Part shown: piece by piece, positions 1 to 59,455 of the stretch | Position numbering within the stretch: the stretch's first letter is position 1 | How the letters are laid out: every line of letters starts with the position of its first letter | Source of the DNA: an uncultured Clostridia bacterium | GTDB taxonomy: Bacteria > Bacillota > Clostridia > Christensenellales > Borkfalkiaceae | DNA: 59,455 bases | Assembly: GCA_944359365.1 (NCBI GenBank) | Contig: CALVST010000007.1 | Coordinates: forward strand, 1-59,455 | Direction of reading: 5' to 3' | The notes under the pieces: model-generated | The model's database searches: none | Seen by the model: only the letters and a program-made list of their open reading frames with translations | Told to the model about the DNA's origin: nothing | Translations under genes and position numbers: made by a program

Positions 1-191
1 CCCTTGTAATACTGTATTTTGTCGGCATAAGCCACGGCGATGCCCGCGCTCTCCTGCCCCCTGTGCTGCAGGGCAAACAGTCCGTAATACGCGGTGTGCG
101 CCACATTGCGCGTTTCGCCTGAGTATACGCCGAAAACGCCGCACTCTTCGTGCATACAGTCGAACGGCGCTTTCAGATCTCTTTCGTACAT
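1..191 (-). CDS. purF: Amidophosphoribosyltransferase, N-terminal part (cut by window edge)
   Basis: First 63 residues of glutamine PRPP amidotransferase, which makes phosphoribosylamine in the first committed step of purine synthesis. The visible stretch is [20 protein letters not shown] and onward, then the glutaminase-domain motif [16 protein letters not shown]. In this family a short propeptide is removed to expose the catalytic cysteine of the CGVFG motif, here Cys17. The start ATG (189-191) lies 11 bp after the purC stop, so it is the third gene of purE-purC-purF. The PRTase domain lies outside the window. Identity is clear from the N-terminal motif alone. Confidence 0.95.
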
Positions 192-202
192 AAAAGAGCG
201 GC

Positions 203-916
203 TCACTTGTTGCCGCCGGTGAGGCGGGCGAATACTTCTTTGTATGCGTCCTCTACACCGCCGAGATCTCTCCTGAATCTGTCTTTATCCAATTTTTCGC
301 CCGTGGTCTTGTCCCAGAAACGGCAGGTATCGGGAGAAATTTCGTCCGCAAGGATGATCTGCCCCTTGAATCTGCCGAACTCGAGCTTGAAGTCGATGAG
401 GTCGATGTTGAGGGCGGCGAAAAATTCCTTCATGACGTCGTTGACCTTGAACGCCATGCGCTTGATGGTCTCGATCTCTTCGGGGGTGGCAAGCTCCATG
501 GCGAGCGCGTGATAGTCGTTGAGAAGCGGATCGCCGAGCTCGTCGTTTTTATAGCTGAATTCGAAAACGGTCACGGGGAGCTTTTTGCCTTCGGGCACGC
601 CGTAGCGCTTGGAAAAACTGCCCGCCGCCGTGTTGCGGATGATGACCTCGAGGGGCACGATCTGCACTTTTTTGACCGCCGTTTCGCGGTCGGAAAGCTC
701 CTCGACGTAATGGGTGGGGATGCCGTGCTGTTCCATGATGCGGAACATCATGTTGCTCATTTTGTTGTTGATGACGCCCTTGCCCGCGATCGTGCCCTTT
801 TTGAGCCCGTTGAACGCGGTAGCGTCGTCTTTGTAGTCCACGATGACGATGTCGGGATCGTCCGTCGCAAACACCTTTTTCGCCTTGCCTTCGTAAAGCT
901 GCTCGCCTTTTTTCAT
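203..916 (-). CDS. purC: Phosphoribosylaminoimidazole-succinocarboxamide (SAICAR) synthase
   Basis: 237 residues, the usual length for bacterial PurC. It joins aspartate to CAIR with ATP in purine synthesis, in the cytoplasm. The N-terminus carries the family signature [10 protein letters not shown], followed by [12 protein letters not shown]. The middle holds [15 protein letters not shown], and the C-terminal half holds [10 protein letters not shown] and [14 protein letters not shown], the SAICAR synthetase signature. The start ATG (914-916) follows a GGAGG site. It sits 31 bp downstream of purE and 11 bp upstream of purF, so the three are one transcript. Confidence 0.97.
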
Positions 917-947
917 CTTATTTTACCTCCGATGATTTTCGCAATCG

Positions 948-1445
948 TTAAATATTTTTGAGTTCCGCCTGCAATGCGGCGTCGTCGGCGGCGATCTTTT
1001 CCGCCATCTGCTTTTTATAGCCTTTGAGTTTTTCCGCGATCTCAGAATAGCGCAAAGAAAGAATTTGCAACGCCAGAAGCCCGGCGTTTTCTCCTCCGTT
1101 CACCCCCACCGTCGCCACAGGGATGCCCGAGGGCATCTGCACGATGGAAAGAAGGCTGTCCAACCCGCCCATCATATCCGTCTTGACGGGAAGACCTATC
1201 ACGGGCAGTGCCGTATATGCGGCGATCACCCCGCCGAGGTGCGCGGCTTTGCCCGCCGCGCAGATGATGACTTCCACGCCGTTCTTTTCCGCGTTTGCGG
1301 CGAACTCGTGCGCCGTGTCGGGCGTGCGGTGTGCGGATATGACGCGCACTTCGCATTCCGCGCCGAATTTTTTGATCACTTCCACCGCAGGTTTGACGAC
1401 GGGAAAGTCAGACTTGCTTCCCATAAGGACTGCGACCTTTGCCAT
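948..1445 (-). CDS. purE: N5-carboxyaminoimidazole ribonucleotide mutase
   Basis: 165 residues. Class I PurE converts N5-CAIR to CAIR in purine synthesis. The protein opens MAKVAVLMGSKSDFP with the SxSD phosphate-binding motif, then ISAHRTP and AGKAAHLGGV, which line the active site. The start at 1443-1445 is chosen because GGAGG sits just upstream (ACGGAGGTCACAAA), whereas an in-frame upstream Met at 1484 has no ribosome site. First gene of the purE-purC-purF operon. The 60-bp gap to the divergent DUF1294 gene contains no convincing promoter that I can define. Confidence 0.96.
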   Translation of the reverse strand: MAKVAVLMGSKSDFPVVKPAVEVIKKFGAECEVRVISAHRTPDTAHEFAANAEKNGVEVIICAAGKAAHLGGVIAAYTALPVIGLPVKTDMMGGLDSLLSIVQMPSGIPVATVGVNGGENAGLLALQILSLRYSEIAEKLKGYKKQMAEKIAADDAALQAELKNI

Positions 1446-1504
1446 TTTGTGACCTCCGTATATAATCCGAATCTTTTTGCGCATACTTGCCGAGAGGGAC
1501 GAAT

Positions 1505-1807
1505 ATGCTTTTGTTGTATATCATAGCTGCGGTATATATCGCCGCAGTAAACCTATACGGGTTTATGCTCGTAAAAACGCAGAAAAAACGGCGCGACGAA
1601 CGGGGCGAACGGGCGGCGTCGGCGGATGCGAAATTGCTCATCGCCGCCCTGCTCGGCGGCGGAGCCGCAATTTATACGGCAATGTTTTTAACGAAGTTCC
1701 GCACCGACAGCATGCTTTTGATGATCCTCGTACCCGTAATTATCGTGTTGAATTTTTATCTGTTTTTTATCCTTTTCAGGAGCGGCATACCCGCGCTCGC
1801 TTTTTAG
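1505..1807 (+). CDS. DUF1294 family membrane protein
   Basis: 100 residues, matching the short DUF1294 family of unknown function. It has three or four hydrophobic segments: LLLYIIAAVYIAAVNLYGF near the N-terminus, LLIAALLGGGAAIYTAMFL in the middle with the family's GG turn, and a C-terminal helix rich in V, I, L and F. A basic loop (KTQKKRRDERG) follows the first helix, as in relatives. The ATG at 1505 is preferred over a TTG at 1487 because GAGAGGGA sits at good spacing before it. It is divergent from purE and convergent with mscL. Confidence 0.75.
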   Translation: MLLLYIIAAVYIAAVNLYGFMLVKTQKKRRDERGERAASADAKLLIAALLGGGAAIYTAMFLTKFRTDSMLLMILVPVIIVLNFYLFFILFRSGIPALAF

Positions 1808-1955
1808 CGTGCCCTGCCGGTTCCACCGGAAAAACGCCGCATATGTCACGGATAAATTATACCACAAACTTTACTTTTCAAAAACTGTTTGCAGGTACTT
1901 TTCCGAAAATTTTACAGGCATTTTTTGCCCGCGGCGGCGCGGGCGGGGCAAAAGT

Positions 1956-1986
1956 AAAAAAAGGACGGAATCCCCGTCCTTTTTTG
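1956..1986. terminator. Bidirectional intrinsic terminator
   Basis: Stem GGACGG (1963-1968) with CCGTCC (1974-1979), flanked by seven A on one side and six T on the other. It can end both the DUF1294 transcript (+) and the mscL transcript (-). Confidence 0.85.
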
Positions 1987-1994
1987 CATTTTCA

Positions 1995-2594
1995 TTATTC
2001 TTTTTCAGCCGGTTTATCGGCACCGTCTGCCGCCCTTTTAAGCTCGGCGTTCTCTTTGAGGAGATCGCGTATCTCCGCGAGCAACTCTTCGGTCGTGGGC
2101 TTGGGCGGTTCGGCGGGAGCCGCCGCCTCTGCTACGGGCGCGGCTGCAACTTCCTGCGCTGCCTCCCCGGCCGCCTGCGCGGGCTCTTCTCCTTTCACTA
2201 TTTTTTGTTTCAATACATCGGCGCCCTCTTTCAGCTTGCGCTGTGCGTTGCGCACGATGCGCAATACGGTAAATATGACGAACGCGTCGATGAGGAACGT
2301 GAGTATCGCCATAATGAGATTCCCGTAATTGAGCGTTACCTGCTCTATTTCGCCCGCCTCGTTTTCAAACCGACGCAGTACGACGACTAGCTCGCTCATG
2401 TCTTCGCCGCCAAACAGCAACGTGATCAGCGGTTTAATGATGTCGTTGACCAAACTGTTCACGATTGCCGTAAACGCGGCGCCGACTACGACCGCGACCG
2501 CAAGGTCTACGATGTTGCCGCGCGATATAAATGCCTTAAAATCTTTCCAAAACGAGCTTTTTTTCTTCTCTTTTTTCGTCTTTTCTTTTGCCAT
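1995..2594 (-). CDS. mscL: Large-conductance mechanosensitive channel
   Basis: 199 residues. Pentameric osmotic safety valve of the inner membrane. The signature FWKDFKAFISRGNIVDLAVAV starts near residue 16, followed by TM1 (GAAFTAIVNSLVNDIIKPL), a periplasmic-side loop, TM2 (LIMAILTFLIDAFVIFTVL) and the amphipathic RNAQRKL region. The C-terminal tail is longer than in E. coli MscL (about 136 residues): an Ala/Pro/Glu-rich linker and then a predicted coiled coil (TEELLAEIRDLLKENAELKRA). Start at ATG 2592-2594; a TTG two codons upstream also has a GAGGAG site at close spacing. Probably cotranscribed with the HAD gene 22 bp upstream. Confidence 0.96.
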   Translation of the reverse strand: MAKEKTKKEKKKSSFWKDFKAFISRGNIVDLAVAVVVGAAFTAIVNSLVNDIIKPLITLLFGGEDMSELVVVLRRFENEAGEIEQVTLNYGNLIMAILTFLIDAFVIFTVLRIVRNAQRKLKEGADVLKQKIVKGEEPAQAAGEAAQEVAAAPVAEAAAPAEPPKPTTEELLAEIRDLLKENAELKRAADGADKPAEKE

Positions 2595-2616
2595 ATTCAA
2601 TTCTTCTCCTCATAAA

Positions 2617-3444
2617 TTATAAATATCTGTTTAAATTTTCCATAAGAAATTTCACGACGCCGTCCTCCTCGCTGTAACCGATGACGCCCGTTGCCATCCC
2701 TTTGAGCTTTTCGTCGGCATTTTGTACCGCATAGCACTCGTCTGCTTCGCGGAACAGATCGTAATCGTTGATCCCGTCGCCGAAAGCGACCAACCTTTCC
2801 GCACCCAACAGCACTTTGAGCTGTTTCGCCGCCGCGCCCTTAGAGGTACTTCTCGGCATGATCTCGCACCAATAATCCGTCTGATACGTTTCCTGCTCGT
2901 AAATGCACTTCATGTCGAGGCTGTTTTCCACCTCTTCGTGCAATGAGTCGAGATCCTCCTTCCTGCCGATACAGTTAAAATAAAAGATGTCGTCGCCTAC
3001 AAGTTCTTCGCGCACCTTTACGGGATGCAGGCGAGGATCTCCCTTTCTCCTTTCGAGATACCGCCTTACGCCCGCCGTTTCCTTTTCCGCCACCCATGAA
3101 ACGCGCTCCGTTTCGCCCTTAAACGAATAGACGAGCGGCCATACGTCGTGCCGGGCAAACAGTTCTTTCAAATAGGACAGCTGTCCGCGGTTGAAATGGT
3201 TGTTGTACAGCATTTTGCGGCTCCACGGTTCCATGACCACAGCGCCGTTATACAAAATAACGGGCAGGATCTGCCGAAGCCCCCAACACGCTTTTGCCGC
3301 AGAATTGAGCGAGCGTGCCGTGGCGTATGTAAAATGCAGTCCTTTGTCTATAAGTGCATTCAAATGTTCCAAACTGTAAGACGAAACGCGCTCCTGCAAA
3401 GTGAGCAGCGTACCGTCCAGATCGGATACGAACAGTGTTTTCAA
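2617..3444 (-). CDS. Cof-type HAD hydrolase
   Basis: 275 residues, a cytoplasmic sugar-phosphate or nucleotide phosphatase of the HAD superfamily, Cof subgroup. Motif I is FVSDLDGTLL just after the start (nucleophile Asp and the +2 Asp). Motif II is YATARS, motif III is the Lys in the SKGAAAKQL helix, and motif IV is FGDGINDYDLF. The start is a TTG (3442-3444) with GGGAGATG 9 bp upstream. An ATG at 3489 lies upstream of the predicted transcription start (about 3478) and has no ribosome site. Substrate cannot be read from the sequence. Confidence 0.9.
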   Translation of the reverse strand: MKTLFVSDLDGTLLTLQERVSSYSLEHLNALIDKGLHFTYATARSLNSAAKACWGLRQILPVILYNGAVVMEPWSRKMLYNNHFNRGQLSYLKELFARHDVWPLVYSFKGETERVSWVAEKETAGVRRYLERRKGDPRLHPVKVREELVGDDIFYFNCIGRKEDLDSLHEEVENSLDMKCIYEQETYQTDYWCEIMPRSTSKGAAAKQLKVLLGAERLVAFGDGINDYDLFREADECYAVQNADEKLKGMATGVIGYSEEDGVVKFLMENLNRYL

Positions 3445-3484
3445 ATTTTCACATCTCCCGCCGAATATGCTTAGCCCTATATCT

Positions 3485-3513
3485 ATCATAGCATATTTAG
3501 GTATTATTTACAA
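3485..3513 (-). promoter_or_regulatory. Promoter of HAD-mscL transcript
   Basis: -35 TTGTAA (3508-3513) and -10 TATGAT (3485-3490) with 17 bp between them. It predicts a start of transcription near 3478, which supports the TTG start of the HAD gene. Confidence 0.65.
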
Positions 3514-3516
3514 GAC

Positions 3517-3551
3517 AAAAGAGGCATTTTCGATGAAAAATGCCTCTTTTT
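3517..3551 (-). terminator. Intrinsic terminator of ABC importer operon
   Basis: 14-bp stem (3517-3530 with 3537-3550) around loop CGATG, A/T-rich on both sides. It directly follows the ATPase stop codon and abuts the next promoter. Confidence 0.85.
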
Positions 3552-3560
3552 ATTCTGTAC

Positions 3561-4253
3561 TTAATATTTTTGCGCACGACCGCCGAGCAATTCCGCCAAA
3601 ATCCTTTGCTTAAAACGAGAACTTTCCCCGTATGCGCGGGGAACGGGATCGTTTTCGGAAATATCCGCAACGACTTTGCCCTCTTCGAGCAGCACCGCGC
3701 GGTGCGCAAGCATATACGCCTCTTCCGCGTCGTGCGTGACGAATACCGCCGTGCGCTTTTCCTCCTGCCAAAGGCGGCAGAACACGTCTATCAGCCGTAT
3801 TTTGAGCGCCGTATCGAGCGAAGAGAACGGTTCATCCATCAGAATCAGCCCCGACGGGTACGCAAACGCGCGCGCTATGGATACACGCTGTGCCTGCCCG
3901 CCCGAAAGCTCGGCGGGGTACGCGTCCTCTTTGCCCGAAAGTTCCACCTTTTCGAGAATTTCGGAGATCTTCTTTCCGTCGGCGTTTTTGCCGAGCACGA
4001 GCGCCACGTTCTGTTTTACCGTGAGGTTGGGCAGAAGCCGCTCTTCCTGAAAAATATAAGAAATGCGTTCGGGCACGTTCCCGATTTTCCCTTCGTAAGG
4101 CGTAAGCCCCGCGAGCATGTTCAGAAGCGTCGTCTTGCCGCATCCGCTCGCGCCCAGAAGGCAGGTGATCTTCCCCTCTTCGATTTCAAGGGAAAAATTT
4201 TCGTAGACGGGCGTGTTCGCGTATTTTTTTGAAACGTTGACGAGTTCGATCAT
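3561..4253 (-). CDS. ABC importer ATP-binding protein (SsuB/ThiZ-like)
   Basis: 230 residues. ATPase subunit of a nitrate/sulfonate/taurine or thiamine-precursor class importer. Walker A is GASGCGKTT, the Q-loop region is ISYIFQEERLLPNLT, the signature is LSGGQAQRVSIARA, Walker B is LILMDEPFSSLD and the switch histidine is VTHDAEEA. The start ATG (4251-4253) overlaps the permease stop by four bases (ATGA), which indicates translational coupling. Last gene of the TM1266-lipoprotein-permease-ATPase operon, followed by a strong terminator. Substrate is unknown. Confidence 0.92.
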   Translation of the reverse strand: MIELVNVSKKYANTPVYENFSLEIEEGKITCLLGASGCGKTTLLNMLAGLTPYEGKIGNVPERISYIFQEERLLPNLTVKQNVALVLGKNADGKKISEILEKVELSGKEDAYPAELSGGQAQRVSIARAFAYPSGLILMDEPFSSLDTALKIRLIDVFCRLWQEEKRTAVFVTHDAEEAYMLAHRAVLLEEGKVVADISENDPVPRAYGESSRFKQRILAELLGGRAQKY

Positions 4254-5047
4254 GCGCCGCCTCCCTTGCGGGTTTTCCCCCTGCCCTTTACCCACACGTC
4301 GGTGATGCGGGTGAGATTTCCGAGCGCATACTCTATCAGCCCGCCGAAGACAAGCATGAGGATGGTGACGGCAAACAGTTCGTCTATACGCGAATACATC
4401 GACGCGGCGTACATCAGCCCGCCGACCGATCCGAACGTGCCCGCCAATACTTCCGCCGAGATCATCACTTTCAGCGTGAGGGATATGTTTGCGCCCGTCT
4501 GTGCGAAAATATCCGGCAGCATGAGCGGAATATAAATTTTGCACAACTTGTCGCGCCGGCTCACTTTATAAACTTCCGCCATTTCGATAATTTTTTTGTC
4601 TATGCCGCCGAAAGACGCGCAAAGCTGCGTATACGAGAGCGGGAAAATCATCAGAAAGGCGACGACGGTCGGAGCGACTTTCGGCGACGTCCAGATAAGC
4701 AGCATCAGCGTGATCGCCATTGTGGGCAGCGTGCGCAAAACGCTCACGAATGGCGCCAAAAAGCGGCGGAATTTGTCGCTCAAAGCGCTCAGAGAGAGGC
4801 AGACGAGCGAAAGCGCGAACGCGACCGCCCACGAGTACAGGGTGCGCAAAATCGTCGCACCGAACGCGCGCCAAAACTGCCCGTCGATGAGGTTTCTCCC
4901 TATTCCCGTGACCGTATCGACAAAAGACGGGATGACGTAATCGTTCCTGACGGTATAATATGCGATCAGCCATCCCGCCCACATGACGATGACGGCGAGA
5001 AAGGAAAACGCGATATTCAGTTTTTTGCCGCCGAATCGCGTTTTCAT
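4250..5047 (-). CDS. ABC importer permease (SsuC/ThiX-like)
   Basis: 265 residues with about six membrane helices. BPD_transp_1 family permease: FLAVIVMWAGWLIAYY near the N-terminus, then SVLRTLPTMAITLMLLIW and the cytoplasmic coupling region EMAEVYKVSRRDKLCKIYIPLMLPDIFAQ, which carries the EAA-like contact for the ATPase. Start at ATG 5045-5047 because GGAGGAGAACC precedes it. It lies 37 bp after the lipoprotein gene and overlaps the ATPase gene by four bases. Confidence 0.9.
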   Translation of the reverse strand: MKTRFGGKKLNIAFSFLAVIVMWAGWLIAYYTVRNDYVIPSFVDTVTGIGRNLIDGQFWRAFGATILRTLYSWAVAFALSLVCLSLSALSDKFRRFLAPFVSVLRTLPTMAITLMLLIWTSPKVAPTVVAFLMIFPLSYTQLCASFGGIDKKIIEMAEVYKVSRRDKLCKIYIPLMLPDIFAQTGANISLTLKVMISAEVLAGTFGSVGGLMYAASMYSRIDELFAVTILMLVFGGLIEYALGNLTRITDVWVKGRGKTRKGGGA

Positions 5048-5084
5048 GGTTCTCCTCCGTCCGCGCATTTCAAAATCTTAAAAC

Positions 5085-6107
5085 TTACTGCGCATTATAA
5101 AAGAATGCGTCTGCCACGTTAAACTGCATTTTGGGATTGACGGCAGTGATCTCCGCGAGGAAGTTTTTGACCTCTTCTTTGCAGGACGCCGCGCTTTCAA
5201 AGCGCACCGCGCATTTTTCGATGACATTCTTTGTCAGATTTTTCGCGTTGAACGTGGGCGTAGATCCTTCGGGCAGATGGGAAGCCACCGCGCTCACGAC
5301 GGTCTCCGCCGAAGTGGCATCCGCCGTCAGCCACGTTGCGTTCGTCTCGACCGCGGCGATAAACTGCGTAACAAACTCCGCATTGTTTTCAATGAAATCC
5401 GCCTTGGCGACAAGCACCGCCTGCGGATAGCCGCCTTCCCCGTACAGCGCCTGCAAGTCGCCGACCTGTTCGAGCGCCTCGATGCTGCCCGTCTTTGTGG
5501 ATACGACGGGTTCCGCCGCTACCATGTAGTCGTAAGGCGCGTCCGCCACGATGTCGCTCGCGGGATTTGCGATGTTTACGATGCTCACGCCGTTCGCGGC
5601 GGGCTTTGACGCATCTTCGATAACGGTATATTCGACATTTGCATTATGCAACACGATCTGCAAAGCGAAGCCGACAAAGCTCTGCAATTGGATACAGCCG
5701 ACGACTTTGCCCTCCAACTCTTGCGCGAGGTTCTCATTCGTGAGTATGGTCCGATATTTTTCCGATACGATGTAGATATTGCCGTGCGTGACGGTGCCGA
5801 GCATCTTGTAGTTTTCGCCCGAACCGAGTGCCATCGCCGCGGCGTTGACGGGCAGAACGCACAGCTCCGCCTGCGGGTTTTCTCCCGTAACATACGTCTG
5901 AATAGTGTTCGCATTGACGACGTTGTAATTCACGGTTTTGTCGCTGCCGAACTGCATCTCGTCGCCCATCAGCTGCGCCAGCGCGAGTGCGGGCGCGCCG
6001 TCGGGCGCATACACGTCTATGCCGTCCTCATCCGAGCAGGCGGCAAAGAGCGCCGTGCCCGCCGTAAGCATGAGCGCGGACAAGACGATCGCAAAAAATT
6101 TTTTCAT
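5085..6107 (-). CDS. ABC importer substrate-binding lipoprotein (NMT1/SsuA-like)
   Basis: 340 residues. A lipoprotein signal peptide (MKKFFAIVLSALMLTAGTA, lipobox LFAAC, lipidated Cys about residue 24) is followed by a type II periplasmic-binding fold. VYAPDGAPALALAQLM and NTIQTYVTGENPQAELCVLPVNAAA resemble the NMT1/THI5-like and sulfonate-binding group, where PxxLxxLPxN marks the ligand cleft. Start at ATG 6105-6107 after AAAGGAGTCGTATC. Second gene of the operon, 55 bp after the TM1266-type regulator. Ligand is unresolved: a pyrimidine/thiamine precursor, a sulfonate or another small anion are the options. Confidence 0.85.
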   Translation of the reverse strand: MKKFFAIVLSALMLTAGTALFAACSDEDGIDVYAPDGAPALALAQLMGDEMQFGSDKTVNYNVVNANTIQTYVTGENPQAELCVLPVNAAAMALGSGENYKMLGTVTHGNIYIVSEKYRTILTNENLAQELEGKVVGCIQLQSFVGFALQIVLHNANVEYTVIEDASKPAANGVSIVNIANPASDIVADAPYDYMVAAEPVVSTKTGSIEALEQVGDLQALYGEGGYPQAVLVAKADFIENNAEFVTQFIAAVETNATWLTADATSAETVVSAVASHLPEGSTPTFNAKNLTKNVIEKCAVRFESAASCKEEVKNFLAEITAVNPKMQFNVADAFFYNAQ

Positions 6108-6162
6108 GATACGACTCCTTTGAAAATTTTTCATTTAAACTTTGCGAAAGCAAAAGAGAGGC

Positions 6163-6411
6163 TCAATACTTTGAAAACAGCGTTTTCGCGGTAACCCCTT
6201 CCAACATGCCGAGTTTGCCCGTGAGCGCGTTGACCGTTTCCTGCGGCGCGTCGACGACGACCGAAAGTACGGACACTTTTTTCGCACGGTACGGTATGCC
6301 CATCCTGCCCACGACGTATTCGCCGAACTCGTGCAAAAGCGCGTTCAGCTTATCCGAACAGTCGGTGTTTTCCACGATGACGCTGACCACTGCCAACCGC
6401 GTTTCAGACAT
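6163..6411 (-). CDS. TM1266-family putative iron-hydrogenase system regulator
   Basis: 82 residues, matching the TM1266 family of small ACT/ferredoxin-fold proteins usually encoded beside the [FeFe]-hydrogenase maturases HydE/F/G. Diagnostic stretches are VSVIVENTDCSDKLN, the conserved GEYVVGRMGIPYR, VSVLSVVVDAP and LTGKLGMLEGVTAKT. The start follows GGGAGGTTTTTT. No hydrogenase or maturase gene is in the window. Here the gene leads an ABC importer operon, so it may sense the imported ligand; that is inference. It is preceded by a 115-nt structured leader. Confidence 0.85.
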   Translation of the reverse strand: MSETRLAVVSVIVENTDCSDKLNALLHEFGEYVVGRMGIPYRAKKVSVLSVVVDAPQETVNALTGKLGMLEGVTAKTLFSKY

Positions 6412-6526
6412 AAAAAACCTCCCTTTCGCACCAACGCAAAAAGGAGGACATGATCCCTTGAAAAAAAAGGTATATGTATCTCCCCTTTGCCGTCGGGCGT
6501 ACCCTTCGACTCAGGTTTAAATTCCG
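6412..6526 (-). promoter_or_regulatory. Structured 5' leader of the TM1266-ABC operon, candidate riboswitch
   Basis: Leader from the predicted start of transcription (about 6526). In transcript order it holds ACCTGA, then a hairpin (6492-6510, GTCGAAGGG-TACG-CCCGAC form), then GGCAAAGGGGA. Next comes a short stem AAAGG/CCTTT (6484-6488 with 6466-6470) ending in eight U, and last the ribosome site. ACCTGA-hairpin-AAGGGGA recalls the 3' half of a TPP aptamer, but the 5' half (CTGAGA arm) is absent because the transcript starts too late. A compact aptamer of another class, for example one embedded in a terminator, is possible. Confidence 0.45.
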
Positions 6527-6532
6527 CTCTAT

Positions 6533-6561
6533 ATTATATCCGTTTACCTTGGAAAACGCAA
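6533..6561 (-). promoter_or_regulatory. Promoter of TM1266-ABC operon
   Basis: -35 TTGCGT (6556-6561), 17-bp spacer, consensus -10 TATAAT (6533-6538). Transcription is expected from about 6526. Confidence 0.75.
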
Positions 6562-6606
6562 GCATTTGCGGGGCATAAAACCAAAATTTACGCGCATACT
6601 GCGGAT

Positions 6607-6885
6607 ATGAAAAAGCGTACCCTGATTCTGACAACCGCCGCGGTATGCCTTGCGGCGTCGCTCATGCTCATCATCAATTTTTCCTTCCGCCGCGCCGCCG
6701 AACCCGCATTCCTCAGCGACAGGTTTTCCGCGGCGTCCGTCTGCGCCGTGCGCGAACCGACCTATGAACATATGCGCGAACGGATCAAGGAATATAAAAA
6801 ATACCGCGAACAAATCGGCAAGGACGCCCGCGCGCAAAAACCGCTCCGCCCCGAACGGATGCTGCGCTTTTGCTTCAAAATATAA
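6607..6885 (+). CDS. Small membrane-anchored protein, unknown
   Basis: 92 residues. A single N-terminal helix (TLILTTAAVCLAASLMLIINF) would anchor or export it, and a basic, charged tail follows with a short coiled stretch (RERIKEYKKYREQIGKDARAQ). Codon use has the G/C-rich third positions of its neighbours, and an intrinsic terminator follows 17 bp after the stop, both of which argue that it is real. Against it, no ribosome site precedes the ATG at 6607. I recognise no family. Confidence 0.5.
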   Translation: MKKRTLILTTAAVCLAASLMLIINFSFRRAAEPAFLSDRFSAASVCAVREPTYEHMRERIKEYKKYREQIGKDARAQKPLRPERMLRFCFKI

Positions 6886-6902
6886 ACACCGGAACATGAA
6901 AA

Positions 6903-6931
6903 GCGCCGCGCATATCCGCGCGGCGCTCTTT
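6903..6931. terminator. Intrinsic terminator between convergent genes
   Basis: Perfect 9-bp GC stem (GCGCCGCGC 6903-6911 with 6918-6926), loop ATATCC, then a T-rich run on the plus side and TTTTC on the minus side. Serves the 6607 gene and the macrodomain gene. Confidence 0.8.
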
Positions 6932-6935
6932 GTTT

Positions 6936-7781
6936 TTACAGATTTTTCAGAATATCGGCATAAATGGCTGCGTCTTTATCCAGAAAAACGTCGAACACGA
7001 CTTTGACGTCGTAGCCCGTTTCCAACAGCCAGTTCCTGACCGCGCCGACGGCGATCTCCGCAGCCTCGTCGTTCGGGTAACCGAAAACGCCCGTGGAAAT
7101 GCAGCAGAACGCAATGCTTTTCAGCCCCATTTCCTTTGCAAGGTTCAGGCAGGATACATAGCAGCTGCGGAGCGTTCTCGCGTCCGCCTCGGTCGGCTTG
7201 ACGCCGACCATCGGGCCCACCGTGTGGATGACGTATTTTGCGGGGAGATTATAACCGAGCGTGATCTTCGCACAGCCCGCAGGCTCCGGCTCACCCTGCA
7301 TCCCCATGATGCGCGAACAATCCAGCCGCAGCTGTACGCCCGCACGGGAATGGATCACATTGTCGATACACTTATGATGCGGAATAAAACAGCCGAGCAG
7401 CGCGCTGTTCGCGGCATTCACGACGGCATCCGCCGCCAAGCGGGAAATATCACCCTGCCAAAGGGCAATGCCGTCCTTAAAATCGAGCGTATCGACGGAA
7501 ACGACGCCGTTTTCCAACGTTTCCGACCAAAAAAGTTTATCCTGTATTTCCAAAAAACGGGCGCTTACGGGATTGGGCAGGCGCTGATTCAGATAGCCCC
7601 ATATCAGGTCGCGCTTGACCTTATACGGATAGCTGAACGCCGCGATCTCGTTGCGCTCTTCCAAAAGCGTACCCAGCATTTCGTCGCATATGGCGCTCTT
7701 TTCCGTTTCGGAAAGTATTAAGGGCGGTTTCGGCTTGTAAGTAAGATCGATGACGTTTTTATAATCTGATAATGTGAGCAT
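6936..7781 (-). CDS. Zn-dependent macrodomain, protein-ADP-ribose hydrolase
   Basis: 281 residues: about 85 N-terminal residues of unknown role, then a macrodomain that should bind ADP-ribose and remove it from proteins. The macrodomain begins IALWQGDISRLAADAVVNAANS and continues LLGCFIPHHKCIDNVIH, the Cys-His-Cys zinc site typical of the SauMacro/SpyMacro group, with VIHTVGPMVG and STGVFGYP lining the ligand pocket. In Staphylococcus and Streptococcus such genes sit with SirTM and a lipoylated GcvH-like protein; none of those is here. It starts 34 bp after the hydratase stop, after AAAGGGAGG, so it is probably in the hydratase transcript. Confidence 0.88.
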   Translation of the reverse strand: MLTLSDYKNVIDLTYKPKPPLILSETEKSAICDEMLGTLLEERNEIAAFSYPYKVKRDLIWGYLNQRLPNPVSARFLEIQDKLFWSETLENGVVSVDTLDFKDGIALWQGDISRLAADAVVNAANSALLGCFIPHHKCIDNVIHSRAGVQLRLDCSRIMGMQGEPEPAGCAKITLGYNLPAKYVIHTVGPMVGVKPTEADARTLRSCYVSCLNLAKEMGLKSIAFCCISTGVFGYPNDEAAEIAVGAVRNWLLETGYDVKVVFDVFLDKDAAIYADILKNL

Positions 7782-7815
7782 TGACCGAAACCTCCCTTTT
7801 TATTTTATTTTCTTT

Positions 7816-10044
7816 TCAGCGCGCCGCGTTGAAGTTGATAAGGCAGCCTTTCAAAATGATATTCCGCTCGTCCTGCGTCAGTGCGCCCATACCGAGCTCT
7901 ATATCCTTTACGTTGCCGCCGCTCAAATGCTTTGCGGGAATTTTATCCGCGCCCTCGCGGACGTATCTGTCTATATTTTCTATATAAATATAGTCGCCCA
8001 CCTTGAATTTCAGTTTTTCCGCCGTGAAGGGCAGCATGCCCCAGTTGATGAGGTTACTGCGGTAGCGCTTGGTCGCGTATTCCTTGGCGATGTTTGCAAT
8101 GCCGCCGAGCACGCGCTGGCAGGAAGCCGCCTGTTCGCGAGCGGAGCCGTCGCCCGGTTTGTTTGCGATCACGCAACTGCCGTAGATCGTCCCCTCTTCG
8201 GCGATGTTCAGCTTTTCCACTTTTTTGAGGACGTGTTCGGGAAGTTTGCCCGTTTCGCGGCGGATCTCTTCGTCCGCCTTAACGTCCTTCGCCCTGCCGA
8301 CATATGCGGGATCTTTGCGGGAAAGCGCAAACTCCGCGAGTTTCAACGGGTTGGAACGGTAGGAAGAAGTTTCGCCCGAAGGGATCAGCTCGTCCGTCGT
8401 GGTGACGGGATCGTCTATGACGCTGACCGCCTTGATGAGCACGTTCCTTCCGAGCGGTATCATCTTCGGCCAATCCGCAATGTTCGGGCCGTATATGAGT
8501 TCGGCGTCTTTGTTCGCCTTGCCCGCCCCCATATAGACGCGGTTTTTGTATATTTCGCCGTCGAAGAAATATTTTTTGACTTTTTTGGTGTATTCCGCTT
8601 CCGTGGCGGGCGTAAGATAGCCGCCGTTCGCAGCCGTCGCGGCGATGGAACGCGCGTCCATGAGCGCGACCGCCGCAAGCTGCCCTGCCGCGGGTTTGCT
8701 GCCCTCGCGGCTTTCAAAGTTGCGCGTCGTATGGCGGATGGAAAGCCCGTTGTTTGCGGGCACGTCGCCCGCGCCGAAGCAAGGACCGCAGAACGCCGTT
8801 TTGACGATGGCGCCCGCATCCATCAGCCCGCCGATATAGCCGTTTTCGACCAACGCTTTGTATACGGGCTGAGAAGAAGGATATACGCTGAGCGAAAATT
8901 CGCCCGTTCCGGTGGATTTGCCTTTGAGTATTTCATACGCTTCGGCTATGTTTTCGTACATACCGCCCGCACAGCCGGCTATGATGCCCTGATTTACATA
9001 TATCCTTCCGTCTTTGATCTTGTCGGTCAGGGTGAAGGAATCGTCCCCTTTGAGTTTTCTGCCCGCAGCCTCTACTTCGGAAAGGATCTCGTAAGGGTGC
9101 TCCAAAAGTTCGCGGATGGTATAGGCGTTGCTCGGGTGGAACGGGAGCGCGATCATCGGCTCGATGGTCGAAAGGTTGATCGTGATGCCGTAATCGTAAT
9201 AGGCGGGTTCGGAAGGTTTCAGTTCCTTATAGTCCTTTTCCCTACCATGGATGCGGTAATACTCCCTCGTCTTTTCGTCCGTTTCCCAAATGGAAGAGAG
9301 GCAGGCGGTCTCCGTCGTCATCACGTCGATGCCGTTGCGCACGTCCATGGAAAGGTTTTTGATGCCGGGGCCGACAAATTCGAGTATCTTATTCTTAACG
9401 AACCCGTTTTTGAACACCGCGCCGCACAGGGCGATCGCCACGTCCTGCGGGCCGACGCCCTTTTTCAGGTTGCCGCGCAGGTACACTGCGACCGTTTCGG
9501 GGCGCTTGATGTCGTAGGTCTGATTCAGGATCTGCTTGACGAGCTCGGGGCCGCCCTCGCCCACCGCCATCGTACCGAGCGCGCCGTAGCGGGTGTGCGA
9601 GTCGCTGCCGAGGATCATGCGGCCGACTCTGGCTTCCATCTCGCGCATATACTGGTGAATGACCGCAAGATGGGGCGGAACGAAGTTCGCACCGTATTTT
9701 TTCGCCGCGGAAAGGCCGAAAACGTGGTCGTCCTCGTTGATGGTGCCGCCGACCGCGCACAGCGAGTTGTGGCAGTTGGTGAGCGTGTAGGAAAGAGGGA
9801 ACTCTTTCAGCCCGCTCGCCTTCGCCGTCTGTATGATACCGACATAAGTGATGTCGTGCGAGGCGATCGCATCGAATTTGATTTTAAGGTTTTCCTCGTC
9901 GCCCCTGTTATGCTCTTTCAGGATGCGGTACGACATGGTGCCCTTGCGCGCCGTTTCCTTTTGCGCAGCCGTAAGAAACGCCTGATTTTCCTTGACAAGC
10001 GCGCCGTTCATGTAGTAACAGCCGCCGCGGATGAGTTTGATCAT
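7816..10044 (-). CDS. Aconitase-family hydratase (YbhJ-like)
   Basis: 742 residues, close to E. coli YbhJ (about 750). A [4Fe-4S] hydro-lyase of the aconitase superfamily with unassigned substrate. Cluster ligands are visible as Cys in TLTNCHNSL and the pair in [10 protein letters not shown]. The active-site region [14 protein letters not shown] matches the aconitase DSHT motif, and [15 protein letters not shown] and the C-terminal swivel segment [13 protein letters not shown] (SxRxNLxxxG type) agree. Start after GAGGAGAGAGAGC. It has its own promoter and leads the macrodomain gene. Confidence 0.9.
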
Positions 10045-10078
10045 GCTCTCTCTCCTCTTTTTGTCGAATATATGAATT

Positions 10079-10108
10079 ATTATACCGCACAGAGGCGGTT
10101 TTTGTCAA
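10079..10108 (-). promoter_or_regulatory. Promoter of hydratase-macrodomain transcript
   Basis: Consensus -35 TTGACA (10103-10108) and -10 TATAAT (10079-10084), 18-bp spacer. Confidence 0.8.
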
Positions 10109-10119
10109 ATGCTTGGGCT

Positions 10120-11424
10120 TTAACTCTTTTTTCCTTTGCGTTTTCTGATCTCTTTAACCGTTTTTTCAAAGCCGTTTTCTTTCGGAACATAAAAAACGGA
10201 ACCTTTCAGACTGTCGGGCAGGTACTGCTGTTCCACCCAGCCGCCGTAATCGTGCGGGTATTTATAATTTTTGCTCTGCGACTTCGTCAGCCTGTCGCCG
10301 TAACTGTTATCTTTGAGATATGGCGGAATATTGTCGTCGCGCACTTCGCGCGCCGCCCTCTGCGCCGCGCCCATCGCCAAAACGACCGAATTTGATTTTT
10401 CGGCCTCACAGACGTAAACGATGGCGTTGCTCATGGGGATGAACCCCTCGGGCGCGCCTATCCTTTCGAAGGCGGTCAGCGCGGAGACCGCCACCACGAG
10501 CGCGTTCGGATCTGCCATGCCTACGTCTTCGCTCGCATGCACCACAAGGCGGCGCAGTATGATGAGAGGATCGCACCCGCCTTCGATCAGCCGGAACGCA
10601 TAGTACAGCGCGGCGTCTGCATCGCTGCCGCGCAAACTCTTGCAAAAGGCGGACAAAAAGTCGTAATATTCATCTTCATTGTAAGAGAGTGCCTTTCGCT
10701 GAATGGACTGTTCCGCATCGGCAAGCGTCACATGAATGCTCCCGTCGGCGGCGGGCGGGGTGGTGAGCACCGCAAGCTCCAAAGCGTTGTAAGCGGTGCG
10801 AAGGTCGCCCGCGCTCATGCGGGCGATATGTTCGAGCGCCTCTTTGTCCGCCTTCGCCTTATAGGCATATAACCCCTTGCGCGAAGTGAGCGCCTTTTCC
10901 AGCGCGCCCAGGATCTCCGCATCGGAGAGGCGCTTGAATTCAAACACGCGGCAGCGGGAAACGATCGCGGGAGTCATCGACGCATACGGATTCTCCGTCG
11001 TAGAGCCGATGAAGATGATCGTTCCCTGCTCGATCGCGGGAAGGAGCGAATCTGACTGCGTTTTATTGAAACGGTGGCATTCGTCGAGCAAAAGATATGT
11101 CTTTTTGCCGTACAGCTTCAGGGCGTTTTTCGCGTCCTCTACCGCCTTTTTAACGTCTGCGACGCCGCTCTGCACCGCGTTCAGCTTGACAAAATTCCCG
11201 TGCGTGGTGGACGCGACGATATGCGCGAGCGTCGTTTTGCCGCACCCGGGCGGCCCCCAAAATATACAGCTGCCCAATCGGTCCAGCTTGATGGCGCGGC
11301 GGAGAAGGCTCCCTTCCGAAACGATATGCCCCTGCCCGACAAACTCATCGAGATTATTGGGGCGCATTTTGTCCGCGAGCGGCTTTGCGCCGTATTCATT
11401 GTTGTTCAGGTCGAATAGATCCAT
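10120..11424 (-). CDS. rarA: Replication-associated recombination protein A (AAA ATPase)
   Basis: 434 residues, the length of RarA/MgsA. It acts at stalled replication forks with clamp-loader-like ATPase activity. The opening MDLFD, then PLADKMRPNNLDEFVGQGH, is diagnostic. Walker A is GPPGCGKTT, Walker B LLLDECHRF, sensor I GSTTENPYASMTPAIVSRC, followed by the arginine-rich sensor II area and the tetramerisation domain (SYNEDEYYDFLSAFCKSLRGSD, EDVGMADP). Start is the ATG at 11422-11424, 29 bp after the patatin stop; the ribosome site is weak (GGGAAAAAC). Cotranscribed with the patatin gene. Confidence 0.95.
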   Translation of the reverse strand: MDLFDLNNNEYGAKPLADKMRPNNLDEFVGQGHIVSEGSLLRRAIKLDRLGSCIFWGPPGCGKTTLAHIVASTTHGNFVKLNAVQSGVADVKKAVEDAKNALKLYGKKTYLLLDECHRFNKTQSDSLLPAIEQGTIIFIGSTTENPYASMTPAIVSRCRVFEFKRLSDAEILGALEKALTSRKGLYAYKAKADKEALEHIARMSAGDLRTAYNALELAVLTTPPAADGSIHVTLADAEQSIQRKALSYNEDEYYDFLSAFCKSLRGSDADAALYYAFRLIEGGCDPLIILRRLVVHASEDVGMADPNALVVAVSALTAFERIGAPEGFIPMSNAIVYVCEAEKSNSVVLAMGAAQRAAREVRDDNIPPYLKDNSYGDRLTKSQSKNYKYPHDYGGWVEQQYLPDSLKGSVFYVPKENGFEKTVKEIRKRKGKKS

Positions 11425-11453
11425 TGTTTTTCCCGCGGCGCTTGCAACCGGCG

Positions 11454-12245
11454 CTATTTTTCCATTAGTTTTTTTATTTTTTCCGCATTCTGCACGCCGC
11501 AGGCGTACCCTGCATCGTAAACGGATTGCTCGAATTTGAAACGATACTGGCTGATATCCCCCATATCCGGTTCGAGCCAAAGGTCGTAATATTTCCGCGC
11601 GGAGCGCTTTTGCGTGGCAGTCTTTGCCGCGTCCATAATATCGTAGGTGCGCATGATCAGTGAAACGACGTGCGGCACTTTGTCGACGGGGCGCACGCCG
11701 CCGAGCACGTCCACGGCGACCACCTTGTCCGCACCCATGTCTTTCACCTGTTTAACGGGCACGCGGCACAGGACGCCGCCGTCCGTCAAGAGCATGCCGT
11801 CCTTTTCCACGGGGCGGAACACAGTGGGCATGGAGCTGGACGCGAGCACCGCCTCCACCACGTTCCCTTCGGAAATGGTAACGAGTTTCCCGCTCTTCAG
11901 ATCGACCGCCACACAGCTGAAAGGTATGGGCAGGTCGGAAAAATCGCAGTTTTCCAAAAAGCCGGACATCATTTTGCGCACCTTCGTCCACTTCATGAGC
12001 CCGAGTTTCGAGATGGGCGCAAGCCCTAAATTTACGATATCGGAAGCCTTCAATTCGCGCACGATATCCAACATTTCGGAAGGTTTCATCCCCTTACAGT
12101 AGCACGCGCCGACGATACTGCCCATAGAAGAGCCTGAAACGAAGTCGGGGCGGATGCCCGCCTCGTCCATAGCCTGCAAAAATCCTATGTGCGCGATGCC
12201 CCGCGCGCCGCCCGCACTAAGCGCGAACCCTAATTTCCCGTTCAT
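11454..12245 (-). CDS. Patatin-like phospholipase (RssA/YlbK-like)
   Basis: 263 residues. Cytoplasmic or membrane-associated lipid acyl hydrolase. The oxyanion-hole motif SAGGARGIAHIG is at residues 10-21, the nucleophile elbow GSSMG at 38-42 (Ser40), and the catalytic Asp lies in the DGG of LLTDGGVLCRVPV near 155. YlbK-type patatins are often near YlbJ in Firmicutes, and the divergent neighbour here is ylbJ, 31 bp away. Start follows a weak AAGGAAT site. Substrate is unknown. Confidence 0.9.
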   Translation of the reverse strand: MNGKLGFALSAGGARGIAHIGFLQAMDEAGIRPDFVSGSSMGSIVGACYCKGMKPSEMLDIVRELKASDIVNLGLAPISKLGLMKWTKVRKMMSGFLENCDFSDLPIPFSCVAVDLKSGKLVTISEGNVVEAVLASSSMPTVFRPVEKDGMLLTDGGVLCRVPVKQVKDMGADKVVAVDVLGGVRPVDKVPHVVSLIMRTYDIMDAAKTATQKRSARKYYDLWLEPDMGDISQYRFKFEQSVYDAGYACGVQNAEKIKKLMEK

Positions 12246-12276
12246 ATTCCTTATACTCCGTCCATAAAATTATAGT

Positions 12277-13290
12277 ATGAGCAAAACCATGCAACGGGCA
12301 GCCCTGCCGAAAAAACATAAAAATGCCGCGCGGTTTGCCGCCGCGGCTTCGGCGGCGCTGCTTTTTATTCTCGTTTTTATCGCCATTTCCCCGAAAAGAT
12401 ATGCCGACGCCTGCCTCGAAGGACTAAAGACGTGGCTGCTTTTCGTGGTACCTTCCCTGTTTCCCTTTTTCGTGTTCACGTCGCTGCTCACAAAGCTTGG
12501 CTTTGCATCGAAAGCCGCGGGCAAGCTTTCCCCTCTTATGGAAAAGGGATTCCGCCTGCCGGGCACCGCCGCATACTGTTTTCTGATGAGCGCCCTTTCC
12601 GGATACCCGGTAGGCAGCCGCGTCGCCTGCGATTTGGCGGAAAACAGCATGCTCGAAAAAAAAGACTCGACCTTCGCGGGTGCGCTGTGCTCCACCTCGG
12701 GGCCGATGTTCGTGATCGGAAGCGTGGGCGCAGCAATGTTCAGAAGCGCCGCCTGCGGCGCCGTACTGTTCGCGTCACACCTGACGGCCGTCATCGCCGT
12801 GTCGTTCATCGCGGCGCGTTTCCGCAAAAGGGAGAACGCGCCCCGCGCCCTGCCGCCCTTGCGGAATGCGGACAACATCCTTTACGAAAGCGTTTACGGG
12901 GGCGTCGTATCCATTTTGTGCGTGGGAGGGTTCATCTCCCTCTTTTATGTACTTTCGGAAATGCTGTCGGCGGTAAAGCTGCTCGCCCCGCTCGCGTGGC
13001 TGTTTGAAAAAATGCTCTCCCCCCTCGGCGCACAGGGCGCGGGGATAGCGTTCGCGGAAGGACTTTTAGAGGTTACGCACGGCTGCGCGGCGCTTTCCGA
13101 AACGGGAACGGCAACCCTGCCCGCCGCGGCGTTCCTGATCACCTTCGGCGGGGCGTGCATCCTCGCCCAACAGCTATCCTATCTGAAAAGGGCGGGCGCA
13201 AAGACGGGCGCTTTCCTGCTTTTTAAACTCGCACAGGGAGTTGCCGCCTTCTTCATATGCCTCGGCCTGTGCGCGCTCTTCCGCTTATGA
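12277..13290 (+). CDS. ylbJ: Sporulation integral membrane protein YlbJ
   Basis: 337 residues, eight or so membrane helices, with gate/nucleoside-recognition-like repeats. YlbJ is needed for spore cortex formation in Bacillus and is conserved in spore formers. Diagnostic regions are ACLEGLKTWLLFVVPSLFPFFVFTSLL, MSALSGYPVGSR, the CSTSGPMFVIGSVGAAMF segment and ITFGGACILAQQLSYL. Start is ATG 12277 with no clear ribosome site; an internal ATG at 12289 is an alternative. Divergent from the patatin gene. Its presence suggests an endospore-forming ancestry. Confidence 0.88.
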   Translation: MSKTMQRAALPKKHKNAARFAAAASAALLFILVFIAISPKRYADACLEGLKTWLLFVVPSLFPFFVFTSLLTKLGFASKAAGKLSPLMEKGFRLPGTAAYCFLMSALSGYPVGSRVACDLAENSMLEKKDSTFAGALCSTSGPMFVIGSVGAAMFRSAACGAVLFASHLTAVIAVSFIAARFRKRENAPRALPPLRNADNILYESVYGGVVSILCVGGFISLFYVLSEMLSAVKLLAPLAWLFEKMLSPLGAQGAGIAFAEGLLEVTHGCAALSETGTATLPAAAFLITFGGACILAQQLSYLKRAGAKTGAFLLFKLAQGVAAFFICLGLCALFRL

Positions 13291-13317
13291 CGGCAGCGGA
13301 AAAGTTCCGCAGGCCTT

Positions 13318-14115
13318 TCAATAACAGCCCAAAAGGTTGAAATTTTTCGTATATTCCCGCAGGCGCGCCAACACGACGCGCACCGCCTCGTCCGCGATGT
13401 TCCCTTCGAATTCGATGAAGAAACAGTATTCTCCGGGAGAGTTTTTGATGGGGCGCGATTCGATTTTCGTCAAATTGAAATCGAACGCGGCGGGTATTTG
13501 CAGCATTTTGAGAAGGGAGCCCGGTTCATGCGGGCAGGTCGCCGCAAAGTATATGCGCGAAGAATGGGCGGGCAGCGCCCCTTCTCCCCGCCGTATGAGC
13601 AGAAAATGCGTGTAATTCTTCTTTTCGTCTGCAATGTTATCCGTCAGGAAGGAAAAACCTTCCGCGCGGACGTGCGCGCCGACGATCGCCGCGTCCGCGG
13701 CGTTTTCGATATGCGACACGCCTTCGGCAGTAGAATCGGTGAACACGACTTTCGCCTCCGAAAGCTCCTCCGCCAAAAATTTTCCGCACTGCAGGATCGC
13801 CTGCTGATGCGAAAACACCCGCTTTATATCGGAAAGGCGCGAGCCTTCCCTGGCGATCAGGCGATGCTCAATTTTCAGAAGATACTCCCTGACCGCAAAC
13901 AGCTGCGGGTTCGCATACAACAGATCGAGATTTTGCGTAACGGCGCCCTGCAAGGTGTTTTCGACCGGCAGGACGGCCCCGTCCGCAACGCCCCTTTTTA
14001 CCAGCTCCGCCGCTTCGTAAAAGCTCTTGCACGGGACAAGCTCTGCCTGCGGCATGAGCGCGCGGGCAGCGAGAGAGCTGTAACTGCCGTCCGGTCCCAA
14101 ATAGGAAACTTTCAT
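13318..14115 (-). CDS. pheA: Prephenate dehydratase
   Basis: 265 residues: catalytic PDT domain (about 1-175) plus C-terminal ACT domain. It turns prephenate into phenylpyruvate for phenylalanine synthesis. VSYLGPDGSYSSLAA opens the protein, PVENTLQGAV and FTDSTAEGV hold substrate-site residues, and KKNYTHFLLI carries the conserved TRF-like motif as THF. The ACT domain shows the phenylalanine-binding ESRP motif (KIESRPIKN) and the GAL-like turn as EPGSLLKML. There is no fused chorismate mutase. It starts 11 bp after the DAHP synthase stop; last gene of the alr operon. Confidence 0.95.
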   Translation of the reverse strand: MKVSYLGPDGSYSSLAARALMPQAELVPCKSFYEAAELVKRGVADGAVLPVENTLQGAVTQNLDLLYANPQLFAVREYLLKIEHRLIAREGSRLSDIKRVFSHQQAILQCGKFLAEELSEAKVVFTDSTAEGVSHIENAADAAIVGAHVRAEGFSFLTDNIADEKKNYTHFLLIRRGEGALPAHSSRIYFAATCPHEPGSLLKMLQIPAAFDFNLTKIESRPIKNSPGEYCFFIEFEGNIADEAVRVVLARLREYTKNFNLLGCY

Positions 14116-14126
14116 GTCTGCCTCGC

Positions 14127-15152
14127 TTATACTTTATCCGCCACGTCGAGGATCAGCCGCTCGGTATCCGCCCAGCCGAGGCAGGCGTCGGTGATGGATT
14201 TGCCGTACACGATATCCTCTTTCTGGCAGCCTTCCTCTATAAAGCTCTCGATCATAAAGCCCTTGACGTACTTTTTGAAATCTTTGTCGTACAGGCGGTT
14301 GTTGAGGACTTCCTCCACGATGCGGATCTGCTGTTTATACTGTTTGCCCGAATTGGAATGGTTGGTGTCTATGATGATCGCGGGGTTTTCCAGCCCCGTT
14401 TTGGAATAGCTTTCGATGACCTTCATCACCGTTTCGTAATGGAAGTTCGGAATGTCGTTGCCGTAACCGTCCACCGCGCCGCGCAGCACCGCGTGCGCGA
14501 GCTTATTGCCCGTGGTGCGCACCTGCCAGCCCTGGTATTTGAATACCTGCCCGCCGCTTTGCGCCGCGTAAATAGAATTGATGAGCACGGGGACGGAGCC
14601 GCTCATCGGGTTTTTGATGCCCACAGGCAGATCGATGCCGCTGGAAACGAGGCGGTGCATTTGATTTTCGCTCGAGCGCGCCCCCACCGCAACGTAAGTG
14701 AGAAGATCCTCCATATACGCGTAATTTTCGGGATAAAGCATCTCGTCTGCCGCGGAAAGTCCGCTGACGCCGATCGCGTCAATGTTCAGCTTGCGGATGG
14801 TCAGAATGCCTTTGAGTATATCTTCCTTGCTCTTCGGATCGGGCTGGGTGAACATCCCCTTGTATCCGACGCCCTTCGTGCGCGGTTTGTTCGTATAAAT
14901 GCGCGGGACGAGCACGAGCCTGTCCTTCACCTTTTCGTTGAGTTTCCCCAGCCGCTCCACATAATCGAGCACGGGTTTGCTCTCGTGCGCGGAACACGGT
15001 CCCACGATGATGAGCAGTTTATCCGTTTCTCCGCGTATGACTGCGGACGCGAGCGCGTCGCGCTCGGCTTTGATCTTTTTCAAATCTTCGGGAAGGGGGT
15101 GCTCGGCGAGTATCTCCTCCGCCTCGGGGATCTTTTCTTCTCTGTTAAACAT
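14127..15152 (-). CDS. 3-deoxy-7-phosphoheptulonate synthase (type I, AroG-like)
   Basis: 341 residues. Condenses PEP and erythrose 4-phosphate, the first shikimate step. Class I-alpha motifs are LLIIVGPCSAHESKP, RIYTNKPRTKGVGYKG (KPRT, PEP site), QMHRLVSSGIDLPVGIKNP, PAIIIDTNHSNSGK and IESFIEEGCQ, as in E. coli AroG/F/H. Feedback type cannot be told by eye. The start overlaps the coaD stop by 8 bp. Paired with pheA, it makes this end of the operon an aromatic amino acid module. Confidence 0.95.
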   Translation of the reverse strand: MFNREEKIPEAEEILAEHPLPEDLKKIKAERDALASAVIRGETDKLLIIVGPCSAHESKPVLDYVERLGKLNEKVKDRLVLVPRIYTNKPRTKGVGYKGMFTQPDPKSKEDILKGILTIRKLNIDAIGVSGLSAADEMLYPENYAYMEDLLTYVAVGARSSENQMHRLVSSGIDLPVGIKNPMSGSVPVLINSIYAAQSGGQVFKYQGWQVRTTGNKLAHAVLRGAVDGYGNDIPNFHYETVMKVIESYSKTGLENPAIIIDTNHSNSGKQYKQQIRIVEEVLNNRLYDKDFKKYVKGFMIESFIEEGCQKEDIVYGKSITDACLGWADTERLILDVADKV

Positions 15153-15639
15153 TTCCTTTCGCCTCTTGCAGATATTTTTTCATATCCCCCCTTATCTCTT
15201 CGGGAACGTATCCGTCTACGTTTTTACCGAAGCGGAGCGCGTCCTTTACGAGCCCCGAACTTATGTGCAGGTATTCCTGCCGCGTGGGAAGGAATACCGT
15301 TATCATCTCTTTATACATATCCACGTTGATGTAGTTGAGCTGCGCCTCGTAATCGTAGTCGGTGCCGTTGCGGATGCCCCGCACATAAAAACGGACGCCC
15401 TCGCGGCGAAGAAGGTCCACCGTAAGCCCGTCATACGACAAAACGCGCACGCGCGGATATGCCGCGAATACCTTTTGCAGCATCGCAAGGCGCTGCTCTT
15501 CGGAAAATAGCGGCTTTTTATTGGGGTTGATGAGTATTGCGACGATCACCTCGTCGAATATTTCCAGGCACTTCATGACCACGTCTTTATGTCCCAGGGT
15601 GGGCGGATCGAACGTGCCCGCAAACAGACATTTTTTCAT
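15145..15639 (-). CDS. coaD: Phosphopantetheine adenylyltransferase
   Basis: 164 residues, the usual length. Transfers AMP to 4'-phosphopantetheine in coenzyme A synthesis. The nucleotidyltransferase motif is AGTFDPPTLGH (TxGH), with YVRGIRNGTDYDYE and the ISSGLVK motif (ISSTxVR type) later. Start is ATG 15637-15639 with AGGAGAAAAAC in front. It lies 46 bp after rsmD, a common Firmicutes pairing, and overlaps the DAHP synthase gene by 8 bp. Confidence 0.97.
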   Translation of the reverse strand: MKKCLFAGTFDPPTLGHKDVVMKCLEIFDEVIVAILINPNKKPLFSEEQRLAMLQKVFAAYPRVRVLSYDGLTVDLLRREGVRFYVRGIRNGTDYDYEAQLNYINVDMYKEMITVFLPTRQEYLHISSGLVKDALRFGKNVDGYVPEEIRGDMKKYLQEAKGNV

Positions 15640-15685
15640 GTTTTTCTCCTTAACGCGCGATCGCCCGAACACTGTGCGCTTGCGC

Positions 15686-16213
15686 TCAGTCGGGCGAAAA
15701 AAAAGTAAGATACGTCGCGCCGTATTTGCGCTCGTCGTACTTGACGAGCCCCGTTTCCCCTTCGAACGGCCTGTCGCTTTCAAACACCGCGACGCCGCCC
15801 GTGTTCAAAAGGGAGCGCTTTGCGATGATGGAAAGCGCGTCGCGACCGAAAGCGCTTTTGTATGGCGGATCGATATAAATGACGTCGAAAGTGACGTCTA
15901 TCGTATTCAGCAGCTCCCGATAATCGAGGTTATAGATCTTCGGTTCCACTTTCAGCGATGCGCAATTCTTTTTGAGCACAGCCAGACTGTCTTTGGAAAC
16001 GTCGTTGAATACGACGAGATCCGCCCCGCGCGAGATCGCTTCCAACCCGATGCCGCCGCTGCCCGCAAACAAGTCTAAAACGTTCGCCCCGCTGATCTCG
16101 GGGGCGAGGATGTTGAAAAGGGATTCCTTCACCCTGTCCGCCGTGGGGCGTATGTCCATGCCCTTGAAGGCGGCGAGCGTCTTTCCCCTGTACTTTCCGC
16201 CGACGATCCTCAA
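15686..16213 (-). CDS. rsmD: 16S rRNA (guanine966-N2)-methyltransferase
   Basis: 175 residues. SAM-dependent modification of 16S rRNA. MRIVGGKYRGKTL and RPTADRVKESLFNIL are the RsmD signature, DLFAGSGGIGLEAISRGA is the SAM-binding motif, and IYIDPPYK is the NPPY-type catalytic motif IV. The start overlaps the upstream membrane-protein stop by four bases (ATGA). The rsmD-coaD order is standard. Confidence 0.96.
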   Translation of the reverse strand: MRIVGGKYRGKTLAAFKGMDIRPTADRVKESLFNILAPEISGANVLDLFAGSGGIGLEAISRGADLVVFNDVSKDSLAVLKKNCASLKVEPKIYNLDYRELLNTIDVTFDVIYIDPPYKSAFGRDALSIIAKRSLLNTGGVAVFESDRPFEGETGLVKYDERKYGATYLTFFSPD

Positions 16214-16833
16214 TGCTTTTTTGCCCCCTTCGTCTTGGAAATATTTTCCGCGCGCTGCTCGAGAGCGAATTGGCGGAGCTTTTCCTTATTGCCGCCGAAG
16301 ATGTAAGCCACCCCCGCGACGACGATCTGCACGGCACAGGGTATGAGCGAAAACAGAATATTTGCCGACGTACTGATAGACATGGGCGGCCAAAATGCCC
16401 ATCCCGCGATCATCGCATAGGCAAGGCGCGCGCCTCCGCTGCCCGTGCAAAGGTCAACGATCACGAAAATAAAAGGGATCAGGCAGACGAATGCCCCGAT
16501 GACGAACCCCTTATAATCGCGGTATTCCTTGGCGGGGGCATACGCGTCTTTGCCGCCCTCCGCGGTCATCCCCGCGGGAAGACCTGCGCGCTTTCTGTCG
16601 CCCGCGACCTTCATTTTATAAGCATATTCGCCCGCCGAACGGATGAGCAGAAAGCTCGTAATGAATGTAAGTATAATGAGCGCGAATGACAGAATGATCC
16701 GCAGTTCCTTTATCTCTATCGCGACACAGGCGAACATCGTCATGCCGAACATAAGGTTTATAAGGAAAGGCGAAACCGCCCTGCGAAGGTATTCTAAAAT
16801 ACTGCGCCCTGCTCTTCCTGCTAAATTTGCCAT
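16210..16833 (-). CDS. Four- to five-helix membrane protein, unknown
   Basis: 207 residues. Hydrophobic segments are FLINLMFGMTMFACVAI, RIILSFALIILTFITSFLLI, FVIGAFVCLIPFIFVIVDL, LAYAMIAGWAFWPPMSI and LIPCAVQIVVAGVAYIF, with a charged loop (KMKVAGDRKRAGLPAGM) after the second. Start is ATG 16831-16833 behind AGGAGGAAAC. It overlaps fthC by 13 bp upstream and rsmD by four bases downstream, so it is firmly inside the alr operon. I recognise no family. Confidence 0.75.
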   Translation of the reverse strand: MANLAGRAGRSILEYLRRAVSPFLINLMFGMTMFACVAIEIKELRIILSFALIILTFITSFLLIRSAGEYAYKMKVAGDRKRAGLPAGMTAEGGKDAYAPAKEYRDYKGFVIGAFVCLIPFIFVIVDLCTGSGGARLAYAMIAGWAFWPPMSISTSANILFSLIPCAVQIVVAGVAYIFGGNKEKLRQFALEQRAENISKTKGAKKH

Positions 16834-17402
16834 GTTTCCTCCTTTGGTCCGCGCAACAGTATGCGCTTGTCCGTCACGAGCGCATCCAAGCGGATATCGT
16901 GCGGCTCGTGCGGCACTCTTCCGGTCAGCTGAAAATCGTAGCACAACCCGACCTTAAATATATTTTTCCCCGAAAGGAACCTGTCGTAATACCCGCCGCC
17001 GTACCCGAGGCGGTAAAACTGCCCGTCCGCCGCCAAAAGGGGCAGCACGCACACATCTATCTCTCCGAAAAACGGTTCCCCGCCCGGTTCGTAAATGCCG
17101 AACGCGCCCTTTTGCAGAGCCTGTCCTTCCCAACGAACGGCAAACATCTCTTTGCACTCGGTGCGCGGCAGATAAACTTTTTTGTTTTCCGCAAGCAGGC
17201 GCGCCAAAATGTTGCCCGTCGCCGCCTCGCCCGCAAGCGCGTTATATACGAAAAAACTGTCCGCTCCGACTATTTTCGGTACGGAAAAGAAATGCCTGCA
17301 TATCGCATCGTCGCGCAAAGGCCTGTCCTTACAGGCGGCGCGCAGCGCCTTCATCTCCCCTCGAAGCCGCGCTTTTTCGGCGCTCGCTCCTTCACCCGAC
17401 AT
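16821..17402 (-). CDS. 5-formyltetrahydrofolate cyclo-ligase
   Basis: 193 residues, the size of the FTHFC/MTHFS family (YgfA/FAU1). It makes 5,10-methenyl-THF from folinic acid with ATP. The N-terminal ATP site is KARLRGEMKALRA, the middle is VYLPRTECKEMFAV, and the C-terminal signature is RLGYGGGYYDRFL with the Gly-rich ATP loop. It overlaps alr by 11 bp and the membrane-protein gene by 13 bp, typical of a tightly packed operon. Confidence 0.93.
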   Translation of the reverse strand: MSGEGASAEKARLRGEMKALRAACKDRPLRDDAICRHFFSVPKIVGADSFFVYNALAGEAATGNILARLLAENKKVYLPRTECKEMFAVRWEGQALQKGAFGIYEPGGEPFFGEIDVCVLPLLAADGQFYRLGYGGGYYDRFLSGKNIFKVGLCYDFQLTGRVPHEPHDIRLDALVTDKRILLRGPKEETWQI

Positions 17403-18408
17403 AAATTTTCACCGCCCTTTTGCCCGCATTCACGAGCACCTCATAAGAGATGGTGCCGTTTACCGCCGCCCGTTCGTCTGCGTCGGAAAGCACGCACACC
17501 TCTTCGTCTTTTTCCAATTTCTGGGGATAAAGAAAGGCGTCCATGCACAGACTGTTGATGTTCCCGATGCCGCCCTTGCGGAAAAAACCGTCCGCATAGC
17601 CGCAGCGCACCGCAGACATGACGTCGCCCTTCTCTCCGCCGTATGCGCCGTACCCGGCGCCGCCGCCGTCGTACTTGCGGCTGCAAACGGCGCTCGCATA
17701 TACGCGCATCGCCCTTTTCAGCGGAAGTGCGCCCGCAAAACCGCCGGGCAGATACCCGTAAAGCCCGATGCCCGGGCGGACCATGTCGAGCGCGTAGCGC
17801 TTATCGGCGAGGATGCCTCCCGTCGCGGCGATGTGCTTTATCAGCGTTCCGAACGAGCGCTCCGCCCTTTCGGCAAAGGCACAAAAACGCTCGTACTGCC
17901 TTTGCGTGGCAGAAACGTCTTCCGGCATATAAAAATGAGAATAGATGCCTTCCGCGCGCACATTGCCCGAACGGGCACGGGCGCAGAAAGCGGAAAACCC
18001 GCACTCGTCGAAACCGAAACGGTTCATGCCCGTATTTACCTTGATATGGCAGCGCGCCGTTTTTCCGAGTTTTTCCGCCGCGCGCGACAGCAGCGCAAAG
18101 TCCTCCTCGTCCCCCACGGTGAAGATCAGCCCCGCCGCGATGCCGCGGACCGCCTCCTCTTCCGTAAGGGCGGGAACGAGCACCAAAATATCCGACGGGC
18201 AGGCAAGGCGCAGTTTCGCTCCTTCGTCTACGAGCGCGACCGCAAAACAGTCTGCAACGCCGCGCAGTGCGCGGGCAACTTCCGCCGCCCCGTGGCCGTA
18301 TGCGTCCGCCTTGACCACCGCGCAGAGCCGCACCCCCGCCGATGCGCGGAGCGTTTGCGCGTTTTCCCTGATATGATCCAGACGGATGACCGCTCTGTTC
18401 TGCTGCAT
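17392..18408 (-). CDS. alr: Alanine racemase
   Basis: 338 residues, slightly short for the family (about 360-390). PLP enzyme giving D-alanine for peptidoglycan. The PLP lysine is in VVKADAYGHGA near residue 33, HIKVNTGMNRFG is the conserved second motif, MVRPGIGLYG binds the cofactor phosphate side, and the C-terminal beta domain holds AGYGAYGG and the catalytic Tyr region. First gene of the seven-gene operon; its promoter overlaps the end of the XRE gene. Confidence 0.95.
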   Translation of the reverse strand: MQQNRAVIRLDHIRENAQTLRASAGVRLCAVVKADAYGHGAAEVARALRGVADCFAVALVDEGAKLRLACPSDILVLVPALTEEEAVRGIAAGLIFTVGDEEDFALLSRAAEKLGKTARCHIKVNTGMNRFGFDECGFSAFCARARSGNVRAEGIYSHFYMPEDVSATQRQYERFCAFAERAERSFGTLIKHIAATGGILADKRYALDMVRPGIGLYGYLPGGFAGALPLKRAMRVYASAVCSRKYDGGGAGYGAYGGEKGDVMSAVRCGYADGFFRKGGIGNINSLCMDAFLYPQKLEKDEEVCVLSDADERAAVNGTISYEVLVNAGKRAVKIYVG

Positions 18409-18488
18409 ACCGCACCCCCTGCCGAAACACTGCCCATTATATGCGGGCGCGCAGGCAAAATGTGCGGACTGAAAAATACTACCCTTTG

Positions 18489-18517
18489 ATTATACCATAA
18501 ACGCGGCGTATTTGCAA
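18489..18517 (-). promoter_or_regulatory. Promoter of the alr operon
   Basis: -35 TTGCAA (18512-18517) and consensus -10 TATAAT (18489-18494), 17-bp spacer. The -35 abuts the XRE stop codon. It gives a 75-nt leader before alr. Confidence 0.75.
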
Positions 18518-19099
18518 TTATTTTGACTTTTTCGGCCGCAAAATAAACCAAAACACCGCAAGCAGCTGCAGCGGCGCCGCCGCAACGAAAACCAGCCATA
18601 TCCGCTGTACGTTCCAGGAAAAAAAGACGGCAAGCGCGCTCGTCCATATCAGCCCCGAAACGGCTGCAAAGACCGAATACCTTCCGCTCCATAAAGCCGC
18701 AAACACGGTCAAAAGAATAAATGTTGCGGGCGCGGCGAATACGAATGCGAGCCAAATATCGCCCTGTACACCGCATATAGACAAGAGCACATATACCGCC
18801 GTGGCGACCACCCAGACGAGCGCGCACGAACAGAGCGCCCACACGAGGCGGCGCCTGCCTTCCTTTGCGCGCGGCGGCTTTTCGCCTTCGTGTTCGGTGA
18901 CGAGATAATCGAGCGACACGCCGTACAGTTCGGAGAGCGCTTTGAGCACGGCGACGTCGGGAAGCCCTTCGCCCCGCTCCCATTTGGATACCGCCTTATC
19001 GGAATAATTGAGTTTTTCCGCGACCTGCAGCTGCGTCAGCCCCGCCGCCTTTCGGCAGCGGACCAAATTGCGCGAGAGCGTCCCTTTCAGTTCGTCCAT
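18518..19099 (-). CDS. XRE-family regulator with membrane domain
   Basis: 193 residues. An N-terminal HTH_3 domain (about 8-62: LVRCRKAAGLTQLQVAEKLN, YSDKAVSKWERGEGLPDVA) is followed by a linker and four hydrophobic segments (LVWALCSCALVWVVATAVYV, IWLAFVFAAPATFILLTVFA, YSVFAAVSGLIWTSALAVFF, IWLVFVAAAPLQLLAVFWFI). It is thus a membrane-tethered DNA-binding protein. Its -10 box ends six bases before the ATG, so the mRNA should be leaderless. The divergent neighbour is an SGNH hydrolase, with repeated GTAGAGCG motifs between them. Confidence 0.88.
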   Translation of the reverse strand: MDELKGTLSRNLVRCRKAAGLTQLQVAEKLNYSDKAVSKWERGEGLPDVAVLKALSELYGVSLDYLVTEHEGEKPPRAKEGRRRLVWALCSCALVWVVATAVYVLLSICGVQGDIWLAFVFAAPATFILLTVFAALWSGRYSVFAAVSGLIWTSALAVFFSWNVQRIWLVFVAAAPLQLLAVFWFILRPKKSK

Positions 19100-19105
19100 A
19101 GTACT

Positions 19106-19133
19106 ATTATAACATAAACGCGGCGCGATGCAA
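19106..19133 (-). promoter_or_regulatory. Promoter of XRE gene, leaderless
   Basis: -35 TTGCAT (19128-19133), 16-bp spacer, consensus -10 TATAAT (19106-19111). The six bases AGTACT separate the -10 from ATG, so +1 coincides with the A of the start codon. Confidence 0.65.
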
Positions 19134-19174
19134 TGCGCAAAAAGCGGTTTTCTGTAAAAATCATGTAAAAATTT

Positions 19175-19226
19175 CAGCCGAAAAGCGGCGCTCTACTCTG
19201 CGTAGAGCCGCAAAAAATCGCTCTAC
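19175..19226. repeat. GCTCTAC hairpin and repeat, candidate operator
   Basis: Hairpin arms GCGG(CG)CTCTAC and GTAGAGCCGC around TCTGC (about 19185-19211), followed after AAAAAAT by another CGCTCTACC (about 19218-19226). Three copies of the GCTCTAC half-site lie between the divergent XRE and SGNH genes. Confidence 0.45.
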
Positions 19227-19269
19227 CTCGCCGGGCAAAAGGGTGGAACGCCCGCGCCAAAAAGTTACT

Positions 19270-19298
19270 TTACATAGCCGCGCCGCCGCAGTATGATA
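19270..19298 (+). promoter_or_regulatory. Promoter of SGNH hydrolase gene
   Basis: -35 TTTACA (19270-19275), 17-bp spacer, -10 TATGAT (19293-19298). An inverted repeat CCGCAG...CTGCGG (19287-19308) covers the -10. Confidence 0.65.
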
Positions 19299-19353
19299 GA
19301 TCTGCGGGCAAAAAGGCGCGCACATCGGCGGCAGGTGCCGAAAGGAGTTCATT

Positions 19354-20106
19354 ATGCAGATAAAAATATCTCAGAAAAATAACGCCGGAGAGAAAGTCAC
19401 CCTTTTCGGCGATTCCATACCGAAGGGGCTTTATCTGGAAGGCGCGAAAATACGGCGCATCCGGCGCTGCGCCGCAGATACCGTTTCCGCACGCTTCGGT
19501 TTGCAGCTCGACAACCGTTCTGCCTTCGGCATGACTTTGGCAAAGTGCGTCGGCAAGGGCTATATTTCCGAATTTATCGGCAACGCAAAGCGCGGGGACA
19601 TTCTTGCCATATCACTTGGCGGGAACGACTGCGACTACGATTGGGAAAAGGTTGCGCAGGATCCCTTCGCCTACCATACGCCGCGCACGCCTCTGCCGCT
19701 TTTCGAAGAACTTTTGGAAAAGCTTATAAGCGATCTGAAACGCGCGGGGATACGCGCGGCGTTCACTTCCCTGCCGCCGATCAGTTCGGAAAGGTATTTC
19801 AAAAACGTCATCTGCGCGAAGGCGGACGGCGCGGAAGTGATGAAATTTTTTGCGGGCGACGTGACGAACATCGCGCGGCACCAGGAATGTTACAGCAACG
19901 CCGTCGCAAAGGCGGCGCTTACGGGCGGATTCCCTCTCATCGACTGCCGCACGGAATTTTTGATGAAGCCGGACTTTTTGGACTTTCTTTCCGATGACGG
20001 CATACACCCCAATCAGGCGGGGCACGACCTGATCGCCGAATGCGTCATACGGCAGGCGGAAAGACTGCTGCCCGCAAACGGGCAGCGTGCGGAAGGATCG
20101 GCTTGA
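19354..20106 (+). CDS. SGNH/GDSL hydrolase
   Basis: 250 residues. Lipase/esterase-type hydrolase. Block I is TLFGDSIPKG (catalytic Ser in GDS), block III is SLGGNDCD (oxyanion Asn), and block V is SDDGIHPNQAGHDL (catalytic Asp and His). No signal peptide is seen, so it is probably cytoplasmic. Start follows AAAGGAG at good spacing. It stands alone with its own promoter and a shared terminator. Substrate is unknown. Confidence 0.9.
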   Translation: MQIKISQKNNAGEKVTLFGDSIPKGLYLEGAKIRRIRRCAADTVSARFGLQLDNRSAFGMTLAKCVGKGYISEFIGNAKRGDILAISLGGNDCDYDWEKVAQDPFAYHTPRTPLPLFEELLEKLISDLKRAGIRAAFTSLPPISSERYFKNVICAKADGAEVMKFFAGDVTNIARHQECYSNAVAKAALTGGFPLIDCRTEFLMKPDFLDFLSDDGIHPNQAGHDLIAECVIRQAERLLPANGQRAEGSA

Positions 20107-20174
20107 CCGTCCGCTCCGTTTCCTGCACGACGCAACGGCAGACTTGCGGCGCAAAATTTCAGCAAAATACACAG

Positions 20175-20205
20175 CAAAAAAACCGCCCCGAAAGGCGGTT
20201 TTTTT
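20175..20205. terminator. Bidirectional intrinsic terminator
   Basis: Stem AACCGCC (20181-20187) with GGCGGTT (20194-20200), A-run and T-run flanks. Shared by the SGNH hydrolase (+) and the ABC exporter operon (-). Confidence 0.85.
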
Positions 20206-20219
20206 CATGCCGATAAAGT

Positions 20220-22163
20220 TTATTCGAGTTCGAAAGCGCCCGTATACAGCTGGTAATAAGTGCCGCGCTGTTCGATGAGCTGTTCGTGCGAACCGCGCTC
20301 GATGATGCGTCCGTGGTCGAGCACCATAATAGCGTCGGAGTTCTGAATGGTGGAAAGCCTGTGCGCGATGACAAAGACCGTTCTGCCCTTCATCAGCGCG
20401 TCCATACCCTTCTGCACCAAAGCCTCGGTGCGGGTATCGATGGAAGAGGTCGCCTCGTCCAATATCATGACGGGGGGATCCGCGACCGCCGCGCGCGCGA
20501 TGGAGATGAGCTGTCTCTGCCCCTGCGAAAGGTTCGACGCCTCGTGGCGGAGCACTGTGTTATAGCCCTCGGGCAGGCGGGTGATGAAGTCGTGCGCGTT
20601 GGCGAGTTTCGCCGCTTCGATGCACTCCTCGTCCGTCGCGTCAAGTTTGCCGTAGCGGATATTTTCCATGATGGTGCCCGTAAACAGGTTGGTATCCTGC
20701 AAAACGATGCCCATGGAACGGCGCAGGTCGGCTTTCTTGATCTTGTTGATGTTGATGCCGTCGTAACGGATCTTGCCGTCCGCGATGTCGTAAAAACGGT
20801 TCAGAAGGTTGGTGATCGTCGTCTTGCCCGCGCCCGTCGCGCCGACAAAGGCGATCTTCTGCCCGGGCTTTGCATAAATGCTCACGTTGTGCAGAACGAT
20901 CTTATTCGGAACATAACCGAAGTCCACGTCGAAAAGGCGGATATCCCCTTTCAGCTCGGTATAGGTGACGGTGCCGTCCGCCTGATGCGGGTGGCGCCAC
21001 GCCCATTTGCCCGTGCGCTCGGCGCTCTCGGTGATTGTGCCGTCTTCGGCGATGTTCGCGTTGACGAGCGTAACGTAGCCGTCGTCCGTTTCGGGCTTTT
21101 CGTCGAGAAGTTCAAAGATACGCCCCGCGCCCGCAAGCCCCATGACGACCGAGTTGATCTGCATGGAGACCTGCCCGATGTTCAGCGAAAACTGACGGGA
21201 CATATTCAGGAAAGACGCGATGACCGCGCCCGTAAACGCACCCCACCCCGTTACGGAAAGGTTGCGCGCCCCGAAGAGCACCAAAAGCCCCGCAACGATG
21301 GCGACGAGCACGAATGCAAAGTGCCCGATGTTCATGACGGCAGGCATCAGAATGTTGCCGTATGCGTTCGCCTTGTCGGATGCGTCGCAGAGTTCGTCGT
21401 TGATCTTGTCGAACTCTTCCTTTGCGCGCTCTTCGTGGCAGAACACTTTGATGACTTTCTGCCCGCCCATCATCTCTTCGATATAGCCTTCCGTTTTGCC
21501 GATGACTTCCTGCTGACGGATAAAGTGGCGCGCGCTCCTGCTTCCGACGAATTTGGCGACGAGCGCCATCATGGCGACGCCGAAGAACACGACGAACATG
21601 AGCCACAGGCTGTATAACAGCATGATGACAAAGAGCGCGATAGCCGCTATGCACGAATAAAACACCTGCGGTATGCTGACGGAAATAAGCTGACGCAATG
21701 CGTCGGTATCGTTTGTATAGACGGACATGATGTCGCCGTGGGTATGCGTATCGAAATAACGGATAGGCAGCGACTGCATTTCCGAGAACATGTCGTCACG
21801 GATGTGGCGCAAAAAGCCCTGCGTGACGATGGCCATGGTCTGGTTGTAGAAGAAGGACGCGCACAGCGCCACGATATACATCAACCCCATTCCGCCGATG
21901 ATATAAAACAGCGTCTGGCGAAGCTCTTCGAAGGGCGTGCCGTGCGTCAGCGGGGTTATGATCTTATCTATAACGAGCGTAAGGAATACGGAAGAACTGA
22001 TACCGGAAGCCGCAGTGACCGCTATGCAGACAAACACGGCGATCATTCTGCCCTTGTAATAATGGAACAGATAGGAAAGCAATCTGCCGAGCAGCTTAAA
22101 GGTGTGTATTTTCGGCTTTTTCTGCACTTCCGTCGTCTGTTTGACCGTCTCTGCATTACTCAT
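20220..22163 (-). CDS. Heterodimeric ABC exporter subunit, canonical ATP site
   Basis: 647 residues: N-terminal six-helix exporter domain (about 60-350) and C-terminal ATPase. Walker A is VGATGAGKTT, the signature is the altered LSQGQRQLISIARA, Walker B is VMILDEATSSIDT with catalytic Glu, and the switch is VIAHRLSTIQ. This is the TM288/BmrD pattern, the partner of a degenerate subunit. An insertion of about 35 residues precedes the ATPase. Start is ATG 22161-22163 after GGAGGTGAGGCGC, overlapping the other subunit by 8 bp. Likely exports drugs or peptides under MarR control. Confidence 0.9.
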   Translation of the reverse strand: MSNAETVKQTTEVQKKPKIHTFKLLGRLLSYLFHYYKGRMIAVFVCIAVTAASGISSSVFLTLVIDKIITPLTHGTPFEELRQTLFYIIGGMGLMYIVALCASFFYNQTMAIVTQGFLRHIRDDMFSEMQSLPIRYFDTHTHGDIMSVYTNDTDALRQLISVSIPQVFYSCIAAIALFVIMLLYSLWLMFVVFFGVAMMALVAKFVGSRSARHFIRQQEVIGKTEGYIEEMMGGQKVIKVFCHEERAKEEFDKINDELCDASDKANAYGNILMPAVMNIGHFAFVLVAIVAGLLVLFGARNLSVTGWGAFTGAVIASFLNMSRQFSLNIGQVSMQINSVVMGLAGAGRIFELLDEKPETDDGYVTLVNANIAEDGTITESAERTGKWAWRHPHQADGTVTYTELKGDIRLFDVDFGYVPNKIVLHNVSIYAKPGQKIAFVGATGAGKTTITNLLNRFYDIADGKIRYDGININKIKKADLRRSMGIVLQDTNLFTGTIMENIRYGKLDATDEECIEAAKLANAHDFITRLPEGYNTVLRHEASNLSQGQRQLISIARAAVADPPVMILDEATSSIDTRTEALVQKGMDALMKGRTVFVIAHRLSTIQNSDAIMVLDHGRIIERGSHEQLIEQRGTYYQLYTGAFELE

Positions 22164-23952
22164 GCGCCTCACCTCCCTTTGCTTCTTCCGCAGCGTTTGC
22201 GTTGCCTATTTTATTTTGCGAATAATAAACTTCCTGATAGATCGGGTTATTTGCCAACAGCTCTTCGTGCGTGCCGATCGCGTCGATCTTGCCGCCTTCC
22301 ATGACGATGATCTGATCGGCATCCTGCACGGAGGATACGCGCTGCGCGATGATGATCTTCGTAACGTTGGGGATCTCTTCGCGGAAAGATTTGCGGATCA
22401 TGGCGTCCGTCTTGGTATCGACGGCGCTCGTCGAGTCATCGAGGATAAGGACTTTCGGATCTTTCAGCAGGGCGCGCGCTATGCAAAGGCGCTGTTTCTG
22501 CCCGCCCGAAACGTTCGTGCCGCCCTGTTCGATGTATGTATCGTACTTTTTCGGGAAAGCCTGGATGAAGTCGTCCGCACAGGCGAGCTTGCATACGCGC
22601 AGCATCTCGTCGTCGGTCGCATCCTCTTTGCCCCAACGCAGGTTGTCTTTGATGGTGCCCGAAAACAGCACGTTCTTCTGCAAGACCATCGCGACTTTAT
22701 TGCGCAGCGCCTCGAGGTCGTAATCTTTCACGTTGACGCCGCCGACGTAGACCGCCCCTTCCGTCGTATCGTACAGGCGGGGTATCAGGTTGACGAGCGT
22801 GGACTTCGACGCGCCCGTACCGCCGAGGATACCGATCGTCTGCCCCGATTTGATGTGCAGATTCACGCCGGAAAGCGCGAATTTTTCTGCATTTGCGGAA
22901 TATTTGAAACTGACGTTATCGAACACGATGTCGCCGTCTTTGACTTCCTTGACCGCGTTTTCGGGGGAAACAATGTTGCTCTTTTCGTTCAGCACCGCAA
23001 CGATACGTTCGGCAGACGTGCGCGCAATAATGATCATGACGATGACCATGGAAAGCTGCATGACTGCGGAAAGTATCTGCGACGCGTACATGATGAGCAC
23101 GGTAAGCTGCTCTTCGCCGACGGGGTTGGCGGGATTGCGCGCCGTAAGGAGCGCCGCAAGCAAAAAGATGAGCAGGAAGGAAAGCCAGATGCAGAACTGC
23201 ATGACCGGCCCGTTGATCGCCATGATGCGTTCGGCAAGCGTGAAGTCTTTGCACACGTCTTCGGACGCCGCTTCGAACTTTTTCTTTTCAAAATCTTCGC
23301 GCACGAACGATTTCACGACGCGGATACCCTTGATGTCCTCTCGCACGGAGCGGTTCATGTTGTCGTATTTGTGGAACACCTTTTCAAAGATCGGGTGCGT
23401 TTTGAAAATGACGACGACGAGCACCGTGGCAAGCACGGGAACGAGCGCGAGGAACACCCACGATATCGTCACATTGACCGAGAACGCCATCGCAAGGGAA
23501 AAGATGAGCATGAGCGGGCAGCGTATCGCAACGCGGATGATCATCATGTACGCCATCTGCACGTTGGTGACGTCCGTCGTCTGACGCGTCACGAGGCTCG
23601 AAGTCGAAAATCTGTCGATGTTGGCAAACGAATAGTCCTGTATCGCGTAATACATATCTTTGCGGAGATTTTTTGCAAAGCCCGCGCTCGCGCGCGCCGC
23701 AAACCGCCCCGAAAGCATACCCGTGATGAGCGACAATATCGCCATTGCGATCAATATGCCGCCATACACGAGAATGGTCCGCATTTCCACGCCTTCCGCC
23801 CCGTTCACGCCCGTCGGACTGATCTTTGCGATGAATTCCATGATGACAAGCGGCATCAGGCATTCGAGGATCACTTCGATGGACACAAAAATGGGGGAAA
23901 GTATGGACGGCTTTTTGTATTCGCGTATACTTTTCGCCAAAGTTTTGATCAT
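22156..23952 (-). CDS. Heterodimeric ABC exporter subunit, degenerate ATP site
   Basis: 598 residues: six-helix membrane domain (about 15-320), then ATPase. Walker A GGTGASKST has Ser for the second Gly. Walker B is LILDDSTSAVD, with Asp in place of the catalytic Glu, and the switch histidine is replaced by Gln (IIAQRVSSVQ), while the signature VSGGQKQRLCIARA is canonical. That is the TM287/BmrC/LmrC pattern of an asymmetric exporter with one non-hydrolysing site. Start follows AAAGGAGATAAAT. It lies 62 bp after the MarR gene. Confidence 0.9.
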   Translation of the reverse strand: MIKTLAKSIREYKKPSILSPIFVSIEVILECLMPLVIMEFIAKISPTGVNGAEGVEMRTILVYGGILIAMAILSLITGMLSGRFAARASAGFAKNLRKDMYYAIQDYSFANIDRFSTSSLVTRQTTDVTNVQMAYMMIIRVAIRCPLMLIFSLAMAFSVNVTISWVFLALVPVLATVLVVVIFKTHPIFEKVFHKYDNMNRSVREDIKGIRVVKSFVREDFEKKKFEAASEDVCKDFTLAERIMAINGPVMQFCIWLSFLLIFLLAALLTARNPANPVGEEQLTVLIMYASQILSAVMQLSMVIVMIIIARTSAERIVAVLNEKSNIVSPENAVKEVKDGDIVFDNVSFKYSANAEKFALSGVNLHIKSGQTIGILGGTGASKSTLVNLIPRLYDTTEGAVYVGGVNVKDYDLEALRNKVAMVLQKNVLFSGTIKDNLRWGKEDATDDEMLRVCKLACADDFIQAFPKKYDTYIEQGGTNVSGGQKQRLCIARALLKDPKVLILDDSTSAVDTKTDAMIRKSFREEIPNVTKIIIAQRVSSVQDADQIIVMEGGKIDAIGTHEELLANNPIYQEVYYSQNKIGNANAAEEAKGGEAHE

Positions 23953-24014
23953 ATTTATCTCCTTTAAAAATTATACCGTGACAGTTCTTCCGCGCGCCCT
24001 GCGCAGCGGAACGC

Positions 24015-24464
24015 CTAACCCTGTTTTTCCATTTCGGAAAGATTGTGTTTGAAGCGGGCTATATAATCGAAAAAATCGTCGAGTTCGCGCTCGGTAAAAC
24101 CGCGCGTCATCCGCTCTTCCGTCCTTTCGACCTGTGCCTGTATCTGCCGGCGCACCTCTTCGGCATACTCGGTGAGAACGATCTTTTTCAGCCGCGCGTC
24201 GTACTCTACAGGCTCGCGGCGGATCAGCCCCGCGTTTTCCATCGCCTGCATGCCCTCCGTCACCGTCGAGCGGCGGATCTTGAATTCGTTTTCGATATCA
24301 CGCTGAAAAATATCCCTGCCAGCGTTCCTGAACAGAAAATTGAGCACCCAAAACTGGACGCCCGTCAATTTCCCGTTTTCGCCCGCGGCGGGGATATTCT
24401 CGATCGCCCGATCGATACGGCGGCTCAGAGATTTGACCGCATAGCCGATATGCCTTTTATCCAT
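24015..24464 (-). CDS. MarR-family repressor of the ABC exporter
   Basis: 149 residues, the usual MarR length. The winged helix is visible as LTGVQFWVLNFLFRNAGRDI, FQRDIENEFKIRRSTVTEGM (recognition helix), GLIRREPVEYDARLKKIVLT (wing, with DxRxKK). Start is ATG 24462-24464 after GAGGGAGCG; longer in-frame starts would lie upstream of the predicted transcription start. A palindrome between the -10 and the start codon makes autoregulation of the MarR-ABC-ABC operon likely. Confidence 0.9.
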   Translation of the reverse strand: MDKRHIGYAVKSLSRRIDRAIENIPAAGENGKLTGVQFWVLNFLFRNAGRDIFQRDIENEFKIRRSTVTEGMQAMENAGLIRREPVEYDARLKKIVLTEYAEEVRRQIQAQVERTEERMTRGFTERELDDFFDYIARFKHNLSEMEKQG

Positions 24465-24480
24465 CGCTCCCTCAAAAATT

Positions 24481-24495
24481 GTTAGGTTATCTAAC
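24481..24495 (-). promoter_or_regulatory. MarR-type operator
   Basis: Perfect inverted repeat GTTAG-GTTAT-CTAAC immediately downstream of the -10 box, over the expected transcription start. TTAG...CTAA is the usual MarR half-site arrangement. Confidence 0.7.
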
Positions 24496-24523
24496 ATTAT
24501 AGCCATTTCATGAAAAATGTCAA
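24496..24523 (-). promoter_or_regulatory. Promoter of MarR-ABC exporter operon
   Basis: Perfect -35 TTGACA (24518-24523) and -10 TATAAT (24496-24501), 16-bp spacer. Such a strong promoter fits one that is held down by a repressor. Confidence 0.85.
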
Positions 24524-24626
24524 CGGAATAGCGAGGGTAAAATATGTATTTTTTGTGAAAATACATACCGCTGCCCGCGCCCTTTCGATTTATCTGCCCA
24601 ATTTATGAAAAGAGCGGACGGGCACA

Positions 24627-24655
24627 TTGACAAGGCACGAAAAAAAAGCTAAAAT
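24627..24655 (+). promoter_or_regulatory. Promoter of yoaK-like gene
   Basis: -35 TTGACA (24627-24632), 17-bp spacer with an A-tract, -10 TAAAAT (24650-24655). Confidence 0.75.
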
Positions 24656-24692
24656 ATTATGTCGATAACGACAGATAAGGCGGCTTTCCCTT

Positions 24693-25412
24693 ATGAAAAA
24701 ATTTCCTTTCGAACAATCTGTTTACGTCTTTTTATCGCTTGCGGCGGTGGGCGGTTTTCTCGAAGCGTATACATACCTTCTCCACGGCGGCGTGTTCTGC
24801 AACGCGCAGACGGGCAACCTTGTCCTTTTGGCGCTCGCCCTGTTCGGCGGCAGGTTCTCTTCCGCCGCGCACTACCTGTTCTCCATCCTCGCCTATCTTG
24901 CAGGCATTTTTGTATCTGTGTTCCTTTCCCGGGCGCTCAAAGGCACGCGCGCGCACGTCGTCGTTACCGCCGCAGAGCTTGCCGCGTTCATAGCCGTCGC
25001 ATTCATCCCCTCGGGCGCGTCCGATTGGTATACCTACGTTTCCGTATCCTTCATATGCGCCCTGCAATACAATGTGTTTACCGTGTGCCGCGGCGCGGCG
25101 CTGAGCACGACCTTCTGCACCAACAACCTGCGGCAGGCCGCCATCAATTTATATAAGGGCGCAGCAGAAAAGGACAAGACATCGCTCGCCAAGAGCGGCA
25201 TATACGCGCTCGTCATACTCTTTTTCGCACTCGGCGCGGTTCTGGGCGCTTTCGCGTCGGAAAAACTGGGCAACTACTCCGTTTTATTATGCTCGGCGAT
25301 ACTCCTGCCCGTATGCGTCCTTTTGGTCGCCCGCGGCAATCGCCCCGCACCGCCCGCGGATAACGGCGAAAACGACGGCAGCCAACAGATCCAGCCGCAA
25401 CACGAAGATTGA
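24693..25412 (+). CDS. YoaK/DUF1275 family membrane protein
   Basis: 239 residues with about six membrane helices. DUF1275 is an uncharacterised family with a transporter-like fold. Signature stretches are AAVGGFLEAYTYLLHGGVFCNAQTGN (the conserved G-x-x-D/E-x-x-x-Y and AQTGN motif), CALQYNVFTVCRG and TTFCTNNLRQ. The C-terminus is a polar tail (PADNGENDGSQQ). Start ATG 24693 has a weak AAGGCGG site. It is followed directly by a strong terminator and is convergent with the LacI gene. Confidence 0.85.
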   Translation: MKKFPFEQSVYVFLSLAAVGGFLEAYTYLLHGGVFCNAQTGNLVLLALALFGGRFSSAAHYLFSILAYLAGIFVSVFLSRALKGTRAHVVVTAAELAAFIAVAFIPSGASDWYTYVSVSFICALQYNVFTVCRGAALSTTFCTNNLRQAAINLYKGAAEKDKTSLAKSGIYALVILFFALGAVLGAFASEKLGNYSVLLCSAILLPVCVLLVARGNRPAPPADNGENDGSQQIQPQHED

Positions 25413-25423
25413 ACGTATACGAA

Positions 25424-25455
25424 AACGGGGTGTTCTGCTTGCGGAACACCCCGTT
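25424..25455. terminator. Bidirectional intrinsic terminator
   Basis: Perfect 12-bp stem AACGGGGTGTTC (25424-25435) with its complement (25444-25455), loop TGCTTGCG. Between the convergent yoaK-like and LacI genes. Confidence 0.8.
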
Positions 25456-25473
25456 GCATTTAACGATATCGTT

Positions 25474-26478
25474 TTATCTTGTCGATCTTCCCTTGACGAG
25501 GAAAGGCTTATGCGTGTCGCGGAAAGCCGGCATCTGTTCTTCGCCGCCCGACAAAAGCCCCAACATCACGTTCGCGCCCGCCTCGGCAAACGCCTGGCTG
25601 CCCGCGTCTACCGTGGTAAGGAACCGCGGCATTTTCAGCATCTGCTGAATATTGTCGAACCCGACGACGCCGTAATCCAATCCCGCCTCCAAACCGCGCT
25701 CTTCAAGCGCTTCGGAAACGACGAACGCGATGACATCGTTATAGCATACGATGCCGTCGATGCCGTCGCGGACGATCTTTTCGATCATGTCCGCAAAATC
25801 ACACTCTCTGATATAAAAGATATGTTCGGGAGAAAGCTCCTTGCCGTTCTCGGCAAGCGCCGCGGCAAGCCCTTTTTGACGGTCGAGGCACACTTTAACG
25901 TCATGCCAGCTCCCCACATAGGCGATCTTCCTGTAACCGCGCGAAAGCAGATGCTCCCCCGCGATCCTGCCGCCGCACTCCTCGTCGGCGTCTACGCCGA
26001 TCATGCCGTAAGGCGCACCGTCCCGCCCGAATATCACGAACGGAATGCCCGAATTTTTGATAAACTCCACCATGTCTTCGGCAGGTTCCAGAAAGGACAG
26101 GATGCCGTCCGGCTTTCTCGCCATAACGCTGCGCATTAACTCGTAATCAATATACGGCGAACGGTCATTGTTCGAAAACATGATGCAGTTATATCCCTTT
26201 TCTTCAAACCGCTTGGAAATGATATCGGTCGTATACGCATAGAAAGGGTTCACGAGGTCGTCGTACAAAATGGCGACCGTGCGCGTAGAGCCGCTCCGCA
26301 GCCCCGAAGCGTTCATGTCTACGATGTAGCCGAGTTCCTTGCACGCCGCGTTGACCTTTTCCTCCACTTCTTTGGTATAATACGGCTTTTTGTTGAGCAC
26401 GCGGGAAACGGTGTTGACGGACAGCCCCGTCTTCTCCGCGATATCCTTCAATGTGACCTTCTTTTTCGTTTCAGGCAT
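25474..26478 (-). CDS. LacI-family regulator, probably of the amino-sugar operon
   Basis: 334 residues. N-terminal HTH (VTLKDIAEKTGLSVNTVSRVLN, about 6-27) with hinge, then a periplasmic-binding-like effector domain (TVAILYDDLVNPFYAYTTDI, RKPDGILSFL, FGRDGAPYGMIGVDADEECGG, DGIVCYNDVIAF, GVVGFDNIQQM). Start is ATG 26476-26478 behind GGAGGGGGATC. It lies downstream of nagB but behind a terminator, so it is transcribed separately. Position suggests it controls nahK-CBM9-PIG-L-nagB; the effector is unknown. Confidence 0.88.
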   Translation of the reverse strand: MPETKKKVTLKDIAEKTGLSVNTVSRVLNKKPYYTKEVEEKVNAACKELGYIVDMNASGLRSGSTRTVAILYDDLVNPFYAYTTDIISKRFEEKGYNCIMFSNNDRSPYIDYELMRSVMARKPDGILSFLEPAEDMVEFIKNSGIPFVIFGRDGAPYGMIGVDADEECGGRIAGEHLLSRGYRKIAYVGSWHDVKVCLDRQKGLAAALAENGKELSPEHIFYIRECDFADMIEKIVRDGIDGIVCYNDVIAFVVSEALEERGLEAGLDYGVVGFDNIQQMLKMPRFLTTVDAGSQAFAEAGANVMLGLLSGGEEQMPAFRDTHKPFLVKGRSTR

Positions 26479-26638
26479 GATCCCCCTCCGCAAGCTTTCC
26501 CTTTTCTGTACGAAAACGTCCTTTTAAATAAACGTTCATCTAATATAGGTTAACACATTTTCGCCCAAGTGTCAACAATTGGAAAAAGTTTTCGGGAGGG
26601 AATGGCGCAAAAATTTTTTTATTGCCGGATGAGAAGGT

Positions 26639-26685
26639 AAAAAACGGTTGCCGGAATGCGCAGCGAGCATTCCCGCAACCGTTTT
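26639..26685 (-). terminator. Intrinsic terminator of amino-sugar operon
   Basis: Long stem AAAACGGTTGCCGGAATGC (26641-26659) with 26667-26685, one internal mismatch, six U at the end in the minus direction. Confidence 0.85.
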
Positions 26686-26737
26686 GAATCCTCTTTTTGA
26701 AGTACGCGAACGAACGTGCGAAAGCTGCTTTCACGCT

Positions 26738-27466
26738 TTATTCGCCCAACAGTTTCGCCGCCGCTTCGTCTGCGATGAGCACGCAGTCGGGATGCAGCTG
26801 CAACACCGATGCGGGAACGCTTTCCGTTACGTCCCCTTTCACCATCTTGCAGACGGCCTCCGCCTTGTTTGCCCCGCTCGCCAAAATCAGCACTTTCTTC
26901 GCCTGCATGATCTGCCTTATGCCCATCGTAAATGCCTGACGCGGCACTTCGGAAATATCCTTGAACAGGCGCGCATTGTCCTTCACGGTGCTTTCGGCAA
27001 GGGTGACCACATGCGTTCCGCTGCCGAACGGCGTGCCCGGTTCATTGAAAGCGATATGCCCGTTGCTGCCGAGCCCCAAAAGCTGAATGTCGCGCGGGAG
27101 CGCCTCGAGCAATGCGTCGTAGCGCGCGCACTCCGCCGCCGCGTCTTCCGCCATGCCGTTCTCGATGTTCGTGCTTTCGGGAGCGATACCCAAACCGTCG
27201 AACAGGTTCTTGCGCATGAAATATGCGTAGCTTTGGTCGTGCGTCTTGGGCAAGCCCTTGTATTCGTCCAGATTCGCCGTTCTGATCCCGGAATAATCCG
27301 TTCCGTTCTCTTTATGGTCGGCGATCATATTTGCATACAACCCCAAAGGAGTGGTGCCCGTCGCAAGCCCCAATACCGCACGCGGATTTTTGCGGACGAC
27401 TTCCAACATAATTTCCGCCGCCTTCGCGGAAAGCTCTTCGTAATCTTTCGTTATAATGATCTTCAT
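26738..27466 (-). CDS. nagB: Glucosamine-6-phosphate deaminase
   Basis: 242 residues, the Bacillus NagB length. Converts GlcN-6-P to fructose-6-P and ammonia. LGLATGTTPLGLY is the phosphate loop, ANLDEYKGL holds the catalytic Asp, LGLGSNGHIAFNEPGTPF is the signature with the catalytic His, and ESTVKDNARLF follows. Last gene of the operon, 10 bp after the PIG-L deacetylase. No nagA is present in the operon, so the deacetylation step has to come from elsewhere or from the PIG-L protein. Confidence 0.96.
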   Translation of the reverse strand: MKIIITKDYEELSAKAAEIMLEVVRKNPRAVLGLATGTTPLGLYANMIADHKENGTDYSGIRTANLDEYKGLPKTHDQSYAYFMRKNLFDGLGIAPESTNIENGMAEDAAAECARYDALLEALPRDIQLLGLGSNGHIAFNEPGTPFGSGTHVVTLAESTVKDNARLFKDISEVPRQAFTMGIRQIMQAKKVLILASGANKAEAVCKMVKGDVTESVPASVLQLHPDCVLIADEAAAKLLGE

Positions 27467-27476
27467 AGTACTTTCC

Positions 27477-28319
27477 TTATAAAAATTTCTTTATCGTCTG
27501 TGAAACGGCGTTTTTGAACCGTTCGATATAGCCCGTAACGTATTCGGCGATATCCGTCTTTTCGTCCATGAGCGGGGTAAGATCCATCGCGTAATTCAGC
27601 CCCATATAGGTGTCGCACGCGTGGCTTGCCGAGAACGTGGCATTGGCGAGCCGCCGCCCTTCCGCCGCGAGTTCGTAACGCTTGCCTCCCTCGATCTGAC
27701 TGTCGAACACGCCCGAAAGACACTTTGCGATGTTCGGGTGCGCGCCGCAGTCCATGAACACCTTCTCTTCGTCACACATCCAATCGAGATCTCTCCAAAC
27801 TTCGCAGCCGAACACCTTTTCGGGGCGCTCGTCCTCTTTGAGCATGCGCAGCGCCGCGATGACTTTCAGCGCCGTAGCGATGTGCGTGTCGTGCTTATCG
27901 GCAAGGTTGTGCGTATACAGATATTTCGGTTTTGCCGCGCGGATGATCTCCGCAAGTTCGGCGGCGATGCTCTCGTTTTCGGCGTCTTTCACCTCTTTGG
28001 AAGGATGCGCGAGAAGAATTTGGAAACTGTATTCTCCGACGAACGCCGCTTTTTTCTGTTCGGTGATGCGGATCGCCTTCATGTCGTCGTCGGTGAAGTC
28101 GGCATACAGCCCGCTGCGCGGACTGCCCGCTCCGTCGGTGACGACCACGCCGCCGAACCACTTGTCCGCCTTTCCGAAACATTCGGAAATGGGCGCATAC
28201 GCCATAAACTCTATGTCGTCCTGATGGGCGGAAATGGCGAGATGCGTCGTGCGGGCGATGCCCTCTTTTTCCTTTTCGCCGTCGGGGATGAATACGACGG
28301 CTTTATCGTTCAAATGCAT
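27477..28319 (-). CDS. PIG-L family deacetylase
   Basis: 280 residues. Zn-dependent LmbE/PIG-L fold, which removes acetyl groups from N-acetylglucosaminyl compounds. The metal motif AHxDD is LAISAHQDDIEFMAYA near residue 26, and a third His appears in THNLADKHDTHIATAL. VTDGAGSPRSGLYADF and RITEQKKAA match the PIG-L core. Start is ATG 28317-28319 after AAAGGAGGCAGAAAA. Lying between an N-acetylhexosamine kinase and NagB, it is a natural candidate for the missing NagA-type deacetylation step; that is inference. Confidence 0.88.
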   Translation of the reverse strand: MHLNDKAVVFIPDGEKEKEGIARTTHLAISAHQDDIEFMAYAPISECFGKADKWFGGVVVTDGAGSPRSGLYADFTDDDMKAIRITEQKKAAFVGEYSFQILLAHPSKEVKDAENESIAAELAEIIRAAKPKYLYTHNLADKHDTHIATALKVIAALRMLKEDERPEKVFGCEVWRDLDWMCDEEKVFMDCGAHPNIAKCLSGVFDSQIEGGKRYELAAEGRRLANATFSASHACDTYMGLNYAMDLTPLMDEKTDIAEYVTGYIERFKNAVSQTIKKFL

Positions 28320-28368
28320 TTTTCTGCCTCCTTTTATCGCTGATATCCGAAGGGGATACAACCCGTTT

Positions 28369-28896
28369 TTACTTGAAATATGCAGGTCTGTGAAATTTTT
28401 TGCAAAACGTAGGCGAAAGCGCGTACAAAAGCTGACGGCGCTTATTCGGCTTTTTATCCAAGCGGAAGGCGTTGAATTTCATCTTTTCCGCGTCAAAGCC
28501 TTCCAATGCGGAAACGGGAAGGACCATCTCGACGCGGTATCCCTCTTCCGTCAGCTCTGCCTTCGCGGTAAAGGGCGGTTCCTGCTTGGTCAACTGCGGC
28601 TTTTTGCCGTTTTCGTTATATATGTGGCCGTAGAACCGCACGCCGAAGGGAGAAACTTCCAACTCCTTATAATTTTTAAGGTCGCCGTCGGGAGAGATGA
28701 ACACTTCCACCGCGTCCGCCTTCCAAATATCGTCGTTGTCTTCGGTGTAGGGGCTCAAGATGTCGCAGTCCTTTACATCGAAATAAAAGCGCAAACAATC
28801 CTCTTGCAGTGTGTAACGGAAACGGCATTCGCCGTTTTCTTTCCCCTTCCTGTTCTCGGAAAGGCTGTAAATTTTATTTTGTTCGAAAGCCGACAT
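28369..28896 (-). CDS. CBM9-like carbohydrate-binding protein
   Basis: 175 residues, no signal peptide. The fold is that of a family 9 carbohydrate-binding module or DOMON-like domain: CLRFYFDVKDCDILSPYTEDNDDIWKADAVEVFISPDGDL is the family core (W-x-x-D-x-x-E-V/I-F-I), followed by YKELEVSPFGVRF and later strands. Standing alone in a sugar operon, such proteins are of unknown role. It starts 1 bp after the nahK stop. Confidence 0.75.
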   Translation of the reverse strand: MSAFEQNKIYSLSENRKGKENGECRFRYTLQEDCLRFYFDVKDCDILSPYTEDNDDIWKADAVEVFISPDGDLKNYKELEVSPFGVRFYGHIYNENGKKPQLTKQEPPFTAKAELTEEGYRVEMVLPVSALEGFDAEKMKFNAFRLDKKPNKRRQLLYALSPTFCKKFHRPAYFK

Positions 28897-28897
28897 T

Positions 28898-29998
28898 TCA
28901 GTGCCTCTTCATTGCTGCATCCGTCATTTTGTCGAAAACGGAAAGCATATCGTCTACAAGTTTGAACTGCGTGTGCGCGCGGTCGAGGTTCTGCTTCGGG
29001 CGGTGCGTTCTGAAGTAGGTATCCCCTTCCAGATAATCGGTCAGAAAGCGCATGCCGCATTCGTAAGTCATGAGCACGGCGCCGAGCGGCAGTCCTTTTT
29101 TCTCTTCGTCGGTTATAGAATCGCCTACGGCGGACAGATACCCGTCGAGATAGGTTTCGTACAGATCGAAACGGAAATTGACTTTGGAAAGATCGGGCTC
29201 GTCTTCGGCGGCGGGGTTGCACCCGAAACGGATGCTGTCGCCGAAGTCGTAGCAAAGGGAACCGGGCATGACCGTATCGAGGTCGATGACGGCGAGCGCC
29301 TTGCCCGTCGCATTGTCGAGCATGACGTTGTTCAGCTTCGTGTCGTTGTGCGTAACGCGCAGAGGAATTTCGCCCGAAGCGATCTTATCGACCAGCTTGC
29401 CGCACAGGTCTTTATGGGCATTCACCCAATCGATCTCCTTCTGCACTTCCGTTTTCCTGCCGCAAACGTCCTTTTCGACGGCGCGCAGAAAATTCGCATA
29501 GCGAACTTTTGTATTATGAAAATCGGGCAAAACTTCGTAAAGCTGCGTTGCGTCGAAGTCTGCAAGCAATGCGGCAAAACTGCCGAACGCGACCGCACTT
29601 TCATAAAAGTCTTTGGGATCGCGCACGACCTGATAAGAGGTCGCGTTCTCTATGAATGCATATACGCGGAAATAATTTTCGCCGTCAAAATAATACGGCT
29701 TTTTATCCTTCGTGCGGATCAGCGTAAGGCATTCGCGCATGGGATCTCCGCCGCGCTTTTCCACGCTTTTGCGGCAGAACGCCGTAACGAGTTCGATGTT
29801 GTGCATGAGTTTGTCTACGTCGGTGAACAAACGGTCGTTGATGCGCTGCAATATGTAATGCACTTCTTTCCCGTTATCGTTCACTGTCAGCTTAAAAGTA
29901 TCGTTGATATGCCCCTCACCGTAACGAATACAGGAAACATACGCCCCGTCTATCGCAAATTTGCCCGCGATCGCCGCGAGATCGAATTTTTCGTTCAT
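28898..29998 (-). CDS. nahK: N-acetylhexosamine 1-kinase-like protein
   Basis: 366 residues, length and motifs as in Bifidobacterium NahK, which phosphorylates GlcNAc and GalNAc at C1 in lacto-/galacto-N-biose use. GEGHINDTFKLTV is the nucleotide loop, YILQRINDRLF follows, PLRVTHNDTKLNNVMLD is the catalytic HxDxxxxN loop, AVIDLDTVMPGSLCYDFGDSIRFG is the DFG-equivalent, and TYECGMRFLTDYLEGDTYF is a NahK hallmark. Start is ATG 29996-29998 after a GGAAGGAAAGA site. First gene of the operon. The related phosphorylase is not in the window. Confidence 0.88.
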   Translation of the reverse strand: MNEKFDLAAIAGKFAIDGAYVSCIRYGEGHINDTFKLTVNDNGKEVHYILQRINDRLFTDVDKLMHNIELVTAFCRKSVEKRGGDPMRECLTLIRTKDKKPYYFDGENYFRVYAFIENATSYQVVRDPKDFYESAVAFGSFAALLADFDATQLYEVLPDFHNTKVRYANFLRAVEKDVCGRKTEVQKEIDWVNAHKDLCGKLVDKIASGEIPLRVTHNDTKLNNVMLDNATGKALAVIDLDTVMPGSLCYDFGDSIRFGCNPAAEDEPDLSKVNFRFDLYETYLDGYLSAVGDSITDEEKKGLPLGAVLMTYECGMRFLTDYLEGDTYFRTHRPKQNLDRAHTQFKLVDDMLSVFDKMTDAAMKRH

Positions 29999-30057
29999 TC
30001 TTTCCTTCCTTTGCCGTGCCCGGCATATCTGCCGCCGCACTGTTTTTTATTCTCCTT

Positions 30058-30087
30058 ATTATATCCGTTTTTCGGCGCGCATGTCAA
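30058..30087 (-). promoter_or_regulatory. Promoter of amino-sugar operon
   Basis: Consensus -35 TTGACA (30082-30087) and -10 TATAAT (30058-30063), 18-bp spacer. It yields a leader of about 55 nt before nahK. Confidence 0.8.
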
Positions 30088-30187
30088 TCTAATCGGCACC
30101 GCCCCGAAGGAAAAAATAAATTTTGTAAATTTCCACAAAAATATTAAAACATTTCGCCGCTGTCCGACTGTTCCGTCCGCTCTTAGT

Positions 30188-30229
30188 AAAAAAACCGCCC
30201 GCGCACAGTACGCCGCAGACGGTTTTTTT
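30188..30229 (-). terminator. Intrinsic terminator of DUF3737 gene
   Basis: 10-bp stem with G-U pairs (30194-30203 with 30214-30223), seven U in the minus direction. Confidence 0.8.
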
Positions 30230-31080
30230 CAATTTTTATTGCGCTCCACGATTTTCGCCTTCACGGGATATACGCTGTTTTCCGTTTTGATGATCTCCCC
30301 TATCCTGTCCGCGCAGATGACGCCTTTATAAGGATTTTTCACCGAAATGATCTCACTCTTTACGTCTGCCTTTACGTCGCTGTACTCGAAGGCGAGGTCG
30401 CAGTCTTCCATCGTACAGTCGATGAGCGTCAGTTTTTTGCAGTAACAGAAGGGCTGCGTGCCCTTGATGTGGCAGCGCACGAGGGTGAGGCGTTCCGAAT
30501 ACCATGCAAGATATTCGCCGTTCAAAACGCTGTCCGTCACGGTTACGTTCTTTGCGTGCCAAAAGGCGTCTTTCGTGTTCAGCTCGGAATTTGCGATGCG
30601 CACGTTTTTCGTATATTGGAAAGAATACTTGCCCGCAAACTTCATTTTTTCGGCGCGGATGTTTTCGCTTTCCAAAAAGGCGTATTCTGATTGGATATCC
30701 CCGCCCTCTATATTGATATTTTTGCACTTCCAGCCGAATTCGGGCGAATCCGCGGCTACGTCTTTGAGGCGGATGTCGGCGCATTCGCGCAGCGCCTTGA
30801 TGCCGTTCATTTTGCAATCGCTTATGGAAACGCCCCTGTCGTACCAAAGCGCGGCGCGGCAGTTTTTCGTCATTTCGCCGCCCCGTATCGTAATGCCGTC
30901 GATATGCCAGAAAGGATAGCGCAAGTCCATAAAGCAGTTTTCGGCTATTACGTTGCGGCTCTCTTTCAGGGCAGATTCGCCGTCTTCGGGACCTTCGAAC
31001 CGGCAGTTTTTTACGATCACGTCGCGCGAGCCGTACAAATCTCGCTCACAGCCGAAACGCTTGTTCTCTATGATATCCAT
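30229..31080 (-). CDS. DUF3737 family parallel beta-helix protein
   Basis: 283 residues. Repeated short strands of the form NCRF, NCFM, DCKM and DSVL, each about 20 residues apart, describe a right-handed beta-helix as in DUF3737 proteins. Examples are VIVKNCRFEGPEDGESALK, IRGGEMTKNCRAALWYDRG and VTVTDSVLNGEYLAWYSERL. No signal peptide, so it is cytoplasmic. Start is ATG 31078-31080 behind AAAGGAG. It has its own promoter and terminator. The family's function is unknown. Confidence 0.82.
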   Translation of the reverse strand: MDIIENKRFGCERDLYGSRDVIVKNCRFEGPEDGESALKESRNVIAENCFMDLRYPFWHIDGITIRGGEMTKNCRAALWYDRGVSISDCKMNGIKALRECADIRLKDVAADSPEFGWKCKNINIEGGDIQSEYAFLESENIRAEKMKFAGKYSFQYTKNVRIANSELNTKDAFWHAKNVTVTDSVLNGEYLAWYSERLTLVRCHIKGTQPFCYCKKLTLIDCTMEDCDLAFEYSDVKADVKSEIISVKNPYKGVICADRIGEIIKTENSVYPVKAKIVERNKN

Positions 31081-31132
31081 GCTGGCTTTCTCCTTTGCAT
31101 ACCGACCGGAAACCGTCTTATATTCTTCGGTT

Positions 31133-31161
31133 ATTATATCATGCCCCGCGCGATATGTCCA
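31133..31161 (-). promoter_or_regulatory. Promoter of DUF3737 gene
   Basis: -35 TGGACA (31156-31161), 17-bp spacer, consensus -10 TATAAT (31133-31138). Confidence 0.75.
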
Positions 31162-31250
31162 TTGTTTACCCATGCTTATTTTTTATGAAAAGATATACCC
31201 CGCGCGCATATTCCCGAAAAAAGCCGCGAGCATATCCGCAAAAACAGTAT

Positions 31251-31277
31251 AAAAAGGGCGGGGCAATCGCCCCGCCC
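31251..31277 (-). terminator. Intrinsic terminator of hsp20
   Basis: 9-bp GC stem (31256-31264 with 31269-31277), loop AATC, five U in the minus direction. Confidence 0.85.
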
Positions 31278-31291
31278 TTCCCTCGGAAAGA

Positions 31292-31723
31292 TCATTCGAT
31301 CTCTATCCTGTGCTCTTCTTCCCTCTTCGGCGTTTCCTTCGGGATCGTAACGTTCAGGATGCCGTTTTCGTACTTCGCCTTGATATCCTCTTTGCGGATA
31401 TCCCCGACGTAATAACTGCGTTGGCAGGAAAAGCTCCTTTCACGGTGGATATAGTTATCCTTTTTGTCGCCGTCCTTCTTCTCGTTCTTGCTCGCCGAGA
31501 TATTGAGATAGCCATCCTTCAGATCGATGTGGATATCCTGCTTGTCAAGTCCCGGCAGCTCCACTTCCATCTGATAAGCGTCGTCCGTCTCTTTGATGTC
31601 GGTGCGCATATATTTCTGATGCCTGCCCTTGCCATAGAAGGAAGGGAAAAAGTCGTGCATGGCTTCGTCAAAGAAGTCGTAATCGGGATAAAAGCTGTTC
31701 CTGTTCGTAAGTTCGTTTTTCAT
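31292..31723 (-). CDS. Hsp20 small heat-shock protein
   Basis: 143 residues. ATP-independent holdase of the alpha-crystallin family. The N-terminal arm is aromatic-rich (FYPDYDFFDEAMHDFFPSF), the alpha-crystallin domain runs about 40-135 (YQMEVELPGLDKQDIHIDL, YLNISAS, FSCQRSYYVGDI), and ENGILNVTIPK precedes the C-terminal HRIEIE, an I-x-I-type motif. Start is ATG 31721-31723 after AAAAGGAGATGATTATT. Two overlapping CIRCE elements sit directly downstream of a consensus promoter, so HrcA repression is expected. Confidence 0.93.
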   Translation of the reverse strand: MKNELTNRNSFYPDYDFFDEAMHDFFPSFYGKGRHQKYMRTDIKETDDAYQMEVELPGLDKQDIHIDLKDGYLNISASKNEKKDGDKKDNYIHRERSFSCQRSYYVGDIRKEDIKAKYENGILNVTIPKETPKREEEHRIEIE

Positions 31724-31754
31724 AATAATCATCTCCTTTTCTTCGGAGAGGATG

Positions 31755-31781
31755 TCAGCACTTGATTTATATGAGTGCTAG
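31755..31781 (-). promoter_or_regulatory. CIRCE element, copy proximal to hsp20
   Basis: On the plus strand TCAGCACTT-N9-GAGTGCTAG, 7/9 and 8/9 matches to the HrcA consensus TTAGCACTC-N9-GAGTGCTAA. It shares bases 31778-31781 with the second copy. Confidence 0.8.
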
Positions 31782-31804
31782 CACTCTCTTTCAAATTCTG
31801 CTAA
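31778..31804 (-). promoter_or_regulatory. CIRCE element, copy distal to hsp20
   Basis: On the plus strand CTAGCACTC-N9-TTCTGCTAA, 8/9 and 6/9 matches to consensus. It overlaps the expected transcription start. With the other copy it makes the 14-bp palindrome GAGTGCTAGCACTC (31773-31786). Confidence 0.7.
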
Positions 31805-31805
31805 C

Positions 31806-31834
31806 ATTATAGTCCTTCTCTTTTCGGATGTCAA
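31806..31834 (-). promoter_or_regulatory. Promoter of hsp20
   Basis: Perfect consensus: TTGACA (31829-31834), 17 bp, TATAAT (31806-31811), directly followed by the CIRCE elements. Confidence 0.9.
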
Positions 31835-31856
31835 CTGTTTGAAAGAAATTTTTTCA

Positions 31857-31900
31857 AAAAAAAATAAAAAAATTTCTCCCCGCGGATATGCGGGGAGAAA
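31857..31900 (-). terminator. Intrinsic terminator of fucO-like gene
   Basis: Perfect 11-bp stem TTTCTCCCCGC (31873-31883) with 31890-31900, followed in the minus direction by a long U/A-rich run. Confidence 0.85.
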
Positions 31901-31917
31901 GCCGTTCTTTTGAATGC

Positions 31918-33069
31918 TCAAAGAGCCTTTTTATAAATTTCGAGGATCTCTGCAGGAGAGGTCTTGCGGGGATTGCCGCCCGTGCAGGGATCGATGAAGG
32001 CGTCTTCGGAAAGCTGTTTGAGCTGTTCCTCTTTGATGCCGAGCTCGTGCAGTTTCTGCGGGATGCCGATCGCCTTGGAAAGCTTGCGGACCGCCTCGAT
32101 CGCCGCGTCGGCAGCCTCCTCTTCGCTCATTCCCTTGATGTCGACGCCCATCGCGCGGGCGATATCGCCGAATTTTTTGAGCGCGGCAGGTTTATTGTAT
32201 TCCATAACGTAAGGCAGAAGGAGCGCGTTCGCAACGCCGTGCGCGATGTCGTAGCGCGCGCCGAGGGGGTGCGCCATGGAGTGCACGATGCCGAGCCCCA
32301 CGTTGGAGAACGCCATGCCCGCGACGTAAGAGCCGTAAGCCATGCCCTCGCGCGCCGCTGCGTTCGAACCGTCTTTGACGGCGGTTTCAAGGTTTTCCGC
32401 GATAAATTTGATGCTGTTCCAGGTCATCAGATCGGAAATGGGCGTAGCGCCGGGGGTGATGTACGCCTCGATCGCGTGCGTGAGCGCATCCATGCCCGTC
32501 GCGGCGGTCAGCCCCTTGGGCATGCTCATAAGCATTTCCGCATCGTTGAAGGCGATGATGGGGATATCGTTGGGATCGACGCAGACGAGTTTCCTGCCCG
32601 CCTCTTCGTCGGTGATGACGTAATTGATGGTAACTTCCGCCGCCGTACCGGAGGTGGTCGCAAAAGCGATGATCGGGAAGCTCTTGTTTTTGGTATCGGC
32701 AGTGCCTTCGAGCGATTTTACATCGGCAAATTCGGGATTGGTCGCAATGATGCCGATCGCCTTTGCCGTATCCATGACGGAACCGCCGCCGATGGCGATG
32801 ATCACGTCTGCATTGCTCTTTTTGAACTCTGCCAACCCGCACTGCACATTGTGGATGGTCGGGTTTGCCTTTACGTCGTCGAACAGGTCGTAAGCGACGC
32901 CCGCGCCTTCGAGCACGTCGGTCACCTTTTTCGCCACGCCGAATTTGACGAGGTCTTTGTCGGATACGACGAACGCCTTTTTCATGTTGCGGCGTTTGAG
33001 TTCGCCCACGACTTCCTTGCGGCAGCCCGCACCGAAATAACTTGTTTCGTTGAGAATCATTCTTGCCAT
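31918..33069 (-). CDS. fucO: Iron-containing alcohol dehydrogenase, lactaldehyde reductase type
   Basis: 383 residues, the length and motif pattern of E. coli FucO, which reduces L-lactaldehyde to propanediol with NADH. IGGGSVMDTAKAIGIIATNPEFADVKSLEG binds the dinucleotide, TTSGTAAEVTINYVITDEE and CVDPNDIP are FucO-like, and the iron ligands are in ATGMDALTHAIE, VHSMAHPLGARYDIAHG (two His) and nearby. Start after GGAGGGAAACCAAT. Single gene with promoter and terminator. Fucose or rhamnose catabolism is likely, but no other fuc gene is seen, so other short aldehydes are possible. Confidence 0.88.
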   Translation of the reverse strand: MARMILNETSYFGAGCRKEVVGELKRRNMKKAFVVSDKDLVKFGVAKKVTDVLEGAGVAYDLFDDVKANPTIHNVQCGLAEFKKSNADVIIAIGGGSVMDTAKAIGIIATNPEFADVKSLEGTADTKNKSFPIIAFATTSGTAAEVTINYVITDEEAGRKLVCVDPNDIPIIAFNDAEMLMSMPKGLTAATGMDALTHAIEAYITPGATPISDLMTWNSIKFIAENLETAVKDGSNAAAREGMAYGSYVAGMAFSNVGLGIVHSMAHPLGARYDIAHGVANALLLPYVMEYNKPAALKKFGDIARAMGVDIKGMSEEEAADAAIEAVRKLSKAIGIPQKLHELGIKEEQLKQLSEDAFIDPCTGGNPRKTSPAEILEIYKKAL

Positions 33070-33107
33070 ATTGGTTTCCCTCCGTTTGATTTTATTCGTT
33101 TGTCCAC

Positions 33108-33136
33108 ATTATACCATATTGCAAAAGAGATTTCAA
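33108..33136 (-). promoter_or_regulatory. Promoter of fucO-like gene
   Basis: -35 TTGAAA (33131-33136), 17-bp spacer, consensus -10 TATAAT (33108-33113). Confidence 0.8.
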
Positions 33137-33184
33137 CCGTAAAAAACAGACTTGTGTTGCGAAAAATACAGACGAAACTTGACA

Positions 33185-34843
33185 TCACAATCGGATGCGT
33201 ATGACGAGTCGCCCCGCCGCCCACGACGCGCCGATGCTTCCGCCCATTTTTTCCACGAAAAGCTTTGCGATGGAAAGCCCCAACCCCGCGGAGCCGCGCG
33301 CGTTTTCCACCGTAAAAAAGCGGTCGAACAGGCGCTTCGCGCTCACCTCGTCGAGCGAGGACGCCGCGTTTTCGAAGGTGTCCGTTTTCCTTCATCGTGA
33401 CGCAGAAGTCGCCGTCGGAGTAGCGCACCGCATTGGATATGACGTTGCCGAACACCCGCGCGAGCGCGTCTTTGTCGGCTATTCTCACCACTTCATTTTG
33501 CGGGATATCGATGGAGGGCGAAATGCCTCGCTCCTCGAACGCGGCATAAAATTGCGTGAGCGAATCTTCGAGAGCGGCGGCAACATCCACTTCCGCAAGG
33601 ACGGGTTCCGTTTCGTCGGATGCGGCGACAGAATAGGCGAGCAGCTCTTCCGTCAGCCGCCGCATCGCGGAGATGCGCCCCTCTATCACGGAGAGATACT
33701 CCGCCTGTTTGGGCGTAAGGCCGCTCTTTTTCAAAAGCCCCGCATAGCCCGCCGCGGAAGTGAGCGGCGTCCTCAGATCGTGCGATACGTTGGTAACGGC
33801 GCGTTTGAGTTCCGCGTCCCCTTCCCTGTATTTTCTGCCGAGCATGATCGTTTCGTCGAGCGTTCGGGAAATTCCCCGCGCGAGGCGGCGCACAATACCG
33901 TCCGCCGAATCGGGCGAGATGGGCGCGTTGGACTGTTCGGCGAGCTTTTCTTCCGCCTGTTCCGCGATCTGACGGACGGACGCCCGCAAAAGTATGATTT
34001 TTACGATAAGCCCCGCGCAGACGAGGGCGAGCGCGAGCGCGCCTACGGCGACTTCGCCGTAGATGTCTGCCTCCGTCTTCGACAATATTTTAAATTCCTT
34101 TATCCCCAGCCCGCGCTCGAGTATATAGGGCAAATTTTCGGTATCGTCTACGGTGATGCGCACGCTCTTTCTGCATGCCTCTTCCAACTCGCGCGCCGAT
34201 ATCTCTTTCAGGAGCACTCCCTTTTCTATAAAACCGTAAGCCGTGGCGAGTTTGGAAAGCTCGCCGAGGATATGACTGGATATAAGGATGGTAATGCCCC
34301 TTTCGCGATTGAGCCGCAACAGAAGTTCCCTTACCTCTACGATGCCCTGCGGATCCAACCCGTTGGTCGGCTCGTCGAGCACGAGCAGGTCGGGGCTGCC
34401 GACGAGTGCCGCGGCGATTCCGAGGCGTTGGCGCATGCCGAGGGAGAAATTGTGCGCCTTCTTTTTGCCCGTATCCACAAGCCCTACATATTCCAGCACG
34501 GAAGGGATGATCTTTTCGTCCGCGCCGAGCGCAGTGCAGCGCACCTTTAATTTTCTTCCGCGGTATACTCGGGAAAGACGGATGGCGTTTCGATGATCGC
34601 CCCCACACGCCTTCGCGCCGCGTCGATGCCGCGCGAATCGTCCCTTTTCCCGAACAGCACATAGCTCCCGCCGCTCTTGCCCGCAAGCCCGCACACGATG
34701 CGCATGAGCGTAGTTTTACCCGCGCCGTTGCGCCCCACGAACCCGTAAATTTCGCCCCGCGCGACGTGCAGGCTCACGCCGTCTACCGCGCGCGAATGCC
34801 TGTACGCCTTTGTCAGGGCGTCCGTTGTCAGAACATATTCCAT
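33185..34843 (-). pseudogene. ABC ATPase joined in frame to a histidine kinase, with two frameshifts
   Basis: In transcript order: ATPase N-terminus (MEYVLTTDALTKAYRHS, Walker A GRNGAGKTT) runs to EYTAEEN and stops at TAA 34547-34549. One base off, the same ATPase continues (LKVRCTALG, LGMRQRLGIAAAL, LLVLDEPTNGLD, ISSHILGEL) to about 34060. There it passes in frame into a kinase transmembrane helix (VAVGALALALVCAGLIVK), the H-box NVSHDLRTPLTS and N-box NVISNAVRYS. An extra G near 33382 shifts the frame again, and the G2 box (GSAGLGLSIAK) ends at TGA 33185. The ATPase lacks its last 40 or so residues and no permease remains. It looks like a lantibiotic-type transporter/sensor locus collapsed by deletion. 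Start follows GGAAAGGAGCGG. Confidence 0.8.
34043..34062. repeat. Perfect palindrome at the ATPase-kinase joint
   Basis: CTACGGCGA-CT-TCGCCGTAG: 9-bp arms with a 2-base centre. It lies exactly where the ATPase sequence (DIYGE) passes into the kinase sequence (VAVGAL). Confidence 0.8.
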
Positions 34844-34971
34844 TTTGTCCGCTCCTTTCCGTTATTTGCCGAAAGGCAGCCGCGCCGCCTATGCCGCGCT
34901 TTCCGCCCCTTCGGCACAGATATCATAGCGCGGATACATAAATTAGCGGCAAATAAATTTTTAAGGGCGTA

Positions 34972-35646
34972 TTAAGAATTTCCGAGTTTTTCTTTTGCGA
35001 AGCGGAAACCGATGCCCCACACCGTTTCGATATAATTTTCGCCCGACGCCTCTTCCAGCTTTCTGCGAAGATTGGAAATGTGCACGCTGACCGAAGACTC
35101 CTCTCCGTCCGGCACGAAATTTTCTATATAGTCGAGCACGGCAGGCTTGGAAAACACCTTTTTCGGATTTTCCACAAAAGCGCGCAATATGGCGAACTCC
35201 GTTTTCGTCAGCCGCACGGGCGCACCCTTTGCCGTCACCTCGTAGGTATCCGTATCCATGACTATACCGCCGAGGGCAAGGCTTTTGCCGCCCCGCCCGA
35301 TGCGAAGCTGTACCCGTATGCGCGCCAAAAGTTCTTCGGAATCGAACGGTTTTGTGATGTAGTCGCTCGCGCCCTCGTTCAGGTTTTTTACTTTGCCGCC
35401 GACGTCTGCCTTCGCGCTTAAAATGATGACGGGGCAAATGTCTTTCGCACGCTCCAACACCTCTTCGCCGCTCGCCCCGGGCAGCATGAGATCGAGCAGA
35501 ATGAGATCGGGCCGGGCGCGCTCTAAAAGAAGGAGCGCCTCGCTCCCCGAGTAGGCGCGCACCGTTTCATATCCTTCGCCCCGCAAAAGTTCCGCGAGCA
35601 TATTGCCGATGTGTTCGTCGTCCTCGACGACGGCGATCTTTTTCAT
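34972..35646 (-). CDS. OmpR-family response regulator
   Basis: 224 residues. Receiver domain 1-115 with acidic pocket EDD (8-10), phosphoacceptor Asp52 in LILLDLMLPG, and the switch Ser/Lys in ILSAKAD. The winged-helix DNA-binding domain follows (LTKTEFAILRAFVENPKKVFSK, SVSVHISNLRRKLEE, IETVWGIGFRF). Start is ATG 35644-35646 after GAGG. Its partner kinase next door is the fused, frameshifted one, so it may be an orphan now. A 128-bp gap with a GCCGAAAGG...CCTTCGGC inverted repeat separates it from the ATPase start. Confidence 0.93.
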   Translation of the reverse strand: MKKIAVVEDDEHIGNMLAELLRGEGYETVRAYSGSEALLLLERARPDLILLDLMLPGASGEEVLERAKDICPVIILSAKADVGGKVKNLNEGASDYITKPFDSEELLARIRVQLRIGRGGKSLALGGIVMDTDTYEVTAKGAPVRLTKTEFAILRAFVENPKKVFSKPAVLDYIENFVPDGEESSVSVHISNLRRKLEEASGENYIETVWGIGFRFAKEKLGNS

Positions 35647-35686
35647 AAAAACCTCGTGCCGCAAAAGCCGCGGCATTTTTTTGCAC

Positions 35687-35715
35687 ATTATACCACGCGG
35701 CACGGCGCAAGGCAA
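35687..35715 (-). promoter_or_regulatory. Promoter of response regulator
   Basis: -35 TTGCCT (35710-35715), 17-bp spacer, consensus -10 TATAAT (35687-35692). The leader holds a small TGCCGC...GCGGCA hairpin. Confidence 0.7.
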
Positions 35716-35718
35716 GAA

Positions 35719-35750
35719 AAGAGCGGGCGCGAATATCGCGCCCGCCCGAA
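35719..35750 (-). terminator. Intrinsic terminator after folA
   Basis: 10-bp stem GCGGGCGCGA (35723-35732) with 35736-35745, then TTTTCTT in the minus direction. It ends the SDR-glpK-thyA-folA transcript. Confidence 0.75.
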
Positions 35751-35770
35751 TCTTAACGATTTCTTTAAAC

Positions 35771-35791
35771 TTATGTCTGGCAAAGTACTGC
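35771..35791. repeat. Direct repeat flanking folA, downstream copy
   Basis: 21-bp sequence beginning TTATGTCTGGCAAAGTACTG. It matches 19 of 21 bases of the copy at 36336-36356 in the same orientation. Confidence 0.7.
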
Positions 35792-35814
35792 TTATACGCT
35801 GCCTTTACCGCCGC

Positions 35815-36315
35815 TCAATACGCCGCCGGGCGCTTGTTGCGGTAGGTGCAAAAACGGATGGTATAGCCGTTTGTTTCGAGAGGCTCACCCGCTTCAACGC
35901 ATTCCCAATCGGGGTGCTCGTCGAGGTTTTCAAAAAAGACCTGCGCCCCGCCGTCCGCGTCGGCTTTGGTCGCGATGACTTCTTCGCAGTACGGCAAAAG
36001 CGTCCTGTACATCATCGCCCCGCCCACGACGAATACGTCCTGCGGGAGGTATTTTTTAATTTCGCAAAACAGCTCTTCCAAAGACTGTACGACGGTGCAG
36101 TCTTCCCGCTTTTCGCCGCCCGGCCAGAGCACGATGTTCGTGCGGTTTTTGAGCGGCTTGCCTTCGGGGAAAGACAACAATGTATTGCTCCCCATCACCA
36201 CGACTTTGCCCGACGTGGTTTCGCGGAAGTGCTTCATATCCGCGGGCAGGCGGAACAAAAGGTCGTTGTTTTTTCCTATGCCCCAATTTTTGTCTACTAC
36301 GACGATCGCCTTCAT
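35815..36315 (-). CDS. folA: Dihydrofolate reductase
   Basis: 166 residues. NADPH-dependent reduction of dihydrofolate, needed to recycle the product of thymidylate synthase. VVDKNWGIGKNNDLLFRLPADMKHF is the N-terminal signature with the catalytic acidic residue, VVVMGSNTLLSFP and KNRTNIVLW bind NADPH, and DVFVVGGAMMYRTLLP follows. Start after AAAAAGGAGATAAA. It lies 56 bp downstream of thyA and is bracketed by a pair of 21-bp direct repeats. Confidence 0.95.
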   Translation of the reverse strand: MKAIVVVDKNWGIGKNNDLLFRLPADMKHFRETTSGKVVVMGSNTLLSFPEGKPLKNRTNIVLWPGGEKREDCTVVQSLEELFCEIKKYLPQDVFVVGGAMMYRTLLPYCEEVIATKADADGGAQVFFENLDEHPDWECVEAGEPLETNGYTIRFCTYRNKRPAAY

Positions 36316-36335
36316 TTTATCTCCTTTTTACGCAT

Positions 36336-36356
36336 TTATGTCTGACATAGTACTGC
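36336..36356. repeat. Direct repeat flanking folA, upstream copy, with palindrome
   Basis: 21-bp repeat beginning TTATGTCTGACATAGTACTG, containing the perfect 13-bp palindrome TATGTCAGACATA. On the minus strand it encodes a mini-ORF ATG TCA GAC ATA AA (M-S-D-I-N-A-stop) just before the folA ribosome site. Confidence 0.7.
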
Positions 36357-36371
36357 ATTTACCCCAAAAAA

Positions 36372-37202
36372 TCAGATAGCAACGGGGATTTTATCGGTAA
36401 ATTCGCAGTATTTATACCCTTCCAAGGCAAAACTGTCTTTCGTGAACGAATAGAAATCTTTTACGTTTTCGTCCACGATCAAGCGCGGGGCGGGATACTG
36501 CGGATTCTGAATGAGCTTTTCCACGATGGGAACATGACGGTCGTAAATATGCGCGTCCGCGACGACGTGCACGAGCTCCCCCGCTTCCAGCCCCGTTGCC
36601 CTCGCGAACATCATCAAGAGGATGCTGTACTGCACCACGTTCCAATTGCTTGCGGCGAGCATATCCTGACTGCGCTGATTGAGTATGCCGTTGAGCGTAT
36701 TGCCGGTCACGTTGAACGTCATGGAATAAGCGCAGGGATACAAGTGCATATCTTTGAGGTCCGCCACGTTGTACATATGCGCGATGATGCGGCGGCTTGC
36801 GGGGTTGTTTTTCAGATCGTACAGCACCTTGTCTACCTGATCGAATTTGCCTTCGGGGAAGTCGTATTTTATGCCGAGCTGATAGCCGTAAGCCTTGCCG
36901 ATGGAACCGCTCTCGTCCGCCCAACTGTCCCAGATATGCGAGGAAAGGTCATGGATGTTGTTGCTCTTTTTCTGCCATATCCATAAAATTTCGTCTATCG
37001 CGGATTTGAGATAGGTGCGGCGCACGGTGAGGATGGGAAACTCTTCGCGCAGGTCGTAGCGCGATACCTGCCCGAATTTTTTAATGGTATGCGCGGGCGT
37101 GCCGTCCGCCCAGCGCGGACGCACTTCCCTGTCGGTATCCCATGTTCCGTTTTCCAAAATGTCTTTACAGTTTCGGATAAAGATCTCGTCTGCCCTGCTC
37201 AT
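36372..37202 (-). CDS. thyA: Thymidylate synthase
   Basis: 276 residues. Methylates dUMP with methylene-THF, producing dihydrofolate for the adjacent FolA. The N-terminus has NGTWDTDREVRPRWADGTPAHTIKKFG. The active-site Cys is in LYPCAYSMTFNVTG, the LYPC variant rather than LPPCH, with ILNQRSQD, ASNWNVVQYSILLMMFA and DAHIYDRHVPIV downstream. It overlaps the acetyltransferase stop by four bases (ATGA). Confidence 0.96.
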   Translation of the reverse strand: MSRADEIFIRNCKDILENGTWDTDREVRPRWADGTPAHTIKKFGQVSRYDLREEFPILTVRRTYLKSAIDEILWIWQKKSNNIHDLSSHIWDSWADESGSIGKAYGYQLGIKYDFPEGKFDQVDKVLYDLKNNPASRRIIAHMYNVADLKDMHLYPCAYSMTFNVTGNTLNGILNQRSQDMLAASNWNVVQYSILLMMFARATGLEAGELVHVVADAHIYDRHVPIVEKLIQNPQYPAPRLIVDENVKDFYSFTKDSFALEGYKYCEFTDKIPVAI

Positions 37203-37846
37203 TTCTTCTCCTCGCTTTCCGCCGCCCTTATCAGTTCTTCGGGCGGCATGTCAAATTTTTCGTTCTTATAAAAATACTCGCGGTCGCGTTCGCCGATCTC
37301 GCGCAGCACCCTGCACGGGCTGCCCACCGCGACGACGTTCGCAGGGATATCTTTGGTGACCACGCTCCCTGCGCCGATGACGGAATTATCGCCGATGGTG
37401 ACGCCGGGCATGACCGCCACGTTCGCACCGATCCATACGTTGTTGCCTATGTGCACCGAACAGTTGAACTGCATGACGCGCTCGCGCAGCTCGGGCAAAA
37501 TGGGATGCCCCGCCGTGGCAATGACGACGTGCGGCCCGAACATCACATAGTCGCCGACGTAAATGTCGGCATCGTCCACGAAGGTCGTGCCGAAGTTCCC
37601 GTACACCTTTTTGCCGAGATGGACGTGCCGTCCCCCGAAATTGCTGTGCAGGGGCGGTTCGAAGTAACACCCCTCCCCCGCCTCGGCAAACATCTTTTGA
37701 ATGAGCTCCGTGCGCTTTTCGCCCTCGCACGGGCGCGTCTGATTGTAGTCGTACAAAAGTTCTAGGCACTTTTGCTGTTCGCGCATGATCTCTTCGTCCG
37801 AACAGACATAAACGAGCCCCTTTTGCATCCTCTCTTTCTGCGTCAT
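37199..37846 (-). CDS. Maltose/galactose O-acetyltransferase family (LacA/Maa)
   Basis: 215 residues. Trimeric left-handed beta-helix acetyltransferase using acetyl-CoA and a sugar acceptor. N-terminal Mac domain (QKGLVYVCSDEEIMREQQKC), then hexapeptide repeats: FGPHVVIATAGHPILPELR carries the catalytic His, and VWIGANVAVMPGVTIGDNSVIGAGSVVTKDIPANVVAVGSP is the classic ending. Start is ATG 37844-37846 with GGAGAAGGGT. Between glpK (23 bp) and thyA (overlap). Acceptor unknown. Confidence 0.93.
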   Translation of the reverse strand: MTQKERMQKGLVYVCSDEEIMREQQKCLELLYDYNQTRPCEGEKRTELIQKMFAEAGEGCYFEPPLHSNFGGRHVHLGKKVYGNFGTTFVDDADIYVGDYVMFGPHVVIATAGHPILPELRERVMQFNCSVHIGNNVWIGANVAVMPGVTIGDNSVIGAGSVVTKDIPANVVAVGSPCRVLREIGERDREYFYKNEKFDMPPEELIRAAESEEKK

Positions 37847-37869
37847 ACCCTTCTCCGTATCAAATTTTT

Positions 37870-39360
37870 TTATCTGTTTCCGCGAAGGAGCACCCTGTCG
37901 AGCGCGGCTTCCCATGCGGAAAGTTTTTCCGCGCGCGCCGCGTCGTCCGCCTTGGGTTCGAAAACGGTCGGCGATTCGGCGCCCTCGGCAAGCGAATCCA
38001 AATTTTTATAAAATCCGCAGGCGAGCCCCGCAAGATACGCCGCGCCGAGCGCAGTCGTTTCGGTCACGGCAGGCCGCTCAACGGGCACGCCGAGCATATC
38101 CGCCTGAAACTGCATCAGAAAATCATTCGCGCTCGCGCCGCCGTCCACGCACAGCCGAGAAATATCCGCGCGCAGATCCTGTTCCATCGCATGCACGACG
38201 TCAAAGGTCTGCAACGCGATCGATTCGAGCGCGGCGCGCACGATGTGCGCCCTGCCCGTGCCCCGCGTGATACCGTAGATCATGCCGCGGCACTCGGTAT
38301 CCCAATACGGAGCGCCCAGCCCCACGAACGCGGGCACAAAACTTACCCCGCCCGTATCCGGCACGGAAAGCGCGAGCTTTTCAGACTCCGCCGAAGACAA
38401 AATAAACCCCATTTCGTCGCGCAGCCACTGCACGACCGCCCCGCCGACAAACACACTGCCTTCCAGCACATAATCGGGTTCACCGAGAGAGGCGGAAAGT
38501 GTCGTTACCAATCCGTTTTGCGAGCGCACGGCGCGCTTTCCCGTATTCATGAGAAGAAAACAGCCCGTTCCGTATGTATTTTTCACGTCGCCCTCTTTCA
38601 CGCACCGCTGCCCGAACAGCGCCGCCTGTTGGTCGCCCACCGCGGCGCAAACGGGAATATCTGCCCCCAACCACTTTGCCGTAGCTTTGCCGAAATTTCC
38701 GCCCGACGGCAACACCTCGGGGAGCATACACCGAGGCACGCCGAAAAGTTCGCACAGCGCTTCGTCCCACTGTTTTGTATGGATATTGAAGAGCAAGGTG
38801 CGAGAGGCGTTCGTATAGTCGGTCGCGTGTACGCTGCCCTCAGTCATCAGCCATATCAGGTAACAGTCCATCGTGCCGAACAGAAGTTCCCCTTTCTCCG
38901 CGCGGCGGCGGGCATACGGAACGTTGTCCAATATCCATTTGATCTTCGAGGCTGAAAAATAAGCGTCTACCGTCAGCCCCGTGCGCTCGTAAATAAACTG
39001 CCCGCGCGTGTTTTTGAGCATTTCGCAAAATTCCGCCGTGCGCCTGCACTGCCATACGATGGCGTTGTATACGGGCTTGCCCGTGAATTTATCCCACACG
39101 ACGACCGTTTCGCGCTGATTGGCAATACCTATCGCGGCGATCTCATCCGCGCGCACGCCGCCCGAAGAAAGCGCCTCGCGCCAACTTTCTACGACCGAAT
39201 GCAAAATATCGCGCGTGTCGTGCTCCACCCAGCCGGGACGCGGATAGCGCTGTTTAAATTCCCGCTGTCCGCCCGAAACGCGCCTTCCCTGCCCGTCAAA
39301 CAAAATGATGCGCGAGCTTGTCGTCCCCTGGTCGAGCGCCGCAATATATTTTTTCTCCAT
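37870..39360 (-). CDS. glpK: Glycerol kinase
   Basis: 496 residues, FGGY family. Phosphorylates glycerol to glycerol 3-phosphate. ALDQGTTSSRIILFD is the phosphate-1 motif, IANQRETVVVWDKFTGKPVYNAIVWQCRRT is the GlpK signature, GTMDCYLIWLMTEG and TDYTNASRTLLFN follow, and the second FGGY signature is IYGITRGTGRAHIVRAALESIA, with VDGGASANDFLMQ at the end. Start after a weak GGGATAGA site. Second gene of the SDR-glpK operon, 31 bp after the SDR. No glpF or glpD is beside it. Confidence 0.96.
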   Translation of the reverse strand: MEKKYIAALDQGTTSSRIILFDGQGRRVSGGQREFKQRYPRPGWVEHDTRDILHSVVESWREALSSGGVRADEIAAIGIANQRETVVVWDKFTGKPVYNAIVWQCRRTAEFCEMLKNTRGQFIYERTGLTVDAYFSASKIKWILDNVPYARRRAEKGELLFGTMDCYLIWLMTEGSVHATDYTNASRTLLFNIHTKQWDEALCELFGVPRCMLPEVLPSGGNFGKATAKWLGADIPVCAAVGDQQAALFGQRCVKEGDVKNTYGTGCFLLMNTGKRAVRSQNGLVTTLSASLGEPDYVLEGSVFVGGAVVQWLRDEMGFILSSAESEKLALSVPDTGGVSFVPAFVGLGAPYWDTECRGMIYGITRGTGRAHIVRAALESIALQTFDVVHAMEQDLRADISRLCVDGGASANDFLMQFQADMLGVPVERPAVTETTALGAAYLAGLACGFYKNLDSLAEGAESPTVFEPKADDAARAEKLSAWEAALDRVLLRGNR

Positions 39361-39391
39361 TCTATCCCCCCCCTGTATTTAAAGCCGTATA

Positions 39392-40195
39392 TCAGAAAGC
39401 GTCTTTTTCGAGTTTCGCCCAACGCCGCGCAATGAACCGCATCCGAACAGAAAGCGGCAGAATGCGAGGCACGCAGGCAATGAATTTGTTCCAAAAACCC
39501 GGGCGGCAGACGCGCTTGTTCTTTTTTACCGCGGCAAGGCTCTTTCGGGCGACGTATTCGGGCTTTTTCGCAGACAACTTTCCCCACAGCCCCTGCCCTT
39601 CGATATCTTTACACACGTCGGGGCGGGTATAGATGCCGCCCGGCTCTACCGCCGTCACCTTGACGCCCTCTTTTTTGAGTTCGAGGCGAAGGGAAGAGGA
39701 AAAGCTCGAAAGCGCCGACTTCGTGGCGCTGTAAACGGCAAAGTACGGCATCGGATACACGCCGGAAATACTGCTGATATTGATAATTTCCAACCCCTTT
39801 TCCCTGCGCCCGAGCACAAAACGCGTCACAGAGAGCGCCGCCTCGAGGTTGACGCGGCACTGAAAGACGAGTTTTTCGTCGGTATATTTTTCGAAAGCCT
39901 TCTGAATATCCGCGCCCGCCACATTGATCAGGCGGCGAAAGGTCAGCCCGATCCCTTCGATGTGCGTATACATCGCGCGGCGCGAATTTTCGTCGGTAAG
40001 GTCTGCCGCAAAATACTCTATGCGGCAGGCGGGGAATTTTACAAGGATATCCGCTTGCAAGGCGGAAAGTTTTTCCTCGCTCCTGCCCGTAAGAAAGAGC
40101 GCGCCCTCTTCTGCGCAGGCAAAGGCAAAGGCGCGCCCCACGCCGCCCGTGGCGCCGCTGATAAATGTGAAATTGCCCTTTTCTTCCGCCCGCAT
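39392..40195 (-). CDS. Short-chain dehydrogenase/reductase
   Basis: 267 residues, classical SDR fold. The cofactor loop is SGATGGVGRAFAFA (TGxxxGxG), AADLT follows, INVAGAD is the NNAG equivalent, and the catalytic triad is Ser in NISSISGVYP, with YSATKSAL (YxxxK). The C-terminal 60 residues are basic and hydrophobic (KKNKRVCRPGFWNKFIACVPRILPL), which suggests membrane association as in DltE/YqjQ-type SDRs. Start after AGAGGAGCGGCAAA. First gene of the operon. Substrate unknown. Confidence 0.88.
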   Translation of the reverse strand: MRAEEKGNFTFISGATGGVGRAFAFACAEEGALFLTGRSEEKLSALQADILVKFPACRIEYFAADLTDENSRRAMYTHIEGIGLTFRRLINVAGADIQKAFEKYTDEKLVFQCRVNLEAALSVTRFVLGRREKGLEIINISSISGVYPMPYFAVYSATKSALSSFSSSLRLELKKEGVKVTAVEPGGIYTRPDVCKDIEGQGLWGKLSAKKPEYVARKSLAAVKKNKRVCRPGFWNKFIACVPRILPLSVRMRFIARRWAKLEKDAF

Positions 40196-40221
40196 TTTGC
40201 CGCTCCTCTTTTCTTCCCTTT

Positions 40222-40250
40222 ATTGTACCATAAAAACATGGCATTGTAAA
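40222..40250 (-). promoter_or_regulatory. Promoter of SDR-glpK-maa-thyA-folA operon
   Basis: -35 TTTACA (40245-40250), 17-bp spacer, -10 TACAAT (40222-40227), directly behind the preceding terminator. Confidence 0.7.
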
Positions 40251-40281
40251 GCGCGGCGGCAAAATTGCCGCCGCGCTTTTT
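40251..40281. terminator. Intrinsic terminator after the 55-residue gene
   Basis: Perfect 12-bp stem GCGCGGCGGCAA (40251-40262) with 40265-40276. The U-run is stronger on the plus side; in the minus direction it ends the zinc-ribbon operon. Confidence 0.7.
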
Positions 40282-40295
40282 GCGTTATGACATAT

Positions 40296-40463
40296 TCACT
40301 TGTTTTTCGGGTTGCGGGAAGTATTGTCCTTTTCCTTCTCGTTCTCGTCGGCGCCGTCCTTCCCGGAAAGCGCCTTTGCCATTTCAATGAGTTTATCTTC
40401 CGAAAGCTCCTCTTGCAGGGAAGACAATTTTCCGTAAGCCAGTTTATCGTGATGTATCGTCAT
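40296..40463 (-). CDS. Small acidic/charged protein, unknown
   Basis: 55 residues: MTIHHDKLAYGKL, SSLQEELSEDKLIEMAKAL, then a very polar tail rich in D, E, K and N. The middle would be one amphipathic helix. Its ATG overlaps the stop codon of the zinc-ribbon membrane protein by four bases (ATGA), with GAGG upstream, and a terminator follows 15 bp after its stop. Coupling and codon use argue that it is real and works with its neighbour. I do not recognise a named family. Confidence 0.7.
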   Translation of the reverse strand: MTIHHDKLAYGKLSSLQEELSEDKLIEMAKALSGKDGADENEKEKDNTSRNPKNK

Positions 40464-41905
40464 CCGGTATATGCCTCATAAACGGTAGCATCGTTCTTTT
40501 TGCGCAGAAGGCAGGCATTCACGATCGACATCGCCAAAGTAAATACTGTAAAGATCAGCGCGCAGATCGGCGACGCGCCGATCTTGGCAGGAGTTACCGA
40601 ATCGTTGCACAAAACAACGCTCATCACGAGATACGCAATGGATACCCCGAAAGATATGCCCGAAAACACGCACGCCGCCGTGCGGCAGGAACCGTTCCTT
40701 TTTACAATGCCTTTCGCAAATGCAACCATCGCAACGGCAGTCAAAGCGAACACTACTACATACAGGGCGAACACGACCGCCGAATCGACCAACATGGTAT
40801 CGAACATGGAAACCACCGTTTCATCGGCCATCATTCCGATCGCCGCGAGAATACCGAGGAACATTGCGGGCGCCGACACACCTGCAGAAGAACGCCCCTC
40901 TTCCATAGCCATCACGTTTAACGGCAACAACACGACCGCCAAGAATGCAAGCAACAACCCTGCCGCCTGCAAAGCATAACCGAGAACTTTTTCTTTTTCC
41001 GATTTGTTTCCTATAATGATATGCAGGACAGCGGCGCCCGCAAGCGCACAGGAAACGAGTATGATATTTACGATAGGTCCTGCGCCTATCGCAATTTTCA
41101 TCTCCCCACCCGAGTCGTTTACATAAAAATTAAATATCTCCTTTATAAAGATCATAAGCACGAGCGAAAGCACTGCGGGCGTTATCACATATTTGCTCAT
41201 GGCAATTTCACGCTTGCCCGTCATCGCGCGCACGAAAGCGACGGTGCCCGCTATAAAGTAGCCGAGGCAGATCAATATGATCGCACCGACAGACGCTGCG
41301 CACAGCCCCGCCATCAGATAGAGGGATATTTCAAGTTCGGGGAAGTAATTTTCCCCTGCCGTTCCCATCGACGCCAACATATCTTTCATTTCTTGAAATA
41401 TATCGACCAAAAAATAAAACGAAGTCTTGTTCATTGCGACAGCTCCGCTCTCTCCGTTCACCGAAGCCGTCATGGAAAAAGTAACGAAAAACGAGCAGAT
41501 AAACAGAACGCAGAGCGCACCGTAAAGCAGGCTCTGCTTTATGATCGCCATAACGCGATTCGCGCGCATTCTCGCCGCCGTCCTTCGCTCGTCGACGGCG
41601 CTCGCCGCAGGCGCCGCCGATGCGTTCATTGCCGCAGGCGCAGGCGAATACCCCGGCATTGCTGCCTGCAGGCGCACCGCCGTGCCGCACTTGGGGCAAA
41701 AATTCCCTTCGAACACTTCGCCGCACTTATTGCAGACGACCTTTCCGTCCTGCCGCTTGCCGCAATAGGTACAGTAGACCGCGTCTTCCGCGATTTCGCG
41801 ACCGCAACCGGGGCAAACCTTTTTCCCGTCTACGCGCTCGCCGCATTGCGGACAAAACTTTGCGTCGTCCGCAAGCTGAGCATCGCACTTGCCACAATTC
41901 ACCAT
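40460..41905 (-). CDS. Zinc-ribbon multi-pass membrane protein
   Basis: 481 residues. The first 80 carry three zinc ribbons with CxxC knuckles (NCGKCDAQLADDAKFCPQCG, VCPGCGREIAEDAVYCTYCG, VCNKCGEVFEGNFCPKCG). An Ala/Pro linker follows, then nine or ten hydrophobic segments (YGALCVLFICSFFVTFSM, LYLMAGLCAASVGAIILICLG and others). Such proteins are common and uncharacterised in gut Clostridia. Start after GGAGGAGAGA. It has a consensus promoter next to a ten-C tract and is coupled to the 55-residue gene. Confidence 0.85.
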   Translation of the reverse strand: MVNCGKCDAQLADDAKFCPQCGERVDGKKVCPGCGREIAEDAVYCTYCGKRQDGKVVCNKCGEVFEGNFCPKCGTAVRLQAAMPGYSPAPAAMNASAAPAASAVDERRTAARMRANRVMAIIKQSLLYGALCVLFICSFFVTFSMTASVNGESGAVAMNKTSFYFLVDIFQEMKDMLASMGTAGENYFPELEISLYLMAGLCAASVGAIILICLGYFIAGTVAFVRAMTGKREIAMSKYVITPAVLSLVLMIFIKEIFNFYVNDSGGEMKIAIGAGPIVNIILVSCALAGAAVLHIIIGNKSEKEKVLGYALQAAGLLLAFLAVVLLPLNVMAMEEGRSSAGVSAPAMFLGILAAIGMMADETVVSMFDTMLVDSAVVFALYVVVFALTAVAMVAFAKGIVKRNGSCRTAACVFSGISFGVSIAYLVMSVVLCNDSVTPAKIGASPICALIFTVFTLAMSIVNACLLRKKNDATVYEAYTG

Positions 41906-41934
41906 TCTCTCCTCCTATAAAGTTTTATAAAATC

Positions 41935-41963
41935 ATTATAGCACAACGTTAACTTGCTGTCAA
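41935..41963 (-). promoter_or_regulatory. Promoter of zinc-ribbon operon
   Basis: Perfect consensus TTGACA (41958-41963), 17 bp, TATAAT (41935-41940). A G10 homopolymer (minus strand) begins five bases upstream of the -35. Confidence 0.85.
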
Positions 41964-41968
41964 GCCCG

Positions 41969-41978
41969 CCCCCCCCCC
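41969..41978. repeat. C10 homopolymer tract
   Basis: Ten consecutive C on the plus strand, just upstream of the zinc-ribbon promoter -35. The only such tract seen in the window. Confidence 0.9.
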
Positions 41979-42062
41979 GAGAAATTGCGCAATTTACTGC
42001 ACAAACCCTCGAGAAAGCGCAAAATCGTTCACTAAACAAAAACATAATAATAAATCAGCATT

Positions 42063-42084
42063 AAAAAAGCCTGCACGAGCAGGC
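42063..42084 (-). terminator. Intrinsic terminator of bioY
   Basis: Stem GCCTGC (42069-42074) with GCAGGC (42079-42084), loop ACGA, six U in the minus direction. Confidence 0.8.
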
Positions 42085-42134
42085 CATTTTTCTTGCGACA
42101 ATATATCGGTGCGCCGTATAAAGATGCCGCCTTT

Positions 42135-42719
42135 CTAAGAGCGGCGCAAACGCAACACTTTACCGAGGCGCTCGGCAAGCACCGCAGCAAGCACGCACAG
42201 GATAAGATCTTTCGGCATGAACAGAATGTTATTCACGAAAACGGCATGCCTAAGCCCGTCTATATGCATATAAAATTTCCAGATGACCGCAAAATAAGGA
42301 ACGCCGATCAGGTAGTTCGCCAAAAAGCCAGCGACAGCCGCAACGAGCGCCCTCCGAAGGGTGAGTGCATCCTTTCCTCTCACCATGCCCGCCGCGAACG
42401 CCGCCGCAACGAACCCTATAATGTACCCGAAGGTGAGCTGCAATACATAGGCAAAACCGCCTCCGTCCGAAAACACCGGCAGTCCCAAAAGCCCCATGAA
42501 TACATATACCGCCACGGAAATTGTGCCCCATTTGGCGCCGAGCAAAAGCCCGGCCAACACCGCAACGACCGTCTGAAATGTGAGCGGTACATACGGTATG
42601 GGGATGCGGATAAAGGCGGATACGATCATCAGTACGACGAACAGAGCACATTCCGCAAGCCGAACGGTAAAAGACCTGTTCCGCGTTTTCGCCAAATTTT
42701 TATCGTTTATGTCTGACAT
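42135..42719 (-). CDS. bioY: Biotin ECF transporter S component BioY
   Basis: 194 residues, six membrane helices. Substrate-binding subunit of a group II ECF importer for biotin; the shared A/A'/T module lies elsewhere. Signature regions are FIRIPIPYVPLTFQTVVAVLAGLLLGAKWGTISV, YVFMGLLGLPVFSDGGGFAYVLQLTFGYIIGF, and ANYLIGVPYF near the C-terminus. Start at ATG 42717-42719 after AAGGTAAT; the first five codons (MSDIN) lie inside a 13-bp palindrome also found before folA. Confidence 0.93.
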   Translation of the reverse strand: MSDINDKNLAKTRNRSFTVRLAECALFVVLMIVSAFIRIPIPYVPLTFQTVVAVLAGLLLGAKWGTISVAVYVFMGLLGLPVFSDGGGFAYVLQLTFGYIIGFVAAAFAAGMVRGKDALTLRRALVAAVAGFLANYLIGVPYFAVIWKFYMHIDGLRHAVFVNNILFMPKDLILCVLAAVLAERLGKVLRLRRS

Positions 42720-42727
42720 ATTACCTT
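42707..42727. repeat. Third copy of the folA-flanking repeat, over the bioY start codon
   Basis: Carries the palindrome TATGTCAGACATA as in the 36336 copy and matches 15 of its 21 bases. The bioY ATG lies inside the palindrome. Confidence 0.6.
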
Positions 42728-42818
42728 ATTTATACCCGAAAAACACTGTCTGATTCGGCTTTTTACGCAAAAATAAGCAAGATATCAAGTAGAAACGTCC
42801 TTTTCAACTTTCCGTGTT

Positions 42819-42847
42819 ATAATAGCATAAACGCGCACGATTGTCAA
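42819..42847 (-). promoter_or_regulatory. Promoter of bioY
   Basis: -35 TTGACA (42842-42847), 17-bp spacer, -10 TATTAT (42819-42824). About 95 nt of leader includes a CCGAA...TTCGG hairpin; no BirA-type TTGTAAACC repeat is seen. Confidence 0.75.
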
Positions 42848-42911
42848 CCGAATTGATTTATTTTAGGATACAATTATCATGAAACACTGCCTTTTGTTTT
42901 TCGCTTTGCCA

Positions 42912-42946
42912 TAAAAACGGCCCCGCGCCGAAATCGCCGCGGGGCC
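42912..42946 (-). terminator. Intrinsic terminator of aspS
   Basis: 10-bp stem CGGCCCCGCG (42917-42926) with 42937-42946, five U in the minus direction. Confidence 0.85.
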
Positions 42947-42989
42947 GGAAACATTCTATGCTTTGTATTTTTGCGTTCCGCCCTGCCGT

Positions 42990-44321
42990 TTACGGCGTTA
43001 CGCGGTTGATGTCGCGAGGGAACATGGACGCATAGCGGACATTCTTGAAGCCGAGCAGGTGCATGGTGATGCGTTCCAAGCCCAAGCCGAGCCCGCCGTG
43101 CGGCGGCATACCGTATTTATGCGCCATAAGATAGCTTTCAAAGTCGTCGGGGTTCATGCCGCGCGCCTTCATTTTGGCGACCTGCTCGTTATAGTCGTGT
43201 ATACGCTGACCGCCCGTCGTGATCTCTATGCCGCGGAACAGAAGGTCAAAGCTGAGCGTGTAGTTCGGATCTTCCGGATCGTCCATCGCGTAGAAAGGGC
43301 GCTTTTCGGAAGGATAATGGGTAACGAACAGAAAGTCGGAGTTGAACTGCTGTTTCGCCCACTTTCCGAGCAGTTGTTCCTCTTCCGGCTCGAAGTCGCG
43401 GTAGTCGGTGATCTTCTTTTTGAATTTTTTGGTGATGATCTCTTTCGCGTCCATGAACTTCACGAAGGGAATTTCGGTAATTTCGGGAAGGTTCACGTTT
43501 AACAGGGCAAGTTCGGGCGCGTAGTCTTTTTTGAGCAACTCCATGATATATTTGAGCGCGACCGTTTCCATGTTCATGATGTCGTAAAAGCTGTCGATAA
43601 AGCCCATCTCGAAGTCCATGCTGATATACTCGTTGAGATGGCGCGAAGTATCGTGATGCTCGGCGCGGAACACCGGCCCGACCTCGAACACCCTTTCGTA
43701 AACGGGAACGAGCATCTGTTTATAAAACTGCGGGCTTTGCGCAAGGAACACCTGCTTGCCGAAGTAATCGAGCCTGAAAATATTCGCGCCGCCCTCAGCG
43801 CCCTGCGCGTTGATCTTGGGGGTGCGTATCTCGGTAAAATTCTGTGAGAATAAAAATTCGCGGAAACCGCGCGCAATGCCTTCCTGTATTTTGAATACGG
43901 CGCGCTCTTTGGGGTTACGAAGAGTTACGGGGCGCATGTTCAAATTCAGATCGAGCGGGATATTGTCGAGCTGTTTTTTGTTGATGACAATGGGCATCTG
44001 TTCGGCGGGCGAAGACAATACTTCGATGCCGTGTATCTGCAATTCATAGCGGTCGTCGCGCGTCTGATCCTTTACGATCTTACCCGTGATCTTCACCGCG
44101 CACCCCTCTACTACCTTTTCGTCCATACGATAGTCGGAAAAATCGGGGGAATACACGCACTGCACCACGTCGCGCGCGGTGCGTATGATGACAAAGGCAA
44201 AGCCCGTCATCTCGCGGATGCGGTGGATCATGCCCTTGCATGTGACCACTTCGTCCACATGCGCGGGGAAATCTTTATACTCCACGCAGGTCTTGTTGAT
44301 CTGTCCGTCTATTTTTTCCAT
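42990..44321 (-). CDS. aspS: Aspartyl-tRNA synthetase, archaeal/nondiscriminating type
   Basis: 443 residues, far shorter than the bacterial AspRS (about 590) because the GAD insertion is absent; the archaeal or AspS2 type has this size. N-terminal OB fold (VVTCKGMIHRIREMTGFAFVIIRT), then class II motifs: motif 2 FEVGPVFRAEHHDTSRHLNEY and motif 3 GLGLGLERITMHLLG. Such enzymes often charge both tRNA-Asp and tRNA-Asn and rely on GatCAB amidation. Start is ATG 44319-44321 after AAAGAGG. Single gene. Confidence 0.9.
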   Translation of the reverse strand: MEKIDGQINKTCVEYKDFPAHVDEVVTCKGMIHRIREMTGFAFVIIRTARDVVQCVYSPDFSDYRMDEKVVEGCAVKITGKIVKDQTRDDRYELQIHGIEVLSSPAEQMPIVINKKQLDNIPLDLNLNMRPVTLRNPKERAVFKIQEGIARGFREFLFSQNFTEIRTPKINAQGAEGGANIFRLDYFGKQVFLAQSPQFYKQMLVPVYERVFEVGPVFRAEHHDTSRHLNEYISMDFEMGFIDSFYDIMNMETVALKYIMELLKKDYAPELALLNVNLPEITEIPFVKFMDAKEIITKKFKKKITDYRDFEPEEEQLLGKWAKQQFNSDFLFVTHYPSEKRPFYAMDDPEDPNYTLSFDLLFRGIEITTGGQRIHDYNEQVAKMKARGMNPDDFESYLMAHKYGMPPHGGLGLGLERITMHLLGFKNVRYASMFPRDINRVTP

Positions 44322-44409
44322 ATTGCATACCTCTTTATCGTCGTTCAATTTATTTTAATATTTTGCGCGCAAAAATGCAAGCGAATGCGCGCAGTTATCC
44401 GCACCGAAA

Positions 44410-45696
44410 TTACGGTCGGCGAAGCGCCTTCGGATATTTGTTTTTCATGACGTTTCCGCCCGCCTTGCCAAGTCCCAAAGCAAAGCCCCGCCACGCGGCG
44501 GCGCACCAACCTTTATCGCAATTTGCAGGCACCTCTTCCCCGCGCAGGAATTTCGCCGCGCTTTCGTCGGAAAGCACGTTTACGTTGCAAAAATTATCCC
44601 TGCCTGCCGCAAGGGCAAGCGCGTGCGAAGGCTCGAACCTGCCGTTTACGGCCTCTCCGAGGCGTATGCCCGCGCGCAAGACCTTTAACCCTTCGAGGGA
44701 GAACAGCCCTTCGGGCACGAGATACAGCGCGTTGCCGAACATGAGCAGCTCCCCTTCGAGCGGGCGCTTGAAAAACTCTTTTTCGAACGCCCTCCACAGC
44801 GCCGCCGATTTTTTATCCGCCGCCGGGTTTTGCCTGCGCCGCAAAAAGCGCTCTTCCCCTTCCTCTTTTTCCTTTTTGAAGAGGGCGGCGAAGTGTCCCT
44901 CTCCGCGGACGCGGTGCGGCCAGAGCTTGTGCTCGCCCGTGAGGGTGAGCGCGCACTTTTTCGCAAGCCAAGCCGCGTTGATTTCGTCTTCCTCCTCCGA
45001 AAAGGTGCAGGTGGAATAGACGAGGCTTCCGCCCGGGCGCAGCATTTGCACGGCGCTTTGCAGGATCTTGCGCTGCCTGTCCGCACACATGCGGACGTTT
45101 TCTTCGCTCCATTCGGAAAGCGCGGCAGCCTCTTTTCGGAACATTCCCTCGCCCGAGCAGGGCGCATCCACGAGGACTTTATCGAAATAGCCTGCAAACC
45201 TTTCTTCCAACGACGCGGGATCGGCGCACAGCACTACGGCGTTGGAAACGCCCATGCGCTCGATATTTTCGGAAAGCACTGCCGCGCGCGCGGGCACCTT
45301 TTCGTTGAGCACGAGTATCCCCTTGCCCCGCATATCCGCCGCGAGCTGAAAACTTTTCCCGCCGGGCGCAGCGCAAAGGTCGAGAACGCGCTCGCCCGGG
45401 CTTGCGGCTAGCAGGGGCGCGGCGCACATGGCGCTCGGCTCCTGCACATAAAAAAGCCCCGCGGCAAAGGCGGCGCTTTTGCCCGGCTTTTCTTCCTTGA
45501 TATAAAAGCCGCCGGCAGCCCACGGCACGGCGCCGTCCGCGGGCAAAAATTCGCCTGCAAGAAATTCTTCGGGCGATATTTTCAGCGTGTTTATCCGCAT
45601 CCCCTTTACGGGCGGCAAATCCATACAGGCAAAATACTTATCCGCGTCGGGCAAGTCCCTTTTTATTCGGCTTACATACGCTTCGGGCAGGTTCAT
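44410..45696 (-). CDS. rsmF: rRNA m5C methyltransferase (RsmF/NOL1-NOP2-Sun)
   Basis: 428 residues. SAM-dependent cytosine-5 methylation of rRNA. VQEPSAMCAAPLLAASPGERVLDLCAAPGGKS binds SAM, VDAPCSGEGMFRKE carries one catalytic Cys (motif IV), and VYSTCTFSEEEDE the second (motif VI). The C-terminus has the RsmF_methylt-type domain and a PUA-like tail (GRFEPSHALALA). The start overlaps the exonuclease stop by four bases. Confidence 0.93.
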   Translation of the reverse strand: MNLPEAYVSRIKRDLPDADKYFACMDLPPVKGMRINTLKISPEEFLAGEFLPADGAVPWAAGGFYIKEEKPGKSAAFAAGLFYVQEPSAMCAAPLLAASPGERVLDLCAAPGGKSFQLAADMRGKGILVLNEKVPARAAVLSENIERMGVSNAVVLCADPASLEERFAGYFDKVLVDAPCSGEGMFRKEAAALSEWSEENVRMCADRQRKILQSAVQMLRPGGSLVYSTCTFSEEEDEINAAWLAKKCALTLTGEHKLWPHRVRGEGHFAALFKKEKEEGEERFLRRRQNPAADKKSAALWRAFEKEFFKRPLEGELLMFGNALYLVPEGLFSLEGLKVLRAGIRLGEAVNGRFEPSHALALAAGRDNFCNVNVLSDESAAKFLRGEEVPANCDKGWCAAAWRGFALGLGKAGGNVMKNKYPKALRRP

Positions 45697-46667
45697 TCTT
45701 GCTCCGCCCAGAGAAGGCGTTTGAATTCCGAAAGTTTGTATATTTCGTTTATGGCGCCCTCGTCGTACATTTTATGCGCAGCGTCGCGGCGGACGGAGTC
45801 GTCGGCATCGTCCTCCACGAACACGTTACAGCCGCCCAGCTTCATCGAATATCTGCCGCCGCGCGCGACGATCGCCTTTACGAGCCGCTTTGCAAGGGGC
45901 AGATCTTCTTCGATACTGCGGGAAAAACTGAACCGTCTGCCCTTGAACTCGCGCGACTGCGGCTTTTGGCGGTAACCGAACACGAAATTGTTGAATTTGG
46001 AACGCTTTTCCCCTTTTTCGCGCTTTGCCTTCGCCTTATCGCTCAAAAATTTCGCGCGCGCCTGCGACGAGCAGTTCCTGAACTGATAGTCAGCGATACT
46101 GCCGGGGCGCACGGAACATTTTTCCAGAAGTTCGGGCAAAGTGCACCGCTCCTTTTCGCACATCGCTTGGGCGATCTTCATGGTCGCATAAGCGTCGTCT
46201 GCGGCGCAGTGCGGGGTATACTCCACCTCAAAGATCTCCGTCAGCGCTTCCAAGCCCGCCTGACGGTCAAAGGTGTTCGTCATAGCCATATACAGCACCT
46301 GCGTATCCGCAAACTCGAAGGCAAAGGAAGGCAGTTTGTAGCGGCGCGTTTCGAGGCACAGATATTTGACGTCGTTGACGGCGGCGTGGCCGAACACGAG
46401 CTTGTTGTCCCCTTCCAATAATTTTTTTATCTGCGCATAAAAATGCGGGAACGGGGGATATTTTTTAAATTCCGCGTAATCGTAAGGGAGGACGATCCCG
46501 TCGCCCCCGCGGTCGGTTAAATGAAATTTGCCGTTGGGATTGATGAGGATATCCTCTTTTTTGATGATATTGAATTGTTCATCGCACACGCAATATCCGA
46601 ACACGCAAATTTTTGCCACGTTTTTATAGACGCAAGCGCATTCGATATCGAAAAAAACATACTCCAT
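45693..46667 (-). CDS. DnaQ-like 3'-5' exonuclease with C-terminal BRCT-like region
   Basis: 324 residues. The N-terminal exonuclease motif I is YVFFDIECACVY (DxE), motif II is FGHAAVNDVKYL, and motif III is CAADDAYATMKIA (DEDD-type). A basic linker (KAKAKREKGEKRSKFNNF) leads to a C-terminal 90 residues whose LAKRLVKAIVARGGRYSMKLGGCNVFVEDD resembles a BRCT repeat. It is coupled to rsmF by an ATGA overlap. Exact role, in repair or RNA processing, is unknown. Confidence 0.82.
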   Translation of the reverse strand: MEYVFFDIECACVYKNVAKICVFGYCVCDEQFNIIKKEDILINPNGKFHLTDRGGDGIVLPYDYAEFKKYPPFPHFYAQIKKLLEGDNKLVFGHAAVNDVKYLCLETRRYKLPSFAFEFADTQVLYMAMTNTFDRQAGLEALTEIFEVEYTPHCAADDAYATMKIAQAMCEKERCTLPELLEKCSVRPGSIADYQFRNCSSQARAKFLSDKAKAKREKGEKRSKFNNFVFGYRQKPQSREFKGRRFSFSRSIEEDLPLAKRLVKAIVARGGRYSMKLGGCNVFVEDDADDSVRRDAAHKMYDEGAINEIYKLSEFKRLLWAEQE

Positions 46668-46701
46668 GAATGCCGACCGAATCTTATGTTAGTTCTTAAA
46701 C

Positions 46702-46730
46702 ATTATAACACAACGCGGCGGCTATGTAAA
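46702..46730 (-). promoter_or_regulatory. Promoter of exonuclease-rsmF
   Basis: -35 TTTACA (46725-46730), 17-bp spacer, consensus -10 TATAAT (46702-46707). Confidence 0.8.
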
Positions 46731-46837
46731 GTTTTTTGCCCGCCCGCCCGAACCTCCCTTTACAAAAATTGCGCGGCGTTCTCATGAATTCCCCTTACAT
46801 TTTTCTGAAACGTATGTTAACAATTTGTATATATCGG

Positions 46838-46954
46838 ATAGGTTACAACGGCATTGGTGTACCCTTTCTATTCCTATTCGATAGAAGTTGTGACGCAGAC
46901 AATCGGGGTGTTACCTATGCGGGCGCATCCCAAAAGATGCGCCCTTATTTTTTT
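46838..46954 (+). ncRNA. Structured RNA or riboswitch-like leader with own terminator
   Basis: About 117 nt. P1 is ATAGGT (46838-46843) with ACCTAT (46913-46918). Inside are P2 ACAAC/GTTGT (46845-46849 with 46887-46891) and P3 TTCTAT/ATAGAA (46866-46871 with 46881-46886). ACCC (46861-46864) could pair with GGGT (46906-46909) as a pseudoknot. A 9-bp terminator (46921-46929 with 46936-46944, T-run to 46954) follows directly. ATGC-GGGC-GCAT (46917-46928) is an alternative hairpin that would use both the end of P1 and the terminator arm. A plausible promoter (CTGAAA-17-TATATA) predicts a start near P1. It lies 31 bp before the next gene. Confidence 0.6.
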
Positions 46955-46985
46955 GCGGCGGATTTGAATTAGGAAGGAGAGAATC

Positions 46986-47655
46986 ATGTACTACTATGTC
47001 AAAAACTCGTTGGATGAGAATGCAGTAAAAAAGCAATTTTTTCAAACGGTACTTTCAAGCGGAGATGCTGACAAAGGATTCCTCGAGCACATCAAAAACC
47101 CGGCAAATATACAAATTAAGACCTCCGTCATGTCCCATGCCGTTGCCGAAGTACAGTCTTTTGTTTATTTTTCATACAGCGATAAAAATTATTACACCTA
47201 TACAAGCGGTTATAACGCCCGTCTGCGCGGAGACACCGTTTATATCAACGAAGAAAGGAGCACGGGTTCCTATCGGTCGAACGAGTCGGACCACGCAGAC
47301 ATTACGAAAAAAATCGTATACAAATACGTTCGCGGCAATATCACCTACGCGGCAAACGATCTGACTTTTTCCTATACACGGAACGGCCCCGTTTGGGCAG
47401 CGCCCGTAACGACGCCACGCGCCTTGGACGAATACGGCGAATCCGAATTTATCAAAAGCTGTTGGAAGCAGACGAAATTTTCCGACCTCTCCTCCTGCGC
47501 GAAAGAGATAGCAAGAGCCGTGGAAAATTCTGATTACAAAAAAGTATACGACGACGAATTGAAGGCATACCGTTCTGCCCTGCAAGACAGCAACAGCGAC
47601 GCAAAGCGCATCAAAAAAAACAGGACTGCCCGCTCTCGGGCAGTCCTGTTTTTTT
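46986..47655 (+). CDS. Unknown protein gene without a stop codon before its terminator
   Basis: Open from ATG 46986 behind AGGAAGGAGAGAATC. The first 210 or so residues look genuine: MYYYVKNSLDENAVKKQFFQ, SHAVAEVQSFVYFSYSDKNY, DITKKIVYKYVRGNITYAAND, rich in Tyr and Ser with no signal peptide or membrane helix. The frame then runs through the terminator hairpin (from codon 212, KKNRTARSRAVLFF) and on into the antisense of the ferritin-like gene, stopping only at 48137. The natural C-terminus is therefore probably lost, or the message is nonstop. Unrecognised family; controlled by the structured leader upstream. Confidence 0.6.
47613..47655. terminator. Bidirectional intrinsic terminator
   Basis: Perfect 11-bp stem CAGGACTGCCC (47621-47631) with 47638-47648, eight A before and seven T after. 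Between the unknown plus-strand gene and the ferritin-like gene. Confidence 0.9.
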
Positions 47656-47672
47656 GCAAAACTCCTTGCCTT

Positions 47673-48920
47673 TTACGCGCCCTTGATGCGGGCAACGTCT
47701 GTATTATCCTTCTTTTCGTCTTTGAGCTCGCGTATGGGATGCGCCTTTTCTTCAAACCGGTAATCCCTGCCCGCCTTTTTGATGCTCTTTTCTATGACCA
47801 TATGGCTCGCCATCGTGTTTACGTTGCCCTGCACCTCTCTGTTGTAGGAGAAGAAACGATGCCTGTCGGGCAGTTTATCGACCTCTTCAAACGTTTCCGC
47901 ATTGCCCGAAAGGCGCACGCTTTTGAGCACTTCGCGCACATATTCCTTCTGCGGCGTGAACTTGATGAGTTCGGGGAATGTGCCGCCCTCGGGGAAGAGC
48001 TGCTGCCAGACCTTTCCGTCGTACTTTTCCAACAGCTCGCAGGCATAGCGCAGGTGCGAAAGCTCTTCTTCGAAATGCATGAGCCAGATATCTTTGACGC
48101 GCGCGTCTTTTTCGTCCTCGTAGCACGACCAATATAAATAGCATTCGGTATACTCGTGCATGACCATGCAATCGAATATGCTGACGGTGGGATCGGAAAG
48201 GCACCCGTACCCCGTAACGTGCTGCTCCTCGATCATTGCGATTTCGGAATACAGTTTTCTGCCAAGCTCTGTTTCGTGTAGGTTTGCGATGTTCAGATAA
48301 TAGTTCATCGTCTGTTGTTCCGCCGCCGTTATGATGCCCACGTTCAGCCTCGTTATGGGATCGTTGAGAAAATTATTGATATAAAAGCGCACGTCGTCGT
48401 AAGGGTGGCGGGGTTCGGAAACGGTGGGCCTTCCCGGCATGATCTCCGTATAACTGCCGACGAGCTTTTCCGCGTGCACGCCGCGCTCGAAGTTCAAAAG
48501 GTCTGCATAGCGGTACAGGTGATCGAAGTCCTCTAACAGCGCAAAATCCAGCTGATGCTTGACATATTCGTTCTTTTCCCTCTGCGCGAGTATCGCGGTA
48601 AGGTCTACGGCGAGCTGTTCGTAACCGATGGTGTGTTCGAGCGCTCTCTCGTTTCTCGGCTTTAAATTTGCGATACGCTTTTGCTGCTGCTGTTCGCCGC
48701 GGCGTATCATCGCCATGGCGCGGCGGACGTCGTTGTTGCAGCAGTGGCGGGAAAAGCGGTGGGTATTCCAGATCGCCTCAAATTCCGTGCCGTTCATCAG
48801 GATGATGCGCACGCGCGTATACGGATCCACCGTTTCTTTGTCATACGGCTTTACGTTGACGCTCTTCCAATTTTTGTAGATTTTTTCGATGGGTTTTGAT
48901 TTTTCCGAAAACGGATTCAT
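47673..48920 (-). CDS. Large ferritin-like (diiron) protein, unknown
   Basis: 415 residues. Helical protein with carboxylate/histidine motifs of a diiron centre: LYSEIAMIEEQHVTGYG (ExxH), MHEYTECYLYWSCYEDE, and MHFEEELSHLRYACELLEKY (ExxH). The N-terminal half contains a basic patch and a Gln run (RRGEQQQQKRIANLK) and a further helical pair (LDFALLEDFDHLYRYADLL). It is about 2.5 times a ferritin. Start is ATG 48918-48920 after AGGAGGCCTGTT. Single gene; oxidative or iron-linked function is inference from the motifs only. Confidence 0.75.
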   Translation of the reverse strand: MNPFSEKSKPIEKIYKNWKSVNVKPYDKETVDPYTRVRIILMNGTEFEAIWNTHRFSRHCCNNDVRRAMAMIRRGEQQQQKRIANLKPRNERALEHTIGYEQLAVDLTAILAQREKNEYVKHQLDFALLEDFDHLYRYADLLNFERGVHAEKLVGSYTEIMPGRPTVSEPRHPYDDVRFYINNFLNDPITRLNVGIITAAEQQTMNYYLNIANLHETELGRKLYSEIAMIEEQHVTGYGCLSDPTVSIFDCMVMHEYTECYLYWSCYEDEKDARVKDIWLMHFEEELSHLRYACELLEKYDGKVWQQLFPEGGTFPELIKFTPQKEYVREVLKSVRLSGNAETFEEVDKLPDRHRFFSYNREVQGNVNTMASHMVIEKSIKKAGRDYRFEEKAHPIRELKDEKKDNTDVARIKGA

Positions 48921-48980
48921 AACAGGCCTCCTGTTTTTTGAAATATTATGCACGCACACCCGATTTTTTATGCTGAAAAT

Positions 48981-49010
48981 TTGCAATCCGCACCCCTTTT
49001 GTGATAAAAT
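48981..49010 (+). promoter_or_regulatory. Promoter of mtnN-luxS-ung
   Basis: -35 TTGCAA (48981-48986), 18-bp spacer, -10 TAAAAT (49005-49010) with a TGTGA lead-in of extended -10 type. Confidence 0.6.
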
Positions 49011-49032
49011 AATAGAAGATTCGGAGAAAACC

Positions 49033-49689
49033 ATGCTTGGAATTATCATCGCGATGCAAAACGAGGCGGACACGCTTCTGCGTTTTGCGCAAATACAAAA
49101 AGAATACACGCTTTGCGGCAAAAAGATATCCGAAGGCCGCGCGTTCGGACATGACTTTACGCTCGTGCTTGCGGGCGTCGGCAAGACGAACGCCGCCGCT
49201 GCCGCCATGCTTGCCGTTTGCAAACTCGGCGCAGACAAGCTTTTGAATTTCGGGCTTGCGGGGGGCATATCGCCGCAGGCAAAAATCGCGGACATATTCC
49301 GCGTTACGCGCGCGGTGCAATACGACTTTGACCTGAGCGAAGTGAACGGCACGCCGAAGGGTACGCTGAACGAATATGCTTCGCCCTATCTTCCCCTTGC
49401 GGACGGGCAGAGTGCCTTTGCAAAAGCGACGCTCGCCACGGGCGACAAGCTCACCGGTTCGCCCGCGGATATCCCCTACTTACTATCGCTCGGCGCAGAC
49501 CTGCGCGACATGGAAGGCGGCGCGATCGCGCACGTTTCGCGCTTTACGGGCGTGCCGCTGTATGCCTTTAAGGCGGTTTCCAACAGAACGGGCGAAAACA
49601 GCGTTTCCGAATACAGAGAATTTACCGAGCGCGCCCTCGGCGCACTCGCGGACAATATGCAGAGGATCATTAAAGAGATCGATGGATAA
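49033..49689 (+). CDS. mtnN: 5'-methylthioadenosine/S-adenosylhomocysteine nucleosidase
   Basis: 218 residues. Cleaves adenine from SAH and MTA; SAH cleavage gives the LuxS substrate. LGIIIAMQNEAD is the N-terminal motif, LAGVGKTNAAAAAML and NFGLAGGISP form the phosphorylase-fold core, and DMEGGAIAHVSRFTGVPLYAFKAVSN carries the ME(S/G)AA-like adenine and ribose contact as DMEGGA. Start ATG 49033 after GGAGAAAACC. It overlaps luxS by 8 bp, which makes the methyl-cycle pairing certain. Confidence 0.92.
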   Translation: MLGIIIAMQNEADTLLRFAQIQKEYTLCGKKISEGRAFGHDFTLVLAGVGKTNAAAAAMLAVCKLGADKLLNFGLAGGISPQAKIADIFRVTRAVQYDFDLSEVNGTPKGTLNEYASPYLPLADGQSAFAKATLATGDKLTGSPADIPYLLSLGADLRDMEGGAIAHVSRFTGVPLYAFKAVSNRTGENSVSEYREFTERALGALADNMQRIIKEIDG

Positions 49690-50128
49690 AATACCTTCCT
49701 TTCAGAAAGACCACAACAAACTCATGCCCGGGCTGTATATGAGCGTCGCAAAGAACGGCATAGCGACCTTCGACCTTCGCTTTAAGCGCCCCAACGAGGG
49801 CGACTACATCGCTCAGGCGGCGCTGCACAGCATAGAGCATATGCTCGCCACCATTCTGCGCAACGGCGAACACAAAGAGGACATCGTGTACTTCGGCCCC
49901 ATGGGCTGCCGGACGGGCTTTTACCTGCTTACGACGAACATGGGATACGGCGAAACGCTTGCCATGCTCAAAAATGCCTTTGCCGAGAGTTTACGCATGG
50001 AAGAAGTTCCCGGCGCCTTAAAGAACGAATGCGGGAATTACCTCGAACACGACCTTGCAGGAGCCAAAAGGGAGTGCGCGGCATATCTTGCTCTGCTCGA
50101 AACGCTCGGCGAAAAGGAGAACGGCTGA
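49682..50128 (+). CDS. luxS: S-ribosylhomocysteine lyase
   Basis: 148 residues. Converts S-ribosylhomocysteine to homocysteine and DPD, the AI-2 precursor. The metal site HxxEH is HSIEHMLATIL (His49, His53), YFGPMGCRTGFYLL holds the catalytic Cys region, and ECGNYLEHDL has the third metal ligand Cys. The start overlaps mtnN by 8 bp, and the stop overlaps the ung start by one base (TGATG). Confidence 0.96.
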   Translation: MDKIPSFQKDHNKLMPGLYMSVAKNGIATFDLRFKRPNEGDYIAQAALHSIEHMLATILRNGEHKEDIVYFGPMGCRTGFYLLTTNMGYGETLAMLKNAFAESLRMEEVPGALKNECGNYLEHDLAGAKRECAAYLALLETLGEKENG

Positions 50129-50793
50129 TGATAAAACTCGGCGGCGGATGGGACGAGGTGCTCGCCCCCCTGTTCGAAAGCGAAAACTATCGAAAAATAC
50201 GGGAATTTTTGAAAGACGAATATTCGCACCACACCGTTTATCCCGACATGTACGACATTTACAATTGTTTCAAATATACGCCCTTTCTGGAAGTGAAAGC
50301 GGTCATTTTGGGGCAGGATCCTTACCACAACGTCGGGCAGGCGCACGGGCTTTGCTTTTCCGTGCAGGAAGGCACGGAGCCGCCCCCCTCGCTCGTGAAC
50401 ATCTTCAAAGAGCTGAAAGCCGATCTCGGCTGCGAAATACCAAAATCGGGCGACCTTACGAAGTGGGCGAAGGAAGGCGTTCTGCTTTTGAACACCGCGC
50501 TCACGGTGCGCGCCCACCGCGCAAATTCGCATAAAGACTGCGGATGGACTTGGTTCACCGATAACGTCATCAAAATATTAAGCGACAGGCGCGAAAATCT
50601 TGTCTTCATTTTATGGGGCGGGAATGCCCGTTCGAAAAAGCCGCTCATAGACCGCAGCAAACACTTGGTGCTCGAATGCGCGCACCCCTCTCCCCTTTCC
50701 GCGTTCAACGGTTTTTTCGGTTGCAGGCATTTTTCCAAAACGAACGCCTACCTTACGGCGCACGGCAAAACACCCATCGATTGGCAATTGTAA
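50128..50793 (+). CDS. ung: Uracil-DNA glycosylase
   Basis: 221 residues, family 1 UDG, base excision repair of uracil. The catalytic loop GQDPYHNVGQAHGLCFSV has Asp64; PPSLVNIFKEL, LLNTALTVRAHRANSH, FILWGGNARSKK and the Leu intercalation loop HPSPLSA follow. Start ATG 50128 overlaps the luxS stop by one base, with AAAGGAG upstream. Third gene of mtnN-luxS-ung. Confidence 0.97.
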   Translation: MIKLGGGWDEVLAPLFESENYRKIREFLKDEYSHHTVYPDMYDIYNCFKYTPFLEVKAVILGQDPYHNVGQAHGLCFSVQEGTEPPPSLVNIFKELKADLGCEIPKSGDLTKWAKEGVLLLNTALTVRAHRANSHKDCGWTWFTDNVIKILSDRRENLVFILWGGNARSKKPLIDRSKHLVLECAHPSPLSAFNGFFGCRHFSKTNAYLTAHGKTPIDWQL

Positions 50794-50797
50794 CGGT

Positions 50798-50838
50798 TCA
50801 CGAAAAATTATTTGAGCTGACAAATAATTTTTCCGTGA
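50798..50838 (+). repeat. AGCTGA-loop hairpin repeat, copy 1
   Basis: 41 bases, TCACG at one end and CGTGA at the other, AT-rich stem (GAAAAATTATTTG with its complement), loop AGCTGA (50815-50820). Two further copies share ends and loop but not stem sequence. Confidence 0.75.
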
Positions 50839-50878
50839 TTTTGAAGGGAAAGCCGTTAGGGTTTCCCCTCAAATCACG
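50834..50878. repeat. Intervening hairpin overlapping the arms of copies 1 and 2
   Basis: CGTGATTTTGAAGGGAAAG pairs with CTTTCCC-like GGTTTCCCCTCAAATCACG with few mismatches. It uses the right end of copy 1 and the left end of copy 2, so the three hairpins cannot all form fully at once. Confidence 0.65.
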
Positions 50879-50915
50879 AAAATTCGCAGGCGTCAGCTCG
50901 CCGAGAATTTTGTGA
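50874..50915 (-). repeat. AGCTGA-loop hairpin repeat, copy 2 (inverted)
   Basis: 42 bases, loop TCAGCT on the plus strand (50893-50898). On the minus strand it aligns with copy 3 at 59047, sharing CTCGGCG-AGCTGA-CG and CTGCG, while the outer stem differs on both arms in a complementary way. Confidence 0.75.
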
Positions 50916-50936
50916 ACAAGGATATAGGAGTTTTTT

Positions 50937-52148
50937 ATGAAATACATCGTAGTACTCGGCGACGGAATGGCCGATTATAAATTGGAAGAGTTGGGCGGCA
51001 AAACGCCGCTGCAATACGCAAAAAAGCCCGCCATCGACGCGCTCGCAAAATGCGCCGAAGTGGGGCTGTGCAGAACGGTACCCGAAGGCTTCAAACCGGG
51101 CAGCGACGTTGCGAACCTCTCCGTGATGGGGTACGATCCCCACGACTGTTACACGGGTCGATCGCCGTTGGAAGCGGTGTCCATCGGCATCGAACTCGCC
51201 CCCACGGACGTAACGCTCCGCTGCAACCTCGTTACGGTGAGCGATGAAGCGCGCTATGAAGATAAAAAGATGCTCGATTACAGCGCGGGCGAAATTTCCA
51301 CGCAGGAGGCGGAAACGCTGATCGGTTTTCTCAAAAAGCATTTGGACTGCGAAGACATGACGCTTTACGCGGGCGTGAGTTACCGCCACTGCCTTGTCGT
51401 TGAAAACGGAAAAACGGGGCACGAACTGACGCCCCCGCACGACATTACGGGCAAGCCCGTAAGCGGGCGCCTTCCCCAAGGTCCGTGCGCAGAGCGCTAT
51501 TTTGATATGATGAAGAGGTCTTACGAACTTCTCAAAGATCATCCCGTCAACCGCGCGCGCATAGCCGCAGGCAAAAACCCCGCAAATTCGGTATGGTTCT
51601 GGGGCGAGGGAACAAAACCCGCACTCGAAAATTTTGAAGAAAAATTCGGGTTGAAAGGCGGCGTCATCTCCGCGGTCGATCTTGTAAAGGGCATCGGCAT
51701 ACTTGCAGGCATGAAGATCATAGACGTCGAGGGCGCGACGGGCAATTACGACACGAATTTTTCGGGCAAGGCGCAGGCGGCGCTGAACGCACTGCGCGGC
51801 GGGCTCGACTTCGTATACATTCACATGGAAGCGCCCGACGAATGCGGGCATCAGGGCGACACTGCGCATAAAGTATATTCCATCGAACAGATAGACGAAA
51901 AGGTCGTCCGCCCCATTGCCGAGGAGCTGCGCGCGGCGGGTGAACCGTTCAAAATGCTCGTCTGCCCCGATCACCCCACGCCGATTGCCGTGAGGACGCA
52001 CGTATCCGATCCCGTGCCCTATCTTTTGTATTCGAGCGAGTATCCACAAGGGTGCGGCGCAAAAAGTTACGACGAAGACAGCGCGGCGGCAACGGGCATA
52101 TTCGTTCCGCAGGGCTTTATGCTGATGCAGAAAATGCTCGGGCGCTGA
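50937..52148 (+). CDS. apgM: Cofactor-independent phosphoglycerate mutase (ApgM family)
   Basis: 403 residues, the archaeal-type alkaline-phosphatase-superfamily mutase, interconverting 3- and 2-phosphoglycerate. The metal site opens the protein (VVLGDGMADYKLEELGG), the nucleophile Ser lies in GSDVANLSVMGYDP, and metal ligands appear in YIHMEAPDECGHQGD and VCPDHPTPIAVRTH. GRSPLEAVSIGIEL and PHDITGKPV are family regions. Start after AGGATATAGGAGTTTTTT. It follows ung behind a cluster of hairpin repeats. Confidence 0.92.
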   Translation: MKYIVVLGDGMADYKLEELGGKTPLQYAKKPAIDALAKCAEVGLCRTVPEGFKPGSDVANLSVMGYDPHDCYTGRSPLEAVSIGIELAPTDVTLRCNLVTVSDEARYEDKKMLDYSAGEISTQEAETLIGFLKKHLDCEDMTLYAGVSYRHCLVVENGKTGHELTPPHDITGKPVSGRLPQGPCAERYFDMMKRSYELLKDHPVNRARIAAGKNPANSVWFWGEGTKPALENFEEKFGLKGGVISAVDLVKGIGILAGMKIIDVEGATGNYDTNFSGKAQAALNALRGGLDFVYIHMEAPDECGHQGDTAHKVYSIEQIDEKVVRPIAEELRAAGEPFKMLVCPDHPTPIAVRTHVSDPVPYLLYSSEYPQGCGAKSYDEDSAAATGIFVPQGFMLMQKMLGR

Positions 52149-52174
52149 GCCGCACTTGAAAAATTTGAAATAGA

Positions 52175-52204
52175 AAAAAGCCGCGGACAAACCGCGGCTT
52201 TTTG
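52175..52204 (+). terminator. Intrinsic terminator of apgM
   Basis: 8-bp stem AGCCGCGG (52179-52186) with 52192-52199, loop ACAAA, five T after. Confidence 0.85.
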
Positions 52205-52306
52205 GGTTTATGTCGCAAACCGAACAGAAGTGTTGCAGATCGCGTTCTTTCAAATGCGAGGGCGAGGGAGTTTACTAAAGCGTAAATGACCGAAGCCGGA
52301 AACATG

Positions 52307-52331
52307 AAGAAAGGGCGCAAGATGCGCCCTT
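52307..52331 (-). terminator. Intrinsic terminator of tRNA-Gly
   Basis: Perfect stem AAGGGCGCA (52311-52319) with TGCGCCCTT (52323-52331), loop AGA, then TTTCTTC in the minus direction, 10 bp after the tRNA. Confidence 0.75.
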
Positions 52332-52341
52332 ATCCTCGGTT

Positions 52342-52416
52342 TGGAGCAGGAGACGGGAATCGAACCCGCGGGAACCAGCTTGGGAAGCTGGCGCCATACC
52401 ATTAGGCGACTCCTGC
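52342..52416 (-). tRNA. tRNA-Gly (anticodon TCC), CCA encoded
   Basis: Acceptor GCAGGAG/CTCCTGC, D arm GCC-TAATGGTAT-GGC, anticodon stem CCAGC/GCTGG with loop TTCCCAA (anticodon TCC), T arm GCGGG-TTCGATT-CCCGT, discriminator T and encoded CCA. It has a near-consensus promoter and its own terminator. Confidence 0.97.
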
Positions 52417-52431
52417 GTTTCAAGCTTAATT

Positions 52432-52460
52432 ATTATACAGTATTTGCAGATTTTTTGCAA
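52432..52460 (-). promoter_or_regulatory. Promoter of tRNA-Gly
   Basis: -35 TTGCAA (52455-52460), 17-bp spacer, consensus -10 TATAAT (52432-52437), 16 bp before the tRNA 5' end. Confidence 0.8.
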
Positions 52461-52465
52461 TCAAA

Positions 52466-52500
52466 ATGCGGCAAAATTTATAATTTTGCCGCATCTTTTT
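52466..52500. terminator. Second terminator hairpin after the PrsA-like gene
   Basis: Perfect stem ATGCGGCAAAAT (52466-52477) with 52483-52494, T-rich on both sides. With the hairpin at 52517 it forms a tandem pair that insulates the tRNA promoter. Confidence 0.7.
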
Positions 52501-52512
52501 TCTTTAAGATAA

Positions 52513-52540
52513 AATGCACCGCGCCGATTTCGGCGCGGTG
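52513..52540 (-). terminator. Intrinsic terminator of the PrsA-like gene
   Basis: Perfect 11-bp stem CACCGCGCCGA (52517-52527) with 52530-52540, followed by ATTTTAT in the minus direction. Confidence 0.75.
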
Positions 52541-52555
52541 CTGCGTTTCTATGCT

Positions 52556-54838
52556 TTATGCCCCGATGCCCGCAAGATCGGAGTACCTCTTGGTATACAC
52601 CGTAACGTTGGAGTCGTTGTTCAAAAGCTCGATGATGCGGTTCTGCACGTCAGTCGTATAAGTGGAAGAAACCTCGTCTTTGAGCGCCTGATAGAAGTAA
52701 TATGAGAACGTGCCTTCCGTATTGCGATCGCCGTAAACGAAGCCCCCCTCATATACATCGCCCGCAGGCAGTGCCATGCTGACGTAAATGATGTGCCATC
52801 CGTAATCGGTGCCGACAACATACAGCGTACCCGTACCTTCCTTGATCGCCGTCTGCGCGGCGTATTCAAACTCGGCGACATACGTCGTGGAATACCCTTC
52901 CGCCGCGATGGAATAACCGAGATAAGTATTGAGGCAGCCCGTATCGGTGGAATAAGCGAACATCAGCTCGTTGAATGCGGAGATCGCGTCGTAAGATGCG
53001 GTCCCTCTTTTCAGCAGGCTGGAGGGTGTAACGTTGTCAAGCCCGTTTATTTTGCCTTTGAAGTAGATCGCACTGTCATAATTGAAGTCGGTGCCGTTTC
53101 TGAAATCGGCAGCGGTCTTTTCCGCAAATTCGCTCGTAACGCCGTTGCTGTACGCGCTGCCGTCCGAATCCGTCAAAGACAAATTTTTATTGACATATGC
53201 GAGATAACCGTCCATTTCTGCAAGGAATTGATCGATGCTTACCTTGTTCGGCACGAACGTGTAAGTGCCGTCGTCTTCCGGGGTAACTTTGCCGTTGTAA
53301 GGATATTTGCCCGTATAGCGGTCTATGCCGTTGCCCTGCGTATAGCTGTCTTTGAAGAACAGGTAAGACGAATTATCGTTATCGCCCGTGAACACTGCGG
53401 AATCATAATAATCCATGCCCTCTTCTTTCGCATCGAAGCTGTAATCTTCGGCGCCGTTGAACCAAGAAGAGCGCTGGTCTTCGCCCGTTATCTCTACGAG
53501 CAGCTTATTGCGCTGTGCATAATATTCCGCCGTGGAGAGAATGCTTTCGAACCTGTCAAGCTCCCTCGTTTGCTTCTGGCTGAACGGGAGCAAAATGTTG
53601 TAAACGAAGCCGTAGCCCTCTGTGGGAGAATACAGCACGAAAGAGGTGTCCGACATACTGTCCATCGTTGTCGTAAAGTCGGACGATGTGCCCGTGGATG
53701 CAGTACCTTCCTGCGTATCGCGCAGGAGATTGTAACGGCGCTGCAAGTCAGCCTCTTCCCTCTGCGCAGACATATTCAGTGCGAGCGTATCGGAAAATTT
53801 GTTGATGAGGATCTGCTCATACTGCGTTTTCAGCTCTACATAATAATAATTGAGCGCGTAAAAATCGGAAGGATTTTCCGAATCGTCTTTCAAATAACTC
53901 TGCGCCAACGAATTGATAAAACTGTTGTATGCCTTCCTTCTCGTAATAGGCGAGGAGCCGTCCAATTTTTCGTACTCGCCGAGGTCGGCATCGAAGTTGG
54001 AACCGGTATATATTTCGTAATACAGCTCGCCGTTGTCGTCTTGAGGATAGTAATTCTCGTCCGTTTCGTTCGCCCCCGTAGGCGTTGCGCGGTCATCGGA
54101 AGTGCTCGACGAAGAATCCTCTTCCGCCGCGATGATCTCCTGTTCGTAAGAGTCTATCGCGCTGTTGACGGCAAGGCGGAGCTGATACTGCGCATAATTG
54201 ATCTCGTCTGCCGTCAAAAAGTATTCGAGCATCGCAATCGTCTGCGCGTCGCCCGAAAGTCCTTCCTGATTCTTGGCGGAAAGATAATCGGAAACGGTAA
54301 GCCCGTCCTTTACGATGATCCCGTCCGTACCCGTAACGACTTTGTAGCCGTATTCGTTGCTGCCGTCGGGCGCATCGTCAACGATCGCAAGCACATCGGG
54401 GCTGAGACTGTCGCGGTCAACGACGATCTGCCCCTCGCTCAAATAATAGAGCATCGCGTACTGTACCATGATCTTGCGGCTGACGAGCGAATCCATCATC
54501 AGTTCGAACGCTTCCGCATAGGTATAGCTGCCCTGCGATACATAACTGTAGCCGTAATTGATAAAGTATGCGACGAGGTCGCGCTTGTAAATGCTGTCGG
54601 TGGTGACGATGTCGGAAAGGTTGCTTTCCACGTCGGCATCGAGTTCGTAATCTGAACCGAAGATGGTGGAGAACATCGCGTTCAGCGAATCGGTATCGCT
54701 GCCGATATTGACCTCTGCCACGACCTGTTCCATATCTGCCCTGTTGTCGGTCAAAAGAAGGTCGCACCCGGAAAACATCCCGAGCCCGAATACCGCCGCC
54801 AACAGACAGCTAATGATCATAATCAGCTTTTTCTTCAT
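52556..54838 (-). CDS. PrsA/SurA-like lipoprotein, probable foldase
   Basis: 760 residues. Lipoprotein signal (KLIMIISCLLAAVFGLGM, lipobox FSGC, Cys25). VVAEVN opens a SurA_N-like helical region (DLVAYFINYGYSYVSQG, LMMDSLVSRKIMVQYAML). A low-complexity Ser/Thr/Asp linker follows (about 240-275), then a long Tyr/Asp-rich segment, and a C-terminal stretch TGTLYVVGTDYGWHIIYVSMAL that recalls the parvulin 'GWHIIKV' strand. Start after GGAGTAGTTTCA. Position just downstream of mfd matches where Clostridia keep a PpiC-type gene. The isomerase domain is divergent or degenerate, so foldase function is inference. Confidence 0.7.
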   Translation of the reverse strand: MKKKLIMIISCLLAAVFGLGMFSGCDLLLTDNRADMEQVVAEVNIGSDTDSLNAMFSTIFGSDYELDADVESNLSDIVTTDSIYKRDLVAYFINYGYSYVSQGSYTYAEAFELMMDSLVSRKIMVQYAMLYYLSEGQIVVDRDSLSPDVLAIVDDAPDGSNEYGYKVVTGTDGIIVKDGLTVSDYLSAKNQEGLSGDAQTIAMLEYFLTADEINYAQYQLRLAVNSAIDSYEQEIIAAEEDSSSSTSDDRATPTGANETDENYYPQDDNGELYYEIYTGSNFDADLGEYEKLDGSSPITRRKAYNSFINSLAQSYLKDDSENPSDFYALNYYYVELKTQYEQILINKFSDTLALNMSAQREEADLQRRYNLLRDTQEGTASTGTSSDFTTTMDSMSDTSFVLYSPTEGYGFVYNILLPFSQKQTRELDRFESILSTAEYYAQRNKLLVEITGEDQRSSWFNGAEDYSFDAKEEGMDYYDSAVFTGDNDNSSYLFFKDSYTQGNGIDRYTGKYPYNGKVTPEDDGTYTFVPNKVSIDQFLAEMDGYLAYVNKNLSLTDSDGSAYSNGVTSEFAEKTAADFRNGTDFNYDSAIYFKGKINGLDNVTPSSLLKRGTASYDAISAFNELMFAYSTDTGCLNTYLGYSIAAEGYSTTYVAEFEYAAQTAIKEGTGTLYVVGTDYGWHIIYVSMALPAGDVYEGGFVYGDRNTEGTFSYYFYQALKDEVSSTYTTDVQNRIIELLNNDSNVTVYTKRYSDLAGIGA

Positions 54839-54878
54839 TGAAACTACTCCGAATTACCGTTTAATCGCAATATATATC

Positions 54879-54907
54879 ATTATAGCCTATTTTGCGTATA
54901 ATTGCAA
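54879..54907 (-). promoter_or_regulatory. Promoter of PrsA-like gene
   Basis: -35 TTGCAA (54902-54907), 17-bp spacer, consensus -10 TATAAT (54879-54884). Confidence 0.8.
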
Positions 54908-54965
54908 TCGCTTTTTATGAAAAACTCGTTAAATTTTTGGGCTTTCGCGCCTTTTTTTATCTGCG

Positions 54966-57900
54966 TCAGGCGCTCTTGCCGCCCGCTGCGAACCGAAGGA
55001 ATTTCGTCATGCCCAGCATGACCTCTCTCGCAGAGCGCGCCGCGGGGAATTCAAGCGCGGGCGCCTTGCTCATATCCAGCCGGACCGACGAGCCGTATTG
55101 TTCGAGCGCCGCGGTAAGCCGCTTGTCCGCCAAGCTGTTCACGGAAGGAAGTTCGAGGCTGCCCCCCTTGCCGCTGACGGATATTTTGCGTATGTTGAAC
55201 TTTGCCGCATACGATTTGAGCACCGCGATGACGAGAAGGTTCAAAACCTCCGGCGGCATCTTTCCGTAGTTTTCTTCCAGCGACAGGCACACCCGCTTGT
55301 AGTCTGCGACCGAACGTATTTCCGCGATCTGTTTGTAGCAGTCCAGCCGCGAGGCGCTCGCCTCGATATAATTTTCGGGAATGAACGCGTCTGCCTTGAT
55401 GTCGAGGTCGGCGACCGTCTGCTCCTCGCCCGTAAGCTCCTCTTTGAGCAATTTCGCATACAGTTCGTAACCGACTTTATCCATGTGACCGTGCTGTTCT
55501 CGCCCCAAAACGCTGCCCGCACCGCGGATCTCAAGATCGCGCATGGCTATCTTGAACCCCGAACCGAGCTCGGTAAATTCCATGATGGCTTGCAGGCGCT
55601 TGCTCGCCGTTTCCGTCATCACCTTTTCGGGCTTGAACGTAAAATACGCGTGCGCGAGCGCGGAACCGCGCCCCACCCTGCCGCGGAGCTGATACAGCTG
55701 CGATATCCCTAACCTGTCCGCCTCTATGACGATCAGGGTGTTCGCGCGGGGCAGGTCGATGCCGTTCTCGATGATGGTCGTGGAAATGAATATATCCGTT
55801 TCCCCCGCGTAGAACTTCATGACGGAATTTTCGAGCACCGCCTTATCCATCCTGCCGTGGGCGACGGAAATTTTGCCTTCGGGCACGATCTCGCCGATCT
55901 TTGCCGCAAAAGTGAAAATGCTCTCCACGCGGTTGTACAATATAAAGACCTGCCCGCCGCGCGAAAGCTCCCTTATACACGCGTCGCGGATGAGCGTTTC
56001 CGTTTCTTCCACCACATACGTCTGTACGGGCAGGCGCTCTGCGGGCGGCGTTTCGATGGTGCTTATGTCGCGTATGCCGGAAAGGGACATGTGCAGGGTG
56101 CGCGGTATCGGCGTGGCGGTCATGGTAAGGCAGTCGATATCGCTCTTCATGTTCTTTATCTTTTCTTTATGCTCCACGCCGAAGCGCTGTTCCTCATCTA
56201 AAATGAGAAGCCCGAGGTCTTTGAACTTCACGTCTTCCGAAAGCAGTCTGTGCGTGCCGATGATCAGATCTATTTCGCCGTTTTTGAGGCGGGCGAGGAT
56301 CTTATCCTGCTCGGCAGGGCTTTTGAACCTGCTCAGAACTTCTATGTTCACGCCGAAATCGGCAAACCGCTTGCAGGCCGTTTCAAAATGCTGACGGCAG
56401 AGAATGGTATTCGGGCACATGAGCGCCGCCTGTTTGCCGTTCAGCACGCAGAGGTATGCCGCGCGGAACGCCACTTCCGTCTTGCCGTAACCCACGTCGC
56501 CGCAAAGCAATCTGTCCATCACCTTTTTCGAACACATATCCGCCCTGATCTCGGCAAAAGAGGCAAGTTGGTCGGGCGTTTCCTCGTAAGGGAAAGCCGC
56601 GTCGAATTCCTGCATCATCTCGTCGTAAGGGGCAAACTCGAAACCGCGCCTTTCCGCGCGCTCGGCGTACAGCTTTTTGAGGTCGAACGCCATCGCTTTC
56701 AGCGACGCCTTCACCCGCTGTTTGACCTTTTCAAATTCCGCGCCTCCGATCTTCGAGAGGGCGGGCGTTTCCTCGCCCATGTAGCGGGAAAGGATGTCCA
56801 TCTGTTCGACGGGGACGTACAGCACGTCGCCGCCGCGGTATTCGAGGGCGATGTATTCCTTTGTTCCGTCCGTCGTTTCTATCTTTTTGGTGCCGACGAT
56901 CTTACCGACGCCGTGCGTTTCGTGTACGGCAAAGTCGCCCACCTCGGGAGAGGTGAACATATCGTTCCGCCTGCGGCGGATCCGCTTTTTTGCGGGCGAA
57001 CGGGTGTACATATCGCCCGTGCCGATGACGGCGAGCTTGCACTCGTGCAAAATAAGCCCGTTCGGCAGCTCTTCGCTCAGCACCGCGACGCCTTTGAGCA
57101 TAGTCAGCTCCGCGGGGCACTGCGCGAAGGATATGCCCTCGTCGGAAAGCATCTCGCGCATCTTTTCCGCGCGGGACGAACCGCCGCAGTACAGCATGAC
57201 GCGGTAACCGTTCGCGCGCCAGCTCTTTATGTCGCTCGCAAGGTTCAGAAAGCTGTTCAGGTAACGCCCCACCGGGGTGGAGTGCATATTGTAAATTCTG
57301 AGCGGTTCAAAAAAGTAAGTTTTTGACGCGAACGATTGCAGCGCCGCGCACTGCCTGCCCGCAAGCTCCTGCAAAAAATCCTCGCGGGAAAGCAGCTGCC
57401 CTTCGGAAAAGGAAAACACTTCCCCGCCCGAAAACAGCCTGCGGAAACGCTCTTTGTGCTCTTTGCACAGCGCTTCCATCCTGTCGGAGATGAGTTTGGT
57501 CTCGTCGAAAACATACACGGCGTCGCCGATGAATTTGCCGAACGTTACGGCATTTTCGAGCACCGGCAGAAGAAAGGACGCCCCGCCGAAGGGCGCGCCG
57601 CCCTCGAGCTTTGCACCGATCTCCCCCGCGATCGCGGCCGCGCGGTTATACGCGGACGCGTCTTTATGCTCGGCAAGTTCGCCGAAAAGTATCTCCTTTA
57701 TGCGCTTTTGCTCGCCATCCTCGAAAAATACGTCCGTGGCGGCGCAAATACTGAGCGCTTTTTCGACGGGCAGCCGCTCGCCCGTAACAAAGTTGTACGG
57801 CTTTATTTTTTCTACTGTATCGCCGAAAAAATCGACGCGGGCAGGGTTTTCGCCGTTGACGGGATAAATGTCGAGAATGTCGCCCCGCATCGCAAACGTG

Positions 57901-58388
57901 CCCTTGGACTCGACTGCCGCCGCGCGGACGTATCCCATCGCGACGAGGCGGGAAACGAGAGCAGAAAAATCGATGTCTTCCCCCTCTTTCAATTCCAAAA
58001 CGGGCAGTTTTCCGGGAAACAGCTGCATGAGCGCTTCGACATCCGCGACGATGCACTTCGCCCCTCGGGATATTTCGTACATGGCGTTCAGGCGGCGGAA
58101 AAGCGCGTCTTTGGATACCGCGTCTTTGTAAAGGAGCACCTCGTCCTTGGCGCAGAGCAGCGCCGGCGCCTCGCCCGAAAAGCCCGCTATCTCTTCCGCC
58201 ATGCGCGAGGCGGTCTGCGCGCTGTCGCACACATAAACCGTTCGCTTTTCGAAACAGGTGGCGGCGATGAGCGCACGGTGCGGGGCAGACACGCCGAAAA
58301 CCGCCGTCGGCGTGCCGAGGCGGATATCGTTTGCAAGACCGAGCCAATCGGCCCCTAAATTATGCGGACTGAAAAAATTTTTTGGCAT
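54966..58388 (-). CDS. mfd: Transcription-repair coupling factor
   Basis: 1140 residues, the usual Mfd length. Removes RNA polymerase stalled at lesions and recruits UvrA. The N-terminal UvrB-like module (AATCFEKRTVYVCDSAQTASRM, LYKDAVSKDALFRRL) is followed by the CarD-like RNAP-interaction domain (GDFAVHETHGVGKIVGTKKIE) and the RecG-type translocase: Walker A LLCGDVGYGKTEVAFRAAY, DEEQ box LLILDEEQRFGVEHKE, MTATPIPRTLHMSL, GRMDK and QLRGRVGRGSALAHAYF. The TRCF C-terminal domain ends the protein. It lies 13 bp after pth. Confidence 0.98.
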   Translation of the reverse strand: MPKNFFSPHNLGADWLGLANDIRLGTPTAVFGVSAPHRALIAATCFEKRTVYVCDSAQTASRMAEEIAGFSGEAPALLCAKDEVLLYKDAVSKDALFRRLNAMYEISRGAKCIVADVEALMQLFPGKLPVLELKEGEDIDFSALVSRLVAMGYVRAAAVESKGTFAMRGDILDIYPVNGENPARVDFFGDTVEKIKPYNFVTGERLPVEKALSICAATDVFFEDGEQKRIKEILFGELAEHKDASAYNRAAAIAGEIGAKLEGGAPFGGASFLLPVLENAVTFGKFIGDAVYVFDETKLISDRMEALCKEHKERFRRLFSGGEVFSFSEGQLLSREDFLQELAGRQCAALQSFASKTYFFEPLRIYNMHSTPVGRYLNSFLNLASDIKSWRANGYRVMLYCGGSSRAEKMREMLSDEGISFAQCPAELTMLKGVAVLSEELPNGLILHECKLAVIGTGDMYTRSPAKKRIRRRRNDMFTSPEVGDFAVHETHGVGKIVGTKKIETTDGTKEYIALEYRGGDVLYVPVEQMDILSRYMGEETPALSKIGGAEFEKVKQRVKASLKAMAFDLKKLYAERAERRGFEFAPYDEMMQEFDAAFPYEETPDQLASFAEIRADMCSKKVMDRLLCGDVGYGKTEVAFRAAYLCVLNGKQAALMCPNTILCRQHFETACKRFADFGVNIEVLSRFKSPAEQDKILARLKNGEIDLIIGTHRLLSEDVKFKDLGLLILDEEQRFGVEHKEKIKNMKSDIDCLTMTATPIPRTLHMSLSGIRDISTIETPPAERLPVQTYVVEETETLIRDACIRELSRGGQVFILYNRVESIFTFAAKIGEIVPEGKISVAHGRMDKAVLENSVMKFYAGETDIFISTTIIENGIDLPRANTLIVIEADRLGISQLYQLRGRVGRGSALAHAYFTFKPEKVMTETASKRLQAIMEFTELGSGFKIAMRDLEIRGAGSVLGREQHGHMDKVGYELYAKLLKEELTGEEQTVADLDIKADAFIPENYIEASASRLDCYKQIAEIRSVADYKRVCLSLEENYGKMPPEVLNLLVIAVLKSYAAKFNIRKISVSGKGGSLELPSVNSLADKRLTAALEQYGSSVRLDMSKAPALEFPAARSAREVMLGMTKFLRFAAGGKSA

Positions 58389-58401
58389 GACAATTTTCTG
58401 T

Positions 58402-58968
58402 TCAGCTCTTATTGAATGCGCTCATGACGTGTTCGATGCCCTCTCCCCGCGCAAAGGCGATGGCGGCTTCCGCCGCGGCGGAACAGGCATCGGCAAAGAG
58501 CGGATAATCCTCTTTGCGGATGTTTGCGAGCACATAATTTATGATGGGGATATTGACTTCTTCATCCCTGATGCCGATGCGGATGCGCGGAAAATTTTGC
58601 GAGCCGATCTCGCCGATGATGCTGCGCATACCGTTGTGCGTGCCCGCGCTGCCCGATGCGCGGATGCGGAGTTTTCCCTTGGGAAGGTCAAAATCGTCAT
58701 AAATGACGATCATGTTTTCGGGCGGAAGTTTATACTTTGCGAGCAGTTGTTTGACCGCCCTGCCGCTCGCGTTCATATAGGTGACGGGGCGCGCGAGGAT
58801 GATCTTTTCGCCCCCGACGTGCGCTTCGGCAACGGACGCCTCGCATTCCTTTTTTTTGAATTTTACGCCGAGTTTATCCGCGGCTTCCCCCACGGCGAGA
58901 AAGCCCATGTTGTGGAAAGTCGTTTCGTACTGTTTTTCGGGATTGCCCAGCCCTACGATGAGATACAT
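58402..58968 (-). CDS. pth: Peptidyl-tRNA hydrolase
   Basis: 188 residues. Frees tRNA from stalled peptidyl-tRNA. MYLIVGLGNPEKQYETTFHNMGF has the catalytic His, PVTYMNASGRAV binds the tRNA 3' end, IYDDFDLPKGKLRIRASGSAGTHNGM is the signature with the catalytic Asp, and IRIGI follows. Start is ATG 58966-58968 after AAAGGAATCTTT. Order prs-pth-mfd is conserved across Firmicutes. Confidence 0.97.
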   Translation of the reverse strand: MYLIVGLGNPEKQYETTFHNMGFLAVGEAADKLGVKFKKKECEASVAEAHVGGEKIILARPVTYMNASGRAVKQLLAKYKLPPENMIVIYDDFDLPKGKLRIRASGSAGTHNGMRSIIGEIGSQNFPRIRIGIRDEEVNIPIINYVLANIRKEDYPLFADACSAAAEAAIAFARGEGIEHVMSAFNKS

Positions 58969-59011
58969 AAAGATTCCTTTGTGCGGTTTTAAATCTATTG
59001 AATGCACGAAC

Positions 59012-59035
59012 GCCGCGTTTTTTGCAAAACGCGGC
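59012..59035. repeat. Perfect intergenic hairpin between prs and pth
   Basis: 10-bp arms GCCGCGTTTT (59012-59021) and AAAACGCGGC (59026-59035). Lacks a clear U-run in the minus direction, so it is more likely a spacer hairpin than a terminator. Confidence 0.6.
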
Positions 59036-59046
59036 ACAAAAAGGTC

Positions 59047-59087
59047 TCACGAAAACCTCGGCGAGCTGACGTCTGCGGTTTTCGTGA
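59047..59087 (+). repeat. AGCTGA-loop hairpin repeat, copy 3
   Basis: 41 bases, TCACGAAAACCTCGGCG, loop AGCTGA (59064-59069), CG-TCTGCGGTTTTCGTGA. Same ends and loop as the copies at 50798 and 50874, with different but complementary arms. Confidence 0.8.
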
Positions 59088-59092
59088 ATGAT

Positions 59093-59455
59093 TTAGTCAT
59101 AAATCTTCGACATCGGCTTGTCGAGGTAAACGTTTTCGATCGCCGCGGCAAAGATGTCGGCAACGGAAATGACGGTGATCTTGTCCAGCTGTTTTTCAGG
59201 CGGCAGGTCGATGGTGTTAAGAACGACCAGCTCTTTTATGGGCGCCTTTTCCAACCGCTCCATTGCGGGGCCGCTGAACACCGCGTGCGTACAGCCCGCG
59301 TACACTTCCTTCGCGCCGTGATCCATGAGCGCCTGCGCGCCCTGGCATATGGTGCCCGCCGTGTCTATCATGTCGTCTATCATCAGGCATTTTTTGCCCT
59401 CGATGTCGCCGATGATGTTCATGACTTCCATCACGTTCGCTTTGGGGCGGCGCTT
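59093..59455 (-). CDS. prs: Ribose-phosphate pyrophosphokinase, C-terminal part (cut by window edge)
   Basis: Last 120 residues of PRPP synthase. It opens [20 protein letters not shown]; the PRPP-binding loop is [14 protein letters not shown], followed by [27 protein letters not shown] and [15 protein letters not shown] made here feeds PurF at the other end of the window, though the genes are not linked in one operon. The N-terminal half lies beyond the window. Confidence 0.97.

Follow-up and report, generated by a model that had tools for sequence, protein, structure and literature searches.

Here, we describe a structured and probably cis-regulatory RNA, absent from Rfam, in the genome of an uncultured Clostridia bacterium (the window analysed is the whole 59,455-nucleotide stretch of contig CALVST010000007.1, assembly GCA_944359365.1). 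It is read as a cis-acting transcription attenuator of accessory surface genes that is off by default (probability about 0.8), in which base-pair swapping most likely decides whether the downstream gene, often one for a surface lipoprotein, is transcribed. The computed support consists of covarying helices, four specific pairings between neighbouring strands, a promoter and a terminator, position before genes, and lipobox enrichment among the downstream products. As far as sequence comparison reaches, the findings favour a new transcription attenuator family, possibly one of metabolite riboswitches.

Element and locus

Two divergent ORFs, one ending its gap-facing side at 46667 on the minus strand and one starting at 46986 on the plus strand, flank the 318-bp gap that holds the element. 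An initial annotation, made from the sequence alone, had placed a compact fold here, closed by an outer helix P1 of ATAGGT and ACCTAT and followed by a terminator 31 bp before the next gene. The divergent gap, the letters (ATAGGT at 46838-46843, ACCTAT at 46913-46918), the terminator (a 9-bp stem, 46921-46929 with 46936-46944, and a T tract directly 3') and the distance (the next ATG lies 31 bases beyond 46954, the end of the T tract) were all found in the sequence. A structured RNA is borne out by covariation; its extent had to be redrawn to 46811-46956, starting about 27 nt further 5'. The helix named P1 is not the conserved one: in close relatives of the same loop subtype ATAGG forms the inner part of the 5' strand of P2, and within the window its partner is CCTAT (46873-46877), while ACCTAT, taken for the 3' strand of P1, falls in strand C of the linker. 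The parts of the window copy and its flanking genes are as follows.

45693-46667, minus strand: ORF for an RNase_T exonuclease (Pfam)
46811-46956, plus strand: whole element, from covariance models R1 (E 4.7e-23) and R2 (E 5.4e-16), the window copy being part of the training alignments of both
46813-46826, plus strand: 5' strand of P1, weak here (-5.7 kcal/mol); P1 covaries in relatives
46827-46831, plus strand: 5' internal bulge with the conserved unpaired AUA of the family
46832-46842, plus strand: 5' strand of P2, 11 of 11 positions paired (covariation)
46844-46849, plus strand: strand A, 5' side of the apical hairpin, by homology (alignment columns 60-70); A:B is weak here
46850-46866, plus strand: apical loop and strand B, whose partner is A or C (duplex energies)
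46867-46872, plus strand: pyrimidine-rich 3' bulge
46873-46883, plus strand: 3' strand of P2
46885-46897, plus strand: 3' strand of P1
46904-46920, plus strand: strand C (linker), forming a pseudoknot with B or an antiterminator with D (energies, family test)
46921-46935, plus strand: strand D, loop and 5' arm of the terminator
46936-46944, plus strand: strand E, 3' arm of the terminator
46945-46954, plus strand: T tract of the intrinsic terminator
46986-48137, plus strand: presumed regulated gene, without a family in a Pfam scan

In single-sequence folding, z was -3.16 for the full 118 nt (none of 200 shuffles equally good), -5.03 for just the terminator hairpin, and -0.94 for the element minus its terminator (38 of 200 shuffles equally good). 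Single-sequence folding is little proof beyond the terminator; the rest is established by comparison of relatives.

Relatives and distribution

A BLAST query of 166 bases hit 14 of 61 genomes (own included), none of them outside the genus, and revealed a further copy in the element's own genome. Model R1 gave 68 matches, spread over 27 of the 40 genomes of the genus and including its training members; in the order it matched 22 of 200 genomes. With R2, members were found in 137 of 201 genomes of the family (up to 13 copies per genome), in 85 of 391 genomes of the class and in 2 of 398 genomes of a phylum sample, one of them the element's own and the other from the same class. At E<=1e-15 the own genome holds four copies: the window copy, a tandem pair on contig C75 and one on C32. 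A pattern scan of genome contigs returned 35 stretches, all 35 also matched by the covariance model, with titles naming uncultured Clostridia (26), uncultured Firmicutes (3), Clostridiales (2), and Candidatus Gallimonas merdigallinarum, Saccharofermentans, Christensenella and Ruminococcus flavefaciens (one each). BLAST of phages and of plasmids, with one element each, found no match; a pattern scan of IMG/VR returned a single contig (L111), also matched by the covariance model. The L111 member (1177-1330) scores 64.0 bits, equal to that of a Clostridiales MAG (L105), and L111 may be prophage or host DNA.

Weak opposite-strand overlaps (nine and three) and two duplicate rows were dropped from the searches, and the 144 loci pooled gave 136 distinct members; the pool represents the better-scoring loci returned by the searches and is not a random sample. 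Nine of the 136 are the first of a tandem. The tandem in the own genome (L020, C75:3620-3971) consists of two members separated by about 55 nt, both of which have a promoter and a terminator of their own, and precedes a small lipoprotein-like ORF. Three loop subtypes, a tandem pair among them, occur in one genome (G012; contigs C9, C14 and C15, loci L175, L176 and L177).

Fold and covariation

Placed in one orientation, the relatives share a layout that opens with an extended -10 promoter and continues with the long outer helix P1, which begins at the presumed transcription start; an asymmetric bulge leads to P2 and the apical hairpin, and linker and terminator follow. In a sequence alignment of 16 relatives (A1), 21 of 39 pairs show changes on both sides, a number that 0 of 500 shuffles reach, and the signal collapses when the partner is slid by 1-3 columns; none of the six A:B pairs shows a two-sided change there. 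In an alignment of the 68 model matches (A2), which being model-based leans towards its own structure, all 39 pairs (P1, P2, A:B and D:E) have changed on both sides. Conservation and covariation of the helices in relatives, as the initial annotation would predict, are thus found in both alignments.

Several unpaired or weakly constrained positions are also conserved. ACAA occurs in the 5' strand of P1 in 101 of 136 members, and in these ACAA-anchored members the AUA of the 5' bulge is kept as A in 96, U in 86 and A in 79 of 101. Pyrimidines make up 86% of the 3' bulge that follows B, and G 3%, as counted in the 34 of 42 representatives that allow it to be delimited. By covariation and the AUA bulge, a conserved structured domain lies upstream of the expression platform, the layout of riboswitch-type elements. 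Nine of the 13 copies in one genome (G709) vary freely in the inner P2 strand (mean identity 0.29) with P2 pairing kept, and have identities of 0.84 in loop plus B and 0.64 in C. Since loop plus B and C are kept beyond the needs of pairing, this hints that something may read these strands.

A relay of five strands

Loop subtypes differ in sequence, and by eye B matches C and C matches D. Counting the pseudoknot and antiterminator on A2 was dropped because the registers differ between subtypes, with many cells unpaired; duplex energies of a member's own strands were instead compared, alignment-free, with those of strands swapped between members. The comparisons omitted members whose P1 fitted poorly (2 of 136 in the test of 134 members, 3 of 136 in that of 42); the window copy was one of these and was tested apart from the pooled members. 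Among the 134 members, own strands beat the swapped mean in 127 for B:C and 132 for C:D. Among 42 non-redundant members, neighbouring strands beat swaps in 37 (A:B), 42 (B:C), 41 (C:D) and 42 (D:E), whereas non-neighbours stayed at background (A:D 24, A:C 19, B:D 23, C:E 17 and A:E 16 of 42), with B:E marginally above it (27 of 42, p 0.018). Because the neighbour pairings are specific, strands A to E make up a chain: every inner strand has a possible partner on either side and can hold only one of them at once.

Both hallmarks of an attenuator are found: an intrinsic terminator before the gene (D:E in 42 of 42; T tracts in the sequences read) and a conserved pairing that excludes it (C:D in 41 of 42 and in 132 of 134). 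Summed over the two pairings of each state, mean energies are -32.2 kcal/mol for B:C with D:E and -24.1 kcal/mol for A:B with C:D, the former being lower in 38 of 42 members; A:B with D:E, also terminated, is intermediate (-28.3 kcal/mol). These sums exclude loop and pseudoknot costs. As to the earlier proposals for this part of the RNA, the ACCC/GGGT pseudoknot proves to be the core of the longer B:C pairing, and the terminator is supported by D:E in all 42 members and by the stem and T tract in the window. The idea of a switch with a mutually exclusive alternative also stands, while the exact hairpin proposed for it, ATGC-GGGC-GCAT, is not supported: it has 4 bp and is present in the letters, and the supported antiterminator is C:D, pairing 46904-46916 with 46921-46932.

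The window copy shows the family features P2, B:C, C:D and D:E, B:C only moderately. Its P2 is perfect (11 bp), and its duplexes have energies of -15.8 (B:C), -15.3 (C:D) and -18.1 kcal/mol (D:E). For B:C, 10.7% of swaps and 2.2% of shuffles are as good; for C:D, 2.4% of swaps, a moderate stand-out. P1, weakened by divergence of its 5' strand, is equalled by 2.6% of shuffles, A:B does not rise above chance (62.6% of shuffles equally good), and a consensus promoter was not found before the window P1, the best score (8 of 13) lying at other positions. Given the A:B, B:C and P1 values and the lack of a consensus promoter, the window copy is a divergent, possibly decaying member, presumably one that still works.

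Promoter and downstream genes

A promoter score of at least 9 of 13 was reached by 117 of 136 members, compared with 4.1% of shuffles; the spacer is 17 nt in 104 of these 117, and the -10 element ends 3-7 nt before P1. A Shine-Dalgarno (SD) sequence with an ATG lies within -12 to 60 nt of the element's end in 78 of the 123 non-tandem members with enough sequence, whereas the rate is 7.2% at random positions (n = 4,920) and the divergent side yields 2 of 121; the other 45 have no SD-preceded ATG within 60 nt. Among first SD-preceded ORFs (<=130 nt away, >=45 aa), 45 of 89 carry a lipobox, as called by our own simple pattern; the background, made up of the remaining ORFs of these loci (>=100 aa), gave 11 of 196. 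Domain scans (Pfam and defence genes) covered 87 of 108 downstream ORFs. Pfam assigned 60 families to these 87 proteins, 51 of them once, led by LRR_5 of the BspA type (18), DUF6273 (7) and Zn_Ribbon_1 (6), and the defence-gene scan returned 17 families, each in a single protein. The downstream genes are thus of many kinds, and lean strongly towards surface functions. Three members with a GGTAAA loop (L061, L063 and L064, from three genomes) lie just before or overlap ORFs that start with (M/L)IITFCGH.

Proposed mechanism and alternatives

In the proposed mechanism, the polymerase would start at the dedicated promoter just 5' of P1 and first produce the long hairpin of P1, P2 and A:B. As long as A holds B, strand C, emerging later, would be available to D, which forms the 5' arm of the terminator, and read-through into the gene would follow (ON). 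Once released, B would pair with C, forming a pseudoknot with P1/P2, D would pair with E, and transcription would stop before the gene (OFF). Judging by the summed duplex energies, which are lower for OFF, the default is probably termination; the accessory genes, many of them for surface lipoproteins, would be induced by a signal that stabilises A:B or prevents B:C. We infer which state is ON, which is the default, and the existence and nature of the signal. That all this amounts to a previously unnamed switch class of Clostridia, with up to 13 copies per genome, a five-strand relay, surface lipoprotein targets and one shared signal (ligand, protein or RNA), is a broader claim whose chances we put somewhat below even. 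If the attenuator reading is right, more than 200 sampled Clostridia genomes would use one RNA device, mostly before genes for lipoproteins or other surface proteins, surface variation would have a new input in its signal, and the A-E relay would lend itself well to studies of co-transcriptional strand exchange.

What the signal might be divides the attenuator reading. Recognition of the hairpin by a protein or a trans-acting RNA (an antiterminator protein, an RNA chaperone or a small RNA) is a plausible, if tentative, answer: it would fit conservation beyond pairing needs (ACAA in P1, loop plus B within one genome), the pyrimidine-rich, G-poor bulge and the heterogeneous regulon. Some of the same observations would also suit a strict riboswitch, in which a small molecule or ion bound by the core of P1, P2, A:B and pseudoknot sets B:C against A:B; the layout recalls pseudoknot riboswitches with terminators, the unpaired AUA and the pyrimidine bulge are conserved, tandem copies occur (9 of 136), and the nine G709 copies keep loop plus B and C while P2 varies. 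The conserved unpaired bases are few for a metabolite pocket, however, and the downstream genes share no common pathway (51 of the 60 Pfam families occur once among 87 proteins), and we regard a strict riboswitch as possible, with chances below even.

Two further explanations would remove the link to the downstream gene. A free-standing, trans-acting small RNA would have just such a promoter and terminator of its own as are predicted here, also for each tandem copy, and would account for the 45 of 123 members without a close SD-preceded ATG, the genes being mere neighbours; yet an SD with an ATG within 60 nt in 78 of 123 members, about ninefold over random positions, and the lipobox enrichment argue against it, and a specific C:D antiterminator is unexpected for a pure small RNA, making this explanation unlikely. 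Repetitive palindromic DNA (REP-like, or a mobile element remnant) with no regulatory role would explain as many as 13 copies per genome, but P2 differs among copies of one genome with its pairing kept, and the element is oriented with the predicted promoter, terminator and gene; we consider it highly improbable. The preferred reading is still that of an attenuator acting in cis.

Relation to known RNAs

At gathering score, Rfam 15 reported only a tRNA (52345-52416) in the whole window and nothing over the element, so the initial failure to match a known RNA holds. On the element, E<=10 gave four hits, all below threshold: suhB/mmgR (RF00519) as the best (20.2 bits against a gathering score of 41), and P10, SOX2OT and Atu_C9, all rejected. 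The suhB/mmgR RNA has a GC-rich terminator hairpin, as does the window element, and differs in that its long helix corresponds to the terminator of the window element. Over 20 diverse loci (E<=1), hits over the element were all sub-threshold and all in one locus (L054): MicX (24.4 of 75 bits) and MicC (32.3 of 90) over it, and sraA (38.5 of 56) at its edge. A further 20 class-level and other loci gave tRNAs only at gathering score. No Rfam match to T-box, c-di-GMP-I or -II, TPP, ZTP, fluoride or guanidine RNAs was found in the window, the element or the 40 loci. A large family that current Rfam models do not detect implies that many such leaders are unannotated.

ZTP, fluoride and c-di-GMP-II riboswitches have a 5' leader in which a pseudoknot strand is shared with the antiterminator or terminator, and a terminator just before the gene. 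The present family resembles them in its leader, shared pseudoknot strand and intrinsic terminator just 5' of the gene, and differs in the long P1/P2 rod at the predicted start, in a strand A that competes for B, and in the genes that follow. In trp-type leaders and plasmid copy-control attenuators, a chain of mutually exclusive neighbouring pairings ends in a terminator, as it does here; unlike them, the family has one strand more (A-E), and no leader peptide or antisense gene was recognised on unsystematic inspection.

Titles and the starts of abstracts, few of them from subscription journals or preprints, contained no description of such an RNA. A large set of predicted structured RNAs of the human microbiome, filtered against Rfam 14.3 (Fremin and Bhatt, 2021; PMC8040213), does not describe the motif in the text passages compared; its candidate set may include the motif unnamed, so the motif may have been predicted earlier.

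Additional observations

A tmRNA gene (Rfam; L039:118-491) lies about 1 kb from a family member. In the window, a terminator-like hairpin (47620-47656) lies within ORF 46986-48137 on the plus strand, with no stop codon before it, and past the hairpin this ORF is antisense to a convergent ORF; it may be damaged. In favour of the attenuator reading, one of 40 same-genus genomes (G028) has a weak homologue of the window gene (20% identity, E 1.2e-4), and its start codon lies 20 nt behind another member of the RNA family.
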